DNA of 64,000 nucleotides. It comes from Actibacterium sp. 188UL27-1 (GTDB lineage: Bacteria > Pseudomonadota > Alphaproteobacteria > Rhodobacterales > Rhodobacteraceae). The notes below the pieces were generated by a model. It had not been told where the DNA came from and did not search any database. It saw only the letters and a program-made list of their open reading frames with translations. Shown piece after piece: positions 1-64,000 of this stretch. Every line of letters starts with the position of its first letter. Positions within the stretch are counted from its first letter, which is position 1. The translations under genes were made by a program, and so were the position numbers. The DNA lies in the NCBI RefSeq assembly GCF_016901225.1, contig NZ_JAFEUL010000014.1, forward strand, positions 1-64,000, in the 5' to 3' direction.

Positions 1-129
1 ATGTTCGGCAGGCTGAAAGACTGGAGGCGAGTCGCAACACGCTATGACCGCTGTCCCAAGGTCTTCCTGTCCGCAATCGCTCTTGCCGCAACCGTCATCT
101 ATTGGTTATCAGTCCTGACCCTAGCTTGA
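1..129 (+). mobile_element. IS5-family transposase, C-terminal end (runs off window edge)
   Basis: The frame opening at base 1 reads MFGRLKDWRRVATRYDRC and continues to a TGA at 127-129. The block GRLKDWRRVATRYDR followed by a hydrophobic ending of the TVIYWL type is the conserved C-terminus of IS5-family DDE transposases. Only the last 40 or so codons lie in the window, so the catalytic residues cannot be judged. The element has inserted into the Panacea-domain gene that is read on the opposite strand. Confidence 0.85.
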
Positions 130-579
130 GATAGTGTTCGGCAATTTCATCATCATGAAGCTCAGTATTTCGTCCCCACTTTACATATGCTGTCGTCCAA
201 GGCGTCTCTGGTTCATGTGTCATATCGGATAATTGTTTAGCACTGTAATTGCCATAACGAGACCAGACGTGATCAATCAGATCGACTTCGTTCTGAGTCA
301 AATTTGCTTCAAGCAACTGTCCACTGAGCGGCATGACCAACTGGCAATTTAGTCCTTGATACCCCCAATCCTTCACGTGTCTCCACAAAGATACATAAAC
401 TGGTCCATTGTCCCAAGCCTGAGGCCTTTCGGAAACAAGGCTCTCACCATTGATCACAAGGTTCCAACCATTTGATATACATATACGAGTTTTTGTACCA
501 ACATTTGTTGTGGTCACGTCGAAGAGTTACGGCGTTTCAAAAACTCATTCACAATCTCGGCCGGACTGTGATTTGGCAT
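95..579 (-). pseudogene. Panacea-domain (DUF4065/SocA-like antitoxin) pseudogene
   Basis: The 140-residue open stretch contains ISNGWNLVINGESL, an AWDNGPVY motif and LTQNEVDLIDHVW, which match the Panacea (formerly DUF4065) domain found in SocA and other antitoxins. Panacea proteins normally have a further N-terminal helix. That helix is present upstream in another frame: ATG at 579-577 gives MPNHSPAEIVNEFLKRRN, then an in-frame TGA at 516-514, then PQQMLVQKLVY, then a frameshift near 475-487 into the frame carrying ISNGWN. The 3' end is also damaged: the last residues (KLGSGLITNR) are encoded by the IS5 end. The gene therefore has a nonsense codon, a frameshift and an IS truncation. No partner toxin is visible in the window. 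Confidence 0.75.
111..124. repeat. Terminal inverted repeat of the IS5-type element (one end)
   Basis: AGTCCTGACCCTAG (inward CTAGGGTCAGGACT) has the look of an IS5/IS427-group terminal repeat and lies just past the transposase YWL end. The neighbouring leftward gene reads straight through this segment to a stop inside the IS, which places the element boundary at about base 125. The other end is outside the window. Confidence 0.55.
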
Positions 580-640
580 TGCCGCTATCCCCTACACTTG
601 GAATATAATGGATGTGTTGATAAAATATAAGGATTTAGTC

Positions 641-2836
641 CTACCGCTTTTTGCGGCGTTTGACGCCGCCGCGTTGGCCGCCGCGGCCGGCTGTTGAGCG
701 GCCGGAGGCTTTTTGGGCGTCGTCGACGGCTTTTTCGACGGCGTATTGGCGGGCCATGGGGTCGTCGGCCACGGCCAGATCGACGGCTTCGAGGCGTTTG
801 ACCTCGTCGCGCAGGCGGGCGGCTTCCTCGAATTCCAGGTTCTCGGCCGCTTTGCGCATGTCGGTGCGCAGCCCGTCGAGTACCGCTTGCAGGTTCCCCC
901 CGGCAAGCCCCGTATCGACCTGGGCAGTGACGCGGTTCATATCGACGTCGCCTTTATAAAGGCCGGCCAGCACATCCTCTACATTCTTCTTCACGGTCTC
1001 AGGCGTGATCCCGTATGCCTCATTATAGGCGATCTGCTTGGCGCGGCGGCGATCGGTCTCGCGCATGGCGCGTTCCATACTGCCGGTGATCTTGTCGGCA
1101 TACATGATCACGCGGCCATCGGCATTTCGCGCGGCACGACCGATGGTCTGGACCAGCGAGGTCTCGGATCGCAGGAACCCCTCTTTGTCCGCGTCGAGAA
1201 TGGCGACCAGCCCGCATTCGGGGATGTCCAGCCCTTCCCGCAGCAGGTTGATCCCCACCAGTACGTCGAATGCGCCGAGGCGCAGGTCGCGCAGGATCTC
1301 GATCCGTTCGATCGTGTCGATGTCGCTGTGCATGTAGCGGACGCGGATGCCCTGTTCGTGCAGGTATTCGGTCAGGTCCTCGGCCATGCGCTTGGTCAGC
1401 GTGGTGACCAGGGTGCGGTAGCCCGCCTCGGCCACTTTGCGGATTTCATCCATGACGTCATCGACCTGCGTGTCGACGGGCCGGATCTCGATCACCGGGT
1501 CCAGCAAGCCGGTCGGGCGGATGACCTGTTCGGTGAAGACACCGCCCGATTGTTCGATCTCCCACGCGGCGGGCGTGGCGGAGACAAAGACGGATTGGGG
1601 CCGCATCGCATCCCATTCCTCGAACTTCAAAGGCCGGTTATCCATGCAGGAGGGCAGGCGGAACCCGTGTTCGGCCAGTGTGAATTTACGCCGGTAGTCA
1701 CCTTTATACATGCCGCCGATCTGCGGGACGGAGACATGGCTTTCATCGGCAAAGACGATGGCATTGTCAGGGATGAACTCGAACAGGGTGGGGGGTGGTT
1801 CGCCCGGGGCGCGTCCTGTGAGATAGCGGGAATAGTTTTCGATCCCGTTACAAACGCCGGTGGCTTCCAGCATCTCGATGTCGAAATTGGTGCGCTGTTC
1901 CAGCCGCTGGGCCTCCAGCAACTTGCCGTCATTGACCAACTGGTCAAGCCGCATGCGCAGCTCTTTTTTGATGCTGATCACCGCCTGGTTCATCGTCGGG
2001 CGCGGGGTGACATAGTGGCTGTTGGCGTAGACGCGGATCCGGTCGAAATTGCCGGTCTTTTCGCCGGTCAATGGGTCGAATTCCGTCAGGCTTTCCAGCT
2101 CCTCCCCGAAAAATGACAGCCGCCAGGCGCGGTCTTCCAGGTGGGCGGGCCAGATCTCAAGCGCATCGCCCCGGACCCGGAATGTGCCGCGCTGGAACCC
2201 CTGGTCGTTGCGCTTGTATTGCTGGGCGATGAGGTCGGCCATGACCTTGCGCTGGTCATAGTTGCGGCCCGTATGCAGGTCTTGGGTCATGGCGCCGTAT
2301 GTCTCGACCGAGCCAATGCCGTAAATGCAAGAGACCGAGGCCACGATAATCACATCGTCCCGCTCCAACAGGGCCCGGGTGGCGGAGTGGCGCATCCGGT
2401 CGATCTGTTCGTTGATCTGGCTCTCTTTCTCGATATACGTGTCGGACCGCGCGACATAGGCCTCGGGCTGGTAGTAATCGTAGTAACTGACGAAATACTC
2501 AACCGCGTTATCGGGGAAGAAGCCCTTGAATTCGCCGTATAATTGCGCGGCGAGGGTCTTGTTCGGGGCCAAGATAATTGCCGGACGCTGGGTCTCTTCG
2601 ATCACCTTCGCCATCGTGAATGTCTTGCCGGTGCCAGTGGCGCCCAAAAGCACCTGGTCGCGCTCGCCGTCCCGCACCCCTTGGGACAGTTCGATAATGG
2701 CGGTAGGCTGATCGCCGGCCGGTTCGAACTCGGTCTGCATGCGAAAGGCCACACCGCCTTCCAGCTTGTCGCGGGTTTTCACATCCGGTGCGGCAGCATG
2801 CAGGACGGGCATCGCTTCTGGGGAGTTGTTGTGCAT
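641..2836 (-). CDS. uvrB: Excinuclease ABC subunit UvrB
   Basis: Damage-verification helicase of nucleotide excision repair: it receives DNA from UvrA and loads UvrC. At 731 aa it is slightly longer than the usual 660-700. A Walker A motif (GATGTGKT) lies near residue 67, the beta-hairpin region ([11 protein letters not shown]) follows, then DESHV (Walker B-like) and the C-terminal helicase motifs [14 protein letters not shown] and [13 protein letters not shown] domain ([19 protein letters not shown]) sits near the C-terminus, followed by a basic Gly/Arg/Lys-rich tail. The first 30 or so residues precede the usual UvrB opening ([15 protein letters not shown]), so a later start is possible. 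It stands alone, with no uvrA or uvrC nearby. Confidence 0.97.
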
Positions 2837-2889
2837 GGGCCTGCCTCGTGCAGATTTGGAAACGGAATAGCTTAGGATTGGGTGTGATG

Positions 2890-3162
2890 TCAGGTTGCGA
2901 AATCAACCTGCGCCGCGGTCGGATCTTTCAGAATACTCAGGGCGCAAAACCGCAGTGGATGATGCGTCGCCGTGGCCTGCTGTTTCAACCAACTCAATGC
3001 CGAACCGTCACCCAACGCATTCCGACAGATGACACTATCCTGCGGGTGCCAGGCCCGCTCCATGAATGCGCGCCCGAGCACGGTCATGAATCGTATTTGA
3101 TCTGTCTGTTGCATTGCCATCCCCATGACTTCACAACATGCTGTTTTTCTCCAGGTCTTCAA
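2890..3162 (-). CDS. Small hypothetical protein
   Basis: A 90-residue leftward ORF downstream of the SCO operon and upstream of uvrB. I recognise no domain. The best-looking part starts at MQQTDQIRF (start near 3114); two further ATGs lie 6 and 12 bases earlier and the longest frame begins at 3162. The sequence is mixed and soluble, with no signal peptide or membrane segment. It may be a genuine small gene (no other ORF explains the stretch) or chance open frame. Confidence 0.35.
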
Positions 3163-3252
3163 GGTGCAGCGGTGCAGCTCCTGCCATGGCGGTCGACAGA
3201 GCAGATGCCAGCGCCGATATCTGCGGGCTCAGGAGGACCGACGGCTGCCACC

Positions 3253-3305
3253 TCCCTCCCCCAATTTGGGGGAGGGATCGAGGGAGGGGGGAGGGATCGA
3301 GGGAG
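3253..3305. repeat. G/C-rich inverted repeat plus two-copy 19-bp tandem repeat
   Basis: 3253-3277 is a palindrome with perfect 10-base arms (TCCCTCCCCC / GGGGGAGGGA) around AATTT. Its right arm starts a 19-base unit (GGGGGAGGGATCGAGGGAG type) that occurs twice in tandem (about 3268-3286 and 3287-3305). It lies in the gap just downstream of the SCO gene and could form a strong hairpin, so transcription termination is possible. No T-run follows on the leftward strand. Confidence 0.6.
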
Positions 3306-3374
3306 GGGCACAGATCAGGGGAGCGACAATTCGGTCCCCCGCGCGATGGTCTAAACCAAAGCGCGCCTACCGTG

Positions 3375-4007
3375 TCAGTTCCCGGCATAGCCTGTCACAA
3401 TCTCGGCGATACGCTCTTGTGACAGGATCGGAGGCAGCAGCGTCAGCACCACTCCCTCGGCATCCAAAAGATAGATATGGCTGCCATGGGCATAGATCGG
3501 GCCCGCGATCAGATCCTCAAAGACCAGCGTCTTTTCAACCGCGAAAAGCTTGTAAACATCACCCAACTCGGCTTCGGTCCCGGTCAGCCCCACGAAATCG
3601 GCGTGATGCTTGGCCAGGCCGGGCCCAATCGTCTCGACCGTGTCACGGTGCGGATCGATGGTGATCATCACCGGCTGCACCGCGATCCCGGCATCCCGCA
3701 ATTGATCCGTTGTCTCGGCCATCAGGGGCAGCGCGACCGAGCATATGGCCTCGCAATTCGCATAGCCAAAGAACAGCAATTGAAAGTTGCCATTGGGGTC
3801 CACCTCGGTTCGGGTGGCACCGGTCTGGTCGGTCAGGGAAAAGGCCCCTCCCAGCTTGACAGGAAAGGGCAGGCCCGAGGGCGACGCGGGCGTTTGTGCC
3901 ACCACTGCGAGGGCCGGCGCTTCCGCCGGGGTCGCCTCGTCCTGGGCGAAAGCTGGGCCAGAGAAGATAACGGCGGCGATCAAGGCGGCGCGCATCATTC
4001 CAGCCAC
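3375..4007 (-). CDS. SCO1/SenC-family copper chaperone
   Basis: Periplasmic thioredoxin-fold protein of the SCO family (PrrC/SenC in Rhodobacter), which binds copper and helps assemble the CuA centre of cytochrome c oxidase. An N-terminal signal peptide (about residues 1-22, ending AFAQ) precedes a typical domain. The copper-binding CxxxC is C85-E-A-I-C89, and the distal histidine sits in YAHGSH (about H174). At 210 aa the length is normal. It is the last gene of a three-gene leftward operon whose other two members are also exported. Its start overlaps the upstream gene by about 13 bases; a start at MMRAAL (3998) would reduce this. Confidence 0.88.
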   Translation of the reverse strand: MAGMMRAALIAAVIFSGPAFAQDEATPAEAPALAVVAQTPASPSGLPFPVKLGGAFSLTDQTGATRTEVDPNGNFQLLFFGYANCEAICSVALPLMAETTDQLRDAGIAVQPVMITIDPHRDTVETIGPGLAKHHADFVGLTGTEAELGDVYKLFAVEKTLVFEDLIAGPIYAHGSHIYLLDAEGVVLTLLPPILSQERIAEIVTGYAGN

Positions 4008-4561
4008 TCTTCGATGAATGGTTTGTCGACCTCAACACCAAGCCCCAGATATCCCTCGCGTGCAATCTCGGCGAGGATACGCGGATCCCGGCGGAACCAC
4101 GGGCCCTTACCCGCGGCCTTCGGGTTTGCGGCCGCCCAATCCGTGGTCCATTTGCTGGCAGTGGTCCATTCCCCGGTACCGGCGGCCCGGATCTTTTGTA
4201 CCAGATAGACATTCATCGCGCCAATATCCGGGTCATCGATCATCAGGCCGTCGACCTCCACGTCCTGCGCGCAAAAGGCCAACAGCTCATTGGCGGCACC
4301 GGTAAAGGCGGGCTGGTTGTTCTTCAGCGGTAGAACCATCACGTCATCCGCCATCCGCAGCAAGGCAAGCTGACGTTTCCCGCCGCCGCAATTTTCCGGG
4401 CAATCCCCCGTCAACTCACAAAGCGGATCCACCACAGTGGCGACAAACCTGGCCGGAACTTCCGCATAAAGATTCCATGTCTTGGCCTCCGACCCTTCGG
4501 AAAAATCCTGCGCGGCGGCAGGGGCGGCAAGCAGGGCGAGTATCGCAATCAGGTGTTTCAT
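3995..4561 (-). CDS. Exported hypothetical protein in SCO operon
   Basis: About 188 aa with a clear signal peptide (MKHLIAILALLAAPAAAQ). The start at 4561 is preferred over 4567 because a GGGGG run sits at ribosome-binding distance from it. The mature part has paired cysteines (PLCELTGDCPENCGGGKRQL) and a late Cys (LAFCAQDVEV), so disulfide or metal binding is plausible. I do not recognise the family. It lies 12 bases from the exported gene at 4574 and overlaps the SCO gene, implying co-expression and a possible role in copper handling or oxidase assembly. Confidence 0.75.
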   Translation of the reverse strand: MKHLIAILALLAAPAAAQDFSEGSEAKTWNLYAEVPARFVATVVDPLCELTGDCPENCGGGKRQLALLRMADDVMVLPLKNNQPAFTGAANELLAFCAQDVEVDGLMIDDPDIGAMNVYLVQKIRAAGTGEWTTASKWTTDWAAANPKAAGKGPWFRRDPRILAEIAREGYLGLGVEVDKPFIEEWLE

Positions 4562-4573
4562 GAGCATATCCCC

Positions 4574-5044
4574 CTACTCCTTGGCCGATTTCGGAATGGC
4601 AAAGCCGGGGATGACACCGTAATCATCATGGGTCGCGTTGATGATGTCGTCATCGGCCACAACCTGGGACACGACGATGTAATTGATCCCGTCGCGCTGA
4701 TAGAGCATCCCATCGGCCGTGATCGTGTGACTGGCAATCTGCAACTGTGTGTCGCCGCCGTTCGAGGTATCGTCACCATCAATCTTCAGCACCATGTAGA
4801 CCGTCCCATCCTCTGCCAGCAGGCCCACGGGAATGCCGCCCGCCGAACACCACAAGGCGCAAGTGTGATGGGCCGAACCCACAACAGCATCCGCACTGCC
4901 CATCACGCCGGAGAAGTAGCACCAAGTATCAATGACCTCCCCCTTGATCGTCACGCGCTCCCCCTGGGCTGCGGCATGCAGGCTTGAGGCCGCCGCGATA
5001 GTGATCAGTCCGGCGGCAAGGGTGGCTCTTCGTTTGGTAGGCAT
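4574..5044 (-). CDS. Exported Cys/His-motif protein, first gene of SCO operon
   Basis: 156 aa starting MPTKRRATLAAGLITIAAAS. The RR pair before the hydrophobic stretch is Tat-like but the full Tat consensus is not met. The mature protein contains the block DTWCYFSGVMG followed by GSAHHTCALWCSAGG, a dense set of Cys and His that looks like a metal- or haem-type site. The rest is beta-rich (GTVYMVLKIDGDD). I do not recognise a named family. It heads the operon with the second exported protein and the SCO1 homologue, so a periplasmic copper or redox role is inferred from context only. Confidence 0.75.
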   Translation of the reverse strand: MPTKRRATLAAGLITIAAASSLHAAAQGERVTIKGEVIDTWCYFSGVMGSADAVVGSAHHTCALWCSAGGIPVGLLAEDGTVYMVLKIDGDDTSNGGDTQLQIASHTITADGMLYQRDGINYIVVSQVVADDDIINATHDDYGVIPGFAIPKSAKE

Positions 5045-5248
5045 ATCTGGGTCTCCCTGGTCGTTTTCACCAAGTCTGCCTCAGATTTACCTCCACCGGT
5101 TAGCTCTTTTTGGACTGATCAACAAAATTTTCTCTACCATAGCGGGTAGCCGTCACGCCTATGCAGGTCGGGCCAACACCGCGTAAAGGCGATGAAGGCG
5201 CGGGGCCATATCCATGATGTCTAGCTCCAATCGCTCCTCCATGGTCAT

Positions 5249-6191
5249 CTACAGGTTGCGATGGGCAAAGGCACCCAACATCTCAAGATTATCCGCCTCC
5301 GACAGCGTGATCCCGTGATATTCGGCCAGACCGGTGGTGAACGCCCCGGCAAGCGCGCTGCCTGGCTGCAAGGCAGGGATCAGGGCCGCCCTGAACGCAG
5401 ACAGGTCCAAATGACGAGCAGGGTAAGATCGGAGGTCATCGGCTCAACCATCACGGACCAAAGCGGCGCTTCATATCCTTTGGGCGGTGTCGCCGCGTCT
5501 GCGGGACCCTTGATCAGGTCACCATTCTGGATGGTTCCTTCTATGCCCACGATCCGCGCAGGCCCCAGCGAAAGCAGCCTATATGTGTGGTCGGCTCAAT
5601 CGGGGCGCCACCGCTGCCATTGATGTCACAGACCTGCCCCAGGGCGCCGGGCGTGATCGCGCGCGCCATGAAGATCGGCGTATCGAACAGGGCAAACCTG
5701 TCGGCATCCTCTGCCACGGCCTCACCCGGCTTGCTTTCGCCTTGGCTGACAAAGACCATGCCCGTCGGTGCCACGTTGCAGGACAGACCCGCGGCAGGTG
5801 CGAATTGCAGGACGTCGTTCGGCAACGTCTCGGTGCAGGGGGCTTGTGCGCCGGGCGCGACCTCCCATTCTATGGCGGTGATGGTCGCATACCAATCGCC
5901 CGCTGGCAAATCACACTACAGGTCAGGCGGCGCTTCGGGGCCGGACCGCGATCCCCTAGGCAGTTGATCCGGGTTGTCGATCAAGACGCGCCCGTTCGAC
6001 GTGAGCGCAAAGGTCCAGCTGGGGCCGGAATACATACGCTCCACTTCGGTCATGTCGCCATCGGTGGGCCTAAGTTTCCAGCCTCCATCACAGCGTGTGG
6101 ACCAGGCGACAATACGGCCTGCCATGCTTTCGCGCCGCCAGATCGGGCCTTGCGCATACCAGACAAGCGGCCATGTGGCGGTATGTGCCAT
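5249..6191 (-). pseudogene. Multiply broken hypothetical gene
   Basis: Three coding-like segments lie end to end on the minus strand. Segment 1 (6191-5916, opening MAHTATWPLVWYAQG) ends at a TAG, and the same frame continues at once as CDLPAGDWYATITAIEWE to about 5570. There the frame must shift: the next bases read SLGPARIVGIEGTIQNGD to TSDLTLLVI. A second shift near 5410 gives DLSAFRAALIPALQPG and AEYHGITLSEADNLEM, ending at the TAG 5251-5249. The segments join into one plausible product of about 310 residues. A nonsense codon plus two frameshifts indicate a decayed gene. Family not recognised. Confidence 0.6.
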
Positions 6192-6305
6192 GTCTGCCGT
6201 CGCTAAACACCCTGTTTACCATGATCAGTCTGCGGCGGTCGGCGCCCTTGTCAATGCGTGGGCCTTGGCCGATATATGGCTGCACGGCAACCTAATGAGG
6301 CATCC

Positions 6306-6617
6306 ATGCGCGCACGTATCTACCAACCGGCCAAGACCGCCATGCAATCCGGCACGGCCAAGACCAAGGGCTGGGTGCTTGACTATGTGGCCGATACCGC
6401 CCGCGAGGTGGATCCGTTGATGGGGTGGACCAGTTCGGACGACACACAAAGCCAGGTGCGGTTGCATTTCGACACCAAGCAGGCCGCGCTGGATTATGCC
6501 CGCGACAAAGGCCTGGAAGTCACGGTGACGGACCCCAAAAAGCGCAAACCGGTGATCCGGGCCGGAGGATATGGTGAGAACTTCGCCACCAATCGCCGCG
6601 GCGCCTGGACCCACTGA
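6306..6617 (+). CDS. NDUFS4-like ETC complex I subunit
   Basis: 103 aa starting [16 protein letters not shown], preceded by a GAGG ribosome-binding site 5 bases upstream; the longer frame from 6258 lacks such a site. This is the ETC_C1_NDUFA4/NDUFS4 family (18-kDa accessory subunit of NADH:ubiquinone oxidoreductase). Family features are the opening RIYQPAK, WVLDYV, the [18 protein letters not shown] block and the conserved C-terminal RRGAWTH. It is encoded away from the nuo operon, as is usual in alphaproteobacteria. Confidence 0.9.
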
Positions 6618-6639
6618 CAGCCCATTCCACGCCCCCTTG

Positions 6640-7428
6640 ATGGTGGCGGTGGGGGAGGCCTATGCGACGTTCGGTCGGGCGTATGTCTCTCGCCAGCTTG
6701 AGGTCTGTCTGGTCTGCTGCATGGAGCCCGAAACCCGCGACCGGATCATTGCAACACCGGTGCGTCAGATGCCACCTGACCTGATAGTGGCCTATTCAAA
6801 CTCCGCCCACGGGGTGCCACACGATCTGGATGATCTGCGCGCGTTGATGCCTCGCTATCTTGAGCTGTTGGCAGATGATGAACTGGTCGATGATATCGGG
6901 ATCGGGACAGAGCTGTTGCGTTTCGGCGATGCGGTGCGGGCAAGCGGATTTCTGAACGCCGGTCAGCTGGCGATCTATACCCGTTGGGCGCAGCAGATGG
7001 TGTTGCATTTCGGCTGGATCGACACCCAGACCGAAGGCGGGATCACATCCCCGATCCATCTGTTGGAGCTTTTGTCGTGTGGCGGTTTGCCTATGGCAGA
7101 GATCTGCGTGATGTTCGACCATCTGTTTGCGCAACCCGATTTCGGTATGGCTGCCTGTGGGGATTTCGCGATCGGTCTTGTGGCGCAGTGCAAGATGAAA
7201 AACGATCTGGTGAAGGCTGATATGTTCGCGCTCAACTACCTGCCGACAGCAGAGCGGACCGCCTTGGCCGATTGGTTGAACGGCGCGGCCCTGTCCGCCC
7301 GGATTTCCAGGATACGGGACCGTGCGGGCCATGAACCTGTGCCCTATTTTGCGCAGATCGCCTTGGGGATCTTGGCCAGCTATCGCGGGCATTTTGCCGA
7401 TGCCTCTTTTCCCGAGAGAACACGATGA
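6640..7428 (+). CDS. Conserved hypothetical protein (Rhodobacterales type)
   Basis: About 262 aa, mostly helical and soluble, with no signal peptide. Notable features are a cysteine-rich opening (LEVCLVCCMEPETRDRI), YSNSAHG, and an FLNAGQLAIYTRWAQQM helix. The frame is open from 6571, but the extra N-terminus overlaps the NDUFS4-like gene, so MVAVGEAYATF at 6640 is preferred. The family is one I associate with Rhodobacterales genomes but cannot name. It overlaps the following GNAT gene by ATGA, so the two are probably co-translated. Confidence 0.75.
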   Translation: MVAVGEAYATFGRAYVSRQLEVCLVCCMEPETRDRIIATPVRQMPPDLIVAYSNSAHGVPHDLDDLRALMPRYLELLADDELVDDIGIGTELLRFGDAVRASGFLNAGQLAIYTRWAQQMVLHFGWIDTQTEGGITSPIHLLELLSCGGLPMAEICVMFDHLFAQPDFGMAACGDFAIGLVAQCKMKNDLVKADMFALNYLPTAERTALADWLNGAALSARISRIRDRAGHEPVPYFAQIALGILASYRGHFADASFPERTR

Positions 7429-7922
7429 CGAGGCCGTTAATTCGCGTGGCGGATGCGGGGGATTTTGACAAGATCTGGCCGATCTTTCGCGCCATTGTAT
7501 CGGCGGGCCAAACCTACAGCTACGACCCCGAAACCGGGCGGGATGCGGCCCGCGCGATCTGGATCGATCATCCCCGCCGCACCTTTGTTGTTGAGGAAAA
7601 CGGCGCCGTTCTGGGTACGTATTATATCAAGACCAACCAGGCTGGCGGCGGCGCCCATGTCTGTAATTGCGGCTACATGGTTGCCGATGCCGCCCGGGGC
7701 AAAGGCCTGGCGAACCTGATGTGCGAACATTCCCAACAGGTGGCACGCGATTTGGGCTACAAGGCCATGCAGTTCAACTTTGTCCTGGCCACCAATACCG
7801 GAGCGATCCGTCTGTGGGAGCGGTTGGGGTTCAAGACGGTCGGCCGGTTGCCCCGCGCCTTTGACCACCCCGAGGCGGGACTCGTCGATGCGTTGGTCAT
7901 GTATAAGTGGCTGGCCGACTGA
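7425..7922 (+). CDS. GNAT-family N-acetyltransferase
   Basis: 165 aa. N-terminal IRVADAGDFDKIWPIF is the usual GNAT beta1/alpha1. The acetyl-CoA-binding motif A appears as GYMVADAARGKGLANLMCEH (R/Q-x-x-G-x-G/A type), and the C-terminal part IRLWERLGFKTVGRLPRAF is typical of the fold. Substrate unknown. It starts in an ATGA overlap with the preceding hypothetical gene. Length and motifs are intact. Confidence 0.88.
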   Translation: MTRPLIRVADAGDFDKIWPIFRAIVSAGQTYSYDPETGRDAARAIWIDHPRRTFVVEENGAVLGTYYIKTNQAGGGAHVCNCGYMVADAARGKGLANLMCEHSQQVARDLGYKAMQFNFVLATNTGAIRLWERLGFKTVGRLPRAFDHPEAGLVDALVMYKWLAD

Positions 7923-7945
7923 CCGCCGGAAACCAGGGTCACACT

Positions 7946-7976
7946 GCATACACATTCCATGCGCAAACCATACATA
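7946..7976. repeat. Dispersed 31-bp CATACA-type repeat, copy A
   Basis: 31 bases that match the segment 45959-45989 at 26 of 31 positions. Both copies are built from CCATACA-like units and lie shortly downstream of a rightward CDS stop. The rest of the 258-base gap 7923-8180 shows no gene or RNA that I can recognise. Confidence 0.55.
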
Positions 7977-8180
7977 TCGCGTATTCATAGACCGCGCGCT
8001 GGGGTCAGCCTTTGTTCATCACTCCCCCGGATCCCCACGGCGCACAAGGTTTGAGTGGCGTTGTCAGCCGCCGGGCCGCGGATGCCCGTTGATGTTTGCG
8101 GCTGTTTCGGCATCGCGGCATTTGAAACAATTACACGGTGATTTACTTAGCCATGGAGCAGTTTCATCTGGATTTTCACC

Positions 8181-9392
8181 ATGCGCCTGTCGATCATTTC
8201 ACGCAACGGCAGCTATATCGGTTTGCTCGTGGCGAATGCCATCCTTAGCTCTGCCATGCCGATGATGATCATTCTGGGCGGGCTGGCCGGGTTGATGTTG
8301 GCCCCGTCCGCGGCTCTTGCCACGTTGCCTGCCTCCCTTTCGACGCTGGCGGCGTTGCTGGCCGCCGCGCCCTTTTCGCTGTTGATGGGCGCGCGGGGCC
8401 GAAAGACCGGGTTTGTCACGGGGGCGGCCTGTGCCGTCATCGGGTCCTTGATCGGGGTCTGGGCCCTGTTCACGGGCAGTTTTTTGCTTTTGTGCATCGC
8501 GCATCTTGCCCTTGGCGCTGCCCTCGCCTGCTACCAGTTTTTTCGATTTGCGGCGGCCGAGGTTGTCAGCACCGAATGGCAACCGGTCGCGATTTCATTG
8601 ATCCTCACGTCAGGCTTGATCGCGGCTTTGGTCGGCCCGCAGATATTCATTGCCGCCAAAGATGCCCTGGTGCCGATCCCATTTGCAGGCGCATATGCGG
8701 CCCTTGCCGGTCTGTCGATTGTCGGGCTGATCCCGTTGGTCTTGACGAAGCTGCCTGCGCCCACCAATAGCGCATCACAAAGCCTCAAACAGCGGTTTGC
8801 CGCCCTGGACGTGTTGAAACGCAAACCTGTCCGCCTTGCGGTCGGTCTAGGGGCGGTGTCCCAGGGGATCATGGTTTTCTTGATGGTGCCGACCCCGCTG
8901 GCCATGATCGGATGCGGCTTTAGCGAAGCTGTGGCTGGCGATGTCATTCGCTGGCACGTCGTCGCAATGTTTGCCCCCAGTTTCTTTACCGGGTTCTTGA
9001 TCAAGCGGTTCGGTGTTGGGCCGATTTCCATGATCGGGCTGCTACTGTTGATTATATCGTCGATTGGCGCGCTCAGCGGCCTGACATCCGTTCATTTTTA
9101 CGGATCCCTCATTTTGCTGGGGATCGGCTGGAATTTCGGCTTTATCGGTGCGACGACGATGCTGGCGAATTCCGTGACTGATGATGAAAAGGCGCTGGTC
9201 CAGGGTGCGAATGACACCGTGATCGCATTAGTATCGACCCTGTTTGCGTTCGCAGCTGGCGCCATTATCGCCGGGTTCGGTTGGGCTGTGCTGGCAGGCG
9301 TTGCGCTGATCTTGTTGTTGGCGGCATCCGCGATCTTCGTCACGGAAACCCGCAAGATTGCCCACGTCCACGACGCCGCCAGCCGCCTTTGA
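8181..9392 (+). CDS. MFS transporter
   Basis: 403 aa made almost entirely of hydrophobic helices; about 12 membrane segments can be counted. The loop between helices 2 and 3 reads MGARGRKTGF, a form of the MFS cytoplasmic motif A. A longer basic loop in the middle (SASQSLKQRFAALDVLKRK) separates two six-helix halves. Substrate unknown. It ends shortly before the tRNA-Arg gene, which is on the opposite strand. Single gene, no evident operon partner. Confidence 0.88.
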   Translation: MRLSIISRNGSYIGLLVANAILSSAMPMMIILGGLAGLMLAPSAALATLPASLSTLAALLAAAPFSLLMGARGRKTGFVTGAACAVIGSLIGVWALFTGSFLLLCIAHLALGAALACYQFFRFAAAEVVSTEWQPVAISLILTSGLIAALVGPQIFIAAKDALVPIPFAGAYAALAGLSIVGLIPLVLTKLPAPTNSASQSLKQRFAALDVLKRKPVRLAVGLGAVSQGIMVFLMVPTPLAMIGCGFSEAVAGDVIRWHVVAMFAPSFFTGFLIKRFGVGPISMIGLLLLIISSIGALSGLTSVHFYGSLILLGIGWNFGFIGATTMLANSVTDDEKALVQGANDTVIALVSTLFAFAAGAIIAGFGWAVLAGVALILLLAASAIFVTETRKIAHVHDAASRL

Positions 9393-9431
9393 CGCGAAAG
9401 GAAGTGTTACCTGACGGTCGGCGAGCACATC

Positions 9432-9508
9432 TGGCGATCCCGGGAGGACTCGAACCCCCAACATCCTGATTAGAAGTCAGGTGCTCTATCCAGTTGAGCT
9501 ACGGGACC
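9432..9508 (-). tRNA. tRNA-Arg (anticodon TCT)
   Basis: Reads on the minus strand as GGTCCCG, D arm GCTCAACTGGATAGAGC, anticodon arm CTGACTTCTAATCAG, T arm GGGGGTTCGAGTCCTCC, then CGGGATC with discriminator G and an encoded CCA (9434-9432). The seven-base acceptor stem pairs with one G-U. The loop CTTCTAA gives anticodon TCT. Pairings were checked by eye. Confidence 0.95.
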
Positions 9509-9792
9509 GCTGAATTTGGCTATAGCAGCGCTGTTGACCGGAACCAATGGGCTTTCATGGTATTGTGGCGCCCATTGGCTTTGTCTTGCCCGCCACAAGA
9601 AAATGGGTTGCTGAATATCATGCGACTTTAACCTTCGCGTCTTCAACTCACCCCAGGCGGGAGGAAAAAGTGCCGTCGCGGCGGTGATGTTTGTAGCTGG
9701 GGCTCTGACATGACGGCGACAGTAGACGGGCGGCGGGCTTATCAGCTTCACACGACGGATAGCGGTGCCTCGACCGGGGTGTTCAGTCTGAC
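9509..9792. other. Gap between tRNA-Arg and IS remnants
   Basis: No convincing gene. The leftward 93-residue frame here ends in the GPVAQLDRAP string that arises from translating a tRNA, so it is an artefact. Composition is mixed, and I see no second tRNA or clear attachment-site duplication of the tRNA 3' end within the gap. Confidence 0.4.
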
Positions 9793-9960
9793 CTAACGCG
9801 CTGCGCCATGCCGCCAGATAAGTTCAGCTTTGATCGTTTTGAAGAAGGTCTCGACGGCGGCATTGTCGTAACAATTCCCTTTTTCCGTTCGTGTACGCCT
9901 TGAAGCCGTGCTGGTGCAGGGTTTTCTGGCAGTCGTCCGAACGGTATTGGGCGGCTCCAA
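9793..9960 (-). mobile_element. IS3-family transposase (OrfB) C-terminal remnant
   Basis: The minus strand encodes QYRSDDCQKTLHQHGFKAYT, then after a frameshift EKGNCYDNAAVETFFKTIK and AELIWRHGAAR with a stop at 9795-9793. GNCYDNAAVE-FF-T-K-E is the hallmark of the last catalytic (Glu) block of IS3-family integrase-core transposases. The frame is broken and the rest of the element is missing, so this is a dead fragment. Confidence 0.82.
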
Positions 9961-9988
9961 GCGGTCGTCGCAATGGCTGATGTTTATC

Positions 9989-10165
9989 TCAGGTCAGGAT
10001 TTCTTCGAACGCCTTCGCGGGCGTTTTCCATCCGAGTGTTTTTCTGGGCCGATTGTTCAGGGTGTGTGCGACAGAATTGAGAGTGCTTTGATCATGGGTG
10101 CTGAGATCCGTGCCCTTTGGAAAGTACTGGCGCAACTCCTCTGTCCGTTTCAATCCTACAGTCCA
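9989..10165 (-). mobile_element. IS30-family transposase C-terminal remnant
   Basis: Minus-strand frame GLKRTEELRQYFPKGTDLS, then THDQSTLNSVAHTLNNRPRK, then TLGWKTPAKAFEEIL with a stop at 9991-9989. QYFPKGTDLS followed by LN-RPRK-LG--TP-E is the conserved C-terminus of IS30-family transposases, including the catalytic Glu region. Upstream homology stops near 10165, so only about the last 58 residues survive. It lies right beside the IS3 remnant. Confidence 0.85.
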
Positions 10166-10588
10166 TCTCCCGAGTTACCGTAAATGCTATCAAAGAGCGC
10201 TATCAAACCGCGACAGGTCCAATCTGCGGATTTCAGTATTGATCAGGTTGATCTCGGTCGGCGTCTCGTGGGCAGATCGCCCGCTATTGCGGCAAGAGTC
10301 GAGGGGACGATCTTTTGTAAGTGCAACGCAGTCGGGTTGAAAACGGCATCGGACATGTTCATCAGATGCACGGCCATGCGGGGTAAATCGGGCCAACCTT
10401 TTTGCGTATTCCGAGTACCCGCAGCATCCACTGCGAGCATGAGTCAGTGTGGCGGCATCGATCCGTCGATAGGCCCACTATGCCCGATTAGGGTGAACGG
10501 TGTGCCGGGCTCACTTTGGACTTGCGCCCAGATCGCCATCAATGGTCCCGGCGCATCCATGGCGGGTTCGCACCGGTGCCCATGGGGC
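10166..10588. other. Non-coding stretch between IS remnants and copA
   Basis: About 420 bases with no supported gene. Several open frames occur on both strands but none shows a recognisable protein pattern. A leftward frame containing AVFNPTALHLQKIVPSTLAA with a possible continuation in another frame could be a gene relic, but I cannot identify it. Confidence 0.35.
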
Positions 10589-13078
10589 CTATTCCGCCGG
10601 GGCGGCTTGCCCCAGGAGATGCGGGTTAGGTGCGTCGGATCGGGTCAGACCAGATGTGACCCAGCGCAGGCGCAGCGCGTTTGTGATGACGAAAACGCTG
10701 GACAATGCCATGGCTCCGGCGGCCAGGATGGGGGAGAGCAGCAGACCGAAGACGGGGTAGAGCACGCCCGCCGCAACCGGGATCAACAGAACATTATAGG
10801 CAAAGGCCCAAACCAGGTTTTGCTTGATATTGGCCATGGTGCGCCGGCTGATATCCAGGGCCGACGTCACGCGGGACAGATCACCTGACATCAGCACGAC
10901 ATCGGCTGCCTCGATCGCGACATCCGTTCCGGCCCCGATGGCGATACCCACATCCGCCTGGGCCAGGGCAGGGGCGTCATTGATCCCGTCCCCCACAAAA
11001 GCGACGGGGCCATGGGCGCGTAAGGCGTCGATTGCGGCCACCTTACCATCTGGCATGACCTCTGCAGTGACGGTGATGATGCCCAAACGATCTGCGATGA
11101 CACGAGCGGTTTGCGCATTGTCACCGGTAATCATCGCGACGTTCAAGCCCTGCGCTTTTAATGTGGCAATGGCCCCGGGAGTTGTTGGCAGAATGAGATC
11201 GGCCACGGCGATCACGGCGGCAATCTTGCCGTCGATGGCCGTAAAAAGGGGGGTCTTGCCTGCCGACGCAAGCTGTTGCCCCGCAGGTTTCAGCCCATCC
11301 AGGGAGATGCCGGATTGCGCCATCAGACGGTCAGCCCCGATCAGGACCTGCCGCCCTGCAACCTGTGCCGTCACCCCGAGCCCGGTGAGTGAGGAGAAAG
11401 CTGTCGGCTCTTCAAATGAGACGCCGCGGTCCTTCGCATGCCGGACGATGGCCTGGGCGACCGGATGTTCCGACATCGCCTCAGCACAGGCGATCAGGCG
11501 CAACACGTCATCCTCTTCAAATCCATCCGTCACGATCAGGTCGGTCAGGTCAGGGCGGCCCTGGGTCAGGGTTCCGGTCTTGTCAAAAGCGATGGTTTCA
11601 ACCGTCTGAAGGCTTTGCAAGGCATCTCCACGGCGAAACAGGATCCCCAGCTCTGCCGCGCGCCCGGTGCCAACGACGATGGAGGTGGGCGTTGCCAAAC
11701 CCATGGCGCAGGGGCAGGCGATGATCAACACTGCGACCCCGGCGACCAGGGCGTGGCTGAGCGCCGGATCGGGGCCAAGTATCAGCCAGACAAGCATGGT
11801 CAGTGCCGCCAGGCCCATGACGATGGGCACAAACCAAAGGGCGATCCGGTTGACCAGATCCTGTACCGGCAACTTGGCGCCTTGTGCGGCCTCAACCATG
11901 CGAATGATCTGGGCCAGCTTGGTGTTTTCGCCGACATCCGTCGCCCGCACCGTCAAGGCGCCGGTGCCGTTCACGGTTCCGCCGACAACCGCGGCCCCGT
12001 CCTGTTTCGCGGCGGGGATCGGTTCGCCTGTGATCATGCTTTCATCGACATAGGACATGCCGGATCTGACGATGCCATCGACGGGGATCTTCTCGCCCGG
12101 TCGGACATGGATGATATCGCCGCCCACGATGTGCTCGATAGGGCATTCGATGATCTCATCATCGCGCGTGACCCGTGCCGTTCTGGCCTGCAGGCCGATC
12201 AGTTTCTGGACGGCTGCGCCGGTCCGGCCCTTGGCACGGGTTTCCAGGAAGCGACCCAGCAGGATCAGTGTCACGATGACGGCGGCTGCCTCGAAATACA
12301 CGGCGCGGGCGGTTGCGGGCAGCAGGGCGGGGGCAAAGACGACGATTGTGGAAAAAGTCCAGGCCGCGCCGGTGCCCAAGGCGACAAGACTGTTCATGTC
12401 AGGTGCCGCACGGGCCAGGGCAGGCAGGCCAAGGCGATAGAACTGCCACCCGGGCCAGGCCAGAACAAGCGTGGTGAGGCCAAACTGGATCAGCCAGCTT
12501 GTATCCAGGCCGATCGTCCGTGCGATCCAATGGTGGAGCGCCGGAACCATGTGAGCCCCCATTTCCAGCACAAAGACGGGTAGGGTCAACGCAGCGGCAA
12601 TCAGAACCATGCGGCGCAGGTTGGCGACTTCCTCAGCGCTGCGATCTTGGGGCGATGGTGCCGACCTGTCCCCGCGGGGACGGGCGGGATAGCCCGCGGC
12701 GGTGCTGAGATGCGCCAGCGTTGCGGCTGTCACGCCGCCTTCTGCCACGCGCAGGGTGAGATGCGCGCCGTCTGGATCAATGGCGACATCCAGAACCCCG
12801 GGAACATCGCGCAACGCGGCGACGGCCGGTTCGCTCGGGTTTGAGACCGAAAGCTGGACTATGGCGGATTGCGGGGGATATCCGGCGGCTTCCAACGCGC
12901 GGATGACATCGCCGAGGATGCTTTTATCCGCCAACTGCATCTGCGCGCCATGGGTTGCCAGATTGACCTGGGGGTTCGTGACACCGGGCACAGCGGCCAA
13001 TGCCCGCTCAACGCGACCGACACAGGACCCGCAATTCATGCCGGTCACCCCAATTTTGATCGCGTGGTCCTGTGTCAT
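10589..13078 (-). CDS. copA: CopA-type heavy-metal (copper) P1B ATPase
   Basis: 829-aa inner-membrane Cu+ exporter. The N-terminal HMA domain carries the metal motif GMNCGSC (C16, C19). A second HMA-like repeat (about residues 75-135) lacks the CxxC. The core has eight membrane helices with the CPC metal site ([14 protein letters not shown]), TGEPIPA in the actuator domain, the phosphorylation motif DKTGTLTQG, the SEHPVAQAI nucleotide-binding motif and the hinge [16 protein letters not shown]. The CPC and ATPase features support Cu(I)/Ag(I) specificity. No MerR/CueR regulator or small chaperone is adjacent. The IS graveyard lies directly downstream of its stop. Confidence 0.95.
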
Positions 13079-13161
13079 CCTGACGGCCTGCTGTTATTCC
13101 CGTCACATAGGGTGGTTGGCGGGCGGAAGGTCAATAGGGCGTTTGCGCCGATGCTGCCGGC

Positions 13162-14238
13162 CTAGCGCGCCTCGGCCAGTTGACCGTCGGGGGCAAACAG
13201 ATGGGTGCGCGCTGCGTCAAAGGATAGGCCGACCATATCGCCGATGGCGATGCCGCTGCGGCGGGTGGACCGGGCCGTCAGATTTTGTTGACCTGCGTTA
13301 AGGGTGACGAAGAGGTCAGCGCCGGTATCTTCGATATCCGCAACTTGTAGAGGTTTTGAGAGGCGACCATCATCGGTGTGCACGATCTCAAGGTCTTCGG
13401 GGCGCACGCCAAAGGTCAGATCATTCTCCCCGGTCGCCAGTCCGTTCAGATCGACCGTCAGGGATGGATCCCCGGCTAGGGCCATGCCGGTCCCCGTGGC
13501 CTGCGCGGGCAGCAGATTCATGGGAGGAGAGCCGATGAAGCCCGCCACAAAAGTGTTGGCGGGGCTGTTATAGACCTGATCAGGGGTGCCGACCTGTTGG
13601 ATCGCGCCGTCTTTCAGGACACAGATTTTGGTGGCCAGGGCCATCGCCTCGATCTGATCATGGGTGACATAGACGATGGAGGCGCCGAATTCGCGGTGCA
13701 GGCGCTTGATCTCTGCCCGCATCTCGACACGGAGCAGCGCGTCGAGGTTCGAGAGCGGTTCGTCGAACAAAAACAGCTTTGGGTCGCGAACCAGTGCCCG
13801 CCCTATGGCGACGCGCTGTCGTTGCCCCCCTGACAGGGCAGCGGGTTTACGCGAGAGCAGGTGGTCGATTTGGAGGACCTCGGCGACACGCTGTGCCTCC
13901 GCCTCGCGCTTTTGACGGGGCTCACCGCGCACCTTCATGCCAAAGGTGATGTTCTCTCCAACTGTCATGGTCGGATAAAGCGCATAGGACTGGAAGACCA
14001 TGGCGATATCACGGTCCTTGGGTGGGACCTGCGCCACGTCGCGCCCGTCGATCTTGAGGCTGCCGGACGTAATCTCTTCAAGGCCCGCGATGCAATTCAG
14101 CAAAGTGGACTTTCCGCAGCCGGACGCGCCCAGCAGAACCAGAAAATCACCAGGCTGCATCGCGATGGACATGTCATGCAGCACCTCCAGGTCGCCGTAA
14201 TTCTTGTTGAGACTTTGGATATCGAGGATGGTTGGCAT
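13162..14238 (-). CDS. aglK: Alpha-glucoside ABC transporter ATPase, AglK/MalK-like
   Basis: 358-aa sugar-importer ATPase of the MalK/UgpC type. Walker A (LLGASGCGKST), Q-loop (MVFQSYALYPTM), signature LSGGQRQRVAIGRALV, Walker B (LFLFDEPLSNLDA) and H-loop (VYVTHDQIEAM) are present. A C-terminal TOBE/MalK regulatory region begins near residue 240. It follows the LacI regulator by 12 bases on the leftward strand and presumably energises the permease pair encoded at 18437-20871, a split arrangement relative to the aglEFGAK order known in Sinorhizobium. Confidence 0.92.
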   Translation of the reverse strand: MPTILDIQSLNKNYGDLEVLHDMSIAMQPGDFLVLLGASGCGKSTLLNCIAGLEEITSGSLKIDGRDVAQVPPKDRDIAMVFQSYALYPTMTVGENITFGMKVRGEPRQKREAEAQRVAEVLQIDHLLSRKPAALSGGQRQRVAIGRALVRDPKLFLFDEPLSNLDALLRVEMRAEIKRLHREFGASIVYVTHDQIEAMALATKICVLKDGAIQQVGTPDQVYNSPANTFVAGFIGSPPMNLLPAQATGTGMALAGDPSLTVDLNGLATGENDLTFGVRPEDLEIVHTDDGRLSKPLQVADIEDTGADLFVTLNAGQQNLTARSTRRSGIAIGDMVGLSFDAARTHLFAPDGQLAEAR

Positions 14239-14250
14239 GGGTTCGGTTTC

Positions 14251-15273
14251 CTAAGATCGCGCCTGCGGGGCGGTGCAGGTCGAAGCGCGTACGATCAGAT
14301 CGACGGGGACGGTTTTTTGGATGTCGGCAATGGCCGCACCCCTCGATAGATCGATGATCAGCTTGGCGATTTCGGTCCCCGCATCGCGGATCGGCGCGCG
14401 GGTGACACTGAGCGGGACTGAGAAATTCTCGGTCTTGAGCGATGACAAGCAGTCATCATGGCTGATGATGGAGACATCTTCGGGGACGGTCAGCCCGTCC
14501 CGGCGCAAGCGGCGGGTCGCGCCCAATGCCACCAGGGTCGAGGCGCATAACAGCGCTGTTGGGGGCGACGGTTGCGCAAAAAGGGTGCCTGTTGCGCGAT
14601 ATCCGTATTCCTCCGTCATCATGTCATGCATGACCAGGGTGGGGTCAGGGATTAGATCATTGGTTACCAGGGCTTCGGTATAGCCCTTCAGCCGGTCGCG
14701 CGCGAAAATCGCATCACTCGGCCCGTTCAGCAGGCCAATTCGGGTATGGCCCAGGTTCAGTAGCAGGTTGGTGGCATCGCGAAAGGCCGATCGATTGCGA
14801 ATGTCATAGAAGGCGTAATCCAGATCGACATCGCAACGGCCATGGACGACGAAGGGCACCTCCATCTCGGACAGGAGGCGGATGCGCGGATCGTCGGATT
14901 TGGGGCTGCTGAGGATGAAACCATCAACCTTGCCGGTATTGGCGAAGCGCTGGTAGGCCTGAATGCCCTCGGCCCCGGTCAGAACGATATCGAGGTCATG
15001 GGCCGCAAAGGCCGTGGTCAGCCCCGACAGGAAATCGACGAAATGGGGATCCATCAGCAGGTTATCCGCCTTCGGCAGGACGATCCCGTAGGCGCCTGCT
15101 CGCCCCGTGGCCAAACGGCGGGCACTGGTATTGGGGCGATAGTTCAGGTGGTTGGCGGCCTGTAGCACACGTTGTTTGGTCGTGGCATTAACCGTGCTGT
15201 AATCGTTGAGCGCGCGACTGACCGTGGCCTGTGATAAGCCGAGATGATCTGCAAGGTCTTTGAGGTTGGCCAC
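14251..15273 (-). CDS. aglR: LacI-family regulator of the alpha-glucoside system (AglR-like)
   Basis: 340 aa. The N-terminal helix-turn-helix reads LKDLADHLGLSQATVSRALN, followed by the hinge (RPNTSARRLATGR) and a periplasmic-binding-protein-like sensor domain. It is first in a leftward unit with the AglK-like ATPase and divergent from the alpha-glucosidase operon. Two copies of GAAAGCGCTTTC in the shared 257-base gap are typical LacI-family operators, so it likely represses both units until an alpha-glucoside is present. Confidence 0.88.
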   Translation of the reverse strand: MANLKDLADHLGLSQATVSRALNDYSTVNATTKQRVLQAANHLNYRPNTSARRLATGRAGAYGIVLPKADNLLMDPHFVDFLSGLTTAFAAHDLDIVLTGAEGIQAYQRFANTGKVDGFILSSPKSDDPRIRLLSEMEVPFVVHGRCDVDLDYAFYDIRNRSAFRDATNLLLNLGHTRIGLLNGPSDAIFARDRLKGYTEALVTNDLIPDPTLVMHDMMTEEYGYRATGTLFAQPSPPTALLCASTLVALGATRRLRRDGLTVPEDVSIISHDDCLSSLKTENFSVPLSVTRAPIRDAGTEIAKLIIDLSRGAAIADIQKTVPVDLIVRASTCTAPQARS

Positions 15274-15294
15274 TGCCGAGCCTTTGATCAGTTT

Positions 15295-15306
15295 GAAAGC
15301 GCTTTC
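15295..15306. promoter_or_regulatory. LacI-family operator, copy 1 (aglR side)
   Basis: The perfect 12-base palindrome GAAAGCGCTTTC lies 22 bases upstream of the aglR start. A central CG with A/T-rich flanks is typical of LacI-family sites. Confidence 0.75.
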
Positions 15307-15477
15307 TATGTCCGTATCACGGTTTTAGGCCCTTCGCAATCTTGGCCTGTCGCGATGGTGCGCAAATTTATGCAAACCTCAAAATTTCCCCAATAATAGA
15401 GGCATTCGGCACGTCGTGTTCGAAAGGTGCCAGAATGGCTGGTCTCAAAAATATGGTGAATGATCGAATTTGACATT

Positions 15478-15489
15478 GAAAGCGCTTTC
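15478..15489. promoter_or_regulatory. LacI-family operator, copy 2 (aglA side)
   Basis: An identical GAAAGCGCTTTC lies 42 bases upstream of the alpha-glucosidase start. The two sites are 183 bases apart centre to centre, compatible with looping by a tetramer or with independent control of the two divergent promoters. Confidence 0.75.
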
Positions 15490-15530
15490 ATGAATCGCTA
15501 CCCAGTGGATATCGGCAAGTCGGAGGTCTC

Positions 15531-17207
15531 ATGGGGATGCAAGGTTCTGTCCAAGCTGCTTTGGTCGCTGATCGGGATGCGGACTGGTGGCGCGGGGCCG
15601 TGATCTATCAGATCTACCCACGCTCCTTTCAGGATACGACCGGCAGCGGCATTGGCGATCTGGCCGGGGTCACGCAGCGCTTGCCTTACATTGCGGGGCT
15701 TGGTGTGGATGCGATCTGGCTGTCGCCGTTTTTCGCCTCACCCATGAAGGATATGGGCTATGACGTGTCCGACTATTGCGACGTTGATCCGGTTTTTGGC
15801 ACATTGGCTGATTTTGACGCTCTTGTGGCGCAGGCCCATGCCTGCGGCCTGAAGGTCATCATTGATCAGGTGCTATCCCATACCTCTGATCAGCATCCTT
15901 GGTTTATCGAGAGCCGGAACGATGCAGGGGGCGATAGGGCGGATTGGTATGTCTGGGCCGATGCGCGGTCCGACGGGACCCCGCCGACCAACTGGCAATC
16001 CGTCTTTGGTGGTGCTGCCTGGACCTGGAATGCCCGGCGCAAGCAATATTACCTGCATAACTTCCTGCCCAGCCAGCCAGATTTGAACCTGCACAATAGC
16101 GCCGTGCAGGATGCGCTGCTGGGCGCCGTGCGGTTCTGGCTGGAGCGCGGTGTGGATGGATTTCGGTTGGACACCGTCAACTTTTACTTCCACGATCAGC
16201 AATTGCGCGACAACCCTCCGGTTGCCGCCGGGGCGGGCAACGAAGTGCCGGATATGAACCCCTACGGCTATCAGGACCATATCTACGACAAGACGCGGCC
16301 GGAAAATATTGGGTTCCTAAAGAGGTTTCGTGCATTGCTGGATCAGTACCCGTGCACCACCTCGGTGGGGGAGGTCGGCGATGGCGCACGCTCCCTGCGG
16401 ACGATGGCGGAATATACATCGGGCGGGGACCGGCTGCATATGTGTTATTCCTTTGACATGCTGGGCCCGGCCTTTTCGCCAGCGCATTTCCGGGGTTGTA
16501 TTGCGGCGTTCAATGCGGCGTCGGACGAATTTTCTGATGGCGCATCCTGGCCGTGCTGGGCTTTCTCGAACCATGACGTGATGCGCCATGTCTCCCGCTG
16601 GGCAGACCGCTGCGATGACCCTGGGCAACTGGCCAAGCTGGCAGGCAGCGTGCTGATGTCGCTGCCGGGTTCGATCTGCCTTTATCAGGGTGAGGAATTG
16701 GGTCTGACTGAAGCGGAACTGGCCTTTGACGATCTGACGGATCCCTATGGCATCACGTTTTGGCCGGAGTTCAAGGGGCGCGACGGGTGCCGTACGCCCA
16801 TGGTTTGGGAGAGGGAGGCCCCCCATGGCGGGTTTTCCACCGCCACCAAATCCTGGTTGCCCGTGGTCGGTCCGCACAGGGACCAGGCCGTCGATGTTCA
16901 ATCGGGCGATCCAGCATCCGTCTTGGAGCATTACCGGGCCTTCCTAAAGCTGCGCCGCACCCATCCCGCGCTGGTCAAGGGCGCCATAGAGTTTCTGGAC
17001 AGTCCGGATGATGGTCTGGCTTTCATCCGCGGTGATGGGACGGAGCGCATTTTGTGCCTGTTTAACCTTGGTCGGCATGACATCGCATTTCATGTACCGA
17101 ACGGTTTGCGGGCGACGCCCCTGCCGATCGAGAGTTTCACGGCGCAGATGACGGACAACACCGTCACTTTGCGCGGGCATCACGCCTGCCTCGCCACGCT
17201 CACCTGA
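15531..17207 (+). CDS. aglA: Alpha-glucosidase, GH13 (AglA-like)
   Basis: 558-aa cytoplasmic enzyme with no signal peptide, expected to hydrolyse imported alpha-glucosides such as maltose, sucrose or trehalose. GH13 regions are intact: DWWRGAVIYQIYPRSFQD at the start, DQVLSHTSDQHPWF, nucleophile Asp in GVDGFRLDTVNFY, acid/base Glu in SVGEVGDG, and SNHDVMRHVSRW near the third carboxylate. A GGAGG ribosome-binding site precedes the ATG at 15531, and a second ATG follows two codons later. It heads a rightward operon with the binding protein and two permeases. Confidence 0.93.
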   Translation: MGMQGSVQAALVADRDADWWRGAVIYQIYPRSFQDTTGSGIGDLAGVTQRLPYIAGLGVDAIWLSPFFASPMKDMGYDVSDYCDVDPVFGTLADFDALVAQAHACGLKVIIDQVLSHTSDQHPWFIESRNDAGGDRADWYVWADARSDGTPPTNWQSVFGGAAWTWNARRKQYYLHNFLPSQPDLNLHNSAVQDALLGAVRFWLERGVDGFRLDTVNFYFHDQQLRDNPPVAAGAGNEVPDMNPYGYQDHIYDKTRPENIGFLKRFRALLDQYPCTTSVGEVGDGARSLRTMAEYTSGGDRLHMCYSFDMLGPAFSPAHFRGCIAAFNAASDEFSDGASWPCWAFSNHDVMRHVSRWADRCDDPGQLAKLAGSVLMSLPGSICLYQGEELGLTEAELAFDDLTDPYGITFWPEFKGRDGCRTPMVWEREAPHGGFSTATKSWLPVVGPHRDQAVDVQSGDPASVLEHYRAFLKLRRTHPALVKGAIEFLDSPDDGLAFIRGDGTERILCLFNLGRHDIAFHVPNGLRATPLPIESFTAQMTDNTVTLRGHHACLATLT

Positions 17208-17231
17208 ACCCACAACACCCGGAGGATCCCC

Positions 17232-18398
17232 ATGAAAACCCTGTTGCTTGGCGCCGTCAGCGCGCTTGCCCTGACCGCCGCCCCCGCCTTTGCGTTCGAG
17301 GATGGCAAGCTGGTCATCTGGATCAATGGGGACAAGGGGTATAACGGCCTGGCCCAGGTGGGGGAGGTCTTTGCCGAGGAATTGGGGATCGAGGTGATCG
17401 TCGAACATCCCGAAAGCGTGACCGACAAATTTCAGCAATCGGCGGCGAACGGGCAGGGGCCCGACATTTTTATCTGGGCCCATGACCGGTTTGGCGAATG
17501 GGCGGCTGGCGGCCTGATTGTCCCCGTTGATCCGTCCGGAGAGATCAAGGCGAATACCTTTGATTTTACCTGGGATGCGGTCACGTTTGATGGTCAGATC
17601 TGGGGATACCCCGTCGCGGTGGAGGCTGTGGGGCTGATCTACAACAAGGCGCTGGTGCCCAATCCGCCAGCCACCATGGAAGAGATCGCCGCGATGAAGA
17701 TCGACGGCGTCTCAACCCCCATCATGTGGGATTACAACAATACGTATTTCACCTTTCCGCTTTTCATGGCGGGTGGTGGCTATGCTTTTGAAAAGGTGGA
17801 TGGTTCCTACGATCCCAGCGCTACTGGTGTTGCGAATGATGGCGCCGTTGCGGGGGCTTCGGTCGTCAAATCGCTGATCGATGATGGTGTGATGCCAAGC
17901 GGGGTGGATTACGGTGTGATGGATGCCGCGATCAACAAGGGGGAGACCGCGATGGTGATCAACGGACCCTGGGCCTGGTCGAACCTAGAGCAATCCGGCA
18001 TCGATTTCGGGGTAGCCCCGATCCCGTCCGTAAACGGCCAGCCATCGAAGTCTTTCGTGGGTGTGCTGGCCGCGACGGTCAATGCTGCAAGTCCGAATAA
18101 GGATATCGCAAAAGAATTTATCGAGAATTACATGCTCACCGATGATGGGTTGAAAACGATCAATGATGACGTGCCGCTGGGCGCTGTCGCCTCCAAGTCG
18201 TTTTCAGAGCAGGTGGCCGATGACGCCAGGATCGCGGCCACGTTGGAGAATGCCAAGGTTGGTGTGCCCATGCCGTCGATCCCCGAAATGGGTAAGTTCT
18301 GGGCGGCGATGGAACCTGCCTTGCAATCGATCACTGGCGGTCAAGCCTCTGTCGAGGATGCGTTGAAGGGCGCCGAAGCGCGCATTCTGGCCAAGTAA
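17232..18398 (+). CDS. aglE: Alpha-glucoside/maltose-type periplasmic binding protein
   Basis: 388 aa with a signal peptide ([21 protein letters not shown]). The mature sequence begins [20 protein letters not shown] and contains [13 protein letters not shown] and [16 protein letters not shown], the pattern of E. coli MalE-type family 1 solute-binding proteins. A GGAGG site lies 8 bases before the ATG and the gap to the alpha-glucosidase is 24 bases. The MalE resemblance suggests maltose or maltodextrin rather than sucrose, but the ligand is not certain, so the aglE symbol follows gene order. Confidence 0.88.
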
Positions 18399-18436
18399 GC
18401 GCCTTTGGGGGCACCCGATGGTGCCTTCGACCAGCC

Positions 18437-19984
18437 ATGGACAGCACCGTGAACACCCCCGCCGACCGACCGGTCTCGCTCCTCTCGGGGTCCATCTTGC
18501 GATGGGCCGGGTTGGGCGGCATCGCCTTGATATTCCTCTATGTCGTGTGGGGATTGTACCTGGCGGGGGAGCCGGTTTTTGCAGTCGTGATGTTCACCCT
18601 TGGGTCCATCGCGACGGTTCTGTTCGGCTGGGCGCGGTTTTACACATGGCGTTTTGTCTTTCCCGCGGTGGCGGCGGTCGCCCTCTTTATCCTGTTGCCG
18701 GTGCTTTACACCTCGGCCATCGGGTTCACCAATTTCTCGGCGCGCAATCTGCTGACATTCGAGCGGGTGCAGGACTATCACCTGGCGCGCATGGACAAGG
18801 CAGAAGGCAGCGCGCGCGCCTTTGGTCTGACCGAGGATCGGCGGCTTTACTTCCCCCCAACTGCCGATCAACCCGCGCTGATCACCGACCCGCTGACCGA
18901 TGCGGAGGCCGGCAACCTCACCGCAACTGTGGCGCCGGTTGAAGCGCCCGGTCTGCAAGCTGTGCGGGAGGTGATCAAGAACCGTGCCGTACTGCAAACC
19001 CTGTCGGTCACCGCGCCCGATGGCAGCGTGTTGACCATGGACGGTTTGCGGGAATTTGCGGCAGCCGAACCCTTGTATATCCTAAGCACCGATGGGGTGC
19101 TTCTGGCAAAAGATGGCGGCATCCTGACCCCCAACCATAAGACGGGTTTTTACCAGACCGCCGATGGCCAACAGATCTCCCCCGGGTGGCGGGTCGGGGT
19201 GGGCTGGCAGAATTTCAACAAGGTGCTGACCTCTGACGGGGTGCGCCAGCCGATGTTGCAGATTTTTCTATGGACGGTTGTCTTTGCCTTTCTGTCCATG
19301 GCGCTGACATTCGCCGTTGGTACGGCGCTCGCCGTCATCCTGGATTGGCAGCATCTCAGCCATAAGGGGCTCTACCGCGTCTTGTTGGTGCTGCCCTATG
19401 CGGTGCCCGGCTTCATCTCGATCCTGGTTTTCCGCGGCCTCTTCAACCAGAATTTCGGTGAGATCAATATGATCCTGACCGGCCTTTTTGGGATCAAACC
19501 CACCTGGTTTACCGATCCGGTTCTGGCCAAGACCATGCTGTTGATCGTGAATACCTGGCTTGGCTATCCCTATTGGATGCTCCTGATTGGGGGGTTCTTG
19601 CAAGCGGTCCCGCAAGATCATTACAAAGCTGCGGCCTTGGATGGATCAGGCCCTGTGCGCAACTTCTTTGCCATTACGCTGCCGCAGATCCTGCCGCCAT
19701 CCGTGCCGCTGCTGATCGCCAATTTCGCGTTCAATTTCAATAATGTCGTCCTGATCCTACTGTTGACCCGGGGCGGGCCAGACATTCCCGGCACCATAAT
19801 CCCGGCGGGTTCGACTGACCTTTTGGGATCGTTCACTTTTCGTCTGGCCTTTAACGATTCCGGCCAGGATTTCGGCATGGCCGGTGCGATTTCGACCATC
19901 ATCTTCCTGATCACAGGGATCATCGCCTATGCCAATTTCCGCGTCATGCAGCGGGTGGCCGCCAAACGGAGTGCGCGCGGATGA
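18437..19984 (+). CDS. aglF: Alpha-glucoside ABC transporter permease, MalF-like
   Basis: 515-aa inner-membrane permease with the long periplasmic insertion after helix 3 that characterises MalF (about residues 100-255). The C-terminal half carries binding-protein-dependent permease helices and the EAA-type loop [21 protein letters not shown]. Several N-terminal helices precede the insertion, as in MalF. It overlaps the next permease by 4 bases (ATGA), so the two are translationally coupled. Confidence 0.92.
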
Positions 19985-20871
19985 TGGTCGAAGACAAAAC
20001 CACGCTCAGATGGCGCAAGATCGCCGCCCATGGTTTTATTATCGCCTTTATCGCGCTGATTATGTTCCCGTTCCTGATGGTGCTGTCGATCTCGTTCCGG
20101 GAGGGGAATTTCTCGACCGGGAACCTGTTGCCAGAGCGCCCGACATTGGAGCATTGGGCGTTGGCCCTGGGCTTTGACTACACGCGCGCGGATGGGACAG
20201 TCATGACACCGCCATATCCGGTGCTGCTGTGGCTGTGGAATTCGATCAAGATCGGGTTGATCGCCTCGGCTGGCGTGTTGTTGCTGTCGACGACCTCCGC
20301 CTATGCGTTTGCCCGGATGAAGTTTGCCGGAAAGTCGACGGTCCTGGACGCGCTGTTGATCATCCAGATGTTTCCAGCCGCCCTGACAGTGATTGCCATC
20401 TATGCGATTTTCGATGCGCTGGGGCAGGTCGTGCCGTGGATGGGGGTTGATCACCATGGCGCCGTGATCATCGCCTATTTATCGGCGATCACCCTGCATA
20501 TCTGGACGATCAAGGGCTATTTCGAAAGCATTGATCCCGCCTTGGACAAGGCCGCGCAGATCGACGGTGCCACACCGTGGCAGGCGTTTCGCTATATCTT
20601 TCTGCCGCTGGCCTTGCCGATCCTGGCCATCGTCTTTGTGCTGTCGTTCATCTTTCTGGTGAACGAATATCCCGTGGCCTCCGTCTTGCTACGGGATACT
20701 GATCAGATGACGCTGGCTGTTGGTGCCCGGCAATATCTCTACCCCCAGAAATACCTGTGGGGGGATTTCGCGGCGGCTGCGATCCTGTCAGGCCTGCCGA
20801 TCACCGTGCTGTTTCTGATCTGCCAGCGGTTTCTGATTTCCGGGCTCAGCGACGGGGGCGTCAAAGGGTAG
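19981..20871 (+). CDS. aglG: Alpha-glucoside ABC transporter permease, MalG-like
   Basis: 296 aa with six predicted membrane helices and the EAA loop [21 protein letters not shown]. The ending ([19 protein letters not shown]) matches the conserved MalG tail, which contacts the MalK ATPase. It is last in the rightward operon. Its final 84 bases overlap the 3' end of the leftward malQ gene. Confidence 0.92.
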
Positions 20872-22368
20872 GGCAGGGCGATATCGCGCGATAAGCGCCG
20901 CCATGTAGTCCATTGCATCGGGCAATTGATCCGCGTCCGCCACCCGCCAATCCCAGTTCCCGCCGACAGTGCCGGGTGTGTTCATCGTGCCCTCGTCACC
21001 CAGGCGCATCAGGTCTTGCAGGCACAGGATCGCGACCGCGCATCGCGACGATAGCGTGTAAGCCAGCAATCCATCCAAATCCAGTGTTTCGGCTGTTGGG
21101 ACGGCTTTGCGTATCTCATCCAGAAACAGCGCGCGTTGATTGGATGACAGCGTGGTCAGCCAGGCCAGGGTGGTTGGAGTGTCGTGGTTACCCAGATACG
21201 CCCAACCAACCGCGCGATGGTTTTCCAGAAAATGGATCTGCTGGATGTCGGACTGCCCCACCAACTGCACGACATGCATGCTGGGCAAGCCAAACGCATC
21301 GCGCAGATCAAACACCTGCTTGTCTACCGCACCCAGATCTTCGATGATGATCTGTAATCCTGGGATCTGGGCATAGGCGGCTGTCAACAAGGCGGCACCG
21401 GGGCCAGGGCGCCAGGCGCCCAATTGTGGGTCGGGCGTTGCGGCAGGGATCGACCAATAGGCGGCCAGGGCGCGAAAGTGATCGATGCGGAACCGGTCAT
21501 AAAGGCGTTGCGCCCGTGCCAAACGCCTGATCCACCACCCGTAATCGTCGCGGGCCAGAGTCTCCCAATCGTAAACCGGGCTGCCCCAACACTGACCATC
21601 GGCACAAAAGTAATCGGGCGGCGTACCCGACAGCTGGGCTGGCCGACCGACCCGATCCAGTGCAAAATGGCCGCGATTGGCCCAGACATCGGCGCTGTCA
21701 CCATCAACGTAGATCGGGACATCGCCCACAATCTCTACCCGGTGTTGGGTTGCGAATGTGCGCAGTGCAAACCATTGCCGATGAAACAGGTATTGCTCCA
21801 ACACGTACCGATCGGCGATGTCGCGATGTATCGCCATGATGTGGTTAACGCTCGCTGGATCGCGATCCCGCAGCGCATCGGGCCACTCCCACCATGGCGT
21901 GGTGCCGCCTTGCACTTCGCGGATCGTGGCAAAGGCCACGTAGTCTGTCAGCCAGTCGGCTTCTGCAGCGCGAAAGGCAGCCATCCCCTCACGGTGGGAT
22001 GCCGCCGCTGGCGCGGACCGAACCCAGTTGGACAGTTGATCAAAGCAGTGCAACCGATGAGCGCGGACCGCATCAAAGTCATAGCGATCAGACGGTCCGG
22101 TATAGTCCGCCACATCGGGGAAGCCATCAGCGGCCAGGTCATCGAAATCCACAAAAGCGCTGTTCCCACCCATGGCGGATTTCGCCATATAGGGCGAGTC
22201 CTGGTCGTCCAGCGCATCGGCGGGCAGGATCTGCCAGATCGCAATGCCGCGGTCAGCCAACAGCCGAACAAACCGACGGGCTGACGCCCCCAATGTGCCA
22301 CAGCCAAAGGGGCCAGGCAGACTGCTGATATGGCAGAAAATGCCGGTTGATGCTGTCTGTCTTGGCAC
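20788..22368 (-). CDS. malQ: 4-alpha-glucanotransferase (amylomaltase), GH77
   Basis: 526-aa cytoplasmic disproportionating enzyme that transfers maltodextrin segments. The N-terminal [20 protein letters not shown] and [20 protein letters not shown] are typical of GH77. Catalytic residues are recognisable: the nucleophile in [12 protein letters not shown], acid/base in IIEDLGAV, and [11 protein letters not shown]. The last 28 or so residues (after RPALPFDAP) come from sequence antisense to the aglG 3' end, so the native stop may have been lost. It is the last gene of the starch locus, 35 bases after the glucodextranase-C-like gene. Confidence 0.93.
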
Positions 22369-22403
22369 CGGAACGTCCTTGTTTTCTGTGGTATTGGCCC
22401 GGT

Positions 22404-23150
22404 TTAAGGGCGCGTCATGGTGAGCGTGGCCAGCGTCGCGCCACAGTCATAGGCTAGTTGATCCGCCGGTCCGAGAACGTCAACGACATGGGGGTCACAA
22501 TTGCCATCGTGCCCGCCACCAAAGCGATATTCTCCCTCGAATTCATTCACGCGGCGGGTCAACAGATCGCCGTCCTCGGGGAACCCTTCGTTTGATTGCA
22601 CGACCACTTGATAGCCCCACTCAGCCGGCGTGCCGTCACCCAACGCGGCCTTCGCGACGTAACCGGTGATCCGCGTCCCATTGGCGCTGACATCCGTGGC
22701 GACCAAGATATCTGCGGCGAGATCTTTGGCCTTTGGTATCTCTGCCATGACGCGCGTCTGGGGCTGTGGTGAGACGATGATAGCCCTGTCCCAAGCGGCA
22801 TCCGGGGCAAAGGTGATATTCAGCCCCGGAAGGCCAGCGACATGACCGCCGGTGCCCGTATCCACGAAGACGAAGAATAGTTGCACGTCAAAGCCACCTG
22901 CCATGTTCCATTCATTCTGAACCGGAGTCGCGATGTCGAAGTCGAGGCGCAACCGCTCCGCTTCCTCCGTGACCGAGAATGCCAGCAGATCGAACGCGCC
23001 GGGGCGGAATACCGGGTTGGTCGGGTAGATCAGCGCTCCTGCTCCTACATCGTCGCCCGCCGGATCTGTGAATGTAAGGCCATCGGCGCATGCGGGCAGC
23101 GCAAAGGCGGCCGTCAGGATAAGGCTGGCGAGGGGCCGCATCATGGTCAT
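22404..23150 (-). CDS. Exported protein with glucodextranase C-terminal-like domain
   Basis: 248 aa with a signal peptide (about residues 1-22, LILTAAFALPACA). The mature part starts LTFTDPAGDDVGAGALIYPT and continues FRPGAFDLLAFSV, the calcium-site-like opening of the glucodextranase C-terminal binding module (Pfam Glucodextran_C, SLH-like/DOMON-like). It is not attached to a catalytic domain here. It sits 4 bases downstream of a secreted alpha-amylase, so it could act as a detached starch-binding or surface module. Two C-terminal cysteines may pair. Confidence 0.75.
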   Translation of the reverse strand: MTMMRPLASLILTAAFALPACADGLTFTDPAGDDVGAGALIYPTNPVFRPGAFDLLAFSVTEEAERLRLDFDIATPVQNEWNMAGGFDVQLFFVFVDTGTGGHVAGLPGLNITFAPDAAWDRAIIVSPQPQTRVMAEIPKAKDLAADILVATDVSANGTRITGYVAKAALGDGTPAEWGYQVVVQSNEGFPEDGDLLTRRVNEFEGEYRFGGGHDGNCDPHVVDVLGPADQLAYDCGATLATLTMTRP

Positions 23151-23154
23151 CTCC

Positions 23155-24612
23155 CTATGGTTTGGGTTTCAAAATCCAGATGGACTGGGCCGGTACCGTC
23201 AGGGGCAGCACACCGCCGGTGGCACGGAAAAGATGATTTCCCAACTGCTCCACCCATTCGGCATCATGGTCCACCGGGATTGCGGCAGAGGCGTCCTCCA
23301 CCCCGCGATTGACGGCAATGATTACAGTCTCTTCGTCCTGCGAACGCGCAAAGATCAAAAGGTCACCGTCATCGGAAAGTGCCTGGAACGCCCCCATGGA
23401 GAGCGCAGGTGATGCATGTCGGATCGCGATCAGCCTTTTGTAATAATCCAGCATTTCAAGGTCTTGCGGCTGCCCCGCGCCCGGGAGGATGTCGGCCAAG
23501 CCCCAGGGCATGTCGGACCGGTTACTTGGCCATTCGCCAATGTCGCGCGCCACCTCTTCACCGTAATAGATGATTGGCATCCCGACCGAGGTCATTTGCA
23601 ATCCCGCTGCCAGTTTGAACAGGGTCTTGTCGCCGTTCAATTCGTGCAGCAGGCCGGGTTCGTCATGACCGGACAAGTAATGGGCCAGCACGGCGCCAGG
23701 TGTGTGTTTATGTCGCTTTTGCAGATACCCTTGGGCAAAGGCGACGGTGCGAGACCGCCCCAACAACCAGTCCCCGACGGCCCCGCGGAAGGAGAAATCG
23801 ATCCCGCCGGTCATCAATCCGGGCTCGAAATAGCGTTTGGACAGGGCGCTGGCATCGGCGCCCCAGACCTCTCCCAATGTCAGGAAGTGCGGCCCGAAAC
23901 GATCTACCACCAAAGACTGGTTCTGGGCCAGCACGGCAGGCTCCACATGTTTGGCCGTATCGATCCGGTAGCCATCAAATCCGATGCGGTCGACCCAGGC
24001 AGCATGGGCGTTCAGGACATGGCGCGTGGCATCGGGACGCTCCGTTTTTAGGTCAGGCAGCCCGAACAGGCAGGTGGTCAGGTCATCCGTCCCGCAATCG
24101 TCGTTCTGCCGTATCCAATCGGGGTGTATATCGATGAAATCACTGCCATAGCCCACATGGTTGAACACCACATCAACAAGCACTTTCATATTGAGGGCAT
24201 GGGCCTGATCGACGAGCGCTTTCAGATCCGCCTCGCTTCCCATGCGCGGGTCAAGCGCCGTAAAATTGTCTGCCCAATAACCGTGATAGGCCCAATCGGG
24301 AAAGCCTGCGCCTTCGACGTAACCGTCGATATTGTCGACAATCGGCGTGATCCAAAGAGCTGTCACGCCCAGTTCATCGAGGTATGGCAACTGGTTGGTC
24401 AGACCTTTCCAATCCCCGCCGTGGAAATAGCCGGGCTTGCTCGGGTCGGTTTCATGGGCATTGGGCAAGCCATCGGCAAATCGATCCGGGATGACAAAGT
24501 AAAGAACTTCTTGGTTCCAGTCATGCAAAGCGGGCTTGCCGTGCTGGTCGGCCACCACCAGCGAGGCAGATCCGAGTGTGGCGCATGTGGCGATCATCTT
24601 GGTGAATTGCAT
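23155..24612 (-). CDS. Secreted alpha-amylase, GH13
   Basis: About 485 aa starting at MQFTKMIATCATLGSAS (24612), where GGAGAG lies at ribosome-binding distance; the open frame extends upstream to 24855 without such a site. The signal peptide ends near VVADQ. GH13 regions: VLYFVIPDRFADG, DVVFNHVGYGSDF, nucleophile Asp in GFDGYRIDTAKHV, acid/base Glu in LGEVWGAD, and SGHDEPG. The export signal and porin neighbour imply attack on external or periplasmic alpha-glucans. Normal length, no carbohydrate-binding module of its own. Confidence 0.93.
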   Translation of the reverse strand: MQFTKMIATCATLGSASLVVADQHGKPALHDWNQEVLYFVIPDRFADGLPNAHETDPSKPGYFHGGDWKGLTNQLPYLDELGVTALWITPIVDNIDGYVEGAGFPDWAYHGYWADNFTALDPRMGSEADLKALVDQAHALNMKVLVDVVFNHVGYGSDFIDIHPDWIRQNDDCGTDDLTTCLFGLPDLKTERPDATRHVLNAHAAWVDRIGFDGYRIDTAKHVEPAVLAQNQSLVVDRFGPHFLTLGEVWGADASALSKRYFEPGLMTGGIDFSFRGAVGDWLLGRSRTVAFAQGYLQKRHKHTPGAVLAHYLSGHDEPGLLHELNGDKTLFKLAAGLQMTSVGMPIIYYGEEVARDIGEWPSNRSDMPWGLADILPGAGQPQDLEMLDYYKRLIAIRHASPALSMGAFQALSDDGDLLIFARSQDEETVIIAVNRGVEDASAAIPVDHDAEWVEQLGNHLFRATGGVLPLTVPAQSIWILKPKP

Positions 24613-24685
24613 GCTGATCTCTCCAAAAGGATTATCCCGGGGCCGGATCCAAGGGATCATCCAGCCCAGGAATGCGGACCTGACT

Positions 24686-25870
24686 TTAAAACCAGGTCTC
24701 GAACTGGACACCGTAGGACATGCCCGAGGTTTCATCCCCGAACGCGGTTTGACTGTCGATCGCGCCAACCTCGCTCCATCCACCATGGGTCGCGAAGACG
24801 CGCAATTGCGGGCGGGACCAGAATCCCGGTTTCCCGAATGTATAGATCCCGGCAAGGGTGGTCTTGGTCAGGTCGCGCGTATTGCCGTCTTCGGTCACCT
24901 GATCATAGCCAACCTCCAACGCTACGGCGAAATTGTCGTTGATCGTGTATTGCGGGCGCACCCCGACCGACGTCCAGGCCGTCTTGTTTCCATCATCATT
25001 GTCAACTTGATGGAGGCCGACAAAGAACAACTCTGTTTTTTCTCCGACCGGAACCAGCCCATGGACCTGGGCGCGGGTCAGACTGCGATCACTACCGGCA
25101 AAGGCCGCGCCATCCCCGAAAAAGCCCCAGGCCGCCCCTTCGGAATACATCAGGCTGCCTTTCAGGAAGCCGCCGTAGAAGTTGTTCTTTTGCAGATGGG
25201 CCCGGATGGCAAAGCCTTCATCGCCGGCTTGATCCTCATCGACCATTGCGTAGGCCAGGCCAATCTCGGCGATCAGATCCTCGCCCAGTTCTATGTTCTC
25301 GATCCGTCCGTCCAGCGTGACGACCGTGTTTTCCTCGTCGGTAAAGGCCGCAACGGACAGATCACCGAAGCCCAGCTTCACATTCTCCAACCCGACGCCG
25401 TAGCCGTTAAAGTTGGAGTAATCCTCGTAATAAAAATCGATGATGTGGATGTCTTTGCGTTTGTAGTACCGCCGCCCGGCCCATAACGTGCTGTCCTTGA
25501 ACGCTCCTTCGCCAAAGCCCTTATAACCGACCCATAGTTCACGCAGAACGATATCGGTCTCGATGTCACCGCTGAACCGCAGATCGTTGCTGTCGCCCGC
25601 GATATGGTAGCGGATGCCGCCCACGATCTGGCTGCCATTGGACAGGTCCGTGCTGGCGTTGAACCCGAACTCACCATAGAAATCGGCTTCGTTGCCGAGG
25701 CGGTATTTGGTCCAGGCGCCATTCAGTTGCATCTTGACGAAATCGCTGCCTTCCGTCTCACCCACACCGAGGCGAAGATACCCCGTTTGAGAGAATTTGA
25801 ATTCCGCTTGTGCCGCACCGCCACTGGCAATGACCAAGGCTGCGAGTGTCCCGAGAGTTTGTTTTTTCAT
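24686..25870 (-). CDS. lamB: LamB-like maltoporin
   Basis: 394 aa starting MKKQTLGTLAALVIASG at 25870, behind a GGAGG site; the longer frame from 25957 is not supported. A signal peptide (ending AAQA) is followed by alternating beta-strand sequence with family marks: FSQTGYLRLGVGETEGSD, LWAGRRYYKRKDIHIIDFYY and a terminal aromatic (QFETWF). The WAGRRYYKR-D-H--DFYY block is the maltoporin signature. It stands 73 bases upstream of the alpha-amylase and should take up maltodextrins across the outer membrane. Confidence 0.88.
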   Translation of the reverse strand: MKKQTLGTLAALVIASGGAAQAEFKFSQTGYLRLGVGETEGSDFVKMQLNGAWTKYRLGNEADFYGEFGFNASTDLSNGSQIVGGIRYHIAGDSNDLRFSGDIETDIVLRELWVGYKGFGEGAFKDSTLWAGRRYYKRKDIHIIDFYYEDYSNFNGYGVGLENVKLGFGDLSVAAFTDEENTVVTLDGRIENIELGEDLIAEIGLAYAMVDEDQAGDEGFAIRAHLQKNNFYGGFLKGSLMYSEGAAWGFFGDGAAFAGSDRSLTRAQVHGLVPVGEKTELFFVGLHQVDNDDGNKTAWTSVGVRPQYTINDNFAVALEVGYDQVTEDGNTRDLTKTTLAGIYTFGKPGFWSRPQLRVFATHGGWSEVGAIDSQTAFGDETSGMSYGVQFETWF

Positions 25871-26034
25871 GGTGTCCTCCGTTGATCCGGTTGTGACCGG
25901 TTTGTTGTTTTTATGGTTGCGCGCATGGCTCATCCGGTCGCGGATGCGGGTGCGCATTCGCGTCGGGTTTTGCCCAAGGCTGTTGGATTGACCCGGCCGT
26001 GACCGGGCGGGGGTGTCAGGTTAGGATCGGTATC

Positions 26035-27099
26035 TCATATTTCCCCCGGACCAGCCTTTGGCCTGGCAATCGATTGTCCAAAAATCAACTCACAAGGCAG
26101 GCTGATGCCGTGCCGTTGCACGGGTGTCGTGCCAGCCTTGCTGACCGCTGCGGTCAGGTCCGCCAAGGGGCCGCTTGTATCCGTCCAGTCGAAATATGTG
26201 CGGCAAAGTTCTGGTAGGCCGGGGGGCAGGTGAGCGATCCGTCCCCCATCATCATGCGCCACGACAGACACATCACCCGGGATGGTTAGCCCCAATTCTT
26301 CAAGGATTACCGCCAGCTCAGCCGCCACCGGAACGGAGCCGCACATAATTGCTGTCGGCGCGGGGCCGAGCCGTTCTGAAAACAGCCCCAGAACGTAGGA
26401 TCGCAACCGTGAGGCATTGCCACCTTCCAGAAATTCAAGATGAGTCAAAACCTCCTGCCGGGCCGCCGCCAATGTCGCGCGATAGACGGCGGAACGGTGG
26501 ATGGCATGGGTCGTTGTGGCGTCATCCTGGATGATCGCAATCCTGCGATGGCCCAGATCCAAGAGCGCATGCAAGGGATCCCGCACAATCTGTGCATTAT
26601 CCACAGTGACGAAGGGGACGGCACAGCCGTCGGCCGGCAATCCGTGCACGACAAAGGGAAACTTGGCGTCGGTCAGAAAATCGATCCGTGCGTCGTTCTG
26701 CATGGGTGCCCCCACGACAAACGCGTCCACGATGCCGCGTTTTATCATGTCTTTGTATTTCAGGATGACGTTCTGATGAGGTGGTTTGACCGAAAACACG
26801 AGGTCATAGCCGCGTTCCGACAATTCAAAGGAGAGTTTCGACACCAGTTCCAGAAAGTCCGGGCTGCCGTTATGGCGGGTTTGGCGGACCAGCTCCAGAT
26901 CGGCGATCAGGCAAATGATGTTGGATTTGCCGGAGACGAGTGATTTGGCTGCCCGGTTGGGCACATAACCCAGTTCGCGCGCGGCGTCCTGGATCTTGGC
27001 CTTGGTATCGGGGTGAACGTCATCGAATCCGTTCAAGGCGCGGCTGACAGTGGCCGTCGAAAGGCCAAGCTTCGCGCTGATATCTTTGAGCGTTGCCAA
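26035..27099 (-). CDS. LacI-family regulator of the starch locus
   Basis: About 354 aa. The helix-turn-helix is LKDISAKLGLSTATVSRALN, followed by a hinge (RAAKSLVSGKSN) and a sensor domain. The likely start is TTG at 27099-27097 (reading M-ATLKDIS), because AGGAGG lies 5 bases upstream and no ATG fits. It precedes the porin, amylase, glucodextranase-C-like and malQ genes on the same strand. Two palindromes of the form AATCTAA-N4-TTAGAT lie upstream of it, so autoregulation is expected. The 164-base gap before the porin may hold a second promoter. Confidence 0.87.
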   Translation of the reverse strand: MATLKDISAKLGLSTATVSRALNGFDDVHPDTKAKIQDAARELGYVPNRAAKSLVSGKSNIICLIADLELVRQTRHNGSPDFLELVSKLSFELSERGYDLVFSVKPPHQNVILKYKDMIKRGIVDAFVVGAPMQNDARIDFLTDAKFPFVVHGLPADGCAVPFVTVDNAQIVRDPLHALLDLGHRRIAIIQDDATTTHAIHRSAVYRATLAAARQEVLTHLEFLEGGNASRLRSYVLGLFSERLGPAPTAIMCGSVPVAAELAVILEELGLTIPGDVSVVAHDDGGRIAHLPPGLPELCRTYFDWTDTSGPLADLTAAVSKAGTTPVQRHGISLPCELIFGQSIARPKAGPGEI

Positions 27100-27118
27100 A
27101 TCACTCCTCCTAAAGAGC

Positions 27119-27136
27119 AATCTAATCGTTTAGATC
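27119..27136. promoter_or_regulatory. Operator-like palindrome 1 upstream of starch LacI gene
   Basis: AATCTAATCGTTTAGATC shares the core TCTAA-N4-TTAGA with the stronger site 93 bases further up. It lies 20 bases before the TTG start, overlapping where a repressor would block transcription. Confidence 0.65.
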
Positions 27137-27211
27137 ACCATAAGTGAGATTCTGTTCCTGTAAACAGAAAAGATATAAGGAGCGTAATTTCGTTACTAAG
27201 TAGCAGAATAA

Positions 27212-27233
27212 AAAATCTAATCGTTTAGATTTT
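27212..27233. promoter_or_regulatory. Operator-like palindrome 2 upstream of starch LacI gene
   Basis: A 22-base inverted repeat of the form AAAATCTAA-N4-TTAGATTTT with perfect 9-base arms and central CG. It matches the LacI-family operator style and shares its core with the site at 27119. Confidence 0.75.
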
Positions 27234-27260
27234 CACTAAGCCATGACAGCCTTGCATCGC

Positions 27261-28223
27261 TTACGGCCTGCCATCCGTTCCGCTTGTCTGGTCCCGTGCT
27301 CGTTTTCGGAGCTGCGACGGTGTTTCGTCAAAATGTCTGCGGAACTGCTCTATGAAGTGCGAGATGCTGTCATAGCCGACCTCCATCGCGATCTCTGTCA
27401 CGCTTTTGCGGCCTTGGATCAGAAGGCTCCGCGCCCGGGCCATGCGTTGCTCCAGCAGCCACTTGGCCGGTGACGTTCCAAAAACCCGTTTGATATCCCG
27501 ATTGAACGATGCGGGCGAACGGCCAGCCAAGGCAGCGAGTTCCGGCATCGTCAAAGTACCGCTACCTGCCTGCCGCATGATCTGATGCAGGTTGATGGCC
27601 GGTCCGTCCCCGCGCCCATCGCGAAGGGCGGCGACTAGCGGGCCATGATCGGCCAGAGCCGCCAAGAGGTGTAACAATTCAACGAGTTTGGCGCGCACAA
27701 GATCCTCGTCAACGGCCAGATTTTCGTAGATGTCCACAACACTGTGCATGAAAGTGGACATCCGGTGACGTGCCGGGATCCGGTAAAGGCCCGATGTCGC
27801 CTCCTCCGCCGCCGGCGGCGCATTGTGGCGCGTCAGAAAGTTATCGATCACCGTATTGGACAGGAAGATCAGGACAGCTTCCAGCGGCCCCTCCTTGGAC
27901 ACGAAATCTGAATGCAGGATTCGGCCCTGGGGCAGCACAATCAGCTCCTGCGGCCCCATCACGACATCCGGTCGCCCGGTCTGACTGAACCGCTCCGTGC
28001 CGCGGATCAGGAAACACAAGAACGGCATGCTGGACAGGAACGTCACAAACCGCAGGTCGCTGTGAACCGTCTTGTGCAGGATCGTGCCGTGGCGCCCCGT
28101 CAGGATCTGACGGGGCGCTGCGAAATCGGTCAGACTGTCCGGCAGCACCATCGCGGTCAGTCGGTCAGATATGTCGTTCAGCGCGCGCGCCCCGGATGTG
28201 TTGGCGATGGATAGTCCAACCAT
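27261..28223 (-). CDS. AraC-family transcriptional regulator
   Basis: About 320 aa. The N-terminal half is an ExsA/YesN-like sensor (FLSSMPFLCFLIRGTERFSQ; ELIVLPQGRILHSDF). The C-terminal DNA-binding domain has two helix-turn-helices: MPELAALAGRSPASFNRDIK with FGTSPAKWLLEQRMARARSL, then SVTEIAMEVGYDSISHFIEQ with FRRHFDETPSQLRKR. The frame opens with GTG at 28250; ATG at 28223 is an alternative, and neither has a strong ribosome-binding site. It is divergent from the ABM protein gene at 28360, its most likely target. Confidence 0.88.
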   Translation of the reverse strand: MVGLSIANTSGARALNDISDRLTAMVLPDSLTDFAAPRQILTGRHGTILHKTVHSDLRFVTFLSSMPFLCFLIRGTERFSQTGRPDVVMGPQELIVLPQGRILHSDFVSKEGPLEAVLIFLSNTVIDNFLTRHNAPPAAEEATSGLYRIPARHRMSTFMHSVVDIYENLAVDEDLVRAKLVELLHLLAALADHGPLVAALRDGRGDGPAINLHQIMRQAGSGTLTMPELAALAGRSPASFNRDIKRVFGTSPAKWLLEQRMARARSLLIQGRKSVTEIAMEVGYDSISHFIEQFRRHFDETPSQLRKRARDQTSGTDGRP

Positions 28224-28359
28224 TTGGTTGCCATGACGACGATGCGTCACTTTGGCAAGTCAACCTGATTGAAACGGGGCAAGGCTGATCGGACGGGGTT
28301 AGCGCGCTTTATCCATCGCCGTCAGATTGGGCTCAGATGTCACAGGAAAGGAGACGGAT

Positions 28360-28650
28360 ATGAGTATTTGGGTCACGTTGAACCTGGAGGTCGCGACTGA
28401 TAAAGCTGCGGCGCTGCAAGGCTTTCTGGAGGAAAAATTACCGACCGTCCGTGGCTTTGCCGGGGCGCTGTCGGTCACGGTTTATCAGGATCCTGAAAGC
28501 CCCAGGATGCTGATCCTGGAGGAATGGATGTCCAGACAACATCATCAGGATTATATCGCCGCCATTACGGAAAACGGGGTCATGGCGCAGTTGGCCGGTT
28601 TCATGGCCGCACCGCCGCGTATCGAGTATTTCACGCGATCGGTGATCTGA
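28360..28650 (+). CDS. Antibiotic biosynthesis monooxygenase (ABM) domain protein
   Basis: 96 aa starting MSIWVTLNLEVATDKAA behind AAAGGAGA. A single ABM ferredoxin-like domain: strand VTLNLEV, helix ALQGFLEEKLP, then ALSVTVYQDPESPRMLILEEW and an HHQDYI helix. Members are small dimeric cofactor-free oxygenases or degradation-pathway accessory proteins; the substrate cannot be read from the sequence. It is divergent from the AraC regulator and converges on the cupin operon. Confidence 0.82.
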   Translation: MSIWVTLNLEVATDKAAALQGFLEEKLPTVRGFAGALSVTVYQDPESPRMLILEEWMSRQHHQDYIAAITENGVMAQLAGFMAAPPRIEYFTRSVI

Positions 28651-28698
28651 TCGGCGCGGCGGGACGGTTGGCTCCGTCGGGAGCCAACCCAAGGGAAG

Positions 28699-29679
28699 CT
28701 ATGAGTGTCCTGTCCAGGTCGGGCCCGCCGGGTCATCTGTCGCGGTCACGCGGTAAAGGCTTGCTTCACCGGTCATGGAGGGGGTCAGCGCGTGGGCCTC
28801 GTTGGGGTTGAGCAAGCAGGTATCGCCCGGATTAAGGACGGTCTCGCCCCCTTGCCAGTTCAGCTTCCAATGGCCGCGCACCGGCATCAGCACGGTATGC
28901 TTATCTCGGCTCATCATGTCAGGCGGCAGCGACCTGCGGGTCAGGAAATCCACCTCGAATCCGGGCTTGTCTGGCAGCAGTGCATCCGCGCCGATCACCT
29001 GTGCCGGGGCCGTGGCCGACAGCGCCACAAGATCCCAGTACCGGGCGACATGGCCCGGGATCACCGCATCAACCGGCAATTCCGGATAGCTGGCCAGGGC
29101 CGTGTCTGACAGGATGGGCATGGGGGAGAGGCCATCGGGCAAAACCTCACCCTTCGCGCTATCATAAAGCACGCCGTTCTCTCCCAGAACCAAGCCGTGG
29201 GCGCGAGCCTCTTCGATCACTTGCGGGGCCCAGGTCACACCGCCGCCTGCATCATCCCCGCCCAGGATGGCCATGATCATCCCGTAATCGGTGCCGACAT
29301 TTTCGAACCCGCGGAAGATGCCGGTGGGAATGTTGAATATGTCGCCTTCATTGGCGATCAAAGATCCGGCATCGCCATACCGCCCCCAAAAGAAGCGCCA
29401 GCGGCCTTTCAGGACAAAAAACACCTCTGCCGTGGTGTGGGAATGCAGGCTGTTGCGACAATTGGGTGGCTGGCCCGCCGCGCCGATGTTAAATCCGGGC
29501 GTTTCGCGAATATGCACATGCTGGTCGGGGCTTTCGGACACGCCGCCGCCGATGATCGTGAAGTTTTCCTTCCGGTCGCTGCCCGGCGTATGGGCGTCGA
29601 TGAAGGCGGTCTTGCAGGGCTTCAGGTCGCCATACCGCACGATCCGTGCCTCGATCCCGGTTGTGCTCTGGTCCAGCAT
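28699..29679 (-). CDS. Double-cupin domain protein
   Basis: 326 aa. The first cupin is around residues 60-150, with NSLHSHTTAEVFFVLKGRW supplying the H-x-H and Glu metal ligands. The second is near residues 245-310 (KHTVLMPVRGHWKLNWQGG, NPGDTCLLNPNEAHAL). Such bicupins include dioxygenases and sugar isomerases; the second domain lacks obvious metal ligands and may be structural. It is last in a leftward operon with an SDR, a LacI regulator and an HpsN-like dehydrogenase, and has a GGAGA ribosome-binding site. Substrate unknown. Confidence 0.75.
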   Translation of the reverse strand: MLDQSTTGIEARIVRYGDLKPCKTAFIDAHTPGSDRKENFTIIGGGVSESPDQHVHIRETPGFNIGAAGQPPNCRNSLHSHTTAEVFFVLKGRWRFFWGRYGDAGSLIANEGDIFNIPTGIFRGFENVGTDYGMIMAILGGDDAGGGVTWAPQVIEEARAHGLVLGENGVLYDSAKGEVLPDGLSPMPILSDTALASYPELPVDAVIPGHVARYWDLVALSATAPAQVIGADALLPDKPGFEVDFLTRRSLPPDMMSRDKHTVLMPVRGHWKLNWQGGETVLNPGDTCLLNPNEAHALTPSMTGEASLYRVTATDDPAGPTWTGHS

Positions 29680-29700
29680 TGTGTCTCCTTCGCGCTGCGG

Positions 29701-30477
29701 TCAGGCCGCCGTCCAGCCACCATCGACCATCAGGGCCGATCCGGTGATCAGGGCAGAGGCGTCAGAGGCCAGAAATTGCACGGCCCCCATGATATCTTCG
29801 ACTTCACCGACCCGGCCCAGCAGGATCTTGTCTTCGATCCAGGCGCGGCGTTCGGGGTTGTCAAATGTGGGTTTGGTCAGGGCCGTCAGAATGAAGGTCG
29901 GGCAGATTGTATTGACCCGGATGCCCGCAGGACCCCATTCGATGGCCATGGATTTGGTGAAGCCTTCGACGGCGTGTTTGGTGGCGGAATAGACGGCGCG
30001 GTCGATTCCGCCGACTTGCGCCATCTGGCTGGAGATATTGATCAATGATCCCGGCTTGCCTGCCGCCGCCAGACCGCTTGCGACGGCACGGGTCATGAAA
30101 TAGGCGCCCTTGAAGTTTAGATCCGACACGAGATCGAAATCCGCCTCCGTCGTTTCAACCGCAGGGCTGTGCTTGGCGACACCGGCGGAGTTCACCAGAA
30201 TATCGAAGGGGCCATGTTCCGCGATCAAGGCCTCGGTCGCCGGGATGTCGGCGGCATCTAGCATCAGTGCAGTGGCCGTGTGGCCCGCCGCTGTCATTTC
30301 TGCCACCAAGGCGTTCAACTTGTCGGCTGACCGGGCCGCGGCGACCACATGGGCGCCCGCCTCCGCCAGCGCCGCAGCACAGGCCCGACCGATGCCTGAA
30401 GAGGCACCCGCCACCAGGGCGACCTTGCCGTCAAGCCGCATCGATGGGGTTCGGGGCAGGGGGTTAGGTCTGGTCAT
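29701..30477 (-). CDS. Short-chain dehydrogenase/reductase
   Basis: About 258 aa, classical SDR: cofactor motif GASSGIGRA, NSAGVAKHS (NNAG-type), INISSQM with the catalytic Ser, and YSATKHA with Tyr/Lys. The start at MTRPNPLPRTP (30477) overlaps the end of the LacI gene by 14 bases, so coupling is likely; MRLDGKVALVAG (30441) is an alternative start. The sequence resembles gluconate or 2-keto-3-deoxygluconate-type SDRs. By context it acts with the HpsN-like dehydrogenase and the cupin on a polyol, sugar acid or sulfonate. Confidence 0.88.
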   Translation of the reverse strand: MTRPNPLPRTPSMRLDGKVALVAGASSGIGRACAAALAEAGAHVVAAARSADKLNALVAEMTAAGHTATALMLDAADIPATEALIAEHGPFDILVNSAGVAKHSPAVETTEADFDLVSDLNFKGAYFMTRAVASGLAAAGKPGSLINISSQMAQVGGIDRAVYSATKHAVEGFTKSMAIEWGPAGIRVNTICPTFILTALTKPTFDNPERRAWIEDKILLGRVGEVEDIMGAVQFLASDASALITGSALMVDGGWTAA

Positions 30478-31498
30478 TCTGCGAGTCTTTCGTTCTGTCG
30501 CGGGTGGTGCCGCGTTCAATAAGTTCGCTGGTGATCTTGACATGGCGCACGGGCATGGCGGCTCCGCTGATCATCTGCATCAGCATATCGACGGTGGCGT
30601 CAACCATCCGGTTCGCAGGTTGGCACAGGGTTGTCATGTTGAAATCCTGCCAGGCAGCCATCTTTACGTCATCATAGCCGATGATCGAGACATCGCCGGG
30701 GATATCCAAGGCCAATTCGTGGCGCAACACCTCCATCACGGCAAAGGCCATGTGATCATTGCCCACGAAAACTGCGTCGGGGCAGTCGGGTGTTGCAAAG
30801 ACCTGTCGCGTCACAACCTTGGCATGGTCCCGGTCATAATGGCTGTCGATGCAAGCCACAGGTGTTTGCCCGGGATCGGCCAGCCCGGCGAGAAATCCGT
30901 TCATGCGGTCAAGGCCCGTCAGGGATCCTTGCCAGCCCGAGACATGGGCGATCCGTTTATGTCCCCGGCGCACCAGCAGATGTGCGGTTTTGCGACCACC
31001 CTCAAAATTGGCGGCCGTCACCTTAGGGATCATCGCATCCTCTTGACCGCGGTTGAACAGGACCAGGGGGATCCCTGGGCGGTCCAACTCCCGCGTCAGA
31101 GACAAGGTGGCACTGATCGAGGCGAGGATCATCCCCGCAACCTGCAGCCCCATAATGTCTTTTACAACGCTATCGACGTTGTTTTCGTCGTTCGAAGCGG
31201 TGACCAGCAGCGCATGGTAACCGCGTGCCTTGAGGCAGGTCGAAAACCGCTCAATCGCTTCGGCATAGAACGGGTTCTCAAGGTAGGCGACGACCAGACC
31301 GATGATGTTGGACCGGCCCGTGATCATGGCGCGTACCAAGGTGTTGTGCCGATATCCCAGCGCGGTGGCGGCCTCCATCATGCGGGCCCGCATGGCCGGA
31401 GAGACCCGGGCGTCGGAGGCAAAGACACGGCCAACGGTTGGCTGGCTCACACCGGTCGCCCGTGCCACATCCACCGATGTCACCTTACCGCATGTCAT
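30464..31498 (-). CDS. LacI-family transcriptional regulator
   Basis: 344 aa. Helix-turn-helix SVDVARATGVSQPTVGRVFA, hinge HNTLVRAMITGRSN, then a sensor domain (IIGLVVAYLENPFYAEAIER; GDVSIIGYDDVKMAAWQDFN). It lies inside a catabolic operon between the HpsN-like dehydrogenase and the SDR. Two GCGTAAGCT direct repeats 17 bases apart lie about 25-50 bases upstream of its start and could be its binding site. Confidence 0.9.
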   Translation of the reverse strand: MTCGKVTSVDVARATGVSQPTVGRVFASDARVSPAMRARMMEAATALGYRHNTLVRAMITGRSNIIGLVVAYLENPFYAEAIERFSTCLKARGYHALLVTASNDENNVDSVVKDIMGLQVAGMILASISATLSLTRELDRPGIPLVLFNRGQEDAMIPKVTAANFEGGRKTAHLLVRRGHKRIAHVSGWQGSLTGLDRMNGFLAGLADPGQTPVACIDSHYDRDHAKVVTRQVFATPDCPDAVFVGNDHMAFAVMEVLRHELALDIPGDVSIIGYDDVKMAAWQDFNMTTLCQPANRMVDATVDMLMQMISGAAMPVRHVKITSELIERGTTRDRTKDSQNDQT

Positions 31499-31522
31499 GA
31501 TCTGCCCTATTCCGTCTCCATC

Positions 31523-31548
31523 GCGTAAGCTGTGCCTAAGCGTAAGCT
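31523..31548. promoter_or_regulatory. Direct repeat GCGTAAGCT, possible operator
   Basis: GCGTAAGCT occurs at 31523-31531 and 31540-31548, 17 bases apart, in the 100-base gap between the HpsN-like gene and the LacI gene. The spacing is about 1.6 helical turns. The arrangement is direct rather than palindromic, which is unusual for LacI proteins, so function is only a guess. Confidence 0.3.
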
Positions 31549-31598
31549 ACCGGTCGCAAAATCCGGTCTGAGCTGCCTGACACACATCGCCGTCCTCC

Positions 31599-32918
31599 TC
31601 AGCCTGGCAGCGTGGCCGCCCCTGCATAGGGAACATTCACCCCGCCATAGCGGCGCACCCGCACATTGCATTGCTCGGCATGGCCGGCAAACCCTTCCAG
31701 CAAGCACAGGCGGGAGCCATAGGCGCCGATCTTTGCCGCCGCCTCATCCGTCGTGATCTTTTGATAACTGTGGGTTTTCAGGAATTTGCCGACCCAAAGA
31801 CCACCTGTGTAGCGTCCGGCCTTCTTGGTCGGCAGCGTGTGGTTGGTGCCGATCACCTTGTCCCCGTTGGCGACATTGGTGCGTGGGCCCAGGAACAGTG
31901 CGCCGTAGCAGGTCATCTTCTTCAGGAACCAGTCATCGCGGTCGGTCATCACCTGCACATGCTCGCTGGCGATGTCATCGGCAACGGCCAGCATGTCGTC
32001 ATAACCATTGCAAAGGATGACCTCCCCGTAATCCCGCCAACTCACTTTTGCCGTGTCGGCGGTTGGCAGGATCTCCAACAGGCGGTCAATCTCAGCCAAT
32101 GCGCCCTCGGCCAGTTTGCGCGAGTTCGTCACCAGAACGGCGGGGCTGTTATAGCCATGCTCGGCCTGGCCCAGCAGATCGGTCGCCACCATCTCGGCAT
32201 CGACGGTGTCATCGGCGATGACCATGGTTTCGGTCGGCCCGGCGAACAGATCGATGCCAACGCGCCCAAATAGCTGCCGCTTTGCTTCGGCCACGAAGGC
32301 ATTGCCAGGACCGACCAGCAAATGCACCGGATCAATCGTTTCCGTCCCCAGAGCCATCGCGCCCACAGCCTGAATGCCGCCCAGAACATGGATCTCATGC
32401 GCGCCGCCCAGATGCATGGCGGCGATCACGGCGGGGTTTGGCTCTCCGTTGAACGGCGGGGTACAGGCCACGATCCGCGGCACACCGGCGACCTGCGCCG
32501 TTGCGACCGACATATGGGCCGAGGCGACCATGGGGAACTTGCCCCCGGGTACGTAGCAGCCCACCGACTGTACGGGGATGTTCTTGTGTCCCAGGATCAC
32601 GCCCGGCATCGTTTCCACCTCGATATCGGTCATCGAATCCCGCTGGGCCTGGGCAAAGACCCGCACCTGTTGCTGGGCGAACCGGATATCGGCCATGTCA
32701 CTGTCCGACACCTTGGCCATCAGGGCCGCAATCTCATCCGCGCTCAGCCGGTAGCTGTCCCGGTCGTAGCTGTCGAACTTGTTGGCGAGTTCGCGCACCG
32801 CCGCATCGCCGCGCGTTTCGATATCTTTGAGGGTCCCGGCCACGATTTGCGCCGTCTTGGCATCGTCTGCCGCTCGGTCAGCCTCGGGTTTGCCGGATTT
32901 GAGATATTCGATGGTCAT
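31599..32918 (-). CDS. Histidinol-dehydrogenase-family enzyme (sulfopropanediol dehydrogenase/HpsN-like)
   Basis: About 439 aa, NAD-dependent dehydrogenase of the HisD superfamily with start [14 protein letters not shown]. Family marks: [20 protein letters not shown], the [16 protein letters not shown] loop, [15 protein letters not shown] and the Zn-site region [15 protein letters not shown]. It is not beside other his genes, and its opening matches the group annotated as sulfopropanediol 3-dehydrogenase (HpsN) in Roseobacters. That group oxidises 2,3-dihydroxypropane-sulfonate, but other polyols are possible. It was fed by a TRAP transporter now decayed upstream. Confidence 0.85.
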
Positions 32919-32978
32919 GTCCGTCACAGCCTTTCGAAAGGTACAAGTTTGTGGAGGGCTGCCTTGGCCGACCCGAAT

Positions 32979-33221
32979 TCAGCCGTCATAGACCGGCGAG
33001 ATCCGGGGCAAGGCGAGCGAGAGAATGGGGATATAGGCGACGATCAACAATGCCACGATCATCTTGCTTTGCGTGGGGGGCAACACGATCTGCACCAGCG
33101 CAGGCGGGATCTGTTCCAACGCGATACCTGTCCAGGAAATGGCGGTAAGGACCAGCAAGATTATCGCCCCCAATATGGTGACGATGACCGTAGGCTCGAA
33201 CCACTCTTCCAGAAATTGCAT
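32979..33221 (-). pseudogene. TRAP transporter large permease (DctM) remnant
   Basis: 80 residues consisting of WFEPTVIVTILGAIILLVLT, then ISWTGIALEQIPPALVQIVL, then MIVALLIVAYIPILSLALPR. These resemble non-adjacent parts of a DctM protein (normally about 430 aa), with the end matching the DctM C-terminus. Most of the gene has been removed by internal deletion. It lies only 19 bases from the dctP remnant, so the small permease dctQ is completely gone. Confidence 0.6.
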
Positions 33222-33240
33222 CGTTTCGCCCCGAATCTGA

Positions 33241-33950
33241 CTACGATACGGCGGTTATGAACATGTCGTAAAAGCCATCCGCGACCTTGGTGCGGATATT
33301 GGCTGTAATCGCGCCGTCCATGCTATCGCAGGAGCGCTTTTTGTCCGCGACCGGTCGCTCGTTGAGGACCAGACCTGCCTCTTTCAACTCACGCTGCTTT
33401 GCCATCGTCTCTGCCGGTATCTCATCAACCAGCGCGCGGCTTTTATTGCCGAGGCCATCGTACCAGTTCAAATCGGCCATCCACAGTTCGGGCCAATAGA
33501 CATGACCGGTCAGGGAACCATATTTCTGCGCCTCACGGCACCGCTGGATCACCATGGAACTCATCACGCTTTCTGCCTATCGATCAGGCTTTGCCGGAGC
33601 GAGGAGTAGATCTCCCCCCAGGTCTGCGGCAAAGGCACCGCATCAATGGAGTGCCCGGCTTTGCGGCTATCAATCGGCGCCCGGTCATTGATGCACCTGC
33701 GGCCCCCCAGTTCCATGAAGCGCATATTGTTGATGCAGCCATCCGACCGCGTCTCAAGCTGCTCTTCGAAATAGCCGAATGCCTGGTACAGGGGGCAGTT
33801 TTCAGGCGTTGCATGCCCAATTCGGGTCGTCGTGTCCGCCAGGGCCGAAGATGCCACGACAGCGCCAAGCGCCAATCCAAGAATGGGCATGTGCTTGATG
33901 ATTTTCGCCTCCCACGGATCCGCAGCTTTGCGCGTTGTATAGGTATGCAA
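33241..33950 (-). pseudogene. TRAP transporter substrate-binding protein (DctP) pseudogene
   Basis: Two overlapping frames together cover most of a DctP. The upstream frame (33950-33564) has a signal peptide (MPILGLALGAVVASSALA), TRIGHATPENCPLYQAFGYF and later VPLPQTWGEIYSSLRQSLID. The downstream frame (33567-33241) continues REAQKYGSLTGHVYWPELW and MADLNWYDGLGNKSRALVDE. They are joined by a frameshift near 33565. An internal deletion is also evident between NNMRFMELGG and RAPIDS, because the binding-domain middle is too short. A real DctP is about 330 aa and continuous. Confidence 0.75.
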
Positions 33951-34021
33951 GTACGTACACGTGAATATTTTCTGAAATCAATCCCTTTTTGAATTCCTAT
34001 GCAAAACCCAGGTAGGGGTTG

Positions 34022-35860
34022 TTAGGTGACGATCAGTCCAGCGGATTGGCGATGCCACAATCGGGCATAGAGGCCGTCCTGCGCTAACAGATCGGCATGG
34101 ACGCCATTTTGGACAATCGCGCCATCATCCAGCACGAGTATCCTGTCCATCTGAGCAATGGTCGAAAGACGGTGCGCGATGGCGATGACCGTCTTACCCT
34201 TCATCATACCATAAAGCGTTTGCTGGATCTGGGCCTCGACCTCGCTATCCAGTGCGCTTGTCGCCTCGTCGAGTATCAAGATCGGCGCATCTTTCAGGAT
34301 CACGCGGGCCAAGGCGATACGTTGACGCTGCCCACCCGACAGCTTTACGCCGCGCTCTCCGACATGGGCATCGTAGCCGGATTTGCCGAAACTGTCCCGC
34401 AGGTCATCGATGAAATCATGGGCTTTGGCCTGGCGGGCCGCGGCTATCATTTGCGCCTCACTCGCATCGGGGCGGCCATACATGATGTTGTCGCGGATCG
34501 ACCGGTGCAGCAGCATGCTATCTTGTTGCACCATGCCGATCTGCGCGCGCAGGCTGTCCTGGCTGACGGTGGCGATGTCGCGTCCATCGATCAGGATTTG
34601 ACCACCCTCGGGATCGTAAAGACGCAAGATCGCCTTGACCAAGGTGGACTTTCCGGCGCCGGAGCGACCCACTAGCCCGACCCGTTCACCGGGGGCAATT
34701 GTGAAACTGATATTCTGGATCCCGCCACCGGTGCGCCCGTAATTGTGGGTCAGATTGCAGACCTCGATCCGGCCGCCGGACAGCGGCAAGGTTCCAGCGG
34801 TTGGCGCATCGATCAGGCCAATGGGCTGAGCTACGGTCTCCATCCCCTCGGATATGATGCCAAGCGCGCGGAAGAATGCGGACAAGGCCGCCAAGATCCA
34901 GCCGGTCATCGCATTGATCCGAAGGGCCAGCGCCCCGGCAGCGGCGACGACGCCGACAGTGGCGGTGCCGTTGGTCCACATCACCAGGGACCAACCGATG
35001 ATGCCTGCGATCAGCACACCGTTCAGCACGACAAGACCCGCATCCATAGCTGTGACGATGCGATTTTCGGCCATGTAGGTCCTGCGATGATTTTCGAGGA
35101 TGCCAACGGCTGTATCCGTCTCCCGGCTGGTATGGGAAAACAGTTTGACCGAATTGATGTTGGCATAGCTGTCAACGACAAAGCCAAGGGTGCGGCTGCG
35201 CGCGGCGGAACTGGCACGGGCAGCGGGCCGTATCCGTTTCAATGACCAGCGCAGCAGTACAGCGTAAAGGATCAGCCAAAGGCCTAGCGGGATCAGCAAC
35301 ATCGGATGGGCATTGGCCAGCAACACACCAGCGCCGACCAAATAGGCCACGGTGAAGGCCAGCGCGTTCATGATCTGAAACACGAGGTCACCCGTTGCAG
35401 CGGGCATCTGCACCACGCGGTTGGCGATGCGGCCCGCAAAATCGGCTTCGAACCAGCCGACGGGTTGGCGCAGGACATGGCAATGCGACCGCCACCGTCC
35501 CAAAGCGGCAACATTGGGCTGGATGGCGTTTTTGATCAGCGCGGTATCCAGGGTTTGGATCGCGGGCCGCATGATCAGGACAAAGATCAACACCGCGATC
35601 AGTTCCCAGCTGTGGTTGGCCCAGAATGTGGCAGGGGAGGCTCCGGCCAGCAGGTCGACCAAACGGCCCAGATAAAAGATCAAGACCAACTCTGCCGCGG
35701 CAGTGGCAAAGGCGGTGCAGGCATTCAGCGCAAGCAGCCTGCGAAAGGGGCGCATCATCGACCAGATGAACGGGCCGATCCGGTTGGGAGGGACGTCATG
35801 CTGCGGCTCGGCCGTGTACGGATCAACGAGGTTCTCGAAGAATTGGAATATCCGCGTCAC
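34022..35860 (-). CDS. ABC exporter, fused membrane and ATPase domains
   Basis: 612 aa: six membrane helices in residues 30-340, then an ATP-binding domain with Walker A GLVGRSGAGKSTLV, signature VKLSGGQRQRIALARVI, Walker B ILILDEATSALDSE and H-loop IAIAHRLSTIAQMD. This is the MsbA/multidrug half-transporter layout, working as a homodimer or with a partner. The frame opens with GTG. Substrate unknown. It is a single gene separated from both the decayed TRAP locus and the alginate locus. Confidence 0.9.
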   Translation of the reverse strand: MTRIFQFFENLVDPYTAEPQHDVPPNRIGPFIWSMMRPFRRLLALNACTAFATAAAELVLIFYLGRLVDLLAGASPATFWANHSWELIAVLIFVLIMRPAIQTLDTALIKNAIQPNVAALGRWRSHCHVLRQPVGWFEADFAGRIANRVVQMPAATGDLVFQIMNALAFTVAYLVGAGVLLANAHPMLLIPLGLWLILYAVLLRWSLKRIRPAARASSAARSRTLGFVVDSYANINSVKLFSHTSRETDTAVGILENHRRTYMAENRIVTAMDAGLVVLNGVLIAGIIGWSLVMWTNGTATVGVVAAAGALALRINAMTGWILAALSAFFRALGIISEGMETVAQPIGLIDAPTAGTLPLSGGRIEVCNLTHNYGRTGGGIQNISFTIAPGERVGLVGRSGAGKSTLVKAILRLYDPEGGQILIDGRDIATVSQDSLRAQIGMVQQDSMLLHRSIRDNIMYGRPDASEAQMIAAARQAKAHDFIDDLRDSFGKSGYDAHVGERGVKLSGGQRQRIALARVILKDAPILILDEATSALDSEVEAQIQQTLYGMMKGKTVIAIAHRLSTIAQMDRILVLDDGAIVQNGVHADLLAQDGLYARLWHRQSAGLIVT

Positions 35861-36001
35861 CGGGGGAGGCTCACTTCAATGGTCCGGGGGGCCGTGCGTT
35901 AGATAGCCATATTAGAATGCCGCGGCCGGTTTTGCCACCAAGGGACGGCTGCTCAATTGGTCGCGCCATTCCCGCCCAGCTTCTGAAATCGCCGCCGCTA
36001 A

Positions 36002-36019
36002 CCTGCGCTCAGACGCAGG
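36002..36019. terminator. Possible hairpin after the alginate operon
   Basis: CCTGCG-CTCAGA-CGCAGG forms a six-base stem 20 bases past the stop of the last alginate-operon gene. No T-run follows on the leftward strand, so this is at most a weak or Rho-assisted terminator. Confidence 0.35.
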
Positions 36020-36038
36020 CTAACGGGCAAGCTTGGTG

Positions 36039-36782
36039 TCAGGAGAAGAGCAGGCCGCCATTGATATCCACATTCGCCCCCGTGATGTAGGAACCGTCAC
36101 TTGAGGCAAGGAACGCGACCAGATTGGCAACCTCATCCGACTGGCCTTCGCGCTTTAGTGGCGTGTTGCCGGCCACTGCGGTGCGCACTTCAGGCTTAGT
36201 GAAAACGTTGTGAAAATCGGTGTCGATCATGCCGGGGCAGACGCCGTTCACGCGGATATCGGGGGCCAGTTCCTTGGCCAGGCCACGCGTCCAGGTCAGC
36301 AACGCCCCCTTGGATGCCGCATAGACCGAGGCACCAGGACCGCCGCCATCCCGTGCTGCCTGGCTGACGATGTTGACGATTGCACCATCTGTCATGTGTT
36401 GCAGTACGGCATTTGTCAGCAGGAAAGTCGAGGTCACGTTCAGATCCATGACCGTGTTCCAATGTTCCAGCGACATTTCCGTCACCTTGACCCGGGCGAC
36501 AAGTCCGCCGGTATTATTGACCAGCACGTCGATTCCGCCGAATTCCGCTGCGGTGCGGTCCGCAAGGGCGCGGGCCTCATCAGCCTTGGTCATGTCACCC
36601 TGCATTGCGAAAGCCCGCCCACCTGCGGCCTTGATCTCGGCCACTGTCGCGTCGGCTCCGTCAGAGGATGAGAAGTAGTTGACCGCAACCGCAGCCCCGG
36701 CCGCCGCCAATTTCAGGGCGCAGGCCCGCCCGATATCGCGGCCAGCCCCGGTGACGATTGCTGTTTTGCCTTTAAGGTTCAT
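36039..36782 (-). CDS. SDR oxidoreductase, probable DEH (alginate monomer) reductase
   Basis: 247 aa classical SDR: TGAGRDIGRACALKLA, NNTGGLVARVKV, IVNIVSQAARDGGG, YAASKGALL and the ending ITGANVDINGG. GGAAAAAG lies before the ATG. It is the last gene of the alginate operon, 21 bases after the PL15 lyase. NAD(P)H-dependent SDRs in this position reduce 4-deoxy-L-erythro-5-hexoseulose uronate to 2-keto-3-deoxy-gluconate. That assignment rests on context, since KDG kinase and aldolase genes are not in the window. Confidence 0.85.
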   Translation of the reverse strand: MNLKGKTAIVTGAGRDIGRACALKLAAAGAAVAVNYFSSSDGADATVAEIKAAGGRAFAMQGDMTKADEARALADRTAAEFGGIDVLVNNTGGLVARVKVTEMSLEHWNTVMDLNVTSTFLLTNAVLQHMTDGAIVNIVSQAARDGGGPGASVYAASKGALLTWTRGLAKELAPDIRVNGVCPGMIDTDFHNVFTKPEVRTAVAGNTPLKREGQSDEVANLVAFLASSDGSYITGANVDINGGLLFS

Positions 36783-36803
36783 TCTTTTTCCTTTGGTCTC
36801 AAT

Positions 36804-39152
36804 CTAGCGGCCGACATCGAATGTCTTGGGCACGGTTACTTTGAAGGTTTGTTCGTCGGCGTCCGTGAAATACAGATCGCAGTCATATCCCTGATCATCG
36901 AGGAAGCTGAAAATTCGGCGCGGTTTATCGGCGGGGTAGGGCACCAGCAGGGTCGCGATCCGGTGGCGCAGCGCGCGCGGAAACTTGGCATGCAGACAGG
37001 TGCTGACGGGCAGGCCGTCATAGTCTGCCGGATCCACGTCCGGAAAGCCCGTGACCTGTGACAGAGTCGGCGCGCCGGCTTCCGACATCAGGACCTGGCC
37101 GTAAAAGCCCGCCTTTTCACCGGAATACCGGAAGGTCGTATCGCCCAGCTTCATCGGTGCATTGGCATGAAGCAGGAAGTCGACCTCCACCGGCTCCGTC
37201 GCGTCGACAGCGTCCACGATGACGAAATAGCTATTGCTGACGAAATAGACGTCGCGCAGCACCGAACTCACTTCTGGCGTCAGCGATTGATAGGCCGCCG
37301 TCGCATCCCCTTGAATATAAATGTGATCGCCCCGATCCTCGGCCACCGTGATCCGCCCGGTGGCGCGCATGGCCTTTGCCTTATCCTTGCCCGCATATTG
37401 GCCCTGGCCCTTGATCAGGATCGCGTTCTTGGACCGGGTCTGGCGCCGCCAGTTCTGATGCATCGAGGAGTTGAAGGCCACATAGTGACCGGACTGGATC
37501 GCGAGATCCTCTCCAAAACCTGCCAGGCAGAATGCATTCTGGTCGCCGTGGCTGTGGCTGATCGACCCGAACGGCGAGGATTTCATGACGAACTGAATAT
37601 GCGCGCCGGGGTCGTCCATCTTGTGCTGCAGCGCGACCCAGCCGATGCCCTTGAAATAGCGCAAGGTGGGCATGTCAGAGGGTGACGTGGCGGCGACCGC
37701 CCCGAAATCATGCAGGTACACCATCTCGTCAAAATTGAAATCCCACCAGCCCCAGTTGTAGAACGCCATCTCGGTCCCGGGATCGTTGCGTTTGACCTCC
37801 TCATGGTACCAGGCATAGGCACCATTGCTGGTTACCCCTGCATATTGGCGCAGGTTATAGCCGATCTTGAGGCAGGGCAGATCGCCCATCGTGCTGTCAT
37901 CGCCGAACGTGGCGCGGCGAGTATCCGGTGCTTTGGTGTAAAGTGGAAAGTCCCCGGTCTTTTGAAAGAAGGGACGCCGGTAGATATCGATCCCGCAAAA
38001 GGATTTCAGCTGGTTGGCTGCATCGATCAGATAGGCCATTCCCGTCATCCAGTAATGTGGCCCCTCAGCCCAGCCGCCATCGCTGTCACCCCAGGGAGAA
38101 TAGACGGTCGACAGGAACTCCACCGCATAATCCAACCAACCGCGCGCCTCCTCCGCTTCATCTAACAGCGCGATGGAGGCAGGGATCAGCACGGCCGAAA
38201 CCGCGCGCACGGCATGGCTGTCAAACGGAAAAAGATGAATGTTGGCATGTTTGATAATGTGGTCCGCAGTCTCCCGCGTGCGCACCAACAGTGCCTGCCG
38301 CACCGTGTCGCGCTCCTCGGGCGACATCTCATCCTGCAGCCAATCGTATCCCCAGGCGAGTGCCAGGTTCACGCGAAACGCCCATTCATCCGTATACCCG
38401 CGCGACGTTGTGCCCGCCGGATCCCAATCCGCGACGGCCAGCAACCACGCCTTGGCGCGGGCGGTCATCGCAGCGTCACCTGTGATCTGGCCGCCAATGG
38501 CCAGATGGCGGACGGCATACATGGCTTCCTGGCAATCGATGTAGGTCTGCCGCCAGATTGGCGCGACACGCTTGTGATTAGGGTAACCCCCCGGTTCGGG
38601 TATAATATCCCGATCCATCCAGGGCTTGACCGATTTGTCGTAAAAGACCTCCCAGGCGCAATGGCTGGGATCCTCGGTCACGGCTTTGGCAAAGGCGTCG
38701 CGCTTGGCCCGCGATAGCCACAGCCTGGGATGCGCCATATCGGCAGCGTCATAGCGGGTTGCGCGGTTGGCTAGGGGTGTTTCCGGCAGATCTGCGGCAA
38801 TTGTGAAGTGGCGCACCACGGACCAATCCGATTGCGGCACCCCTCGTGCATCACACACGCAATAGGACCAGTGATGCTCCCCGGCAGGTAAAACGATATC
38901 CGGCGTGAAAAAGTTCAGTGGAATCGGGCCAAAGCGTATCGTTCTGCCCGCGGGAAAACTGGCATCGGTTGAAATGCGCAAGGCATAAAGAGCCTCGCTT
39001 TCGATGACGGGTAGCCAGGAAAACCGCGGCGGGTTTTCCGTGATCTCGGTCGCCTGATCCGGCGCATACTGGATATTCAACCGCCCAGCTTTAGGCGCAT
39101 CCAGTTGGGGCAAGGCAGAGAGGGTGCCAACGGTCATCACACGTTCTTTCAT
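36804..39152 (-). CDS. Oligoalginate lyase, PL15-like (DUF4962 plus heparinase II/III)
   Basis: About 782 aa without a signal peptide, so cytoplasmic. It closely resembles Agrobacterium Atu3025, a PL15 exo-type oligoalginate lyase: ENPPRFSWLP near the start (DUF4962), then the alpha/alpha toroid with FPFDSHAVRAVSAVLIP and DGGWAEGPHYWMTGMAYLI, then the heparinase-type beta domain (SPFGSISHSHGDQNAFCLAG; HQNWRRQTRSKNAILIKG). The His of DSHAVR and Tyr of GPHYW correspond to the reported catalytic pair. It would cut imported oligomers to the unsaturated monomer. Start chosen at MKERVMTVG; ATG 39137 is an alternative. Confidence 0.9.
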   Translation of the reverse strand: MKERVMTVGTLSALPQLDAPKAGRLNIQYAPDQATEITENPPRFSWLPVIESEALYALRISTDASFPAGRTIRFGPIPLNFFTPDIVLPAGEHHWSYCVCDARGVPQSDWSVVRHFTIAADLPETPLANRATRYDAADMAHPRLWLSRAKRDAFAKAVTEDPSHCAWEVFYDKSVKPWMDRDIIPEPGGYPNHKRVAPIWRQTYIDCQEAMYAVRHLAIGGQITGDAAMTARAKAWLLAVADWDPAGTTSRGYTDEWAFRVNLALAWGYDWLQDEMSPEERDTVRQALLVRTRETADHIIKHANIHLFPFDSHAVRAVSAVLIPASIALLDEAEEARGWLDYAVEFLSTVYSPWGDSDGGWAEGPHYWMTGMAYLIDAANQLKSFCGIDIYRRPFFQKTGDFPLYTKAPDTRRATFGDDSTMGDLPCLKIGYNLRQYAGVTSNGAYAWYHEEVKRNDPGTEMAFYNWGWWDFNFDEMVYLHDFGAVAATSPSDMPTLRYFKGIGWVALQHKMDDPGAHIQFVMKSSPFGSISHSHGDQNAFCLAGFGEDLAIQSGHYVAFNSSMHQNWRRQTRSKNAILIKGQGQYAGKDKAKAMRATGRITVAEDRGDHIYIQGDATAAYQSLTPEVSSVLRDVYFVSNSYFVIVDAVDATEPVEVDFLLHANAPMKLGDTTFRYSGEKAGFYGQVLMSEAGAPTLSQVTGFPDVDPADYDGLPVSTCLHAKFPRALRHRIATLLVPYPADKPRRIFSFLDDQGYDCDLYFTDADEQTFKVTVPKTFDVGR

Positions 39153-39202
39153 GGAAAGGGGTCCGTGGGGGGCGCAGCGCACCGCGCCCCCGAAAGGCTG
39201 GA

Positions 39203-40753
39203 TTAGTTTCCGTATTGACGGGCATAGGCGGACTGCATCGCCTTGATCACTTGGCTGTAGCCCATCTTGTCGAGGGTGGCGACATAGTCGTCCCAGTCGG
39301 TTTCGATATCACCGGTGCCCAGGATCCAAGCCTGCTGACGCTCTTTCATATACGTTAGGATCGACGACCAGTACTTGTCATAGATCTTTTGTTCATCAGC
39401 ATTCATCGCAACGCCCAGGAACTGATCGATCAGGTAATCGCCTTCGTCATAAAGGGCGATGCCTTCCAGGGCGAACGCGTTCGACCACTGTTCTTCATAG
39501 GCGTAGTCTTGGTAATAGCCCCGGGCATGGAGCTGCGCACCGATCTCATAGAGTTGGGAGTTCACGGGGCGACCGTTGGTCAGGAACTCCTCGGTGAATG
39601 TGGGTTTGCCATCGACCATGGTCCACTGCTCGCCCTCGACCCCGAAATTGACCAGGTTGCGGCCTTCCTCGGTAAACCAAAAGTCGAAATACTTGATCGT
39701 CTCGACCGGATGATCGTTGGAATAACCGATGGCCCATCCGTCGGGTTTGATCGGGATGCGGCGGTGTTCTGCGATCCGCTTGCCTGAGATCGAGGCCGGA
39801 GGAGCGAACGCCTTGAACGAGAAACCCTCAACCTTGTCCGCGAGCGCAGTGTTGTAACCGGCGGTGGAGGCAAACCAGTCATGGGTCATCCCGCCCAGGT
39901 CTTCGGACAACAGGTATTCGCGTGCGGATGATCCGCGGGTAAAGACCTCCGCATCGACCAGACCTTCGGCATACCACTGGGCCAGGTTCTTCATGCCTTC
40001 GCGGTAACCTTCCTGGGCATAGGGGTGCTTGATCTGGCCGTCATCCACGAAAAAGTCGTGGTAAGTATCGGACCCGGATGAGCGACCGTCCCACAATGTC
40101 ACCAAGCGGATCAGCTCTTCCCACTGGCGGGCAAAATAGGGGATCTCGTCTTTTTTGCCGTTGCCGTTGGGGTCGTTGTCGCGGAACGCTTCCAGAACGG
40201 CCTTCACCTCCTCAACGGTTTCTGGCAGCTCTAACCCCAAGGTCTCCAGCCAGTCATAGCGGATGAAATAGGCCCGACCGTATTTCCCGTCGGGCAGATA
40301 GGGGATGTAATACAGATTGCCGTCCGAGGCCTGCAAAGCCGCCTTTACCTCGGGCCGCTCATCAAAGAATGCTTTGATGTTGGGGGCATGCTCGTCAATC
40401 AGGTCGTTCAACGGCAGGAACGCGCCTTCGGGCCCGTATTGGAACACGACATCCTTGATCCGCGAGGTGCCGACGATATCGGGCATCTTGCCCGTGGCCA
40501 GCAAAAGGTTCATCGCCTCTTCGCTGTTATCGGTGTTCGAGCCGACGGTGACATCCTTTAAGTGGATATTCGTCATCTTGCGCGCGGCCTGTTCAACCGG
40601 CCAGCTTTCATCGTAGCTGGTATAGCGCTTGTGGTGCATATGCACCGTCAGCTCCAGCGTCTCCTCCGCGATGGGCAGATGCCCCTCGGCAAAGGCGGGT
40701 ACGGTCAGGGTCGTCCCCATCAGCAGGGCCGCCGTCAGTGTCAGGTGTTTCAT
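39203..40753 (-). CDS. Alginate-oligosaccharide binding protein, AlgQ-like
   Basis: About 516 aa behind a GGGAGGAAG site, with signal peptide MKHLTLTAALLMGTTLTVPAFA. The mature protein tracks AlgQ1/AlgQ2 of Sphingomonas sp. A1 along its length: LTVHMHHKRYTSYDESWPV, DIVGTSRIKDVVFQYGPEG, LGGMTHDWFAST and PIKPDGWAIGYS. The EF-hand-like calcium loop of AlgQ is conserved as DNDPNGNGKKDEIP. It is encoded with two permeases, an ATPase and a lyase, supporting import of alginate oligomers or polymer. Confidence 0.92.
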   Translation of the reverse strand: MKHLTLTAALLMGTTLTVPAFAEGHLPIAEETLELTVHMHHKRYTSYDESWPVEQAARKMTNIHLKDVTVGSNTDNSEEAMNLLLATGKMPDIVGTSRIKDVVFQYGPEGAFLPLNDLIDEHAPNIKAFFDERPEVKAALQASDGNLYYIPYLPDGKYGRAYFIRYDWLETLGLELPETVEEVKAVLEAFRDNDPNGNGKKDEIPYFARQWEELIRLVTLWDGRSSGSDTYHDFFVDDGQIKHPYAQEGYREGMKNLAQWYAEGLVDAEVFTRGSSAREYLLSEDLGGMTHDWFASTAGYNTALADKVEGFSFKAFAPPASISGKRIAEHRRIPIKPDGWAIGYSNDHPVETIKYFDFWFTEEGRNLVNFGVEGEQWTMVDGKPTFTEEFLTNGRPVNSQLYEIGAQLHARGYYQDYAYEEQWSNAFALEGIALYDEGDYLIDQFLGVAMNADEQKIYDKYWSSILTYMKERQQAWILGTGDIETDWDDYVATLDKMGYSQVIKAMQSAYARQYGN

Positions 40754-40785
40754 GGTCTTCCTCCCTTTTTCGTGCTGGCATATCG

Positions 40786-41667
40786 TCATTCTTTGACACC
40801 CCCCAGAAGGATGCCCTTGTTGAAATATTTCTGCAGGAATGGGTAAACGAGCAGGACGGGGATGATCGAACAGACGATGATCGCGGCCGTAACGGTCTCC
40901 ACCGAATAGGTCTGGTTGATCAGCGTTGATGAAAACTCTTCATCATCCGACAAATACGCGATGGTCTGGCGCAAATAGACCTGTAGCGGGATCTTTTGTT
41001 CGTCCTGCAACAGAACCATCGCCCAGAAAAAGCCGTTCCAGCGCGAGACCAGACAGAACAAGGCAACCGTCGCAATGGCCGGTTTCGACAACGGGACGTA
41101 GACCTTCCACAGGATCTGAAACTCGCTGGCACCGTCCATACGTGCGGCTTCCTCGAAACTCTGCGGTATGTTCTCAAAGAAGTTGCGCAGCAGAATAATG
41201 TTGAACCCGTTGACCGCGAACCCGATGATGATGCCAAAATAGCTGTCCAGCAGGCCCAGATCGCGCATGTTCAGGAAAAACGGGATCATCCCCGCGTGAA
41301 ACCACATGGTGAAGGCCACCATCAGGTTCCAGAAGCGCCGCCCGTAAAGCTGTGGACGCGATAGCGCATAGGCTCCTGGGATGATGAGGATCAGGCTCAT
41401 CAGCGTGCCGCCAATCGTGTAGATGAACGTATTGCGGTACGAAATCCAGAACATCGGCTCTGACAGGACCCACCGATAGGCGTCGAGTGTCAAACCAACC
41501 GGGCCCAAAACCACATTGCCAGCCCGAGCCTCGAACCCCGCACTCATCGACAGGGATGCGATATAGATAAAGGGGTAGAGCGTTGACAGCGTGAACATCC
41601 CCACCAGGAACATGTTCAGGATGACAAAGGTTTTGTCGCCGCGGCTGTATAATCTCATATTTGCCAT
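40786..41667 (-). CDS. ABC permease, AlgM2/LplC-like
   Basis: About 293 aa with six membrane helices, starting MANMRLYSRGDKTFVI behind AAAGGGCGG; the open frame extends to 41721. The EAA loop reads EEAARMDGASEFQILWKVYVPLS and the C-terminus KYFNKGILLGGVKE is typical of the MalG/LplC family. It is the partner of the permease encoded just upstream, with a 13-base gap. Together they would form the channel for the AlgQ-like binding protein. Confidence 0.9.
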   Translation of the reverse strand: MANMRLYSRGDKTFVILNMFLVGMFTLSTLYPFIYIASLSMSAGFEARAGNVVLGPVGLTLDAYRWVLSEPMFWISYRNTFIYTIGGTLMSLILIIPGAYALSRPQLYGRRFWNLMVAFTMWFHAGMIPFFLNMRDLGLLDSYFGIIIGFAVNGFNIILLRNFFENIPQSFEEAARMDGASEFQILWKVYVPLSKPAIATVALFCLVSRWNGFFWAMVLLQDEQKIPLQVYLRQTIAYLSDDEEFSSTLINQTYSVETVTAAIIVCSIIPVLLVYPFLQKYFNKGILLGGVKE

Positions 41668-41680
41668 CGTCCGCCCTTTC

Positions 41681-42637
41681 TCACCAAAGCGATGTGCGCG
41701 AATAGCGCTTGGAGATCGCATTGGCGCTCATCACCAGAACGAAGGCGACAACCGCGTTGAACAGACCGGCGGCAGCGGCCAAGTCGTACTGCCCCCCTTG
41801 CAGGCCTTGGCGGTAGATGAAGGTGTTGACCACGTCGGCTGTTTCATAGGTGGCCGGCTGGTACAGCAGGATGATCATCTCAAAACTGACCTCCAGCATA
41901 TTGCCAATGCGGATGATCAACATGATGATGATCGTGGTCATGATCGACGGGATTGTGATCTTCCACATCATCTGCCAGCGCGAGGCCCCATCGATCACCG
42001 CACTTTCGTAAAGCGTGGGGGAAACCCCCGCGATGGCCGCCAGATAAACGATCGAAGAGAACCCGGCCTCCTGCCAGATATTCGTACCGATGAAGATCGG
42101 TCTGAACCATTCGGGTTTGGTCAGAAAGTAAACGGGATCCGCCCCGAACCATCCCAAAAACGTGTTCACCACTCCCGAGGAGGGGGAGAAGGACGCGATC
42201 ACGATCCCCGCAATGATCACGGATGATATGAAATGCGGCAGATAAACAATTGTTTGGGCGGTTTTCTTGAACGTCTGGTTCAAGATCTCGTTGAACATCA
42301 ACGCCAGCAGAATGGGCACCGGAAAGCCCACCAAAAGACTCCAGAAACTGATGACAATCGTGTTTTTTAACGCGCGTAAAAATTGGTCATTGTCGAACAG
42401 GGTCTGAAAATGTTCAAAGCCTACCCAGGGGCTGCCTGCGATGCCGCGGAAGACGCTGTAATCCTTGAACGCGATCTGCAGCCCGTACATAGGTTTGTAC
42501 AAAAACAGCAGCAGCCAGATGATCGTCGGCGCCAGCATCAGGTAAAGCTGCCAATCCCGCTTTAACGCTTCGATCACCCGCTGGGTTCGGGATGGCTGAA
42601 AGACAACCGATTGCTTGCGATCCGAGATATCCGTCAT
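41681..42637 (-). CDS. ABC permease, AlgM1/LplB-like
   Basis: 318 aa with six membrane helices after a basic cytoplasmic N-terminus (RKQSVVFQPSRTQRVIEALK). The sequence WLLLFLYKPMYGLQIAFKDY is characteristic of the LplB/YtcP subgroup, which includes AlgM1. The EAA-type loop reads YESAVIDGASRWQMMWKITIP. Its ATG overlaps the stop of the upstream ATPase gene (ATGA at 42637-42634). Confidence 0.9.
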   Translation of the reverse strand: MTDISDRKQSVVFQPSRTQRVIEALKRDWQLYLMLAPTIIWLLLFLYKPMYGLQIAFKDYSVFRGIAGSPWVGFEHFQTLFDNDQFLRALKNTIVISFWSLLVGFPVPILLALMFNEILNQTFKKTAQTIVYLPHFISSVIIAGIVIASFSPSSGVVNTFLGWFGADPVYFLTKPEWFRPIFIGTNIWQEAGFSSIVYLAAIAGVSPTLYESAVIDGASRWQMMWKITIPSIMTTIIIMLIIRIGNMLEVSFEMIILLYQPATYETADVVNTFIYRQGLQGGQYDLAAAAGLFNAVVAFVLVMSANAISKRYSRTSLW

Positions 42638-43737
42638 GCCGCGCGATCCTGTCCGCCGAGGGCCAGGCCGGTCTCTCCATCAAAGACGCGGATCAGATCC
42701 GGCTGGATGGTGAAACCGGTCACGGTCTCCAGGGATCTGACATTTCCAATGGTCTCTGCCTTGATCACAAAGGGTTCGTCGGCGAGGGAGGCATGGAGCA
42801 GTGCCTCCGATCCCAGCGTCTCGATCAGATCCATGTCGATGTTCACCTGATCGGCCGTATCCGCCGTGACCGCGGTCACATATTCCGGACGGATACCCAG
42901 AACAACCTCGGCACCGACCCGGCTTTTCAGGTCCGGCAGCGGAGCAAGCGGTAGCTTTTGCCCCCCAAAGGACGCGACCGGCCCAACCCCGTTTTCCTCG
43001 ACCACCGCGCGCACCTGGTTCATAGGCGGTGATCCCAGAAATCCGGCCACAAAGGTGTTGACCGGGTTCAGGAACAATTCCATCGGCGTGCCGATCTGTT
43101 CAATCCGGCCATCATGCATCACGACGATCCGATCAGCGAGCGTCATCGCCTCGACCTGATCATGGGTCACATAGATGCTGGTGGCGCCCAGGCGTTTGTG
43201 CAGGCGCTTGATCTCGGCCCGCATTTGGGTGCGCAGCTTGGCATCCAGGTTCGACAGAGGTTCGTCAAACAGAAACACCTTCGGATTGCGCACAATGGCG
43301 CGACCCATGGCGACCCGTTGGCGCTGACCCCCGGACAGGTCTGCGGGTCGTCGTTCCAGGTAGGGTGTCAGGCCCAGGATCTCCGCAACTTCGGTGATGC
43401 TTTCGGCAATGCGCTGTTTGGCCTCCCGGCGGATGCGCAAACCGAATGCGATGTTTTCAGCCACGTCCAGATGGGGATAAAGCGCATAGTTCTGGAAAAC
43501 CATGGCGACATCGCGGTCCTTGGGCGCCACCGCGTTCATGACTTTTCCGTCGATTGTCAGTGTCCCGCCCGAGATTTCCTCCAGCCCCGCAATCATGCGC
43601 AAGGTCGTCGACTTGCCGCATCCAGAAGGGCCGACCAGCACCACGAATTCCTGCTCGGCCACGGCGAGGTCGATACCATGGACGACTTCGACAGCGCCAT
43701 AGGCCTTGACGATGCTGTCTAGCTGAACACCGGACAT
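42634..43737 (-). CDS. ABC ATPase, AlgS/MalK-like
   Basis: 367 aa: Walker A LVGPSGCGKSTTLRMI, Q-loop VFQNYALYPH, signature DLSGGQRQRVAMGRAI, Walker B FLFDEPLSNLDAKL, H-loop IYVTHDQVEAMTLAD, then a MalK-type TOBE domain with VVLGIRPEYV. First gene of the six-gene alginate operon, reading away from the enolase-family gene across a 141-base promoter region. It powers the AlgM1/AlgM2-like permeases. Confidence 0.92.
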   Translation of the reverse strand: MSGVQLDSIVKAYGAVEVVHGIDLAVAEQEFVVLVGPSGCGKSTTLRMIAGLEEISGGTLTIDGKVMNAVAPKDRDVAMVFQNYALYPHLDVAENIAFGLRIRREAKQRIAESITEVAEILGLTPYLERRPADLSGGQRQRVAMGRAIVRNPKVFLFDEPLSNLDAKLRTQMRAEIKRLHKRLGATSIYVTHDQVEAMTLADRIVVMHDGRIEQIGTPMELFLNPVNTFVAGFLGSPPMNQVRAVVEENGVGPVASFGGQKLPLAPLPDLKSRVGAEVVLGIRPEYVTAVTADTADQVNIDMDLIETLGSEALLHASLADEPFVIKAETIGNVRSLETVTGFTIQPDLIRVFDGETGLALGGQDRAA

Positions 43738-43822
43738 ATATCCTCCCCAGTTCGATTCTGCTGACTAAGCGCCTGTGCAGAAAGGAAATCCCTGACTTTT
43801 ATCTCGCTTTTTAAAAATTGGT

Positions 43823-43832
43823 ATACTAGTAT
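43823..43832. promoter_or_regulatory. Palindromic GntR-type operator candidate
   Basis: The perfect palindrome ATACTAGTAT sits in an A/T-rich context (TTGGTATACTAGTATTAA) in the middle of the divergent promoter region between the alginate operon and the enolase-family gene. FCD-GntR regulators bind short sites with a TGGTATAC-like half. The GntR gene at 45217 is the likely regulator; this is inference. Confidence 0.5.
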
Positions 43833-43878
43833 TAAAAACGAGGCAACAGATTTCGCGCCCCCAATTGGAAGACCCTGA

Positions 43879-45129
43879 ATGAGGATCACTGACGTCAAGA
43901 TCACCCCTATCGCGGTTCCGGACGTGCCTCTTGCCAACACCAAAGGCGTGCATCAGCAGGTGTTTTTACGCGCCATACTCGAACTTACTACAGATACCGG
44001 TCTGACGGGACTGAGTGAGACCTATGGTGCAACACGAACGCTCACCGGTCTCGAAAACGTGGCGTCAACTTTGGAGGGGCTCGATCCCTATGATCTGTCT
44101 GACTTGCGGCGCCGGGTCGAAGCGGCACTACCTGATGTGGGCGGGGTCAATGGGCCAACGGCCTTGGCCGATCACAAACTGGTCGATGTGGTCTACGGCG
44201 CGTTTGAGATCGCAATGCTGGACATTCGCGGCAAGGAGGTGGGGCGACCGCTCTACGATCTGCTGGGAGGGGCTGTTCGAAAACAGATCCGCTTTGGCGG
44301 CTACCTCTTTTACAAATTTGCCAAGCAGGACCTCACTTTTGGCCCGGATATCATGGGTGAGGTCATGACACCGGATGCGCTGGTGGGGCAGGCCAGAGAC
44401 TTTTCGGACCGGTACGGATTTCAGTCCTGGAAGCTCAAAGGCGGTGTGCTTGACCCCGATCTAGAGGTCGAGACCATGCTGAAACTGCGGGAGGCTTTCC
44501 CGGACCATCCCCTCCGCATCGACCCGATGGGCGCCTGGACTGTGTCCACCGCAAAGCGGGTCGTGACGCAGCTGGATGGCGTGCTGGAATACCTCGAAGA
44601 TCCGTGCCGTGGCATGGAGGCCATGGCCGCGCTTTCGGCGCAGATCGATATGCCGCTGGCGACCAATCTGGTGGTCGTGGAGTTCGAGCAGATTATTCAG
44701 GCCGTCAAGGCAGACGCCATCCAGATTATCCTGTCCGATCACCATTATTGGCGTGGGGCGACGGGGGCGATCCAGTTGGGCGCGATGTGCCGGGCGGCAG
44801 GGCTCGGCGTGTCCATGCATTCAAACTCGCATCTGGGCATCTCGCTCGCGGCCATGTGCCATGTCGCAGCGGCCACGCCCAATCTGACCTATGACTGCGA
44901 CACGCATTATCCCTGGTCGACCAAGGACATCGTAACGGGCGGGCGTCCGCAATTCCAAGACGGCGCCTTGCCTGTTCCCGATGGTCCAGGCCTGGGGGTG
45001 GAGCTTGACCATGGGGCAGTGGCCGACCTACATGATCTGTACAATCAAGCTATGGTTGTGGATCGCGATGACACGGATGAAATGTTGAAATACATTCCCG
45101 ATTATGTCCGCAAGGTCCCCCGATGGTAG
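43879..45129 (+). CDS. Enolase-superfamily dehydratase, glucarate-dehydratase-like
   Basis: 416 aa of the mandelate racemase/muconate lactonizing group. Catalytic and metal residues match the glucarate dehydratase subgroup: KxK at K185-L-K187, metal ligands D215 (RIDPMGAW), E240 (LEDPC) and N263 (ATNLV) or D287 (LSDHHYW), and the His of MHSNSHLGIS (H314) with D287. The expected reaction is dehydration of an acid sugar to a 2-keto-3-deoxy acid. Divergent from the alginate operon and followed by a GntR gene, so the substrate may be a uronate-derived aldarate or aldonate. Confidence 0.85.
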   Translation: MRITDVKITPIAVPDVPLANTKGVHQQVFLRAILELTTDTGLTGLSETYGATRTLTGLENVASTLEGLDPYDLSDLRRRVEAALPDVGGVNGPTALADHKLVDVVYGAFEIAMLDIRGKEVGRPLYDLLGGAVRKQIRFGGYLFYKFAKQDLTFGPDIMGEVMTPDALVGQARDFSDRYGFQSWKLKGGVLDPDLEVETMLKLREAFPDHPLRIDPMGAWTVSTAKRVVTQLDGVLEYLEDPCRGMEAMAALSAQIDMPLATNLVVVEFEQIIQAVKADAIQIILSDHHYWRGATGAIQLGAMCRAAGLGVSMHSNSHLGISLAAMCHVAAATPNLTYDCDTHYPWSTKDIVTGGRPQFQDGALPVPDGPGLGVELDHGAVADLHDLYNQAMVVDRDDTDEMLKYIPDYVRKVPRW

Positions 45130-45216
45130 GTCGTACCCAGATGTATAAAAGATGGCCCGGCTTGCCGAAATCTGGCCATATCTTTGGAACTGTGCGTGTA
45201 ATCAAGGTTGGATGAT

Positions 45217-45900
45217 ATGGCACCGATAACCCAAGTCAGAGAACGCCGGACCAGTGTCGACGTGATATTCGACCACCTTTATGATGCGATCGTGTCCTTG
45301 CAACTGCTGCCCGGTGACAAGATCTCAGAGGCGGAGGTCGCGTCGCAGTTCAACGTTTCCCGCCAGCCCGTTCGCGATGCGTTCAGTCGGTTGGAGAACC
45401 TCGACCTTTTGCTGATCCGGCCCCAGCGGGCGACCGAGGTTAAGCGGTTTTCATCCAGGGAAATCACCAAGTCCCGGTTCGTGCGCGCCGCCGTCGAGGC
45501 CGAGGTTTTGCGGCGTGCTGCGCGGGCCTGCGACGCGGCGGGTGTGGCGCTGATGCAGGCGGCGCTGGCGCAGCAGAAGCTGGCGGTCGAGGCCCCCGAT
45601 TATGAACGGTTCGGCGCGCTGGATTATGAGTTTCACCGCACCCTGTGCCAGGTCGCGCAGGTGGATTTCGCGTTCGAGGTGATCTCCTCCGAAAAGGCGA
45701 ATGTTGATCGGTTGTGCCTGCTGAGCCTGTCCAAGGAGGACCGGATGGAGCAACTGCTTGAAGATCATACGGAAATCAGTCGCTGCATTCAAAACCACGA
45801 TGAAGACGGCGCGGTTACCGCGGGTATGCTGCATCTATCGCGGCTGGATTCGACGATCGAGGCGATCTCGACCCTTAACCCCAACTATTTTGATCCGTAA
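45217..45900 (+). CDS. GntR-family (FCD) transcriptional regulator
   Basis: About 227 aa starting MAPITQVRERRTSVDVI; the frame also offers TTG at 45208, but ATG 45217 has better spacing from GGTTGGA. Winged-helix domain: IVSLQLLPGDKISEAEVASQ and FNVSRQPVRDAFSRLENLDL. The C-terminal FCD domain has metal-type residues (DYEFHRTLCQ, DHTEISRCI). It lies 87 bases after the dehydratase gene and likely controls it and the divergent alginate operon through ATACTAGTAT. Confidence 0.88.
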   Translation: MAPITQVRERRTSVDVIFDHLYDAIVSLQLLPGDKISEAEVASQFNVSRQPVRDAFSRLENLDLLLIRPQRATEVKRFSSREITKSRFVRAAVEAEVLRRAARACDAAGVALMQAALAQQKLAVEAPDYERFGALDYEFHRTLCQVAQVDFAFEVISSEKANVDRLCLLSLSKEDRMEQLLEDHTEISRCIQNHDEDGAVTAGMLHLSRLDSTIEAISTLNPNYFDP

Positions 45901-45958
45901 CCGGGGACCATGGCCGCTCGAACATCGCCCAAAGCGGTCATCACAGGCGATGCAGAAA

Positions 45959-45989
45959 GCATGCACATCCCATACACACACCATACATA
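45959..45989. repeat. Dispersed 31-bp CATACA-type repeat, copy B
   Basis: Matches 7946-7976 at 26 of 31 positions. It lies in the 116-base convergent gap between the GntR gene and the acidic hypothetical gene at 46017. The rest of the gap shows nothing recognisable. Confidence 0.55.
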
Positions 45990-46016
45990 CGATCTGCGCG
46001 CCGCTGTAACGATCCG

Positions 46017-47027
46017 TTAAAGATTGTCTTCCTCGTCTTCGACGTCCGGTAGCGCCAGATCGACGGGCACCAGCCTCGCATTGTCGTCGCGGCGGTAACC
46101 GCTTAACCGTCCCGATACGGCATCGAAGGCCACCTCCACCACCAGACAGAGGCCAAAGGCGGCGGCGAGCTCCCGGACGGCCGGATCAAAGACCTGGGTT
46201 GTTTCCGGATCGACATCGTCAAAGGCCGCGAAGGATTGCGAGACCTCGACCAGTGCCTTGGCTGGGAAATCGAGATAGGGCCAGTCGCCGAGATCTGACC
46301 CTTCGATGTCAAGCGTCATGTCGCCGGTGCTGTATTGCGCGGCCACGAATCCCCCAGATTTGTCGTCGCGCATAACCTCAAAATTTTTAGCTCCGTTCCG
46401 GGCCATTATCAGGTCGACCAGGGCGGCAATATCACCCTCGGACGTGCCCACCAGATAGGTGTAGCCCAGCGCCACCGGCACGGGTTCCGCGGCCGTCAAT
46501 TGCAATGGAGCCGGCACGGCGCGGGTTGTGCTGCTGACATCATTGCCGTCGCTGAACATGGCGTCTTCTTGCTCCACTGCGATTTGTAGGCCGTCCGTCT
46601 TCATCGCCGATACTGTGGTGAGAAATCCCGAACTATCGGTTATCATCGCGTCCCGCACGGCAAAGGCCGTAAAGCCGGCTGCCCGCATTTCTGAGATGAG
46701 GCCTTCATCATCCGTCAGCGCGATGACCGTGTCGCGTCCCATGGTATCAGGGTCGGATGTCAGCATCAGCCCACCATAGCGTTGGGTCATTTTCCCAAGA
46801 TGTGCGGCCATCGCCTCGGGCGTAGGATAAGCAAAAAGGTAGGGTCGTTGTTCAGTCACGACGTTCAACGGTACGATCGTCAGGTCATAGCCTTGATCGG
46901 AGCGCCAGACCGAGGGCGCGACCTCCTCCAATTGCTCACGTTCCTGAAGTTCAGGCAGAATCGTGTGCGCCGGATCTTCATGCGCTTCATCTTCGATAAT
47001 GACGTAAATCGCGGTTGCAAAGGCCAC
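46017..47027 (-). CDS. Acidic hypothetical protein, possible immunity partner
   Basis: 336 aa, strongly acidic with no signal peptide and no clear membrane helix; likely cytoplasmic. It starts with GTG, whose G is shared with the stop of the upstream gene (TAGTG), so expression is coupled to it. Features include VPVALGYTYLVGTSEGD, DWPYLDFPAKALVEVSQSF and a very acidic C-terminus (DVEDEEDNL). No family recognised. An acidic protein translated directly after a basic nuclease-like protein fits an immunity role, but this is inferred from gene order and charge alone. Confidence 0.6.
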   Translation of the reverse strand: MAFATAIYVIIEDEAHEDPAHTILPELQEREQLEEVAPSVWRSDQGYDLTIVPLNVVTEQRPYLFAYPTPEAMAAHLGKMTQRYGGLMLTSDPDTMGRDTVIALTDDEGLISEMRAAGFTAFAVRDAMITDSSGFLTTVSAMKTDGLQIAVEQEDAMFSDGNDVSSTTRAVPAPLQLTAAEPVPVALGYTYLVGTSEGDIAALVDLIMARNGAKNFEVMRDDKSGGFVAAQYSTGDMTLDIEGSDLGDWPYLDFPAKALVEVSQSFAAFDDVDPETTQVFDPAVRELAAAFGLCLVVEVAFDAVSGRLSGYRRDDNARLVPVDLALPDVEDEEDNL

Positions 47028-47821
47028 TAGCTTATCCAGTTCTCGGCGCCCAGCGGGCTATGGGCGACCAGGCCGGGCCCGGGTGTGATCGGCAAAAAGT
47101 AACTGCGTACAAAAGACCGCTGGCCGCAGATAACGACAAAGATGTTGTAGGGATTATCCGGGCTTCGGCAAAAGGCGGCATAGGCGGCCAGTTGGGCGAC
47201 GGCTTTGACGCGTGCCGCATACCATTTGCGACCCGCATAGGCCGCGAACGTCATGGGACGGCGCGGTTTTCGCAACGTGCGGCGGCGCAGGAAGTTTTGG
47301 AGCATGATCCCATCGCGGTAGCGTTGATACGCGGCGCGCAGCCACCATTTTTGCTGCCGTGTACTGACAAAAGTGCGGCGGCTGATGTAGAGTGCCTGTC
47401 CTGCGACAGGTTGGGAGTATTTGGCTTCAAGCAGACAGCAACCGAACCGGTATTGTTGCCTGGCGGCAGGGGGTGGCCCGACCGTCAGACCGTCCGCCCA
47501 AATGGAGCTGCGCGGATCCATCTCGTAGGTGAGGTGTTGCACAGCCCAACCGATCCATCCCGGATCATAGATATTGTATTCGAGCGGGCCGCATTTCTGG
47601 GTCTGATATGTCACCCAGCCTTGTTTGTTGCGGGTGTCACTGGGAGCGATTTGAACCCGGACTCGCTTTGTCGGCAGGCCGGCCCGGAAGGGGGCCACAA
47701 CAGCTGGGTCACAATAGATATTGCAGGCCTCGCAGAGCTCTTCATTAGTGCTCAGATTTGCGGCAGTATCCGCTTGAGCCTGAGCCGTAGCAAAGCCGCT
47801 AGGGGCGACCGGTGTGTTCAT
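47027..47821 (-). CDS. Putative Tox-REase-5-like nuclease toxin
   Basis: 264 aa, basic in its C-terminal half. The core contains Y72-Q73, E81, W108-A-D110-G111 and, after C128-C129, LLEAKY with E132-x-K134. Asp followed by E-x-K is the PD-(D/E)xK nuclease pattern, and the C-LLEAKY form resembles restriction-endonuclease-fold toxin 5 (Tox-REase-5) domains of polymorphic toxins. An N-terminal Cys cluster (ELCEACNIYC) could bind metal. No signal peptide or known delivery domain (PAAR, VgrG, RHS) is attached. It overlaps the upstream gene by 23 bases and the downstream one by 1 base. Domain call by eye only. Confidence 0.55.
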   Translation of the reverse strand: MNTPVAPSGFATAQAQADTAANLSTNEELCEACNIYCDPAVVAPFRAGLPTKRVRVQIAPSDTRNKQGWVTYQTQKCGPLEYNIYDPGWIGWAVQHLTYEMDPRSSIWADGLTVGPPPAARQQYRFGCCLLEAKYSQPVAGQALYISRRTFVSTRQQKWWLRAAYQRYRDGIMLQNFLRRRTLRKPRRPMTFAAYAGRKWYAARVKAVAQLAAYAAFCRSPDNPYNIFVVICGQRSFVRSYFLPITPGPGLVAHSPLGAENWIS

Positions 47822-48536
47822 CCTGTGTCTCCGCGAGACTTACCTGGTGTGATAGATATTCGTGAAGTGTCTCAGGTTCAATCGGGGCCCTCTCAACTTT
47901 GCAAATCAGCCAGCTATTGAGCGGATTTTGGTGCCAAAAGGGTCCTTGCAACACGGCAAGGAGGCGGTGGCTTGGCGCTGTTGGATATGGCATACTGGCT
48001 TGATGCGCGGCGTTTAGTATCTCCGCCAAGTCGCAATCGATAGGGGACAGGCTGAGTAGATCAGCCAAAAGAATATCGGTGTCATCGGGATTGGGATTTG
48101 CCAGGATGTTGCGCGCGACGTTGAGCCGGATCGACTGGTCGGGCGCGGTTTCGAGATAGGTTTGGTAGACCTCGCTGGCCAGAGTCCCCCACGGATCAGG
48201 GTCATCTTGGTACAGCTTCCTGATCCGGCTTGGACCCAAAACATCAGCGAAACGCGGGTCGGCATCCGGGTGGACGCCAAGCCATGCCCATAAAATAGCG
48301 ATGCGCCTGACATCGCGCGGCCCTTTGACATCGACGCTCCATGCCCACTGACGTGCGCGAGTGCACAGGTCGCGCAAGTCCTGTATTTCTGCATGCATGA
48401 CATCAAGTATCGTAGGCGCTGCAGCCAGGATCGCCGCGGCGTTGTGTTGGTCGTCACGCTCTGCAGCGCGTTCAGCGAGGGCGCTTTGACCTTTGCGTAG
48501 ATCAAAGCGGGGCAGACCCTGGCTGCGTCGGGTCAT
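47799..48536 (-). CDS. Hypothetical protein, first gene of the three-gene module
   Basis: 245 aa, helical and soluble. It begins MTRRSQGLPRFDLRKGQSAL and contains RRIAILWAWLGVHPDADPRF and an NVARNILANPNPDDTDILLA repeat-like helical part. No family recognised. Its ATG overlaps the gdhA stop (ATGA at 48536-48533), and its 3' end overlaps the nuclease-like gene by 23 bases. Position before a toxin-like gene would suit an adaptor or chaperone, but nothing in the sequence proves it. Confidence 0.65.
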   Translation of the reverse strand: MTRRSQGLPRFDLRKGQSALAERAAERDDQHNAAAILAAAPTILDVMHAEIQDLRDLCTRARQWAWSVDVKGPRDVRRIAILWAWLGVHPDADPRFADVLGPSRIRKLYQDDPDPWGTLASEVYQTYLETAPDQSIRLNVARNILANPNPDDTDILLADLLSLSPIDCDLAEILNAAHQASMPYPTAPSHRLLAVLQGPFWHQNPLNSWLICKVERAPIEPETLHEYLSHQVSLAETQDEHTGRP

Positions 48537-49969
48537 AGACCTTTGGCTTGGTAGCTTGTGGCGACGCGGTCGATGGCGACAAGGTAGGCCGCGGTGCGCA
48601 GGTCGGTGACATCGTCGCGTCCGCGCCAGACCTCCCGCATGGATTGGTAGGCCGTGCGCATGGTGTCATCGAGGCCGGAGCGGACCAGTTCAAGCTCGCC
48701 CGCGCCCTTCAGGTATTTGTCCTTGAAGTTCGGGGTCAGCTGCCAGCCGATGCCGGTATCGGCGCTCAGGCGTTCAAGCTCGTCCACGATCAGCTGGTGG
48801 CGGGCTTCTTCCTGGCGGCGCTGCATCCGGCCAAACCGGATATGGCTGAGGTTCTTGACCCATTCGAAATAGCTGACCGTCACACCGCCCGCATTGGCAT
48901 ACATGTCAGGGATGATGATTGTGCCCTTGTTGCGCAGGATCTCATCTGCGCCGGCCGTGACGGGGCCATTTGCGGCCTCGATAATCAGGGGTGCCTTGAC
49001 CTGGTCGGCATTGCCGCGATGGATGACGCCTTCAAGTGCGGCGGGAACCAGAATGTCGCAATCATGCTCCAGCACCGCGGCCCCGTTTTCAACATAGGTA
49101 CCGTCGGGAAACCCTTTGACGCCGCCATGGCGCCCGATCCAGTTACGCAAGGCGTCGACATCCAGCCCGGTGTCATCGACCACTGCGCCATCGCGTTCGA
49201 TGATGCCGGTGACCTTGCAGCCATCCTCTTCCGATAGGAACTTGGCGGCGTGATATCCCACATTGCCAAGGCCCTGGACAACGACACGCTTGCCATGGAG
49301 CGAGCCGTCCAGCCCCGCCTCGTGCACGTCATCGATATTGCGGAAAAATTCCTGCAAGGCGTACTGGACGCCGCGGCCCGTCGCCTCGACCCGGCCAGCG
49401 ATACCTCCGGCATTCAGGGGTTTGCCGGTGACGCATGCCCGCGCGTTGATGTCGGTTGTGTTCATGCGCATGTACTGATCGACCATCCATGCCATTTCGC
49501 GCTCGCCCGTGCCCATGTCGGGGGCAGGGACGTTCTGGGACGGATTGATCAGATCGCGCTTGATCAGCTCATAGGCAAATCGGCGGGTGATCTGCTCCAT
49601 CTCATGTTCGTCATATTCGCGCGGGTCGATGCACAGACCCCCTTTGGAGCCGCCAAACGGTGTCTCAACAAGGGCGCATTTGAAGGTCATGAGGGCCGCG
49701 AGCGCCTCTACCTCGTCCTGGTTAACGCCCGTAGCAAAACGAATGCCGCCTTTGACGGGTTCCATATGTTCGGAATGGACAGAGCGATATCCGGTGAATG
49801 TCTTGAGTTCACCGCGCAACCGGACGCCAAAGCGCACGGTATATGTGGCGTTGCACACGCGTATCTTTTCTTCGAGGCCCGGGGGCAGCTCCATCAGCGC
49901 GACGGCCCGGTTGAACATCAGTTCAACACTCTCCCGAAAGCTCGGCTCCTGAATGGCTTGCATCTGCAT
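48533..49969 (-). CDS. gdhA: Glutamate dehydrogenase (Glu/Leu/Phe/Val family)
   Basis: 478 aa starting MQMQAIQEPSFRESVE behind GGGAG; the open frame runs to 50179 but the added part is not protein-like. Catalytic region EPVKGGIRFATGVNQDEVEAL with FKCALVETPFGGSKGGL, then NVPAPDMGTGEREMAWMVD, and the Rossmann motif VVVQGLGNVGYHAAKF. It interconverts glutamate and 2-oxoglutarate with NAD(P). Its stop is embedded in the start of the next gene (ATGA), which makes the unknown three-gene module part of its transcript. Confidence 0.93.
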   Translation of the reverse strand: MQMQAIQEPSFRESVELMFNRAVALMELPPGLEEKIRVCNATYTVRFGVRLRGELKTFTGYRSVHSEHMEPVKGGIRFATGVNQDEVEALAALMTFKCALVETPFGGSKGGLCIDPREYDEHEMEQITRRFAYELIKRDLINPSQNVPAPDMGTGEREMAWMVDQYMRMNTTDINARACVTGKPLNAGGIAGRVEATGRGVQYALQEFFRNIDDVHEAGLDGSLHGKRVVVQGLGNVGYHAAKFLSEEDGCKVTGIIERDGAVVDDTGLDVDALRNWIGRHGGVKGFPDGTYVENGAAVLEHDCDILVPAALEGVIHRGNADQVKAPLIIEAANGPVTAGADEILRNKGTIIIPDMYANAGGVTVSYFEWVKNLSHIRFGRMQRRQEEARHQLIVDELERLSADTGIGWQLTPNFKDKYLKGAGELELVRSGLDDTMRTAYQSMREVWRGRDDVTDLRTAAYLVAIDRVATSYQAKGL

Positions 49970-50263
49970 CGGTGTGCTCCCTTTTTTGGCACTGTCCCTG
50001 GCGCGGTGCGGGTCACCGCCCTTTGGACCGTAGTGAGCACGTTGATTCGTTGCTAAGTAATTAAGCAGAGATGAGATCGTGGCCGTGACTGTTGCGGCAA
50101 ATTGAACGGTACTTCGAAAACACGGTAAATGCGTTTGCCATCGCGACAATACCGGTGGGTTGACCCACCCCGGCCCCAATTCCGCCCTATTTTTCTGGCC
50201 TTGATCAAGCCAACCGGATTATCTGTCCGGGCTGGGATCACGAAATACAATAAGGGTGTCTGC
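49970..50263. other. Divergent promoter region, gdhA / tad trio
   Basis: 294 bases between two divergent starts. A long frame crosses it on each strand, but both translations look like chance sequence. It must hold both promoters; I see no clear operator palindrome beyond CTTGATCAAG near 50202. Confidence 0.4.
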
Positions 50264-52054
50264 ATGACCATCCGGTTAAAAGAGTTTAAGCGCTTAAGCG
50301 CTCAAGACGCGCGTTTTTTCGCACGCGATGAAGACGGCGGTATGATCGTATTCAGCCTGTATATGCTGATCGCCATGTTAATGATTGGTGGTATCGCATT
50401 CGATTTGATGCGCTATGAGAACTTGCGCACACAATTGCAGAATACAACGGACGCTGCGACGTTGGCTGCTGCCAACCTGAACAACAGTCAGGATCCTGAA
50501 TTCGTCGTAAATGACTATTTCAAGAAGGCGATCGTCTCCCAGTTTCTGAAAGATGTTAAGGTAACGCCGACGGCAACCAGCCGGACGGTGTCGGCCAAGG
50601 CTGAGGCACGGGTGGTCACCACCTTCATGCAGTGGTCTGGCGTCGATGAGTTGGAGCTGACCACGCTCGGCACGGCCCGTCAGGACGTGGGCGAGATCGA
50701 GATCGCGATGGTGCTTGACATGTCAGGGTCGATGACCCGGAACGGTCGGGAGGGCAAGCTCAAGGAAGCGGCAAAGATCTTCATCGACACGGTTTACCCA
50801 GAGCCCTTGGCCCCCCCGTCAGAGCGCCCGACGATTTCCATGATCCCCTACAATGACCAGGTTAACCTTGGTCCAAACTTCGGCCCCTACTTCAATGTTG
50901 AAGACACCCACAACTTTTCATGGTGTGTTCGTCTGCCCAGCTCTGTTTTCGAGACGGTCACATGGGATGAAGACTTGGAGTTGGAGCGGATTGCCCACTA
51001 TGACCGCGTCACACATTCTGGCAATCGGCGGAAGTACCGGTCCTACAACGACCTTCCGCAGCCGCAATGCCCGACAGACAATACAAATGCGATCCTGATG
51101 CACGAATATGATCCCGTAAAACTGCGGACATATATCGAAGATGATCTGGAAGCTGATCCGTATAGCTGGACGGCCATTTCCTTGGGCGCAAAGTTTGGTG
51201 TGGCAATGCTGGACCCATCCACGAATGGTATTGTCCAGGACATCATCACCGATGATAGCACGCCCGGCGTTCCAAACCTGCTCGACGTGAATGCGGCAGA
51301 TCTGCCAAAGCCGTATGACTACTTCCCGTATCCAAGTGCGACGAAGAAGGTGAAGAACATCAAAATCATGGTTTTGATGACGGATGGTCGCAATACACGC
51401 CAGTTTGACCTGAGGAATGGTGATGCAACGGGTGAACTTGACCTCAAGCGCGGCCCGTCCCCCGTCTATTTTTCCGAGCGGATCTTGAACGATGGCAATG
51501 GTGGTACGGGTGACGACATCAAAGCCTATGCCGTTAACATCAGAGAGATGTTTCCTGAGATTGCGGACGAGGATTACACCTTCTATGACTGGTACTATGC
51601 GCCCGGTATCAACGTGCCTGGTGACGGCATCAATGAGCGTATCTACTATTTCTTCGAAGAGGATCTGGGTGGAAAGTCACCTTTGGAATTCCTAGAAGAA
51701 GACGCCAATCAGACACGGCTGTCTTATCCCACGCTCTACGGAAGCCGCACAGTTTCCTACATCTCGAACGAAATCTTCCCAAGCGACCGTTGGGCCAATG
51801 GCTACCGGTCACCTGTAGAGACCTACAACCTCTACGGCGAGTTGGACGATCAGACCGAGGACCTGTGTAAAGAGGCGCAGGACGCCGGGATCGTGATCTA
51901 CGCGGTCGCCTTTGAAGCTCCGCCAGACGGTAAAGACCTGATGCGGAAATGTGCTTCGCCTGCCACGAACTTTTTCGAGGTGGAAGGTGACGAAGTGAAG
52001 GTCGCGTTCGAAACGATCGCCCGTAATATCAACCAATTGAAGTTGACACAGTAA
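50264..52054 (+). CDS. TadG-like pilus assembly protein with vWA domain
   Basis: About 596 aa starting MTIRLKEFKRLSAQDARF behind AAGGGTG. One N-terminal membrane helix (MIVFSLYMLIAMLMIGGIAF) follows a TadE-like lead (DEDGG), and then YENLRTQLQNTTDAATLAAA, typical of TadG (Flp pilus). A von Willebrand A domain begins near residue 145 with a MIDAS-type DMSGSM motif and continues to IKIMVLMTDGRNTRQFD and IVIYAVAFEAPPD. Secreted or membrane-anchored accessory of Tad pili. First of three co-oriented genes. Confidence 0.88.
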   Translation: MTIRLKEFKRLSAQDARFFARDEDGGMIVFSLYMLIAMLMIGGIAFDLMRYENLRTQLQNTTDAATLAAANLNNSQDPEFVVNDYFKKAIVSQFLKDVKVTPTATSRTVSAKAEARVVTTFMQWSGVDELELTTLGTARQDVGEIEIAMVLDMSGSMTRNGREGKLKEAAKIFIDTVYPEPLAPPSERPTISMIPYNDQVNLGPNFGPYFNVEDTHNFSWCVRLPSSVFETVTWDEDLELERIAHYDRVTHSGNRRKYRSYNDLPQPQCPTDNTNAILMHEYDPVKLRTYIEDDLEADPYSWTAISLGAKFGVAMLDPSTNGIVQDIITDDSTPGVPNLLDVNAADLPKPYDYFPYPSATKKVKNIKIMVLMTDGRNTRQFDLRNGDATGELDLKRGPSPVYFSERILNDGNGGTGDDIKAYAVNIREMFPEIADEDYTFYDWYYAPGINVPGDGINERIYYFFEEDLGGKSPLEFLEEDANQTRLSYPTLYGSRTVSYISNEIFPSDRWANGYRSPVETYNLYGELDDQTEDLCKEAQDAGIVIYAVAFEAPPDGKDLMRKCASPATNFFEVEGDEVKVAFETIARNINQLKLTQ

Positions 52055-52058
52055 ACCC

Positions 52059-52598
52059 ATGTTTAAATCGTTTGCACGGCATCTGCGCCGGTTCGGGCGG
52101 CAGACAAAGGGATCGGCCTCGATTGAGTTCGTGATCGTATTCCCGGCCTTCATGCTCTTGTTTGTCTCTGCGTTCGAGGCTGGTCTCATGCAGATCCGTG
52201 CGACGATGTTGGAGCGCGGTCTGGACCTTGCGGTTCGGGAAGTGCGCCTGAGCACGGGGAGCACGCCAAGCTATGATGAATTGAAGGTGATGATTTGCGA
52301 TGGTGCAGGTCTGATCCCCAATTGTCTCTCGAGCTTGCGGCTTGAAATGAAACGCATCGATCCGCGCGTCGGATTGTCTGGCGGCGAACAGGCGCAATGC
52401 ATCGACCGTAGATTGGATGTCCAGCCGGTTGTCCGCTACGACGTGGGGGCTGAGAATGACCTGATGTTGTTGCGGGCGTGTGTCTTGTTCACGCCGCTTG
52501 CGCCAACCACGGGGTTGGGTTTTCAGTTGGCAGGTGGGGATGCTGATGGTGAATACGCTTTGATTTCCATGTCTGCTTATGTGAGCGAACCGCTATGA
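52059..52598 (+). CDS. TadE-like pseudopilin
   Basis: 179 aa. A basic N-terminus (FKSFARHLRRFGRQTKG) leads to SASIEFVIVFPAFMLLFVSAF, the TadE signature of Gly-Ser-x-x-Ile/Val-Glu-Phe followed by one hydrophobic helix (prepilin-peptidase-type processing site). The remainder is periplasmic with paired cysteines. It lies 4 bases after the TadG-like gene and overlaps the next gene by ATGA. Confidence 0.88.
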   Translation: MFKSFARHLRRFGRQTKGSASIEFVIVFPAFMLLFVSAFEAGLMQIRATMLERGLDLAVREVRLSTGSTPSYDELKVMICDGAGLIPNCLSSLRLEMKRIDPRVGLSGGEQAQCIDRRLDVQPVVRYDVGAENDLMLLRACVLFTPLAPTTGLGFQLAGGDADGEYALISMSAYVSEPL

Positions 52599-53257
52599 TC
52601 CGCTGCCTTAAATACTTGTCCGGTTTCTGCAAATCCACCCAGGGTTCCATCTCCGTTGAGTCGGTCTTGATGTTCCCGATGTTGGCGCTCGCGATGATGT
52701 CGACTTACATCTATTTCGATGCGTTCAAGGCCAAGAATACCAACCTCAAGGCCGTTTACACGATTGCGGATGCCATTGGCCGTGAAGGTGCAATCAACGA
52801 CACGTATCTTGATACGATGCACCGGTTGCTGAATTTCCTGACCAACTCAAACCATCCTACAAGATTGCGGGTCACGTTGGTTCAATGCGCGGAAGCGGCG
52901 ACATGCAAGGACTCTGAACCCGGATCAATGGTGTATGACGTGGTCTGGTCGCAGGTTCGGGGCAACAATATCAATGCCTGGACTGACGCAAACATCAACG
53001 ATTTGCGGAGCCGCCTTCCGGTTTTCCCAAAAGGCGACTCGCTATTGGTGGTGGAAATCGCGATGGCCTATGAACCGATCTTCAATGTTGGGTTCCCCGC
53101 GCTGAGCATCGACAACCTGGCTGTTACCCGGGCACGGTTCATCCCCCCCTACATTTGCTGGGAACAGGGTCCGGGCGAATTTGAATGCCCGTTCGGTATG
53201 CCGCCACCGGCCGACGCCCCCAGCGATGACGACCCCGATCGCGACACGCCGGGCTAA
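52595..53257 (+). CDS. TadE/TadF-like pseudopilin
   Basis: 220 aa. The N-terminus CKSTQGSISVESVLMFPMLA matches the TadE/TadF pattern (G-S-x-x-V-E plus a membrane helix). The periplasmic part contains Cys pairs, and a proline- and Asp-rich tail (PPPADAPSDDDPDRDTPG) ends the protein. With the two preceding genes it forms a compact minor-pilin operon; the tadA/B/C/Z/V and flp genes are not in the window. Confidence 0.85.
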   Translation: MIRCLKYLSGFCKSTQGSISVESVLMFPMLALAMMSTYIYFDAFKAKNTNLKAVYTIADAIGREGAINDTYLDTMHRLLNFLTNSNHPTRLRVTLVQCAEAATCKDSEPGSMVYDVVWSQVRGNNINAWTDANINDLRSRLPVFPKGDSLLVVEIAMAYEPIFNVGFPALSIDNLAVTRARFIPPYICWEQGPGEFECPFGMPPPADAPSDDDPDRDTPG

Positions 53258-53263
53258 GTTTGA

Positions 53264-53743
53264 TCAGGCGCTGGGGTCGTCTGCAATCTCTGCAGCAAGA
53301 ATGTCGGCCATGGCTTTGGTCTGGCCGGCACCGCAGACACCACCCACCCCAATCCGTCGGCCGAACCGCCACCACAGGCCTGGAGCCCAAACAGATGGTG
53401 CGGTTGTGTTGGTCACAACCAGAAAACCGTTCGACGGTTTGAAGGCAAAGGCGCCACGTTCCACCCTTTTAATCTGTTGGACCTGCGCCAGGACGTCGCC
53501 GTTTGTGGTGATCAACGCGTCCTTTGTCAGAACCAACCCCTGCCGCGTCGCGGCCCACAGCCGGTACCCAAAGGCTAGGACGGCACAGCCAAACAATGCC
53601 AGCACACTGCGCTGTATCAGGCCAGCCTCCCCCAGATCCAAGGCCAGCCACAGGATCAACCCGCCCAACGACCCCAAGACGGCAATGGCAAACCATCGCC
53701 GCGCCGGGGCGGGCGAAACGCGGGCCAGCACTGTTTCAGTCAT
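53264..53743 (-). CDS. Two-helix membrane protein, conserved hypothetical
   Basis: 159 aa with two membrane helices near the N-terminus (FAIAVLGSLGGLILWLALDL; RSVLALFGCAVLAFGYRLWA) followed by a PH-like/bPH soluble part (GLVLTKDALITTNGDVLAQV; FKPSNGFLVVTNTTAPSVWA) and a GRRIGVGGVCGAGQTKAMAD segment. I associate this architecture with Rhodobacterales hypotheticals but cannot assign a role. It converges on the tad trio with a 6-base gap. Confidence 0.78.
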   Translation of the reverse strand: MTETVLARVSPAPARRWFAIAVLGSLGGLILWLALDLGEAGLIQRSVLALFGCAVLAFGYRLWAATRQGLVLTKDALITTNGDVLAQVQQIKRVERGAFAFKPSNGFLVVTNTTAPSVWAPGLWWRFGRRIGVGGVCGAGQTKAMADILAAEIADDPSA

Positions 53744-53871
53744 TCCGGGCTCCCGTCATGTGATCCCCTTGCATTAGGCCCGTTGCTACGGCGTGTTCAA
53801 GCACCGCTTGAACCAACCCCCACCCACATCCTATGTGTTGCTGTACCGTGACCCAACCAAAGGCGATCCCG

Positions 53872-55698
53872 ATGATTTTGTCCCCCGATATCCGCACCTT
53901 TGACGCTCAACCCGGGGGAGGGGCCGACAGTCTGGGCGATTTGCCGGAATGGGATCTGACAGATTTGTATTCCGGGCCGGATGCGCCGGAATTGAAGCGC
54001 GATCTGGATTGGCTGGAAAAGGCCTGTTCGGATTTCGCCCGCGATTTCGAAGGCAAGCTGGCGGATCTGGACGCAAAGGGCATGTTGGATTGTGTGCTGC
54101 GCTACGAAAAGATCGATATGATTGCCGGGCGTGTCATGTCGTTTGCGGGGTTACGCTATTATCAAGATACCGCTGATGGGGAACGCGCGCAGTTCATGGG
54201 CAATTGTCAGGAACGGTTGACCGTTTTTACGACTGCGCTGGTGTTCTTCAGCCTTGAGATCAATCGGATCGAGGATGATCATCTGATGGGTCTGTTCCGG
54301 GCCGATGATGATCTGGCGCGCTATAAACCGATTTTTGATAAATTGCGGGCGCTAAAGCCCTATCAATTGTCGGATGAACTTGAAAAATTCCTACACGACC
54401 AAAGCACCGTGGGATCCGCCGCGTGGAACCGATTGTTCGATGAAACGGTCGCCGCGCTGACCTTTGACGTCAACGGTGAAACGTTGAGCCTTGAGGCGGC
54501 AACGACCTTGTTGACCGACAAGGACCGCGACGTGCGAGAGGCTGCCGCCCGCGAACTCGCGCGTGTCTTTGGGGAGAATGTGCGCCTGTTCAGCCGCGTG
54601 CATAACACATTGGCCAAGGAGAAAGAGATCGAGGATCGTTGGCGCGGCATGCCCACACCCCAGACCGGTCGCCACCTGTCCAACCAGGTCGAGCCGGAAG
54701 TGGTCGAGGCGCTGCGGGATGCCGTGGTCGCCGCCTATCCCAAACTGTCGCATCGCTATTACGCGCTGAAGGCCAAATGGATGGGGCTGGACGAGCTGCA
54801 AGTTTGGGACCGCAACGCGCCGCTGCCCATGGATGACGATACCATCGTCGGTTGGGAAGATGCGCAAAAGACCGTGTTGGAAGCTTATTCGGCATTTTCA
54901 CCACAGATGGCCGACATCGCGCAGCCTTTCTTTACCAAAGGGTGGATCGATGCGGGCGTGAAGCCGGGTAAAGCCCCCGGGGCCTTTGCCCATCCGACCG
55001 TGGCCGATGTTCATCCCTACGTGATGCTCAACTACCTGGGCAAACCACGCGACGTGATGACCCTGGCCCATGAGCTGGGCCATGGTGTGCATCAGGTGTT
55101 GGCGGCAGGGCAAGGCGAATTGCTGAGCTCAACCCCGCTGACCCTGGCCGAAACGGCCAGCGTGTTTGGTGAAATGCTGACCTTCCGCAAGCTGCTCGAC
55201 AACGCCGCCGATGATGACCAGCGCAAGGTCCTGTTGGCGGGCAAGGTTGAGGATATGATCAACACGGTCGTGCGCCAGATCGCATTCTATGATTTCGAAT
55301 GCAAGTTGCATGAGGCCCGCGGCAAATCCGAACTGACGGTCGAGGATATCAACGCTCTGTGGATGAGTGTGCAGGCCGAAAGCCTTGGCCCCGTCTTTAC
55401 CTTCATGGAAGGGTATGAGACGTTTTGGTCCTACATACCGCATTTCGTCCATTCGCCGTTCTATGTGTACGCCTATGCATTTGGCGATGGATTGGTGAAT
55501 GCGCTTTACGCGGTCTATGAAGAGGGCGATCCGGATTTTCAGGACAAGTATTTCGAGATGCTGAAAGCCGGTGGATCCAAGCACCACAAAGAACTGTTGG
55601 CCCCCTTTGGCCTGGATGCCAGTGATCCCAAGTTCTGGGACAAGGGCCTGTCCATGATCTCTGGCTTCATTGACGAGCTTGAGGCGATGGAGCGCTGA
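53872..55698 (+). CDS. pepF: M3-family oligoendopeptidase (PepF-like)
   Basis: About 608 aa starting MILSPDIRTFDAQ; the open frame begins 13 codons earlier. Cytoplasmic metallopeptidase of family M3: zinc motif HELGHGVHQ (HExGH), with the third ligand in LAETASVFGEML. The PepF pattern WDLTDLYSGPDAPELK opens the protein, and a helical bowl follows. It cleaves short peptides. Single gene. Confidence 0.93.
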   Translation: MILSPDIRTFDAQPGGGADSLGDLPEWDLTDLYSGPDAPELKRDLDWLEKACSDFARDFEGKLADLDAKGMLDCVLRYEKIDMIAGRVMSFAGLRYYQDTADGERAQFMGNCQERLTVFTTALVFFSLEINRIEDDHLMGLFRADDDLARYKPIFDKLRALKPYQLSDELEKFLHDQSTVGSAAWNRLFDETVAALTFDVNGETLSLEAATTLLTDKDRDVREAAARELARVFGENVRLFSRVHNTLAKEKEIEDRWRGMPTPQTGRHLSNQVEPEVVEALRDAVVAAYPKLSHRYYALKAKWMGLDELQVWDRNAPLPMDDDTIVGWEDAQKTVLEAYSAFSPQMADIAQPFFTKGWIDAGVKPGKAPGAFAHPTVADVHPYVMLNYLGKPRDVMTLAHELGHGVHQVLAAGQGELLSSTPLTLAETASVFGEMLTFRKLLDNAADDDQRKVLLAGKVEDMINTVVRQIAFYDFECKLHEARGKSELTVEDINALWMSVQAESLGPVFTFMEGYETFWSYIPHFVHSPFYVYAYAFGDGLVNALYAVYEEGDPDFQDKYFEMLKAGGSKHHKELLAPFGLDASDPKFWDKGLSMISGFIDELEAMER

Positions 55699-55810
55699 TC
55701 CCTCGCAATGGTAGTTTTTAAGATAAACAACTGAGCAGGTTGTATAGTTTGCCCATCCTTGTAGTTCGCTTCCAATAGATTTTGCCACAATTTTTTCTTT
55801 GGAGACACCC

Positions 55811-56373
55811 ATGGCCAATAAGGCAATAACCACCGACTCGACCGGCTGGCTGCGCGTAAAGCTGTCCGGCGGCACGATCATTTCGCTTCCTAAACACCTG
55901 AAGGTAGACTTCACCGGGCGCAGTGGCGGACGCGACCATTTCAAGATCATGGAGAAGGCGTAAACGAGGGTAAGGTAGCCTCGGTTTCGCAGAAATCCGG
56001 CACCACGTCCTGGTTGGGGAGTCGGCCAAGTTATAGTCCGGCTGCCAGCCTGGTTTTCGATATCGCGAAATCCGAGCTGAAATTTGGTTCCGATGTCATC
56101 GGGTCCATCACCGACCTAACAAACCCGATCCCCAACGGGGTCCATGATGTGCAGATACCGGATTTTCCCCATTCGCTGGGCCAGTCCTATCTGTCAAAAA
56201 TGCCAGGCTGGCGCTGACTTGGTTCCATATCGGTAAGGGCGAGGCCAGGCCGGGCAATGACAGATATCTTGATGTGGGCAGGGTGAGCGCTGGTTGCGTC
56301 ACAGTGAACGCGCAGGCGAAATAGGATGGGCTATGTGCAGCGCTGATGCTGTGCCGTGCGGGAGGGACCAAGA

Positions 56374-56399
<26 letters not shown>
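55811..56399 (+). pseudogene. L,D-transpeptidase-like (DUF2778/Tlde1-type) pseudogene
   Basis: Three frames join into one family-like protein. ATG 55811 (behind GGAG) gives MANKAITTDSTGWLRVKLSG to a TAA at 55961; the frame then moves to VASVSQKSGTTSWLGSRPSY and NPIPNGVHDVQIPDFPHSLG; a second shift near 56190 gives LTWFHIGKG, then DRYLDVGRVSAGCVTV with the catalytic-type Cys. An in-frame TAG (56322-56324) interrupts, after which the frame continues DGLCAALMLCRAGGTKNVGT to the final TAG at 56397. N-P-PNG, IPD-PH-LG, TWF-IG and V-S-GC-TV are typical of small peptidoglycan L,D-transpeptidase-like domains seen in some interbacterial effectors. Two frameshifts and one nonsense codon mean it is dead unless recoded. 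Confidence 0.7.
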
Positions 56400-57229
<830 letters not shown>

Positions 57230-57350
57230 GCCGTCCCCCTTGCGTTTGCGGCAGGCTATCCAAGCGGTTGACCGCCCCCAACCGGAAAATCCCGAAATAG
57301 CTGCCCGTTTTCCGGCGGACGGCATCCCGCGCGCGCGTTAAGGTCTGGCC

Positions 57351-58409
57351 ATGCTGTTTGTCTTGCCCAGTGATGACACGCTCTATCAGGCGCTTTTGGA
57401 TCGCGACCCGAGTTATGACGGGCGTGCCTATGTGGGCGTCACGACCACGGGCGTTTTTTGCCGGCTGACATGTCCGGCGCGCAAACCAAAGCGCGAAAAC
57501 AGCGTTTTCCATGAAACCGTTGCTGCCTGCATGGAGGCCGGGTTTCGCCCCTGCAAGCGGTGTCAGCCCCTGGCCGTTTCCGATCAGCCCGTGGTCACTG
57601 ATCTGATCGGGGCTTTGCAGGAGAACCCGGCCCATCGCTGGCGCGAGGGCGACATCGCCGCCCGCGGCCATGATCCGTCAACGGTGCGGCGGGTGTTCAA
57701 GCGTCAATTCGGGATGACCTTTTTGGATATGGCGCGATTAACCCGCCTGCGCCTGGGGGCCGAGGCGCTGACCGAAGGTGGGCGGGTGATCGATGCACAA
57801 TTGGATGCCGGGTTCAGTTCCGCCAGCGGTTTTCGCGCGGCGTTCGCCCAGATGCTGGGGGTGCCGCCGGGCAGCTTGCGGGACGATGCGATGCTCAAGG
57901 CCGATTGGATCGACACGCCGCTTGGGGCGATGATTGCCGTTAGCGACCGCCATGCGCTGCATGTATTGGAATTTCATGGGCGCAAGGCGCTGCGCACCGA
58001 ATTGGCCACCTTGCAAACCCGCAATCGCACCAAGATCGGGGTCGGGCGATTTGGCCCGACCGATCAGATCGCGGGTGAGTTGGAGGCGTATTTTGCCGGG
58101 CGCTCTGCCGCCTTTGATACCCCACTGGCCCTGTCGGGTACGCCTTTTAACCGCACCGTCTGGGATGCTTTGCGGCAGATCCCGGCAGGGCAAACCTGCA
58201 GCTATGCCGAACTGGCCCAGGCCATTGGCCAACCCACCGCCACCCGTGCGGTGGCCCGCGCCAATGGTGCCAATCAGATTGCCATCGTTATTCCCTGTCA
58301 CCGCGTCATTGGAACGGATGGCACGCTCACGGGTTATGGCGGTGGGCTGTGGCGCAAACGCTGGCTCAATGATCACGAACGCACATTCACCACGCAAAAG
58401 GCCCCCTGA
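57351..58409 (+). CDS. ada: Ada: bifunctional DNA repair methyltransferase and regulator
   Basis: 352 aa. The N-terminal Ada zinc domain has the four Cys (GVFCRLTCPARKPKREN; GFRPCKRCQPL), taking a methyl group from phosphotriesters. An AraC-type helix-turn-helix follows (about residues 85-170). The C-terminal O6-methylguanine methyltransferase domain has the active-site motif IPCHRVIGTDGTLTGYGGG. The adaptive response to alkylation damage is the expected function. The next gene starts 1 base after the stop. Confidence 0.93.
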   Translation: MLFVLPSDDTLYQALLDRDPSYDGRAYVGVTTTGVFCRLTCPARKPKRENSVFHETVAACMEAGFRPCKRCQPLAVSDQPVVTDLIGALQENPAHRWREGDIAARGHDPSTVRRVFKRQFGMTFLDMARLTRLRLGAEALTEGGRVIDAQLDAGFSSASGFRAAFAQMLGVPPGSLRDDAMLKADWIDTPLGAMIAVSDRHALHVLEFHGRKALRTELATLQTRNRTKIGVGRFGPTDQIAGELEAYFAGRSAAFDTPLALSGTPFNRTVWDALRQIPAGQTCSYAELAQAIGQPTATRAVARANGANQIAIVIPCHRVIGTDGTLTGYGGGLWRKRWLNDHERTFTTQKAP

Positions 58410-58410
58410 G

Positions 58411-59181
58411 ATGACTTTGAAAGAAAATGCCGAAGCGCTGTCCGCCCTCCATGTCAAAGGCGATCCGCTCGTTTTGTACAACATCTGGGATGCGGGCAGC
58501 GCCCGTGCGGTCCAGGCGGCAGGCGCCCGCGCGGTTGCCACAGGCAGCTGGTCCGTGGCCGGGGCGCAGGGCTTTGACGATGGGCAGACCCTGCCGATTG
58601 AGATGTTGATCCTGTTGGTCACGCAGATCACCCGGGTCAGCGATGTGCCTGTCACGGTGGATTTCGAAGGTGCCTATGCGACCGATCCACAGGGTTGCGC
58701 CGATAATGTGGTTCGCCTGATGCAAACCGGCGCCGCCGGGATCAACTTTGAGGATCAGGTTGTGGGCGGTACGGGGTTGCACAGCATTGATGAACAGGTC
58801 GCCCGCATTGCAGCCATTCGGCTGGCTGCGGACGGGCAGGGTGTTCCGCTGGTTTTGAATGCACGCACCGACCTGTTTTTGAAAGAGCCGGATCCGGCCA
58901 AACATGCCGGTCTGATGGGGGATGCCCTGACCCGCGCCTCTGCCTATCAGGGGGCCGGGGCAAGCTGCTTTTTCGCGCCCGGTTTGACGGATGACCGCCT
59001 GATCGCCGCTTTGTGCGAAACAGCGGGTCTGCCGGTCAACGTCATGAAGGGCCCAAAGACATCGGATATCGCGACCCTGGCCAGCCTGGGCGTGTCACGG
59101 GTCAGTTTTGGCCCCGGACCATTCAGATCGGCGATGAAGACCTTGGAAGCCGATGCAAAGGCAGCGTTGGGCATGTCCTGA
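58411..59181 (+). CDS. Isocitrate lyase/PEP mutase-family protein
   Basis: 256 aa starting MTLKENAEALSALHV at 58411; the frame opens far upstream (57934) inside ada, but that part is not protein-like. The fold is a TIM barrel of the ICL/PEP-mutase superfamily: LVLYNIWDAGSARAVQAAGA, PVTVDFEGAYA, GINFEDQ (metal Asp/Glu region) and VLNARTDLFL. It lacks the K-K-C-G-H of true isocitrate lyase, so a carboxyphosphonoenolpyruvate-mutase- or oxaloacetate-hydrolase-like function is more likely. It probably shares the ada transcript. Confidence 0.87.
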   Translation: MTLKENAEALSALHVKGDPLVLYNIWDAGSARAVQAAGARAVATGSWSVAGAQGFDDGQTLPIEMLILLVTQITRVSDVPVTVDFEGAYATDPQGCADNVVRLMQTGAAGINFEDQVVGGTGLHSIDEQVARIAAIRLAADGQGVPLVLNARTDLFLKEPDPAKHAGLMGDALTRASAYQGAGASCFFAPGLTDDRLIAALCETAGLPVNVMKGPKTSDIATLASLGVSRVSFGPGPFRSAMKTLEADAKAALGMS

Positions 59182-59239
59182 CAGCCCGATGGGCCGATCA
59201 CATTGTCGAGGATGATCCGACCGGCCCAGCCAATCTTTG

Positions 59240-60133
59240 TCAGGCGACCGCCATGCCCTTTTCAGAGGCGAGGTCCCGCATCCGTTTCTGCAGCTTTTCA
59301 AAGGCGCGCACCTCGATCTGGCGAATGCGCTCGCGGCTGACATCATATTCCCCGCTCAGCTCTTCCAGCGTCATCGGGTTATCGCGCAGGCGGCGCTGCT
59401 CCAGAATGTTGCGTTCCCGCTCGTTCAACACATCCATGGCGTTGGCCAGCAGTTCGCGGCGCACGGTCAACTCGTCGGCCTCTTCATAGGCGCCGGCCTG
59501 ATCGGCATCTTCATCTTCCAGCCAATCCTGCCACTGGGTTGTCGTATCCCCGTCTGATCCGACGGTCGCATTCAGGGACGCATCCCCACCCGACAACCGC
59601 CGGTTCATGGAGATCACTTCCTGCTCGGTCACGTTCAGATCGTTGGCGATCTTTTGCACATGTTCGGGCCGCAAATCCCCGTCTTCCAATGCGCCTATGC
59701 GGTTCTTGGCCTTGCGTAGGTTGAAAAACAGCTTCTTTTGCGCGCTGGTCGTGCCCAGTTTCACCAGGCTCCACGAACGCAGGATATATTCCTGGATCGA
59801 GGCGCGGATCCACCACATCGCATAAGTGGCCAGGCGAAAGCCCTTTTCCGGGTCAAACCGCTTGACGGCCTGCATCAAGCCGACATTCGCCTCGGAAATC
59901 ACCTCGGCCTGGGGCAGGCCATAGCCACGATAGCCCATGGCAATCTTGGCGGCCAAACGCAGGTGGCTGGTCACCATCTGGTGGGCGGCGTCGGTATCCT
60001 CACGCTCAACCCAGGCCTTGGCCAGCATATATTCCTGCTCGGGCTCCAGCATGGGGAACCGGCGGATCTGTTGCATATAGCGGGATAATCCGCCTTCGGG
60101 TGTGGGGGCGGGAAGTGTCGAATAATTACCCAT
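59240..60133 (-). CDS. rpoH: Heat-shock sigma factor RpoH (sigma-32)
   Basis: 297 aa. Region 2 is intact with MGYRGYGLPQAEVISEANVG, LMQAVKRFDPEKGFRLATYA and MWWIRASIQEYILRSWSLVK. The RpoH box QKKLFFNLRKAKNRI identifies it as sigma-32. Region 4 reads MTLEELSGEYDVSRERIRQI. Preceded by AAGGAGGG. It directs transcription of heat-shock genes. An 8-base inverted repeat lies in the gap upstream. Confidence 0.95.
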   Translation of the reverse strand: MGNYSTLPAPTPEGGLSRYMQQIRRFPMLEPEQEYMLAKAWVEREDTDAAHQMVTSHLRLAAKIAMGYRGYGLPQAEVISEANVGLMQAVKRFDPEKGFRLATYAMWWIRASIQEYILRSWSLVKLGTTSAQKKLFFNLRKAKNRIGALEDGDLRPEHVQKIANDLNVTEQEVISMNRRLSGGDASLNATVGSDGDTTTQWQDWLEDEDADQAGAYEEADELTVRRELLANAMDVLNERERNILEQRRLRDNPMTLEELSGEYDVSRERIRQIEVRAFEKLQKRMRDLASEKGMAVA

Positions 60134-60191
60134 CTGATCCCTCCTTACTTTCTTCGTTAACTATTAGCTAGGTAACTGAACTGCGCCGTTC

Positions 60192-60210
60192 AAGTTACGT
60201 GTCGTAACTT
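60192..60210. promoter_or_regulatory. Inverted repeat upstream of rpoH
   Basis: AAGTTACG-TGT-CGTAACTT has perfect 8-base arms and lies about 60 bases before the rpoH start, between rpoH and the end of the rluA-type gene. It could be an operator or a transcript hairpin; there is no T-run, so terminator function for the upstream gene is less likely. Confidence 0.45.
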
Positions 60211-60344
60211 TCGGCATCTTACGGTATGCAATGCTCAGAAATCCTGAAGAAACCCTGAATGTTTCAGGGCCGCGCGAGATTGTGCGAAAGATGACCAAAC
60301 GGGCAGGGGGCTGCCCGCGGTCACGTCAGCAGATCGCCAGACGT

Positions 60345-61376
60345 TTAATCGGCCAGGGCGGCGATCAAATCGTCCATATCCCGGGGCAATGCCGCCTCAA
60401 ACGCCATTGCCGCACCACTGACCGGGTGGATGAACCCAAGCGATGCGGCATGCAGCGCCTGACGGGCAAACCCTGCGGCAGCCGTAACGCCCGCAGCCCC
60501 CACTGCCTTGGCCGACAGCTTGCGCCGCCCGCCATAGACCGGATCGCCAATCAGGCCGTGGCCGATATGGGCCAGGTGAACGCGGATCTGATGGGTGCGC
60601 CCGGTTTCCAACCGACACGCCACCAATGCGGCCACAGCAGGCGTGCCGAACCGCGCGACCACACGCAGCCGCGTCACGGCATGCCGCCCGCCCGTCCACA
60701 GCACAGCCTGCCGCTGCCGGTCGGTTTTGTGGCGGGCCAGTTGCGTGGTGACCCGCAACATATCCCCGCTTTCCCAATGGGTGCCGCGCAGGCCGCGGAT
60801 GCGGGGATCGGCGGCCTCCGGCACGCCATTCACGACCGCCAGATATTCGCGGTCGACCGTGTGGGCGGCAAACTGGTCAGTCAGACCGTGATGGGCCGCA
60901 TCCGATTTGGCCACAACCAACAGGCCGCTGGTATCCTTGTCGATCCGGTGGACGATGCCGGGGCGCTTTTCCCCGCCGATCCCGCTCAGATCCCCGCCGA
61001 AATGGTGCAGCAGCCCGTTGACCAACGTGCCGGAGGGGGAGCCTGGCGCCGGATGCACCACCATCCCCGCGGGCTTGTTCACCACCAGCAGGTCGGGGTC
61101 TTCATGCACGATCTCCAGATCCATGGCCTCGGCCACGGTCTCAACCTCCGCGGCGCCGGGTACGGCAATCTCGATCACGTCGGCTTCGTTCACCCGGATC
61201 TTGCAATCGGTTAGCGCAACCCCGGCGCGCGTGACCACGCCGTCTTCAATCAACCGTGCCAAGCGGGTCCGGCTCAGCGCTGCCGCCTCTGGCACATCCC
61301 GCGCCAGCGCCTTATCAAGGCGCGCGGGCGGGTGCGGCCCGATCACGATTGTGACGATGCGACAAGGGGGCGGCAT
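60345..61376 (-). CDS. RluA-family pseudouridine synthase (RluD-like)
   Basis: About 343 aa starting MPPPCRIVTIVIGPHPPARL, with GGAG before the ATG. An S4-like N-terminal part (PARLDKALARDVPEAAALSR) is followed by the synthase domain with the catalytic Asp in GIVHRIDKDTSGLLVVAKS, VREYLAVV-type strand and GRTHQIRVHLAHIGH. It probably modifies 23S rRNA. The long open frame upstream to 61574 is antisense to the neighbour and is ignored. The start codon overlaps that of the divergent DUF6476-like gene. Confidence 0.9.
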   Translation of the reverse strand: MPPPCRIVTIVIGPHPPARLDKALARDVPEAAALSRTRLARLIEDGVVTRAGVALTDCKIRVNEADVIEIAVPGAAEVETVAEAMDLEIVHEDPDLLVVNKPAGMVVHPAPGSPSGTLVNGLLHHFGGDLSGIGGEKRPGIVHRIDKDTSGLLVVAKSDAAHHGLTDQFAAHTVDREYLAVVNGVPEAADPRIRGLRGTHWESGDMLRVTTQLARHKTDRQRQAVLWTGGRHAVTRLRVVARFGTPAVAALVACRLETGRTHQIRVHLAHIGHGLIGDPVYGGRRKLSAKAVGAAGVTAAAGFARQALHAASLGFIHPVSGAAMAFEAALPRDMDDLIAALAD

Positions 61377-61686
61377 GGCAGACACTCCGGACGATGGCCC
61401 CACACCGGGCACCCTTCGCTTTCTCAAGGTTCTGGTCACCGGCCTGACGGCCATCATGGCCCTTGGGATGGTAACGCTGGTTGTGCTCTTTATCACCCGG
61501 TTTCCCGGGGTGCAAAGCGTGCCGCTGCCAGACACAATCACGCTACCGGACGGCGCCACGGCTACAGCCTTCACGACCGGTCCGGATTGGTACGCTGTCG
61601 TGACGGCACAGAATCAGATCCTGATCTTTGACCGCCAGACCGGCGCGATGCGCCAAGAAATTACCATCCGACCGCAGACAGACTGA
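61375..61686 (+). CDS. DUF6476-like small membrane protein
   Basis: 103 aa with one N-terminal membrane helix (FLKVLVTGLTAIMALGMVTLVVLF) and a short periplasmic beta-rich part (LPDTITLPDGATATAFTTG; NQILIFDRQTGAMRQEI). This matches the small DUF6476-type protein usually found beside the RluA-type gene in Rhodobacterales. AAGGGGG lies at good distance from the ATG. The two genes share the bases CATG, one start on each strand. Confidence 0.82.
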   Translation: MADTPDDGPTPGTLRFLKVLVTGLTAIMALGMVTLVVLFITRFPGVQSVPLPDTITLPDGATATAFTTGPDWYAVVTAQNQILIFDRQTGAMRQEITIRPQTD

Positions 61687-61749
61687 TTTTGTGAAAATAG
61701 TTTCGCGCCCCGGCACGTAGATCCCGCAGGGGTTTGACAAGGTGCGATT

Positions 61750-62703
61750 ATGACAGAAACCGATTTCACGGTCGTCGTGATGATGCGAGAGCCGCGCGAT
61801 ATCGCGGCGCGTTTCATTGAATATTATTTGCGGGCGGGGGCGGCAAAGATCCGTCTGTTTTTTGACGGCGATCCGGTCGCCTTGCGGGATCTGGCCACGG
61901 ATCGGGTGGAGATCACGGCCTGTGACGATCAGTTATGGCAAAAGATCGGTGTCAAACGGCGCAGCTCGGTCGAGGAGCGTCAGTGGGACGTGGCCTACCA
62001 TGCGTTCAAAACGCTGCAGACCGATTGGATGCTTTTCGTTGATGCGGATGAATATGTCTTTGGGGACCGGCCGATTGCCGATTTTCTGGCCGCGATCCCG
62101 ACGGGCCATGACGTGATCCGCCTGCCGACGGCAGAGGCGGTCTGGTGCCGCGCCGACAGGTCGAATGACCCATTTTCAAGCACGGCCTTTCGATGCGCGC
62201 TCCCGTCAAAATGGGCGCCGCTGCGGCGCCTGATCTATCTGCGGTATTACAGCTTTTTCTCTTGGCGCGGCCTGATCGGACATGCGGAAGGCAAGCAATT
62301 CATCCGTAAAGGAGCAAAGATCGACGGGTTGACCTGTCACCAGGCGCGGCTTGGCTCCCAGATGGTTGGCCTGTGGGCGCCCGAGATCGGGCCCGACTTT
62401 CATCATATTTATCTGGGTCATTTCGATGCGATCGGTCTGGATCACTGGCGAGAGAAGTGGCGGCGCAGGCATTCGGGGGAGGCGATCTATATCACCCTCT
62501 CCCCCGCGCGGCGGCGGCAGATGGCCACGGTGGAACGGGCCGGGGCGGAAGGCACCGATGCCTTTCGCCGCCTGTTTCGCAAGCTCTATGGCCTGTCGTC
62601 GTTTCAGTTTGCGGCGTTGCGGCTTTTGGGCTGTGCGTTTCGCCGCGACGTCTTTGGCGAGATTGGGATGGGGCACCAGTCCCGCACCGAGACGACGATG
62701 TAG
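61750..62703 (+). CDS. Glycosyltransferase family 2-like (Glyco_tranf_2_4), copy 1
   Basis: 317 aa starting MTETDFTVVVMMREPRDIAA behind AAGGTG. Nucleotide-sugar fold: VVVMMREPRDIAARFIEYYL, LFFDGDP, and DWMLFVDADEYVF with DxD-type acidic residues. The family (often annotated as glycosyltransferase family 2 or 92) commonly occurs as tandem copies in marine alphaproteobacteria. The C-terminal part is basic. The next gene is a paralogue. Confidence 0.82.
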   Translation: MTETDFTVVVMMREPRDIAARFIEYYLRAGAAKIRLFFDGDPVALRDLATDRVEITACDDQLWQKIGVKRRSSVEERQWDVAYHAFKTLQTDWMLFVDADEYVFGDRPIADFLAAIPTGHDVIRLPTAEAVWCRADRSNDPFSSTAFRCALPSKWAPLRRLIYLRYYSFFSWRGLIGHAEGKQFIRKGAKIDGLTCHQARLGSQMVGLWAPEIGPDFHHIYLGHFDAIGLDHWREKWRRRHSGEAIYITLSPARRRQMATVERAGAEGTDAFRRLFRKLYGLSSFQFAALRLLGCAFRRDVFGEIGMGHQSRTETTM

Positions 62704-62824
62704 ACGGCCTGTATAATGGGCCAATCCCGCCCGGATCTGCCCCGAATTGACCCCTTTTGCCGCCTTTAGGTGCCATATTCGGTTGCTTTGCTATGCGGAA
62801 CGTAGGCAGCACAAGCAGGTCAAT

Positions 62825-63844
62825 ATGGGATCGGAATTCAGCATTGTGGTGATGATGCGCGAAACGCGCGAGATCGCAGAGCATTTCATTGCTTACTATC
62901 TTCACCTCGGCGCTGCGCGGATCCGGATCTTTTATGATGGTGATGCTGATGTTCTGCAAGGTCTGGCCGGGGACCGGGTGCAGATCACCACATGTGATAG
63001 CTCCTTCTGGCACAGCATCGGCACCACCGCGGATGCTGGGTTCAAGACGCGCGCCTGCGCCGTGGTCAACCATGGCTTTCGCACACTCGACACGGATTGG
63101 ATGCTGGCGGTGGACAGCGATGAATTCGTCTTTGGTGGCCAGCCCATCGCGACATTGCTGAAATCCTTGCCCGACGAGGTTGAGGTCATGCGCCTGCCCG
63201 TGGCAGAGGCGGTGTGGCGGCCAGGTGATGCGTCTGACGCGGCCTTTTCCAGCACTGCCTTTCGCGTGGCCTTGCCTTCCGGTTTGACGGCCCTGCGCCA
63301 TGCGCTTTACCCGCGCAATGCCCGGTTTCTCACCCGGCACGGCTTGTTGGGCCATGCGGAAGGCAAGCAATTCATTCGCCGCGGGGCGCAGATCGACCGG
63401 CTGACATGTCACCGTGCCTATCGGGGGGACTGCGCGGTGGGGGAGTGGGCACAGCGGATCGATCCCGGCCTGCGTGATCTTTATGTCGGGCATTTCGATG
63501 CGATCGGTTTGTCTCGTTGGACCCAGAAATGGCGCAGCCGATCCTGCAGTGATACCGCCCATGACCGGCTGTCCCCGTCCCGCACCCGGCAGATGCACGC
63601 GATTGCGGCGGCGACCCGCAGCGGTGCGACCTCGCCCCGTCAGATGTTTCGCGACCTCTACCGGCTATCCAGCTGGCAATATGCGGTCTTGTCCATGCTG
63701 GGATGCGCGTTCCAGCGGTCGATCTTTGCAGACCTGAACGTCGCTTCGCCGGATGGGGCGCTTAAAGATGTAGGTTGGTGGTACCACCTCCCCGGCTCGA
63801 ACGGGGGACCTCTTGATCCACAATCAAGCGCTCTAACCTACTGA
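62825..63844 (+). CDS. Glycosyltransferase family 2-like, copy 2 (3' end reads into tRNA-His antisense)
   Basis: 339 aa starting MGSEFSIVVMMRETREIAEH; the open frame begins earlier, at 62747. A clear paralogue of the preceding gene (shared: IVVMMRE-R-IA--FI-YYL, DWML-VD-DE-VFG, GHAEGKQFIR-GA-ID-LTCH, GHFDAIGL--W). After residue 315 or so the translation (GWWYHLPGSNGGPLDPQSSA) is simply antisense tRNA-His sequence, and the stop lies inside that tRNA gene. The native C-terminus probably ended near 63770, so the gene has lost its own stop or uses this one. Confidence 0.82.
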   Translation: MGSEFSIVVMMRETREIAEHFIAYYLHLGAARIRIFYDGDADVLQGLAGDRVQITTCDSSFWHSIGTTADAGFKTRACAVVNHGFRTLDTDWMLAVDSDEFVFGGQPIATLLKSLPDEVEVMRLPVAEAVWRPGDASDAAFSSTAFRVALPSGLTALRHALYPRNARFLTRHGLLGHAEGKQFIRRGAQIDRLTCHRAYRGDCAVGEWAQRIDPGLRDLYVGHFDAIGLSRWTQKWRSRSCSDTAHDRLSPSRTRQMHAIAAATRSGATSPRQMFRDLYRLSSWQYAVLSMLGCAFQRSIFADLNVASPDGALKDVGWWYHLPGSNGGPLDPQSSALTY

Positions 63845-63855
63845 GCTAAGGCGGC
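63779..63855 (-). tRNA. tRNA-His (anticodon GTG)
   Basis: Minus strand: GCCGCCT, D arm GCTCAGTAGGTTAGAGC, anticodon arm CTTGATTGTGGATCAAG (loop TTGTGGA, anticodon GTG), T arm CCCCGTTCGAGCCGGGG, acceptor AGGTGGT, discriminator A, encoded CCA (63781-63779). The first pair is G1:U72, with A73 and no paired G-1, as known for alphaproteobacterial tRNA-His. Confidence 0.95.
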
Positions 63856-63914
63856 ACAGGTTTGTGAGATAAACCGCCCATTGGGCCAATGCAAGTCACT
63901 TTGCTCAAGGAACG

Positions 63915-64000
63915 TCACCGGTCCGTCAGGTCAATCTCCCAACGCTGTTCGATCAGATCGCAGCCAAAAGAGTGTACCGCCTGCTCGGCCAACATCGTAA
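63915..64000 (-). CDS. Partial CDS at window edge (C-terminus only)
   Basis: A leftward frame enters from beyond base 64000 and ends EQAVHSFGCDLIEQRWEIDL-TDR at the TGA 63917-63915. About 28 codons are visible. Nothing more can be said of its family; the sequence looks protein-like rather than chance. Confidence 0.4.
   Translation of the reverse strand, partial: TMLAEQAVHSFGCDLIEQRWEIDLTDR

Follow-up and report, generated by a model that had tools for sequence, protein, structure and literature searches.

The core of the locus described here is already known from Falsirhodobacter sp. alg1, for which the available part of the published account describes the same operon and the characterization of PL7 and PL15 lyases (PMC4866713). 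There, the alyFRB operon combines an ATPase, permease(s), a binding protein, a PL15 lyase, and a DehR-like reductase, with one endo-type lyase (alyFRA) and KdgK-like and aldolase genes located elsewhere; an enolase-type gene, an operator, and a regulon are not mentioned in that part of the account (PMC4866713). The same source reports that the gene order of the cluster around Atu3025 of Agrobacterium fabrum, the closest solved PL15 protein, is conserved with Falsirhodobacter (PMC4866713). Sphingomonas sp. A1 possesses a homologous binding protein, ABC transporter, and PL15 lyase (AlgQ1/Q2-AlgM1M2SS, A1-IV), with AlgO as the regulator and endolyases that act on imported alginate. In Zobellia galactanivorans, the accessible text describes AusR as a GntR repressor, with one to three copies of its operator at the alginate promoters it acts on (PMC7874173, PMC8286568). 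The DEH route for alginate uronates is given in a review, as far as its available text goes (PMC6353982).

We analyzed a 64,000-nucleotide stretch of the Actibacterium sp. 188UL27-1 genome (the window), in which an ORF check confirmed eight genes between 36039 and 45900 (Table 1). The left-hand operon matches the alyFRB gene set, and one endo-type lyase and KdgK-like and aldolase genes are likewise encoded elsewhere. Beyond what the available Falsirhodobacter text describes, the present system adds a GntR regulator, an operon that pairs a KdgF-like gene with a TRAP transporter, and a motif predicted to be shared. Unlike Sphingomonas sp. A1, it has a single AlgQ in the operon and an RTX-bearing lyase, and a search of its own genome for the PL5 endolyase of the A1 pit system gave 0 matches to PF05426 (PL5/PL17). 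As with AusR, alginate genes are predicted to be under a GntR-type regulator. From gene content, conservation, the motif, and co-occurrence, all read from sequence, we consider it about 80% probable that the locus forms the central part of an alginate regulon in a Rhodobacteraceae-type bacterium, a figure that excludes the substrate of the enolase-superfamily enzyme (ENO).

Table 1. Genes and predicted operator of the alginate locus (window coordinates).
Feature	Position	Strand	Basis
SDR oxidoreductase, probable DEH reductase (DehR-like)	36039..36782	-	adh_short_C2; kept beside PL15
PL15 oligoalginate lyase, Atu3025-like	36804..39182	-	1080 bits to Atu3025; catalytic His/Tyr aligned
AlgQ-like periplasmic alginate-oligosaccharide binding protein	39203..40789	-	AlgQ1/AlgQ2 similarity; Ca-type loop
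ABC permease, "AlgM2-like" by position only	40786..41721	-	BPD_transp_1
ABC permease, "AlgM1-like" by position only	41681..42637	-	BPD_transp_1
ABC ATPase, UgpC/MalK type (AlgS-like)	42634..43737	-	ABC_tran + OB_MalK; UgpC model 481 bits, cut-off 432
Predicted GntR operator, core ATACTAGTAT at 43823-43832	43817..43838		PWM + core conservation
ENO, enolase-superfamily enzyme of alginate-linked clade	43879..45129	+	MR_MLE domains
GntR/FCD regulator, predicted operator binder	45208..45900	+	GntR + FCD domains

Successive junctions in the left-hand operon measure 21, 20, −4, −41, and −4 nt, AlgS and ENO diverge across a 141-nt gap, and 78 nt separate ENO from the GntR gene. An earlier note on this DNA had called the operon as an AlgQ-like protein, permeases, an ATPase, a PL15 lyase, and an SDR, and these identities and coordinates were borne out. 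The AlgQ-like protein scores 555–567 bits against AlgQ1/AlgQ2 chains compared with 376 for the next family, and the Ca-type loop that the note had recognized (DNDPNGNGKKDE) begins at residue 204. By itself, this loop cannot separate alginate from other uronides. The operon also encodes two permeases and one ATPase, supporting an ABC importer predicted to bind and import alginate oligomers.

The best solved match of the PL15 protein is Atu3025 (3a0o, "Oligo alginate lyase"), which aligns with residues 22–788 and places H323 and Y377 at the conserved catalytic His and Tyr (Atu3025 numbering from PMC11921355, Table 1, the part of that source used). Exolytic cleavage of alginate oligomers is predicted. 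NCBIfam models returned no name for this protein or the AlgQ-like protein. A PL39 identity, hinted at by a DUF4962 domain, was rejected, as the PL39 chains 6jpn, 6jp4, and 6jph reach 25–27 bits versus 1080 for Atu3025 (6jpn is named as PL39 in the available text of PMC8286568). The SDR contains an adh_short_C2 domain with the Tyr-x-x-x-Lys motif present as YAASK (residue 154), and its position beside PL15 is conserved across related loci. Its best solved matches are 4yqy (356 bits) and 3edm (269 bits), listed without substrates; the chains named DEH reductases (4tkl, 4w7i) score lower, at 139–141 bits. The SDR half of the note's "DEH-reductase-like" label therefore stands on the domain, while the reductase role is likely and rests on gene context.

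ENO appears to be the new element, tied by conserved neighborhood to the alginate locus in many relatives. It combines MR_MLE domains with an enolase-superfamily GlucD-like fold, and Foldseek superimposes it on Escherichia coli GudD with a TM score (query length) of 0.90–0.95 at 30–31% identity. The earlier note had described a glucarate-dehydratase-like enzyme on the opposite strand; strand and superfamily hold, but the protein scores 239.4 bits with the glucarate dehydratase model TIGR03247 (cut-off 828.7) and is not a glucarate dehydratase by the NCBIfam cut-off. No canonical glucarate dehydratase was found above the cut-off elsewhere in its own genome. Like GudD, ENO keeps the equivalents of K205, K207, D235, N289, D313, H339, and N341; unlike GudD, it has Met for N237, as well as Gln for P34 and Leu for T103. 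K205, K207, N237, and H339 are the catalytic residues of glucarate dehydratase quoted in PMC4922564 (Table 3, the part consulted). The Glu266 segment is missing from ENO and likewise from all 37 other relatives.

A tree of 67 loci plus the window ENO, GudD, and GudX (none dropped; the underlying search reaches close relatives only) places the ENO clade on one side of a branch with 100/100 support. Met replaces the catalytic Asn237 in 28/30 clade loci versus 0/37 others, while the K207 and H339 equivalents, and also Arg422, which we take to contact the far carboxylate of glucarate, are retained in 30/30. Alginate ABC genes adjoin ENO-clade genes in 23 of 25 well-flanked loci compared with 0 of 28 for other relatives. 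Across 394 genomes sampled from the family, PL15 is present in 44 and ENO, at 65% identity or above, in 12, all of them among those 44 and on the same contig; the 32 PL15 genomes lacking ENO at this identity indicate that the enzyme is dispensable. Cultured relatives that carry ENO include Yoonia tamlensis and Shimia biformata (L003, L011). A class-wide cross-table of 385 genomes was too sparse (ENO in 3, PL15 in 2, the window genome in both), and its two other ENO matches are 49% identical and keep Asn237. Among titles and the beginnings of abstracts of open-licence papers, no enolase-superfamily enzyme was linked to a PL15 locus, and "glucarate dehydratase" was not found among the matches listed.

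With respect to substrate, we infer, tentatively, that ENO acts as a dehydratase on free mannuronate and guluronate, with DEH as the product; this unproven proposal leads in that it takes the largest single share of our confidence. ENO would remove water (C5-H and C4-OH) from the saturated, C5-epimeric chain-end monomers. According to the available text of PMC5809466, the products of exolytic lyases include saturated M and G monomers. Several points run against the proposal: ENO is dispensable, little of the product is expected to be saturated monomer, and Arg422 retention hints at a diacid substrate. Equally tentatively, ENO may represent a new activity in alginate catabolism, converting both C5 epimers to DEH (or the 4,5-unsaturated ring form) with no lyase involved; Alpha- and Gammaproteobacteria would share it as an addition to their PL15/ABC loci.

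A less probable alternative is that ENO is a hexarate dehydratase on an oxidative side route, in which C1 oxidation of guluronate would yield L-gularate (= D-glucarate), which ENO would then convert to 5-keto-4-deoxy-glucarate. Glucarate dehydratases are the best named relatives of ENO, Arg422 is kept throughout the clade, RraA-like genes (named by eye) occur in PL15 loci L024, L143, and L153, and a precedent exists in FlDet (RraA family) of Flavobacterium, which uses this kind of compound according to the available text of PMC8563752. However, Asn237 is Met in the window ENO as in most of the clade, the score of 239 is far from the cut-off of 829, and the genes of the window locus include no uronate dehydrogenase or RraA-like gene; L024, with its RraA-like gene, still has Asn237. 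We judge it somewhat less probable again that ENO lost its dehydratase step along with Asn237 and now works as an epimerase or isomerase, either between free mannuronate and guluronate or on a related 4-deoxy acid. Both bases are kept while the annotated catalytic Asn237 is lost, and glucarate dehydratase itself also epimerizes its own substrate, but no downstream saturated-monouronate enzyme was recognized in the conserved neighborhood.

A role for ENO as a KdgF stand-in was discarded: a KdgF-like gene occurs in 14/23 ENO-positive and 23/30 ENO-negative loci (the latter are 30 of 32, without G278 and G013, whose PL15 matches are partial). Across the seven ENO-negative loci whose gaps were read, no common replacement enzyme emerged. 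By eye, these gaps contain MFS- and MATE-like transporters, GntR regulators, and RraA-like genes, with gluconolactonase-like (L153) and amidohydrolase- and KduI-like (L160) genes in single loci.

The motif ATACTAGTAT occurs once in the window, where 0.07 matches are expected at up to one mismatch, and sits in the divergent promoter between the ATPase gene and ENO, not between ENO and the GntR gene as the earlier note had it. Allowing one mismatch, its core precedes AlgS in 42 of 56 related loci compared with 0–2 in shuffles that preserved base composition only. The 56 are 59 loci minus L019, L144, and L160, which gave no 60% AlgS match; the AlgS match of L021 is a short piece, and its upstream stretch may be misplaced. 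The motif tracks GntR type, being present in 39/43 loci with a window-type GntR (at least 48% identity) versus 3/13 without. A PWM built from the 43 of 56 stretches with this GntR type ranks the tabulated site first in the window (24.5 versus 6.0 for the next non-overlapping site), the site itself having been used in building the matrix. ATACTAGTAT thus looks like a genuine operator, and the GntR protein, whose GntR and FCD domains agree with the note's call, is the probable binder of the palindrome. FadR-type GntR proteins have similar sites in common, and some of the motif sites could therefore belong to a different regulator.

Searching the genome with a 14-base pattern returned seven places at up to two mismatches. 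Three of them are at the locus, the KdgF-like/TRAP operon, and the PL7 gene; the remaining four have no recognizable alginate gene downstream. None of the distant sites entered matrix building. Because the pattern shows no genome-wide excess (32 matches at up to three mismatches versus 250 for the reversed-pattern control), the regulon case rests on site placement. The TRAP transporter operon carries the motif together with a KdgF-like cupin (Cupin_2; 62–67% identical to cupins in alginate loci L016, L136, L137, and L157). TRAP orthologues adjoin the locus in 9/59 loci, 7 of which have a site scoring 14.2–22.7 upstream of DctP (DctP and DctM are present in 10/59; the tenth, L009, at 31% and 39%, was judged too distant to count). 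The note's preference for ABC import over a symporter is therefore supported for the ABC part but too sharp as a contrast. The match at the KdgK-like gene is weaker, with three mismatches and a score of 11.3, no better than the 11.1 of a site elsewhere. The gene itself falls below the curated cut-off (225 of 400), and its assignment as a KDG kinase also leans on similar genes in other alginate loci (11/30 and 3/23).

A lyase matching PF08787 (PL7/PL18 model) and bearing RTX repeats is encoded at C54:72885-73703 of the same genome, and 69 nt ahead of the gene start lies an operator-like site; PF14592 (PL6) gave no match in this genome. Other genomes gave 12 PF08787 matches; of the four whose PL7 upstream regions were examined, two lack the site. 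With sites before the PL7 gene, the KdgF-like/TRAP operon, and, more weakly, the KDG-kinase-like gene, a scattered regulon is predicted. The earlier note had proposed a scavenger of oligomers released by others, lacking any endolytic secreted lyase. The window indeed has no endolyase, and 34/44 family PL15 genomes show no PF08787 match at E 1e-10, so scavengers may exist among relatives; the RTX lyase of its own genome, with the motif upstream, contradicts the claim at genome level and makes scavenging improbable here. Some heparinase II/III-like or binding-protein relatives act on other uronides. That the whole locus serves another polyuronate (e.g., glycosaminoglycan or ulvan fragments), the alginate reading being transferred by similarity, is nonetheless very improbable: other heparinase II/III-like proteins and another binding-protein family are recognizable relatives, but alginate-specific proteins are by far the better-scoring matches for both the lyase and the binding protein, the genome's own alginate lyase gene carries the motif, and the available Falsirhodobacter text offers a precedent (PMC4866713).

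For the locus as the core of an alginate regulon, we infer the following biochemistry and regulation. The PL7-type RTX lyase would be secreted and cut alginate, and oligomers reaching the periplasm would be passed by the AlgQ-like protein to the ABC transporter. Cytoplasmic PL15 would cleave them to unsaturated monomers, which the KdgF-like cupin, encoded elsewhere beside TRAP, and the SDR would convert to DEH and KDG, with the KdgK-like kinase and Eda completing the route. The TRAP transporter may import monouronates, and ENO would serve as an accessory enzyme. Through TGGTATACTAGTATACCA-type sites, the GntR protein would control the operons scattered through the genome as well as the divergent promoter.

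Alginate ranks among the main polymers of brown algae. The motif ties dispersed genes together as a single regulon that can be tested, and it sets the scavenger reading right. As a conserved enzyme of a familiar pathway, clearly marked by its change of Asn237 to Met, ENO offers a direct entry point to the question of how cells use saturated mannuronate and guluronate. If the proposal for ENO is true, it would provide a route for saturated alginate monomers.

The eight genes claimed by an earlier note all stand exactly where it placed them. On the minus strand, the genes for an ATPase, two permeases, an AlgQ-like protein, a PL15 lyase, and an SDR likely form one operon, in which successive genes overlap by 4, 41, and 4 nt and are then separated by 20 and 21 nt; the enolase-superfamily, glucarate-dehydratase-like enzyme (ENO) and the GntR/FCD regulator (GntR) are encoded on the opposite strand, with a divergent gap of 141 nt to the ATPase gene. 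The lyase matches Atu3025 at 1080 bits and is a full-length PL15 enzyme; its H323 and Y377 align with H311 and Y365, listed as the catalytic residues of Atu3025 in PMC11921355. The binding protein scores 555–567 bits to AlgQ1/AlgQ2 chains versus 376 to the next solved family. For the SDR, the closest solved matches (4yqy and 3edm) are named only as putative or short-chain dehydrogenases, and chains named DEH reductases (4tkl and 4w7i) score just 139–141 bits, so its probable role as a DEH reductase was assigned by operon position. Elsewhere in the window, a short ORF, possibly a broken gene, resembles by eye the beginning of a TRAP binding protein of the DctP type.

ATPase, permeases, binding protein, PL15 lyase, and reductase are common to the window operon and to that of Falsirhodobacter sp. 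alg1, reported with an ATP-binding protein and a DehR-like reductase; endo-type lyase, KdgK, and aldolase genes lie outside that operon, and both lyases have been characterised (PMC4866713). PL15 occurs in 44 of the 394 genomes of our sample from the window genome's family, probably the Rhodobacteraceae, to which Falsirhodobacter belongs. Among 30 ENO-negative loci read, gene order is mostly as in the window, with a window-type GntR in 25, a KdgF-like gene in 23, and a beta-hydroxyacid-dehydrogenase-like gene in 12. Given the Falsirhodobacter operon and this shared order, the core locus is not new. Matches to a MATE-like transporter gene (by eye) were obtained in 31 of 59 alginate loci; its product may remove a toxic intermediate, DEH for instance, from the cell. 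In genome G371, a divergent PL15 locus (L160, 43% identity) includes a KduI-like gene (by eye), on account of which it may serve a different uronide.

The window contains a single copy of ATACTAGTAT, a predicted operator. Allowing one mismatch, it was found in the 320-bp stretch upstream of AlgS in 42 of 56 loci, versus 0–2 in 20 composition shuffles: 39 of the 43 loci with a GntR at least 48% identical to the window's carry it, as do 3 of the 13 without one. Its longer form is close to TGGTATACTAGTATACCA. Three loci have paired sites 20 bp apart upstream of AlgS, and several, mostly motif-less, have a second GntR/FCD type between AlgS and ENO.

Searching the window genome for the 14-base pattern TGGTATACTAGTAT with up to three mismatches gave 32 matches versus 250 for the control, the same pattern read backwards; because the control exceeds it, match number is no evidence, and placement is. 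Up to two mismatches leave seven places: the locus (none), one on contig C14 (one), and five with two. Of the six beyond the locus, two stand before alginate-type genes: one lies 15 nt ahead of the gene for a KdgF-like cupin, with TRAP transporter genes next in line (DctP, DctQ, DctM; matrix score 14.1), and the other 69 nt before the start of a PF08787 lyase (13.2). The remaining four, each with two mismatches, precede no recognisable alginate genes; three score 0.8, 3.7, and 5.4, and the fourth falls outside the best four of its stretch. A site 12 nt before a KdgK-like gene (three mismatches, 11.3) is the weakest link of the predicted regulon, since another site, in a stretch on contig C51, scores 11.1. 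In 9 of 59 loci, TRAP orthologues (DctP 55–61%) are neighbors of the alginate genes. Seven of these nine carry a site scoring 14.2–22.7 in the roughly 310 bp preceding the DctP match; as for the other two, L157 has a site of 8.8 and L143 has neither site nor window-type GntR. These sites are independent support for the predicted regulon. In other genomes, four PL7-type genes were examined: two are preceded by a site (scores 18.4 and 22.2), the other two by none.

The earlier note had proposed a scavenger of alginate oligomers without a secreted endolyase. Against this stands a PF08787 gene in the window genome (4.69 Mb, 99.88% complete), whose 506-residue product combines a lyase domain with RTX repeats; the repeats suggest type I secretion, and an endo mode of action is presumed because of the family. 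Of the PL6, PL7, and PL18 lyases and KDG kinase and aldolase that the note suggested seeking, the genome thus holds the PF08787 gene and an Eda-type aldolase above cut-off (C12), a KdgK-like kinase only below cut-off (C51), and no match to the PF14592 (PL6) model; PF05426 (PL5/PL17) likewise had none. The organism is accordingly predicted to cut alginate itself. PL15 is also present in 10 of 11 genomes with PF08787. Among the 44 PL15 genomes, 34 have no PF08787 match at E 1e-10, and some of these could be scavengers.

Scanning genome_contigs (84,980 species per the tool description) yielded 67 ENO relatives, 30 of which share a side of the tree with the window ENO (branch support 100/100). These come from Paracoccaceae, Roseobacteraceae, Granulosicoccaceae, and Geminicoccaceae, with one each from Cohaesibacteraceae and Rhizobiaceae, by tree labels. 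With at least 9 kb of flank on the AlgS side, 25 clade loci and 28 other relatives qualified. All four ABC genes were found in 23 of the 25, as was a PL15 match (partial in L021), and in none of the 28 was either found. The flank of L003 stops before PL15, and L027 has neither PL15 nor ABC genes. In L021 (Halovulum marinum), SDR, partial PL15, and ENO occur without the full AlgSMQ set, and ENO is followed by distant ABC ATPase genes. Non-clade relatives (L036, L041, L045, and others) often neighbor a second enolase-superfamily-like gene, and several from Alphaproteobacteria sit beside a pair of distant ABC ATPase genes. Of the 394 genomes of the family sample, 12 encode ENO at 65% identity or more; every one of them has PL15, on the contig that carries ENO. 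Five further matches (48–50%) are at no PL15 locus, PL15 being on a different contig in one of them, G057. As ENO at that identity was not found in 32 of the 44 PL15 genomes, it is accessory.

The predicted ENO structure (mean pLDDT 93.2) resembles the solved glucarate dehydratase group, nearest to MSMEG_6132 and Tbis_1083, which their depositors call "enolase" or "probable glucarate dehydratase". Against the NCBIfam model for glucarate dehydratase, ENO reaches 239 bits of an 829-bit cut-off, and the model finds no true family member in the window genome. Equivalents of K205, K207, D235, N289, D313, H339, and N341 of E. coli GudD are kept in all 30 clade loci. Listed as catalytic in PMC4922564 (Table 3), N237 is replaced by Met in 28 of the 30 loci; all 37 other relatives have Asn there. 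All 12 ENO-bearing genomes of the family sample have the Met. The T103 position is Leu in 28 clade loci, and P34 is retained in 4 of 30 versus 36 of 37. Asn is present in two clade loci, L024 and L027, which branch earliest; because L024 already lies at a PL15 locus, the change to Met probably postdates the association with PL15 loci.

As mannuronate and guluronate are epimeric at C5 and GlucD-type active sites present a base on either face, a dehydratase acting on either uronate would give DEH. ENO would remove H5 and the 4-OH, and we tentatively put such a role at roughly 30%. Among the products reported for some lyases are saturated M and G (PMC5809466), and a thesis title cited in PMC6353982 names enolase-superfamily galacturonate dehydratases, giving the chemistry a precedent. 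Two points weigh against the proposal: ENO retains Arg422, and saturated monomers are expected to be in short supply. A place for ENO in an oxidative hexarate route seems less likely still; it gains from RraA-like genes (by eye) in three PL15 loci, which resemble FlDet, and from the FlDet route of oxidative DEH conversion itself (PMC8563752).

Coordinates of features in the window, its genome, and related loci
Feature	Position	Strand
Short DctP-like ORF	window 33564-33950	-
PF08787 gene	C54:72885-73703	
TGGTATACTAGTAT match, one mismatch	C14:18536	
RraA-like gene	L024:1174-1893	-
RraA-like gene	L143:13333-14076	-
RraA-like gene	L153:4589-5305	+
Paired sites	L136:7684/7704	
Paired sites	L150:7464/7484	
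Paired sites	L149:11285/11305	
Second GntR/FCD type (example)	L022:9029-9886	-
MATE-like gene (example)	L131:10597-11973	
KduI-like gene	L160:5765-6637	-

Together, the observation behind the earlier note was borne out and its interpretation only in part: judged by sequence, this is a known alginate import and degradation locus, to which a predicted regulon and ENO, an accessory enzyme, are added.
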